From: Bacillota bacterium
GTDB lineage: Bacteria; Bacillota_E; Symbiobacteriia; Symbiobacteriales; Symbiobacteriaceae
DNA: 8,754 nucleotides
Reading direction: 5' to 3'
Assembly (NCBI GenBank): GCA_003242675.1
Contig: QGVE01000116.1
Location: 1 to 8,754, forward strand
The translations under genes were made by a program, and so were the position numbers. Below are positions 1 to 8,754 of the stretch, piece after piece. A model generated the notes under the pieces. It did not search any database, was not told the DNA's origin, and saw nothing but the letters and a program-made list of their open reading frames with translations. How positions within the stretch are numbered: position 1 is the stretch's first letter; each line of letters begins with the position of its first letter.

Positions 1-164
1 TCTTCCGGTTCTCGGTGCCCCTGGGCTTCCTCAGCCTCATCCCCCGCTGGCTGCACCTGCCCAAGCAGTTCCGCTGGCTGTTCCTCTTCACCGGGGTGAT
101 GTTCCTGGTGCTGGACGGGCTGGGGTACGACTTCCGTCCCCGCCGGCGGGGAGAGCCGCTCTAG
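1..164 (+). CDS. C-terminal end of an unidentified membrane protein (partial)
   Basis: An open frame enters from the left edge (first whole codon at 3) and ends at TAG 162-164, giving the last 53 residues of a protein. It contains a hydrophobic stretch around residues 25-41 that looks like a final membrane helix, followed by a short basic tail (RPRRRGEPL). The tail suggests a cytoplasmic C-terminus by the positive-inside rule, which is inference. Too little is present to name a family. It lies upstream of the riboswitch-controlled operon and probably belongs to a separate transcription unit, although I see no clear intrinsic terminator after it. Confidence 0.6.
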   Translation, partial: FRFSVPLGFLSLIPRWLHLPKQFRWLFLFTGVMFLVLDGLGYDFRPRRRGEPL

Positions 165-293
165 CCTCTCGGTGCCAGGTTCGCGGTCCAACGGAGGGAG
201 GCCCAAGGGTCTACGCCGATAGGACTTATTGGTGAGTTGACCGACAATTTTCGAACAGATACCCTGAAGATGGGCAATTGAATCACGCATAAA
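165..293 (+). promoter_or_regulatory. Intergenic region with candidate sigma-A promoter for the grd operon
   Basis: This stretch is less GC-rich than the rest of the window, especially from about 220. The best promoter candidate is TTGACC at 237-242 (five of six matches to the -35 consensus), a 17-nt spacer, and TACCCT at 260-265 (matching the key T, A and final T of the -10 box). Transcription would start near 271-273, about 25 nt before the glycine riboswitch. The spacing is ideal but the -10 is weak, so the exact element is uncertain. No operator or other gene is visible here. Confidence 0.45.
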
Positions 294-502
294 GGGGCCG
301 GCGGCGGGAGAGTCTTCCCCCGAGGGAAGCGCCGAAGGAGCAAGCGGGGGGTTCGGGTCGGACTCCCCGTGAAACTCTCAGGCACCAGGACCGTCGCCTG
401 GGCGCGGATCGCGCCCCCCCGACCTCTGGAGAGCCGCCCTGCGCGGCACCGAAGGAGCAAGGCCTCCCGCACGGCCAAACTCTCAGGTAGGGGAGACAGG
501 GG
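294..502 (+). promoter_or_regulatory. Tandem glycine riboswitch (two aptamers)
   Basis: Two copies of the conserved glycine-aptamer core are visible. Aptamer 1 has GGGAGAG (306-312), GCCGAAGGAGCAA (331-343) and ACTCTCAGGCA (374-384). Its P1 can form from 300-307 (GGCGGCGG) with 391-398 (CCGTCGCC), 8 bp with one G-U. Aptamer 2 has GGAGAG (428-433), ACCGAAGGAGCAA (428-440 region onward) and ACTCTCAGGTA (479-489). Its P1 can form from 423-428 (CCTCTG) with 497-502 (CAGGGG). Glycine riboswitches of this class control glycine-handling genes, which fits the glycine reductase operon that follows. GGGG at 294-297 could pair with the C-run at 417-420 as the leader-linker P0 helix, but this is tentative. 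The linker also holds an extra hairpin at 400-416. Confidence 0.93.
400..416 (+). other. Stable hairpin in the riboswitch inter-aptamer linker
   Basis: GGGCGCG (400-406), loop GAT (407-409) and CGCGCCC (410-416) form a perfect 7-bp, all-GC hairpin directly after P1 of aptamer 1. Linkers in tandem glycine riboswitches are usually short and unstructured apart from the leader-linker kink-turn, so this looks like an inserted element. Whether it forms in the native RNA is not known. Confidence 0.5.
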
Positions 503-533
503 AACGACCAGTTTACTGGATCGTTCCTTTTTT
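499..533 (+). terminator. Riboswitch-controlled intrinsic terminator
   Basis: GGAACGACCAG (501-511) pairs with CTGG (516-519) plus TCGTTCC (521-527), with a bulged A at 520 and a TTTA loop. A run of six T follows (528-533). This is a standard intrinsic terminator. Its 5' base (501-502, and 499-500 if they pair with U528-529) is the same sequence that closes P1 of aptamer 2. Glycine-stabilised P1 should therefore weaken the terminator, giving an ON switch. The terminator lies 38 nt before the trxB start codon. Confidence 0.85.
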
Positions 534-571
534 CACATGCGACTTCGACAGCGTTCTCGGGAGGGGTATCC

Positions 572-1804
572 ATGGCTGAGCGCTGGGATCTCGTGATCAT
601 AGGCGGCGGCCCTGCCGGTCTGGCGGCGGCGGTCTACGGGGCCCGGGCCCGGATGTCGACCCTGGTCATCGAAAAGGGACGGCCCGGCGGCCAGGCGGCG
701 ACCACCGAGGAGGTCGAGAACTACCCGGGCATCCGCCGCACCACCGGACCCGAATTGATGAATCAGTTCCGGGAGCACGCCGAGGCCCTGGGGGCGAAGA
801 TCGTCCGCGGCGAGGTCGCCTCCGTGGAGCTGGAAGGGCCGATCAAGACGATCCGCACCAAGCAGGGCGAGGTCTACGAGGCCCGCGCGGTCATCCTGTG
901 CCCCGGCGCCGAGCCCCGCATGCTCGGGGTGAAGGGTGAGGCCGAACTCCGCGGCAAGGGCGTCTCGTACTGCGCCACCTGCGACGCCGACTTCTTCACC
1001 GACCTGGACGTGGTGGTGGTGGGCAACGGCGACGCGGCCGTGGAGGAGGCCATCTACCTCACCCGCTTCGCGAGCAGCGTCACCCTGATCTGCATCCACC
1101 CCGAGGGCATCATGGACGCCAACAAGGCCAGCCAGGAGCGGCTCTTCGCCACGCCCAAGATCAAGGTGATCTGGCAGACCGTGGTCGAGGAGATCCAGGG
1201 CGAGGGGCGCGTGGAGAGGGTGGTGCTGCGCCACCTGGGCACCGGCGAGCGGACGGAGCTGCCCTGCGACGGCGTCTTCATCTTCGTCGGGACCACTCCC
1301 CGGACCGAGTTCCTCCGGGGCACCGGGGTCGAGCTGGACGCCAAGGGATACATCATCACCGACCCGGACACGCTGGAGACGAACATCCCCGGCGTCTATG
1401 CCGCCGGCGATGCCCGCCGCAAGTGGCTCAGGCAGATCGTGACGGCTGCCGCCGACGGCGCCATTGCCGCCTGCGCGGCCGAGAAGTTCCTCGCGGAGGA
1501 GGAGCAGGTCCACCGGGAGATCCTGTCCCCCGAGGAGCCGGTGGTGGCGGTCTTCTGGAGCCCGGCCAACCCGCTCTCCCTGCAGGTGCTGCAGGAGGCG
1601 GAGCGCGTCGTCGCCCAGATGGGCGGCCAGGTGCGGCTGGCCCGCATCGACTGCTACAAGTCCACCCGCGCAGCGGCCCGCCTGGGCGTGTTCGACGTGC
1701 CGACGGTGCGCATCTTCCACAAGGGCATTCCCCTGGCCACACTCACCGAGGGCTTCAACCACCTGGAGGAGTGGGTGGTTGGACACTTGCCGGCCAGGAT
1801 CTGA
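572..1804 (+). CDS. trxB: Thioredoxin reductase of the glycine reductase system, with a degenerate C-terminal thioredoxin-like domain
   Basis: This 410-residue flavoprotein is predicted to reduce the thioredoxin that feeds electrons to glycine reductase in the cytoplasm. Residues 1 to about 310 are a low-Mr thioredoxin reductase: FAD-binding GGGPAG (11-16), redox disulfide CATC (134-137), nucleotide-site GNGDAAVEEA (151-160) and the C-terminal FAD motif AAGDARR before RQIVTAAADGAIAA. The arginines that usually bind the NADPH 2'-phosphate (HRRxxxR) are absent; the matching stretch reads HPEGIMD (176-182). The family is usually about 310-320 residues, and the extra 90 or so (about 320-410) resemble the adjacent TrxA. 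WSPANPLS (329-336) aligns with TrxA WSPKCDPC, so both catalytic cysteines are replaced, while the cis-Pro motif VPT (376-378) remains. The start is ATG 572, with GGGAGG at 559-564. It stops 15 nt before trxA. It is the first gene after the riboswitch, and no grdX precedes it. Confidence 0.92.
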   Translation: MAERWDLVIIGGGPAGLAAAVYGARARMSTLVIEKGRPGGQAATTEEVENYPGIRRTTGPELMNQFREHAEALGAKIVRGEVASVELEGPIKTIRTKQGEVYEARAVILCPGAEPRMLGVKGEAELRGKGVSYCATCDADFFTDLDVVVVGNGDAAVEEAIYLTRFASSVTLICIHPEGIMDANKASQERLFATPKIKVIWQTVVEEIQGEGRVERVVLRHLGTGERTELPCDGVFIFVGTTPRTEFLRGTGVELDAKGYIITDPDTLETNIPGVYAAGDARRKWLRQIVTAAADGAIAACAAEKFLAEEEQVHREILSPEEPVVAVFWSPANPLSLQVLQEAERVVAQMGGQVRLARIDCYKSTRAAARLGVFDVPTVRIFHKGIPLATLTEGFNHLEEWVVGHLPARI

Positions 1805-1819
1805 GGAGGTGACCTGCGG

Positions 1820-2140
1820 ATGGTCGAGGTCAATAAGGACAACTTCGAACAGGAGGTGTTGAAGGCGTCGGGCCCGGTCGTGGTCGACTGGTGGAGCCCC
1901 AAGTGCGACCCGTGCATGGCGCTCATGCCGGAGGTCGAGCGGCTGGCCCAGATCTACGGCGACCGGGTGAAGTTCTGCAAGGTCAACGTGCTGGAGAACC
2001 GGCGGCTGGCGATCAGCCAGCGGGTGCTGGGGCTGCCGACCTTCCTGTTCTTCCGTGACGGGGAGAAGGTGGCGGAGCTCGCCGGTCCCGAGGCCTGCAC
2101 GGCGGAGGCCATCGAGGCCGAGCTGAAGCGGCTGGTGTGA
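1820..2140 (+). CDS. trxA: Thioredoxin of the glycine reductase system
   Basis: This 106-residue, single-domain thioredoxin is predicted to carry electrons from TrxB to the selenoprotein components of glycine reductase. The active site is C29-D-P-C32 within WWSPKCDPCMAL, so the usual WCGPC is replaced. Non-canonical active sites are known for thioredoxins of amino-acid-fermenting clostridia that serve glycine reductase. The cis-Pro motif GLPTF is present and the length is normal. The start ATG 1820 is preceded by an almost perfect Shine-Dalgarno (AGGAGGTGA, 1804-1812) that overlaps the trxB stop. Its end overlaps the ribosome-binding region of grdE, so the genes are probably translationally coupled. 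Its sequence around the active site closely matches the degenerate domain on TrxB. Confidence 0.95.
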   Translation: MVEVNKDNFEQEVLKASGPVVVDWWSPKCDPCMALMPEVERLAQIYGDRVKFCKVNVLENRRLAISQRVLGLPTFLFFRDGEKVAELAGPEACTAEAIEAELKRLV

Positions 2141-2154
2141 GGAGGCTGGTGGCG

Positions 2155-3441
2155 ATGAAGCTGGAGTTGGGCCGCATCTTCATTCGTGACGTGCGCTTCG
2201 GTGACGCCACCCGGGTGGAAAATGGCGTCCTCACCATCAACCGGGAGGAGCTCGTCAAGCTGCTCCTGGAGGATGAGCGGCTGACGGCCGTCGAGCTGGA
2301 TATCGCCAAGCCCGGCGAGTCGGTGCGGATCATCCCGGTCAAGGACGTCATCGAGCCGCGGGTCAAGGTCTCGGGCCCGGGCGGCGTGTTCCCCGGGTTC
2401 ATCAGCAAGGTGGAGACGGTCGGCGAGGGCCGCACCCACGCGCTGAAGGGCTGCGCCGTGGTCACCACCGGCAGGATCGTCGGCTTCCAGGAGGGGCTGA
2501 TCGACATGTCGGGCCCCGGCGCGGAGTACACGCCGTTCTCCAAGCTGATCAACGTGACCGTGCACTGCACCCCCCGGGAGGGGCTCACGCAGCACGAGCA
2601 CGAGGCGGCGGTGCGCCTGGCCGGGCTCAAGGCGGCAGCCTACCTGGGCGAGGCGGGGCGCAACGTGGAGCCGGACGAGATCGTCACCTACGAGCACCTG
2701 CCCCTGCCGGAGGCGATCGCCCGCTACCCGCACCTGCCGAAGGTGGTCTACGTCTACATGCTGCAGTCGCAGGGGCTCCTGCACGACACCTACGTCTACG
2801 GCGTGGACGCCAAGCGGATCCTGCCGACCCTGATCTCCCCGACGGAGGTCTTCGACGGGGCCATCGTCAGCGGCAACTGCGTCTCCGCCTGCGACAAGAA
2901 CACCACCTACCACCACCAGAACTCGCCGGTGATCGAGGACCTGTACGCCCGCCACGGCAAGGACATCAACTTCATCGGCGTGGTCATCACCAACGAGAAC
3001 GTGACGCTGGCGGACAAGGAGCGCTCCTCCAGCTACGCCGCCAAGCTGGTGCAGATGCTGGGGGCCGACGGCGCCATCGTCACGGAGGAGGGGTTCGGCA
3101 ACCCCGACACCGACCTGATGATGAACTGCCGCAAGCTGGAGGAGAAGGGCATCAAGACGGTGCTGATCACCGACGAGTACGCGGGGCGGGACGGCGCGTC
3201 CCAGTCCCTGGCCGACGCGACGCCGCACGCCGACGCGGTGGTCTCGGCCGGCAACGCCAACGCCGTCATCGTCCTGCCGCCCATGGAGAAGGTCATCGGC
3301 TATCCCGAGCAGGTGAACGTCATCGCCGGCGGCTGGGAGGGGTCGCTCCGGCCTGACGGCTCCATCGAGGCCGAGATCCAGGTGATCACCGGCGCGACCA
3401 ACGAGCTGGGCTTCTCCTACCTGACGGCCAAGACGATCTAA
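2155..3441 (+). CDS. grdE: Glycine reductase protein B proprotein GrdE (alpha and beta subunits)
   Basis: GrdE is the substrate-binding component of selenoprotein B. In characterised homologues the proprotein cleaves itself at an Asn-Cys bond and the cysteine becomes a pyruvoyl group that forms a Schiff base with glycine. Here the motif SGNCVSACDKN places the processed residue at C242 (codon 2878-2880), the position I recall for the Clostridium sticklandii enzyme. Cleavage would give fragments of 241 and 187 residues, in line with the two known subunits. I chose ATG 2155 (428 residues, MKLELGRIF...), which has GGAGG at 2141-2145 nine nt upstream. The GTG at 2137 would overlap the trxA stop and add six residues lacking their own good ribosome site. 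The glycine riboswitch upstream argues for glycine rather than sarcosine or betaine as substrate. Confidence 0.95.
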   Translation: MKLELGRIFIRDVRFGDATRVENGVLTINREELVKLLLEDERLTAVELDIAKPGESVRIIPVKDVIEPRVKVSGPGGVFPGFISKVETVGEGRTHALKGCAVVTTGRIVGFQEGLIDMSGPGAEYTPFSKLINVTVHCTPREGLTQHEHEAAVRLAGLKAAAYLGEAGRNVEPDEIVTYEHLPLPEAIARYPHLPKVVYVYMLQSQGLLHDTYVYGVDAKRILPTLISPTEVFDGAIVSGNCVSACDKNTTYHHQNSPVIEDLYARHGKDINFIGVVITNENVTLADKERSSSYAAKLVQMLGADGAIVTEEGFGNPDTDLMMNCRKLEEKGIKTVLITDEYAGRDGASQSLADATPHADAVVSAGNANAVIVLPPMEKVIGYPEQVNVIAGGWEGSLRPDGSIEAEIQVITGATNELGFSYLTAKTI

Positions 3442-3448
3442 GGCCGCG

Positions 3449-3471
3449 AAGCCGCCCGCACAGGGTGGTTT
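3449..3471 (+). other. Hairpin between grdE and grdA
   Basis: AAGCCGCCC (3449-3457), loop GCACA (3458-3462) and GGGTGGTTT (3463-3471) form a 9-bp stem with two G-U pairs, in the 71-nt gap between grdE and grdA. No T-run follows, so it does not look like an ordinary terminator. It could mark an RNA processing or stability site that separates grdE from the small selenoprotein gene, but this is inference. No promoter is evident in the gap. Confidence 0.35.
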
Positions 3472-3512
3472 CCGGCTGAGCGGCACGACTGTCTTGCAAA
3501 GGAAGTGAGAGC

Positions 3513-3980
3513 ATGGAACTGAAGGGGAAGAAGGCGATCCTCCTCGGCGACCGGGACGGCATCCCGGGTCCGGCCCTGGAAGCCTGCGTCCGCAGCGCCG
3601 GGGCTGAGGTGGTCTTCGCCTCCACCGAGTGCTTCGTCTGAACGAGCGCAGGGGCCATGGACATGGAGAACCAGCGCAGGATCAAGGAGCTGGCCGAGAA
3701 GTATCCGAAGGAGGACCTGGTGGTCATCCTCGGCGGCGCCGAGGCCGAGGCCTCGGGGCTGGCGGCGGAGACGGTCAGCAACGGCGACCCTGCCTGGGCC
3801 GGTCCACTGGCCGGAGTCCAGTTGGGACTCAAGGCGTACCACATCTTCGAGCCCGAGATCAAGGCGCAGATCGATCCCAAGGTCTACGAGGAGCAGGTCT
3901 CGCTGATGGAAATGGTGCTCGACGTCGACGCGATCGTCCAGGAGGTCCGGTCGATCCGCGAGAAGTACGCCGCCTGGTAA
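3513..3980 (+). CDS. grdA: Glycine reductase selenoprotein A (contains selenocysteine)
   Basis: GrdA is the small carrier protein whose selenocysteine accepts the carboxymethyl group from protein B and delivers it to protein C. The frame runs from ATG 3513 to TAA 3978-3980, 155 residues (usual size for the family), with one internal TGA at 3639-3641. That codon sits in the family signature [16 protein letters not shown], so it is selenocysteine 43 and forms the C40-x-x-U43 redox pair. Sequence on both sides of the TGA is typical GrdA in the same frame, so this is recoding and not a pseudogene. Standard gene calling would report only the downstream part from ATG 3657. The ribosome site is AAAGGAAGTGA just upstream. 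grdB starts 12 nt after the stop. Expression requires selenocysteine machinery (selA, selB, selC, selD) that must be encoded outside the window. Confidence 0.97.
3639..3641 (+). other. UGA selenocysteine codon of grdA (Sec43)
   Basis: The in-frame TGA lies between codons for ECFV and TSAGAMD, exactly where GrdA proteins carry selenocysteine. Three other genes in the window (trxB, trxA and grdCD) end with TGA as a normal stop, so this is a local recoding event and not a genetic-code change. Confidence 0.95.
3655..3666 (+). promoter_or_regulatory. Candidate bacterial SECIS hairpin of grdA
   Basis: CCAT (3655-3658), loop GGAC (3659-3662) and ATGG (3663-3666) form a small hairpin, with 17 nt between the UGA and the loop. 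Bacterial SECIS elements lie just downstream of the UGA, within the coding sequence, with a G near the start of the apical loop. The stem is short (4 bp, or 5 if the loop's G and C pair), so the assignment rests on position and on the similar GGA loop in grdB. Confidence 0.5.
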
Positions 3981-3992
3981 GGGGGGTCACAC

Positions 3993-5282
3993 GTGCGGAT
4001 TGTGCACTATCTCAACCAGTTCTTCGGCGGCATCGGGGGTGAGGAGCACGCCGGCGTGCGGCCCGAGGTGCGCCCCGGCCCGGTGGGGCCGGGCCAGGCG
4101 CTGAAGGCCGCCCTGGGCGACGCCGCGGAGATCGTCGCCACCGTCATCTGCGGCGACTCCTGGTTCAACGAGAACCTGGAGGAGGCCAAGGCGACCGTGC
4201 TCGAGCTGATCCGCCAGCACAACCCCGACCTGGTCGTCGCCGGCCCGGCCTTCAACGCCGGCCGCTACGGCATGGCCTGCGGGGCGGTGGCCGAGGTGGT
4301 CAGCAAGCAGCTGGGCATCCCCGTCGTCACCGGCATGTACAAGGAGAACCCGGGCGTGGAGGTCTACCGCCGGTACGCGTGGGTGGTGGAGACCGGGAAC
4401 TCCGCCGCCTCCATGCGGCAGGCCATCCAGGACATGGCGAACCTGATCAAGCGGCTGGCGGCGGGTCTGGAGCCCGAGCCGGGCACGTACCTGGAGCGGG
4501 GCCTCCGGGTGAACGCCTTCGCCGCCGAGCGGGGTTCCGCCCGGGCGGTGGAGATGCTGGTACGCAAGCTCAGGGGCGAGCCCTTCACCACCGAGTATCC
4601 CATGCCCTCCTTCGACCGGGTGCCGCCGAACCCGCCGGTCAAGGACCTGAGCAAGGCGAAGATCGCCCTGGTCACCTCCGGCGGCATCGTGCCCAAGGGC
4701 AACCCGGACCACATCGAATCCTCCTCGGCATCCAAGTACGGCAAGTACTACCTCGGTGATCTCGACGACCTGACCGCGGAGACCCACCAGACCGCCCACG
4801 GCGGCTACGACCCGACCTACGCCAACGCCGACCCCGACCGGGTGCTGCCGGTGGACGTCATGCGGGAGCTGGAGCGGGAAGGCGTCATCGGCAAGCTGCA
4901 CGACTACTGGTACGCGACGGTGGGCAACGGCACCTCGGTGGCCAACGCCAGGGCCTACGCCCGGGCGATCGCCGAGGACCTCAGGAAGTACGAGGTGGAC
5001 GCCGTCATCCTGACCTCCACCTGAGGGACCTGCACTCGTTGCGGAGCAACGATGGTCAAGGAAATCGAACGGGCGGGCATCCCCGTGGTCCACGTCTGCA
5101 CCGTGGTGCCGATCTCGCTGACCGTGGGCGCCAACCGGATCGTGCCGGCGGTGGCCATCCCGCACCCGCTGGGAAACCCGGCCCTGCCGCCCGACGAGGA
5201 GCGGGCGCTGCGCCGCCGGCTGGTGATGAAGGCCCTGAAGGCGCTCACCACCCCGGTGGAGGGGCAGACGGTGTTCGACTAA
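3993..5282 (+). CDS. grdB: Glycine reductase protein B selenoprotein subunit GrdB
   Basis: GrdB is the selenocysteine-containing subunit of protein B. With GrdE it cleaves the C-N bond of Schiff-base-bound glycine, releasing ammonia and passing a carboxymethyl selenoether to GrdA. The frame runs from GTG 3993 to TAA 5280-5282, 429 residues (close to the family's usual length), with one internal TGA at 5022-5024. That TGA lies in LTSTUGTCTRCGATMVKE, the GrdB signature, so residue 344 is selenocysteine and forms a U344-x-x-C347-x-x-C350 motif. The family N-terminus (MRIVHYLNQFFGGIGGEE) starts at the GTG, with a GGGGGG ribosome site at 3981-3986. The 84 residues after the TGA continue typical GrdB sequence (VVHVCTVVPISLTVGANRIVPA). 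Standard gene calling would split it into a truncated protein and a small fragment from ATG 5052. An intrinsic terminator follows within 10 nt. Confidence 0.97.
5022..5024 (+). other. UGA selenocysteine codon of grdB (Sec344)
   Basis: The in-frame TGA follows codons for ILTST and precedes GTCTRCGATMVKE, the conserved selenocysteine site of GrdB. The true stop is TAA at 5280-5282. Both selenoprotein genes here end in TAA. Confidence 0.95.
5036..5052 (+). promoter_or_regulatory. Candidate bacterial SECIS hairpin of grdB
   Basis: TCGTTGC (5036-5042), loop GGA (5043-5045) and GCAACGA (5046-5052) form a perfect 7-bp stem starting 11 nt after the UGA, with 18 nt between UGA and loop. This agrees with the position and the G-containing apical loop expected of bacterial SECIS elements bound by SelB. 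The loop starts with GGA, as in grdA. Confidence 0.7.
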
Positions 5283-5290
5283 GACCGGGA

Positions 5291-5323
5291 GGGGGCGCCG
5301 TGGAGCACGGCGCCCCCTTTTCT
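5291..5323 (+). terminator. Strong intrinsic terminator between grdB and grdCD
   Basis: GGGGGCGCCGTG (5291-5302), loop GAG (5303-5305) and CACGGCGCCCCC (5306-5317) form a perfect 12-bp, very GC-rich stem followed by TTTTCT (5318-5323). It lies 8 nt after the grdB stop and about 55 nt before the grdCD start. I see no convincing promoter between it and grdCD, so grdCD probably depends on read-through or on a promoter I cannot recognise. Confidence 0.9.
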
Positions 5324-5377
5324 GCCAGGGGCGGCCTGTGACCAAGCCCCGGCACCCGATCAAGGAGAGTGATGCGC

Positions 5378-8167
5378 ATGACGGAGCCTGTCATCCGCGG
5401 GGCGGCCTACTGCCTGATCCACGCCCCGAACCTGCTCCTGTACTACGGCACCACCCCGGCGATGGAGCGGCGGCTGAACCCCGACAGCCCCTACCTCGCC
5501 AAGCTGCCGCAGCATCTGCGCAGCTACCAGGAGGCCCTGGCCTATCCGCCCAACCAGACCTACCTGGGCCGGCTGCGCCCGGATGAGCTGGCCCGGATCC
5601 CCCGGCCGTGGTACGAGCATCCGATCGAGGGGGCCCAGCGGGAAGCCCGGTACGGCGAGCTGATGCCGGAGGACGAGTTCCTGGCCCTGCTGAAGCTGGT
5701 CGACACCTTCGACCTGGTGCGGCTGGAGGCCGGCTTCGCCGCGGAGATCGCGGAGCGGCTGGCCGCGCACCCGCTCTGGGCCGCCGACGTCCCCCGGCTG
5801 GGCCCCGGCGTGCCGGAGGCCGAGCTGCGGCGGCTGCTGGAGGAAGAGGCCGCGCCGCTCTACCTGGGCGACCGGCTGGTCGGGGTCGTGCGCCGGGCCC
5901 ACGAGCACGACGTGACGCTCTCCAGCCACGTCATGCTGGAGAACCTCGTCACCAAGGCCTCGGCGGTTCTGGGGCTCCGGCACCTCTTCGCCAAGACCGG
6001 CCTGAAGCCCGAAGAGGTCGAGTACATTATTGAGTGCTCCGAAGAGGCGTGCGGCGACATGAACCAGCGGGGCGGCGGCAACTTCGCCAAGGCCATCGGC
6101 GAGATGGCGGGCTGCGTGAACGCCACCGGCTCCGACACCCGCTCCTTCTGCGCCGGCCCTACCCACGCCCTCATCGAGGCGGCGGCCCTGATCAAGTCCG
6201 GCGTCTTCCAGCACGTGGTGGTGCTCGCGGGCGGCACCCCGGCGAAGCTGGGGCTCAACTCCCGGGACCACGTGGCCAAGGGGCTGCCGGTGCTGGAGGA
6301 CGTCATCGGCGCCTTCGCGATCCACCTCTCGGCCGACGACTACGTGAGCCCGCGGGTGCGGCTGGATGCGGTGGGCCGGCACAAGATCGGGTCGGGCTCC
6401 TCGCCCCAGGCGGTGATGGAGGCGCTGGTGACCGAGCCGCTCACCCGGGTCGGGCTGAAGATCTCCGACGTCGACCGCTACGGCGTCGAGATGCAGAACC
6501 CCGAGCTCACCGAGCCCGCGGGCGCGGGGGACGTGCCCCAGGCCAACTACAAGATGATCGCCGCCCTGGCCGTGAAGCAGGGCGAGATCGGCCGGGCGGA
6601 GCTGCCGGCCTTCGTCGCCTCGCACGGCATGCCGGGCTTCGCACCCACCCAGGGCCACATCCCCTCGGGCGTGCCGGTGATCGGCCCCCTGCGGGATGCG
6701 CTGGTGGCCGGCGAGATCCAGCGGGCGATGATCATCGGCAAGGGGTCGCTCTTCCTCGGCCGCATGACCAACCTGTTCGACGGCGTGTCGGTTCTGCTGG
6801 AGCGGAACCCGGGCCGTCCGTCGGCGGAGGCCACGGTGGAGTCCGGCGCAGCGCCGGTCTGCGCCGCCGCTGCCGGCGGGGCCGCCGCGGCGCCCGCTCA
6901 CGCTGCCACTGGCTCGGGGGCGGGTGCGGCCCCGCTTGCGGCCGGCCGTGAGGGCCCGGCGGCCCAGAAGCCCGGGCGGATCGCCGTCGGCATCACCCTG
7001 CACGGCAGCGAGCTGGGCGAGGAGGAGATCCTGCGTGGCGCCGAGCAGGCCCAGCGGCAGTGGCCCGACATCGAGGTCGTGATCATCGGCCGGCCGGCCC
7101 GGCAGACCTCCGTGCGCTGGGTGGAGGCCGGGACCGGATGCCTCGCCGACGAGCACCAGGCGATGGAGCGGCTGCTCGCCTCGGGCGAGCTGGCGGCAGC
7201 CGTGACCCTGCACTACGCCTTCCCGATCGGCGTCGCCACGGTGGGCAGGGTGATCACCCCCGCCCGGGGCCGCGAGATGCTGATCGCCACGACCACCGGC
7301 ACGGCCGCGGCCGACCGGGTCGAGGCGATGGTGCGCGCCGCGATCGGCGGCATCGCCGTCGCCCGGACCCTGGGGATCGCGGAGCCGGCGGTGGGCATCC
7401 TGAACGTGGACGGCGCCCGCCAGGTGGAGCGCATCCTGGAGGCCTTGCGCCAGGGCGGCTACCCGCTCCGGTGGGCGGCCTCCGGCCGGTCCGACGGCGG
7501 CGTCCTGATGCGGGGCAACGACGTGCTCACCGGCGAGCCCGACGTGCTGGTCACCGACAGCCTGACCGGCAACCTGCTCATGAAGCTGCTCTCGGCCCAG
7601 TCCACCGGCGGAAACTACGAGGCGACGGGCTACGGCTACGGCCCCGGCGTCGGCCCGGAGATGCGGCAGATCGTGCACATCATCAGCCGGGCCTCGGGCG
7701 CGCCGGTGATCGCCGGGGCGATCCGCTACGCCGCCGACATGGCCCGGGGCGGGCTGGTGCGGGTCGTGGCCGAGGAGTACGAGCGGGCCCGGGCCGCGGG
7801 GCTGGAGCGGCTGCTGTCGGAGCGGCGCGGCGCTGCCCGTGCGCCGGCCGGTCCGGCCGCGGAGCGGGATGCCCAGGCAGGCGCGCCGTCCGGCGTGGTG
7901 CAGGCCGCCCAGGGCGCCCTGGCGGCAGGCGAGCCGGACGGCGGCCGGAGCGCGCCGGCACAGGCGGCACCGCCGCCGGAGAAGGTGGCGACGGCCGAGA
8001 TCCCGGGGGTGGACATCCTCGAACTGGAGGAGGCCGTGGCCTGCCTCTGGCGCCGGGGCATCTACGCCAAGTCCGGCATGGGCTGCACGGGCCCCGTGGT
8101 GCTCGTGGCCGAAGAGGACCTGGAGGCCGCGCGGGCCGTGCTCCGGGAGGCCGGGTTCATCGGGTGA
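5378..8167 (+). CDS. grdC/grdD: Fused glycine reductase protein C, GrdC-GrdD (acetyl phosphate-forming component)
   Basis: Protein C normally consists of two separate subunits, GrdC and GrdD; here one 929-residue frame holds both. Residues 1 to about 488 are GrdC, a thiolase/KAS-III-like fold, with candidate nucleophile C258 (RSFCAGPTHA) and H416 in ASHGMPGFAPTQGHIPSG. An Ala/Gly-rich linker (about 489-530) has no counterpart expected in GrdC. From 531 (KPGRIAVGITLHGSE) the protein is GrdD, PlsX-like, with C588 in GTGCLADEHQ and DSLTGNLLMKLL near 727. A second Ala/Pro-rich linker (about 818-873) leads to a terminal segment with C903 in SGMGCTGP, 27 residues from the end. It matches the GrdD thiol (Cys359 in Eubacterium acidaminophilum) shown to release acetyl phosphate. 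I chose ATG 5378 (MTEPVIRGAAY), 10 nt after AAGGAG at 5362-5367. ATG 5372 or GTG 5369 would add two or three residues. Confidence 0.93.
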   Translation: MTEPVIRGAAYCLIHAPNLLLYYGTTPAMERRLNPDSPYLAKLPQHLRSYQEALAYPPNQTYLGRLRPDELARIPRPWYEHPIEGAQREARYGELMPEDEFLALLKLVDTFDLVRLEAGFAAEIAERLAAHPLWAADVPRLGPGVPEAELRRLLEEEAAPLYLGDRLVGVVRRAHEHDVTLSSHVMLENLVTKASAVLGLRHLFAKTGLKPEEVEYIIECSEEACGDMNQRGGGNFAKAIGEMAGCVNATGSDTRSFCAGPTHALIEAAALIKSGVFQHVVVLAGGTPAKLGLNSRDHVAKGLPVLEDVIGAFAIHLSADDYVSPRVRLDAVGRHKIGSGSSPQAVMEALVTEPLTRVGLKISDVDRYGVEMQNPELTEPAGAGDVPQANYKMIAALAVKQGEIGRAELPAFVASHGMPGFAPTQGHIPSGVPVIGPLRDALVAGEIQRAMIIGKGSLFLGRMTNLFDGVSVLLERNPGRPSAEATVESGAAPVCAAAAGGAAAAPAHAATGSGAGAAPLAAGREGPAAQKPGRIAVGITLHGSELGEEEILRGAEQAQRQWPDIEVVIIGRPARQTSVRWVEAGTGCLADEHQAMERLLASGELAAAVTLHYAFPIGVATVGRVITPARGREMLIATTTGTAAADRVEAMVRAAIGGIAVARTLGIAEPAVGILNVDGARQVERILEALRQGGYPLRWAASGRSDGGVLMRGNDVLTGEPDVLVTDSLTGNLLMKLLSAQSTGGNYEATGYGYGPGVGPEMRQIVHIISRASGAPVIAGAIRYAADMARGGLVRVVAEEYERARAAGLERLLSERRGAARAPAGPAAERDAQAGAPSGVVQAAQGALAAGEPDGGRSAPAQAAPPPEKVATAEIPGVDILELEEAVACLWRRGIYAKSGMGCTGPVVLVAEEDLEAARAVLREAGFIG

Positions 8168-8257
8168 TGGCTCCGACGGAGGAGTTTTCCCGCCGCCGCC
8201 GAACAGAGAATGGCTTGCGCGGGGTTGCGCAACAGGGACTGTGAAGGAGGCGGCGGG
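8168..8257 (+). promoter_or_regulatory. Spacer between grdCD and the DMT gene, with palindrome
   Basis: This 90-nt gap contains TTGCGC (8215-8220), a GGGG spacer and the perfect palindrome GTTGCGCAAC (8224-8233). TTGCGC/GCGCAA can also form a 6-bp hairpin (8215-8232). A weak CTCC/GGAG hairpin with four T (8171-8187) precedes it. The palindrome could be an operator or part of an RNA hairpin. I see no clear promoter. The ribosome site AAGGAGG (8244-8250) serves the next gene. Confidence 0.35.
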
Positions 8258-8710
8258 ATGGCATCCTGGCTGATCTGGCTGCTCATCATCCTGGGCGGCG
8301 TGGCGGGTGCGGTGCAGGCGCCGGTCAACGCCACGCTGGCCCAGCACATCCGGCCCATTCCGGCCTCGCTGGTTTCGTTCATCGTCGGCGGCACCGCCCT
8401 GCTCGTGCTGACCCTGTTCAGCCTGCGGGGGCAGGGGCTCGCCAGCCTCGGCCAGGGGCTGGCGAGCGCACCGCCCTGGAGCTTCCTGGGCGGCCTGTGC
8501 GGGGCGACGGTGGTCAGCGCCGTCATCGTGGGCACCGGCAAGCTCGGCGCCAACGCCACGCTGAGCCTCCTGACCGGCGTGCAGCTGATCGCGGCCCTGG
8601 TGATCGACGCCGTCGGCTTCGGCACCGCCGGGCCGATCCCGATCCGCTGGCCGCAGGTGGTCGGCGTGCTGCTGATCATCGGCGGCATGAAGCTGGTGCT
8701 GTCGCGGTAG
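8258..8710 (+). CDS. DMT-superfamily membrane protein, YdcZ/DUF606-like
   Basis: This 150-residue, very hydrophobic protein has about five membrane helices: roughly residues 3-22, 30-52, 70-90, 95-117 and 132-148. The N-terminal stretch GGVAGAVQAPVNATLAQHI, the PASLVSFIVGGTALL segment and the final GVLLIIGGMKL resemble YdcZ (DUF606) proteins of the drug/metabolite transporter superfamily, which are about 140-150 residues and lack settled substrates. The start ATG 8258 (MASWLIW) has AAGGAGG at 8244-8250 with 7-nt spacing; an upstream ATG at 8210 would add an implausible cysteine-rich N-terminus. It follows grdCD on the same strand by 90 nt and is closed by a terminator-like hairpin, so it may be co-transcribed. 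A role in moving glycine, a related amine or acetate is possible but not shown. Confidence 0.8.
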   Translation: MASWLIWLLIILGGVAGAVQAPVNATLAQHIRPIPASLVSFIVGGTALLVLTLFSLRGQGLASLGQGLASAPPWSFLGGLCGATVVSAVIVGTGKLGANATLSLLTGVQLIAALVIDAVGFGTAGPIPIRWPQVVGVLLIIGGMKLVLSR

Positions 8711-8724
8711 GTCGGATGGTGGAA

Positions 8725-8754
8725 AGCCCCACCCTGCGTTGGCAGGGTGGGGCT
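8725..8754 (+). terminator. Terminator hairpin at the window edge
   Basis: AGCCCCACCCTGC (8725-8737), loop GTTG (8738-8741) and GCAGGGTGGGGCT (8742-8754) form a perfect 13-bp stem beginning 14 nt after the stop of the membrane-protein gene. The window ends exactly at the stem, so the T-run cannot be seen. Position and stem strength make it the likely end of the transcript. Confidence 0.75.

Follow-up and report, generated by a model that had tools for sequence, protein, structure and literature searches.

Protein C of glycine reductase takes up an acetyl group and makes acetyl phosphate, for which it uses Cys359 of its GrdD subunit; in E. acidaminophilum this residue is reportedly the acetyl-carrying thiol. 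The closest systems are those in which protein C is encoded by two genes, as in Acetoanaerobium noterae (L084) and 'Candidatus Formimonas warabiya' (L006). In A. noterae the Cys of the GMGC motif is residue 356 of the 388-residue GrdD, near position 359 of the E. acidaminophilum protein. The same two subunit families are found in the window (the whole stretch of 8,754 nucleotides analysed here), where they are joined in a single protein; the two-gene proteins carry terminal helices at both ends where the subunits meet, whereas the fusion in the window is without them.

The fusion gene belongs to a glycine reductase operon in which the selenoproteins GrdA and GrdB, GrdE and a thioredoxin system are all present, preceded by a tandem glycine riboswitch (Table 1). 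At the threshold of Rfam a SECIS element was recognized in grdB only, and none was matched for grdA.

Table 1. Features of the glycine reductase operon and of the GrdC-GrdD fusion in the window
Feature	Position	Strand	Basis
Two tandem glycine riboswitch aptamers, upstream of the operon	295..509	+	Rfam RF00504, 64.5 and 45.4 bits
Thioredoxin reductase-like protein with extra thioredoxin-like C-terminal domain	572-1804		Pfam Thioredoxin at 310-392, 23.5 bits, at cut-off
Separate thioredoxin, unusual active-site stretch WWSPKCDPC	1820-2140
grdE	2137..3441	+	PF09338, 734.7 bits
grdA, in-frame TGA (Sec) at 3639-3641	3513..3980	+	PF04723, 265.3 bits, TGA read as Sec
grdB, in-frame TGA (Sec) at 5022-5024	3993..5282	+	PF07355, 550.7 bits
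SECIS element in grdB	5025-5062	+	RF01990, 57 bits
Fusion gene, glycine reductase protein C	5378..8167	+	Open frame; NCBIfam GrdC 755 bits, GrdD 494.4 bits
GrdC body, KASIII/thiolase-like fold (residues 1-477)	5378..6808	+
Codon of invariant Cys258	6149..6151	+	Cys in all 200 aligned rows
Linker 1, Ala/Gly/Pro-rich (residues 478-533)	6809..6976	+	Composition; AF2 pLDDT; no tail or head profile match
GrdD PlsX-like core (residues 534-822)	6977..7843	+
Linker 2, Ala/Gly/Pro-rich (residues 823-865)	7844..7972	+	Composition; AF2 pLDDT under 50 over 827-860
C-terminal Cys domain, strand-helix-strand-strand-helix (residues 866-929)	7973..8164	+	Fragment folding
Codon of invariant Cys903, part of GMGCTGP and placed between two Cys-domain strands	8084..8086	+	Cys in 200 of 200 rows; secondary structure
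YdcZ-type membrane protein, downstream of the fusion gene	8258-8710		PF04657, 107.2 bits

As a side observation, the extra domain of the thioredoxin reductase-like protein has FWSPANPL in place of the expected CxxC. A pattern search found such a gene at 15 loci, with the extra length in L115, L006 and L010 and in its short form at the other 12.

GrdC and GrdD are joined in one uninterrupted frame of 929 residues plus stop. The frame is open from a GTG at 5369 to the stop at 8165-8167, and the ATG at 5378 was taken as the start because homologues begin with MTEPV or similar. The GrdC model of NCBIfam (reduct_C_beta, NF040746) matches residues 4-477 over profile positions 1-476 of 477 at 755 bits against a cut-off of 450, and the GrdD model (reduct_C_alpha, NF040747) reaches 494.4 bits against a cut-off of 350 in two stretches, the better of which aligns residues 533-822 with profile positions 23-309, so that the first 22 positions of the GrdD profile are absent. 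This bears out the original prediction that a single frame joins a full GrdC to GrdD. When the whole protein was searched against a database with only lengths of 0.55-1.75 times that of the query admitted, a rule that favours fusions, 7998 candidates were scored and 4472 matched with E < 0.001; the 120 matches listed, the window's own protein included, are 819-974 aa long and contain PF19364 and PF02504 in all cases. Fused proteins are therefore already present in databases, where they are filed under the names of the subunits.

A lost stop codon or a frameshift in sequencing or assembly could also join two genes, and the split form is indeed the characterized one and dominates the Clostridia-class sample, where 44 of 44 near-full-length GrdD matches lie in frames of 383-443 aa. 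The same open frame is, however, shared by relatives from other assemblies (stop-to-stop lengths of 878 in L001, 919 in G130 and 1085 in G129), among which G130 is a single-contig genome of 3,566,135 bp, and a joining error would have kept both terminal helices, neither of whose profiles matches the window. Since these relatives share the fusion, assembly error is excluded and the fusion is confirmed as real; the chance of an artefact is practically negligible, and the frameshift or missing stop/start at the junction that had been named as a possible refutation finds no support.

The layout shown by sequence and model runs from a KASIII-like GrdC body through an apparently flexible linker to a PlsX-like GrdD core, and from there through a second such linker to a small Cys domain. 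Linker 1 contains 22 Ala, 10 Gly and 7 Pro among its 56 residues, longer than the roughly 40 residues originally proposed, and its GC3 is 0.84 compared with 0.96-0.98 in the three folded parts. It occupies the place taken in split pairs by the GrdC tail helix, the stop, the start and the GrdD head helix. An AF2 model built with 103 fused rows gave a mean pLDDT of 87.4, with values below 50 at residues 224-232 and 461-463 of the GrdC body, 484-531 and 827-860, and both linkers are accordingly predicted to be disordered. As the pTM of the whole chain is only 0.60, the placement of the domains is not fixed by the model. The last 68 residues (862-929) folded alone to a pLDDT of 96.2 and a pTM of 0.84. 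Linker 2 and the separate Cys domain had been missed in the original prediction, as had the loss of the terminal helix of GrdC. Between aligned positions 816 and 878, the window has 61 residues and the 48 split rows have 23-30; fused proteins overall span 19-84, many being as short as 21.

Fold comparison relates the GrdC body to chains of KASIII/thiolase type and the GrdD core, which has a PlsX-type domain and fold, to PlsX. The only PlsX model among the NCBIfam matches listed for the protein, NF010419, scores 19.5 bits against a cut-off of 729, and the core is therefore a relative of PlsX and not PlsX proper. Among the cysteines of the window, only Cys258 and Cys903 are kept in all 200 aligned rows. 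The position of Cys258 within the KASIII-like match leads us to infer that it is a KASIII-type nucleophile; Cys903 presumably matches the acetyl-accepting Cys359 of GrdD.

The junction was compared between fused and split proteins. Between aligned positions 477 and 535, all 48 split rows have 60-75 residues, whereas 149 of the 152 fused rows (141 of them distinct) have 8-31 and the other three have 55, 57 (the window) and 74; among 23 further rows picked by hand, the junction measures 12-30 residues in 8 fused and 58-76 in 15 split proteins. Split GrdC ends with an amphipathic helix, the tail (consensus ..GVSEEEVKxMIAEAMRxFAxxL), and split GrdD starts with another, the head (consensus ..IxKxIAxxFxEIAxALETGSFGK). 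The tail profile recognizes 48 of 48 split rows, which are also the rows it was built from, and none of the 152 fused rows, the window included. The head profile likewise finds all 48 rows of its building set and only three fused rows (L002, L003 and P0025), in which a truncated remnant aligns with the distal profile positions 14-29 only; the window is without a match. The expectation that a linker had replaced the helical start of GrdD thus held. What the present analysis specifically adds is the two-linker layout and the loss, on fusion, of the tail and, wholly or for the most part, of the head helix.

Both helices were also found outside the building set. In 30 sampled split loci of the Clostridia class (L119-L148) the profiles detected 30 tails and 29 heads, and after removal of the six loci that had served as building rows the independent counts are 24 of 24 and 23 of 24. 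In split loci of the Synergistia class (L162-L181) the profiles find 8 of 20 tails and 3 of 20 heads; the ends inspected there by eye still look tail- and head-helix-like.

A fused gene might still yield two products, through an internal start or proteolysis within linker 1, and a single in-frame GTG (6836-6838) with GGAGG upstream does lie in this linker. L115 has a GTG one residue off that place, after GGAGGAG, and the predicted disorder of both linkers is in keeping with cleavage. L114, however, has no start codon at the corresponding place, and the fused proteins lack the ends found on split subunits, which makes separate GrdC and GrdD products quite unlikely. A single chain would plausibly fix a 1:1 stoichiometry and tether the active sites, the putative effects first suggested for the fusion.

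The tail and head helices resemble each other. Their profiles align with an hhalign score of 26.0 (88.5%). None of 300 column-shuffled tails did as well, the highest score among them being 17.1, and for 152 background windows elsewhere in GrdC and GrdD the maximum was 11.8 when compared with heads and 16.6 with tails. From this resemblance we infer that tail and head form a pseudo-symmetric docking pair. The signal of coevolution between them is only suggestive, because 34 of 2160 background window pairs attain the partial r of 0.24 and one window of the GrdC body gives 0.28 with the head.

The helices could instead serve homo-oligomerization or another partner and have disappeared merely as a by-product of deletion, the usual way in which a fusion forms. 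The weak coevolution would agree with this, as would the partial GrdD helix of L002, L003 and P0025, in which the distal half is retained just as a joining deletion would leave it. The mutual likeness of tail and head, on the other hand, exceeds that of any of the 152 windows to either. Moreover, 36 of the 48 split loci consist of two in-frame open stretches parted by one stop codon, and loss of this stop could therefore fuse the genes with both helices kept and without any deletion, yet the tail is absent from every one of the 152 fused rows. On balance this explanation appears rather unlikely, and docking of the two subunits through the helix pair is the reading that we prefer.

The original prediction had asked how widespread the fusion is. 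Species genomes contributed 80 loci, 32 fused and 48 split, chosen by long single-frame matches, a choice that favours fused genes and same-frame pairs, so that these numbers are no census. For the same reason the shared frame of all 48 split pairs was rejected as evidence, as it is a selection effect. Survey of the class of the Symbiobacteriaceae genome G001 covered 154 genomes and gave strong matches in seven: the protein is fused in G001, G129, G130 and G143, G062 encodes GrdC, with a tail-like end, and GrdD each in a frame of its own, and G006 and G094 have GrdC matches only. In the class of G155 (Anaerophilus, the genome of L012), 45 of 391 genomes match the GrdD family; the near-full-length matches are those in the split-sized frames given above, none of which is therefore fused, and two more are partial.

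In the class of G157 (Treponema), 13 of 248 genomes match the GrdD family, with six split-sized GrdD frames (five next to GrdC and one of GrdD only) and seven frames of 613-902 aa that contain both parts. Separately, it was observed that six divergent fusions from Spirochaetota (L156-L161) score 364-398 bits to the GrdD family, compared with 507-569 for split GrdD and 526 for the fusion of G157 in the same class; they possibly act on a different substrate.

In the class of G158 (Synergistaceae), 119 of 180 genomes match and one, G158 itself, has a clean fusion; the remaining matches are in part fragments and otherwise lie in frames that could not accommodate both parts, apart from G827 and G802. 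G827 was rejected as a fusion, given that it has an 801-aa frame but GrdC lies in a different one, and it is thus split. In G802 (L183) a frame joins GrdC to GrdD with a head-like stretch, but the junction contains an undetermined base and this locus was not counted as a fusion; in G863 (L184), of the same class, several undetermined bases in succession fall at the junction, and this locus was left out of the count. Judged from the sequences compared, fusions are widespread and recurrent, and reading the fusion as a one-off would be wrong.

Two trees were calculated with the junction and linker-2 columns excluded; both are quick, unrooted trees without bootstrap, and long branches may meet among the Spirochaetota rows and L116. 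The tree of 92 rows (44 fused, 48 split) requires nine changes of state, seven of them forced by well-supported branches, and the tree of 115 rows (52 fused, 63 split) again requires nine, of which eight are forced in this way. A single all-fused clade is rejected (p-AU 7.03e-6), and if fusion were irreversible the larger tree would contain 11 all-fused clades. It thus seems, from these trees, that the fusion arose several times in anaerobic bacteria, and horizontal transfer may have spread some of the fusions. The split form could conversely derive from a fused ancestor, as an unrooted tree with nine changes fits gains as well as losses. Every re-splitting would then need to restore alignable helices to the two newly formed ends, and single tail and head profiles recognize the building pairs and nearly all independent Clostridia-class ends alike, which makes this derivation very improbable.

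We consider it probable, with a fair degree of confidence, that the glycine reductase operon in the window is complete and that its protein C is a natural single chain, with docking helices dropped in repeated fusions and a tethered acetyl relay. Where the subunits are split, the tail would pair with the similar head and hold GrdC and GrdD together; once a tether was present the helices would become redundant and could be dropped each time the genes were fused. The relay is suggested by the anatomy of the KASIII-like GrdC body, the PlsX-like GrdD core and the Cys domain. It would begin with the carboxymethyl group that GrdA carries on its selenocysteine; at the GrdC site, at Cys903 or at both, this group would become an acetyl thioester. 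The Cys domain might then swing on linker 2, much as an acyl carrier does, and enter the PlsX-like core, in which phosphate would release acetyl phosphate. The order would thus run from the selenium adduct of GrdA to the GrdC site, to Cys903 on the moving domain and to the PlsX-like core with phosphate. More broadly, though only as a tentative proposal, protein C may be an acetyl-transfer line assembled from parts of fatty-acid synthesis (KASIII-like, PlsX-like, and a mobile bare-Cys domain replacing acyl carrier protein), in which a helix pair has been swapped for a covalent linker many times.

No description of a GrdC-GrdD fusion was found in the literature searched, which included PMC12674515, PMC3091704, PMC1242214, PMC9768040, PMC9312934, PMC2702500 and PMC10838667 and in which subscription journals were mostly outside the search. 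The fusion protein has no match to PDB sequences at E 0.001, and its profile reached five of them, every one of PlsX or KASIII type; there seems therefore to be no solved structure behind the conversion of the carboxymethyl selenoether to acetyl phosphate by protein C. The natural fusions offer a ready single-chain protein for structural studies and draw attention to a single movable Cys domain, and the replacement of a pair of similar helices by a linker amounts to a repeated natural test of docking versus tethering.

Other fused GrdCD proteins, found in Symbiobacteriaceae, Limnochordia, Defluviitaleaceae, some Spirochaetota and Synergistota, and Terrisporobacter, share the order seen in the window, i.e., GrdC body, linker, PlsX-like core and Cys domain, and are without full terminal helices. 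Their junctions are mostly shorter, that of the window being the second longest. Among more distant relatives, the PlsX phosphate acyltransferases (6a1k, 1vi1) are related to the GrdD core and use acyl-ACP, whereas GrdD has a Cys domain of its own. KASIII and FabH have their fold in common with the GrdC body; they catalyze a condensation, whereas the chemistry of GrdC presumably involves a carboxymethyl selenoether. In polyketide synthase docking, the C-terminal helix of one protein meets the N-terminal helix of the next, and the tail and head of split protein C would resemble such an arrangement by analogy only.
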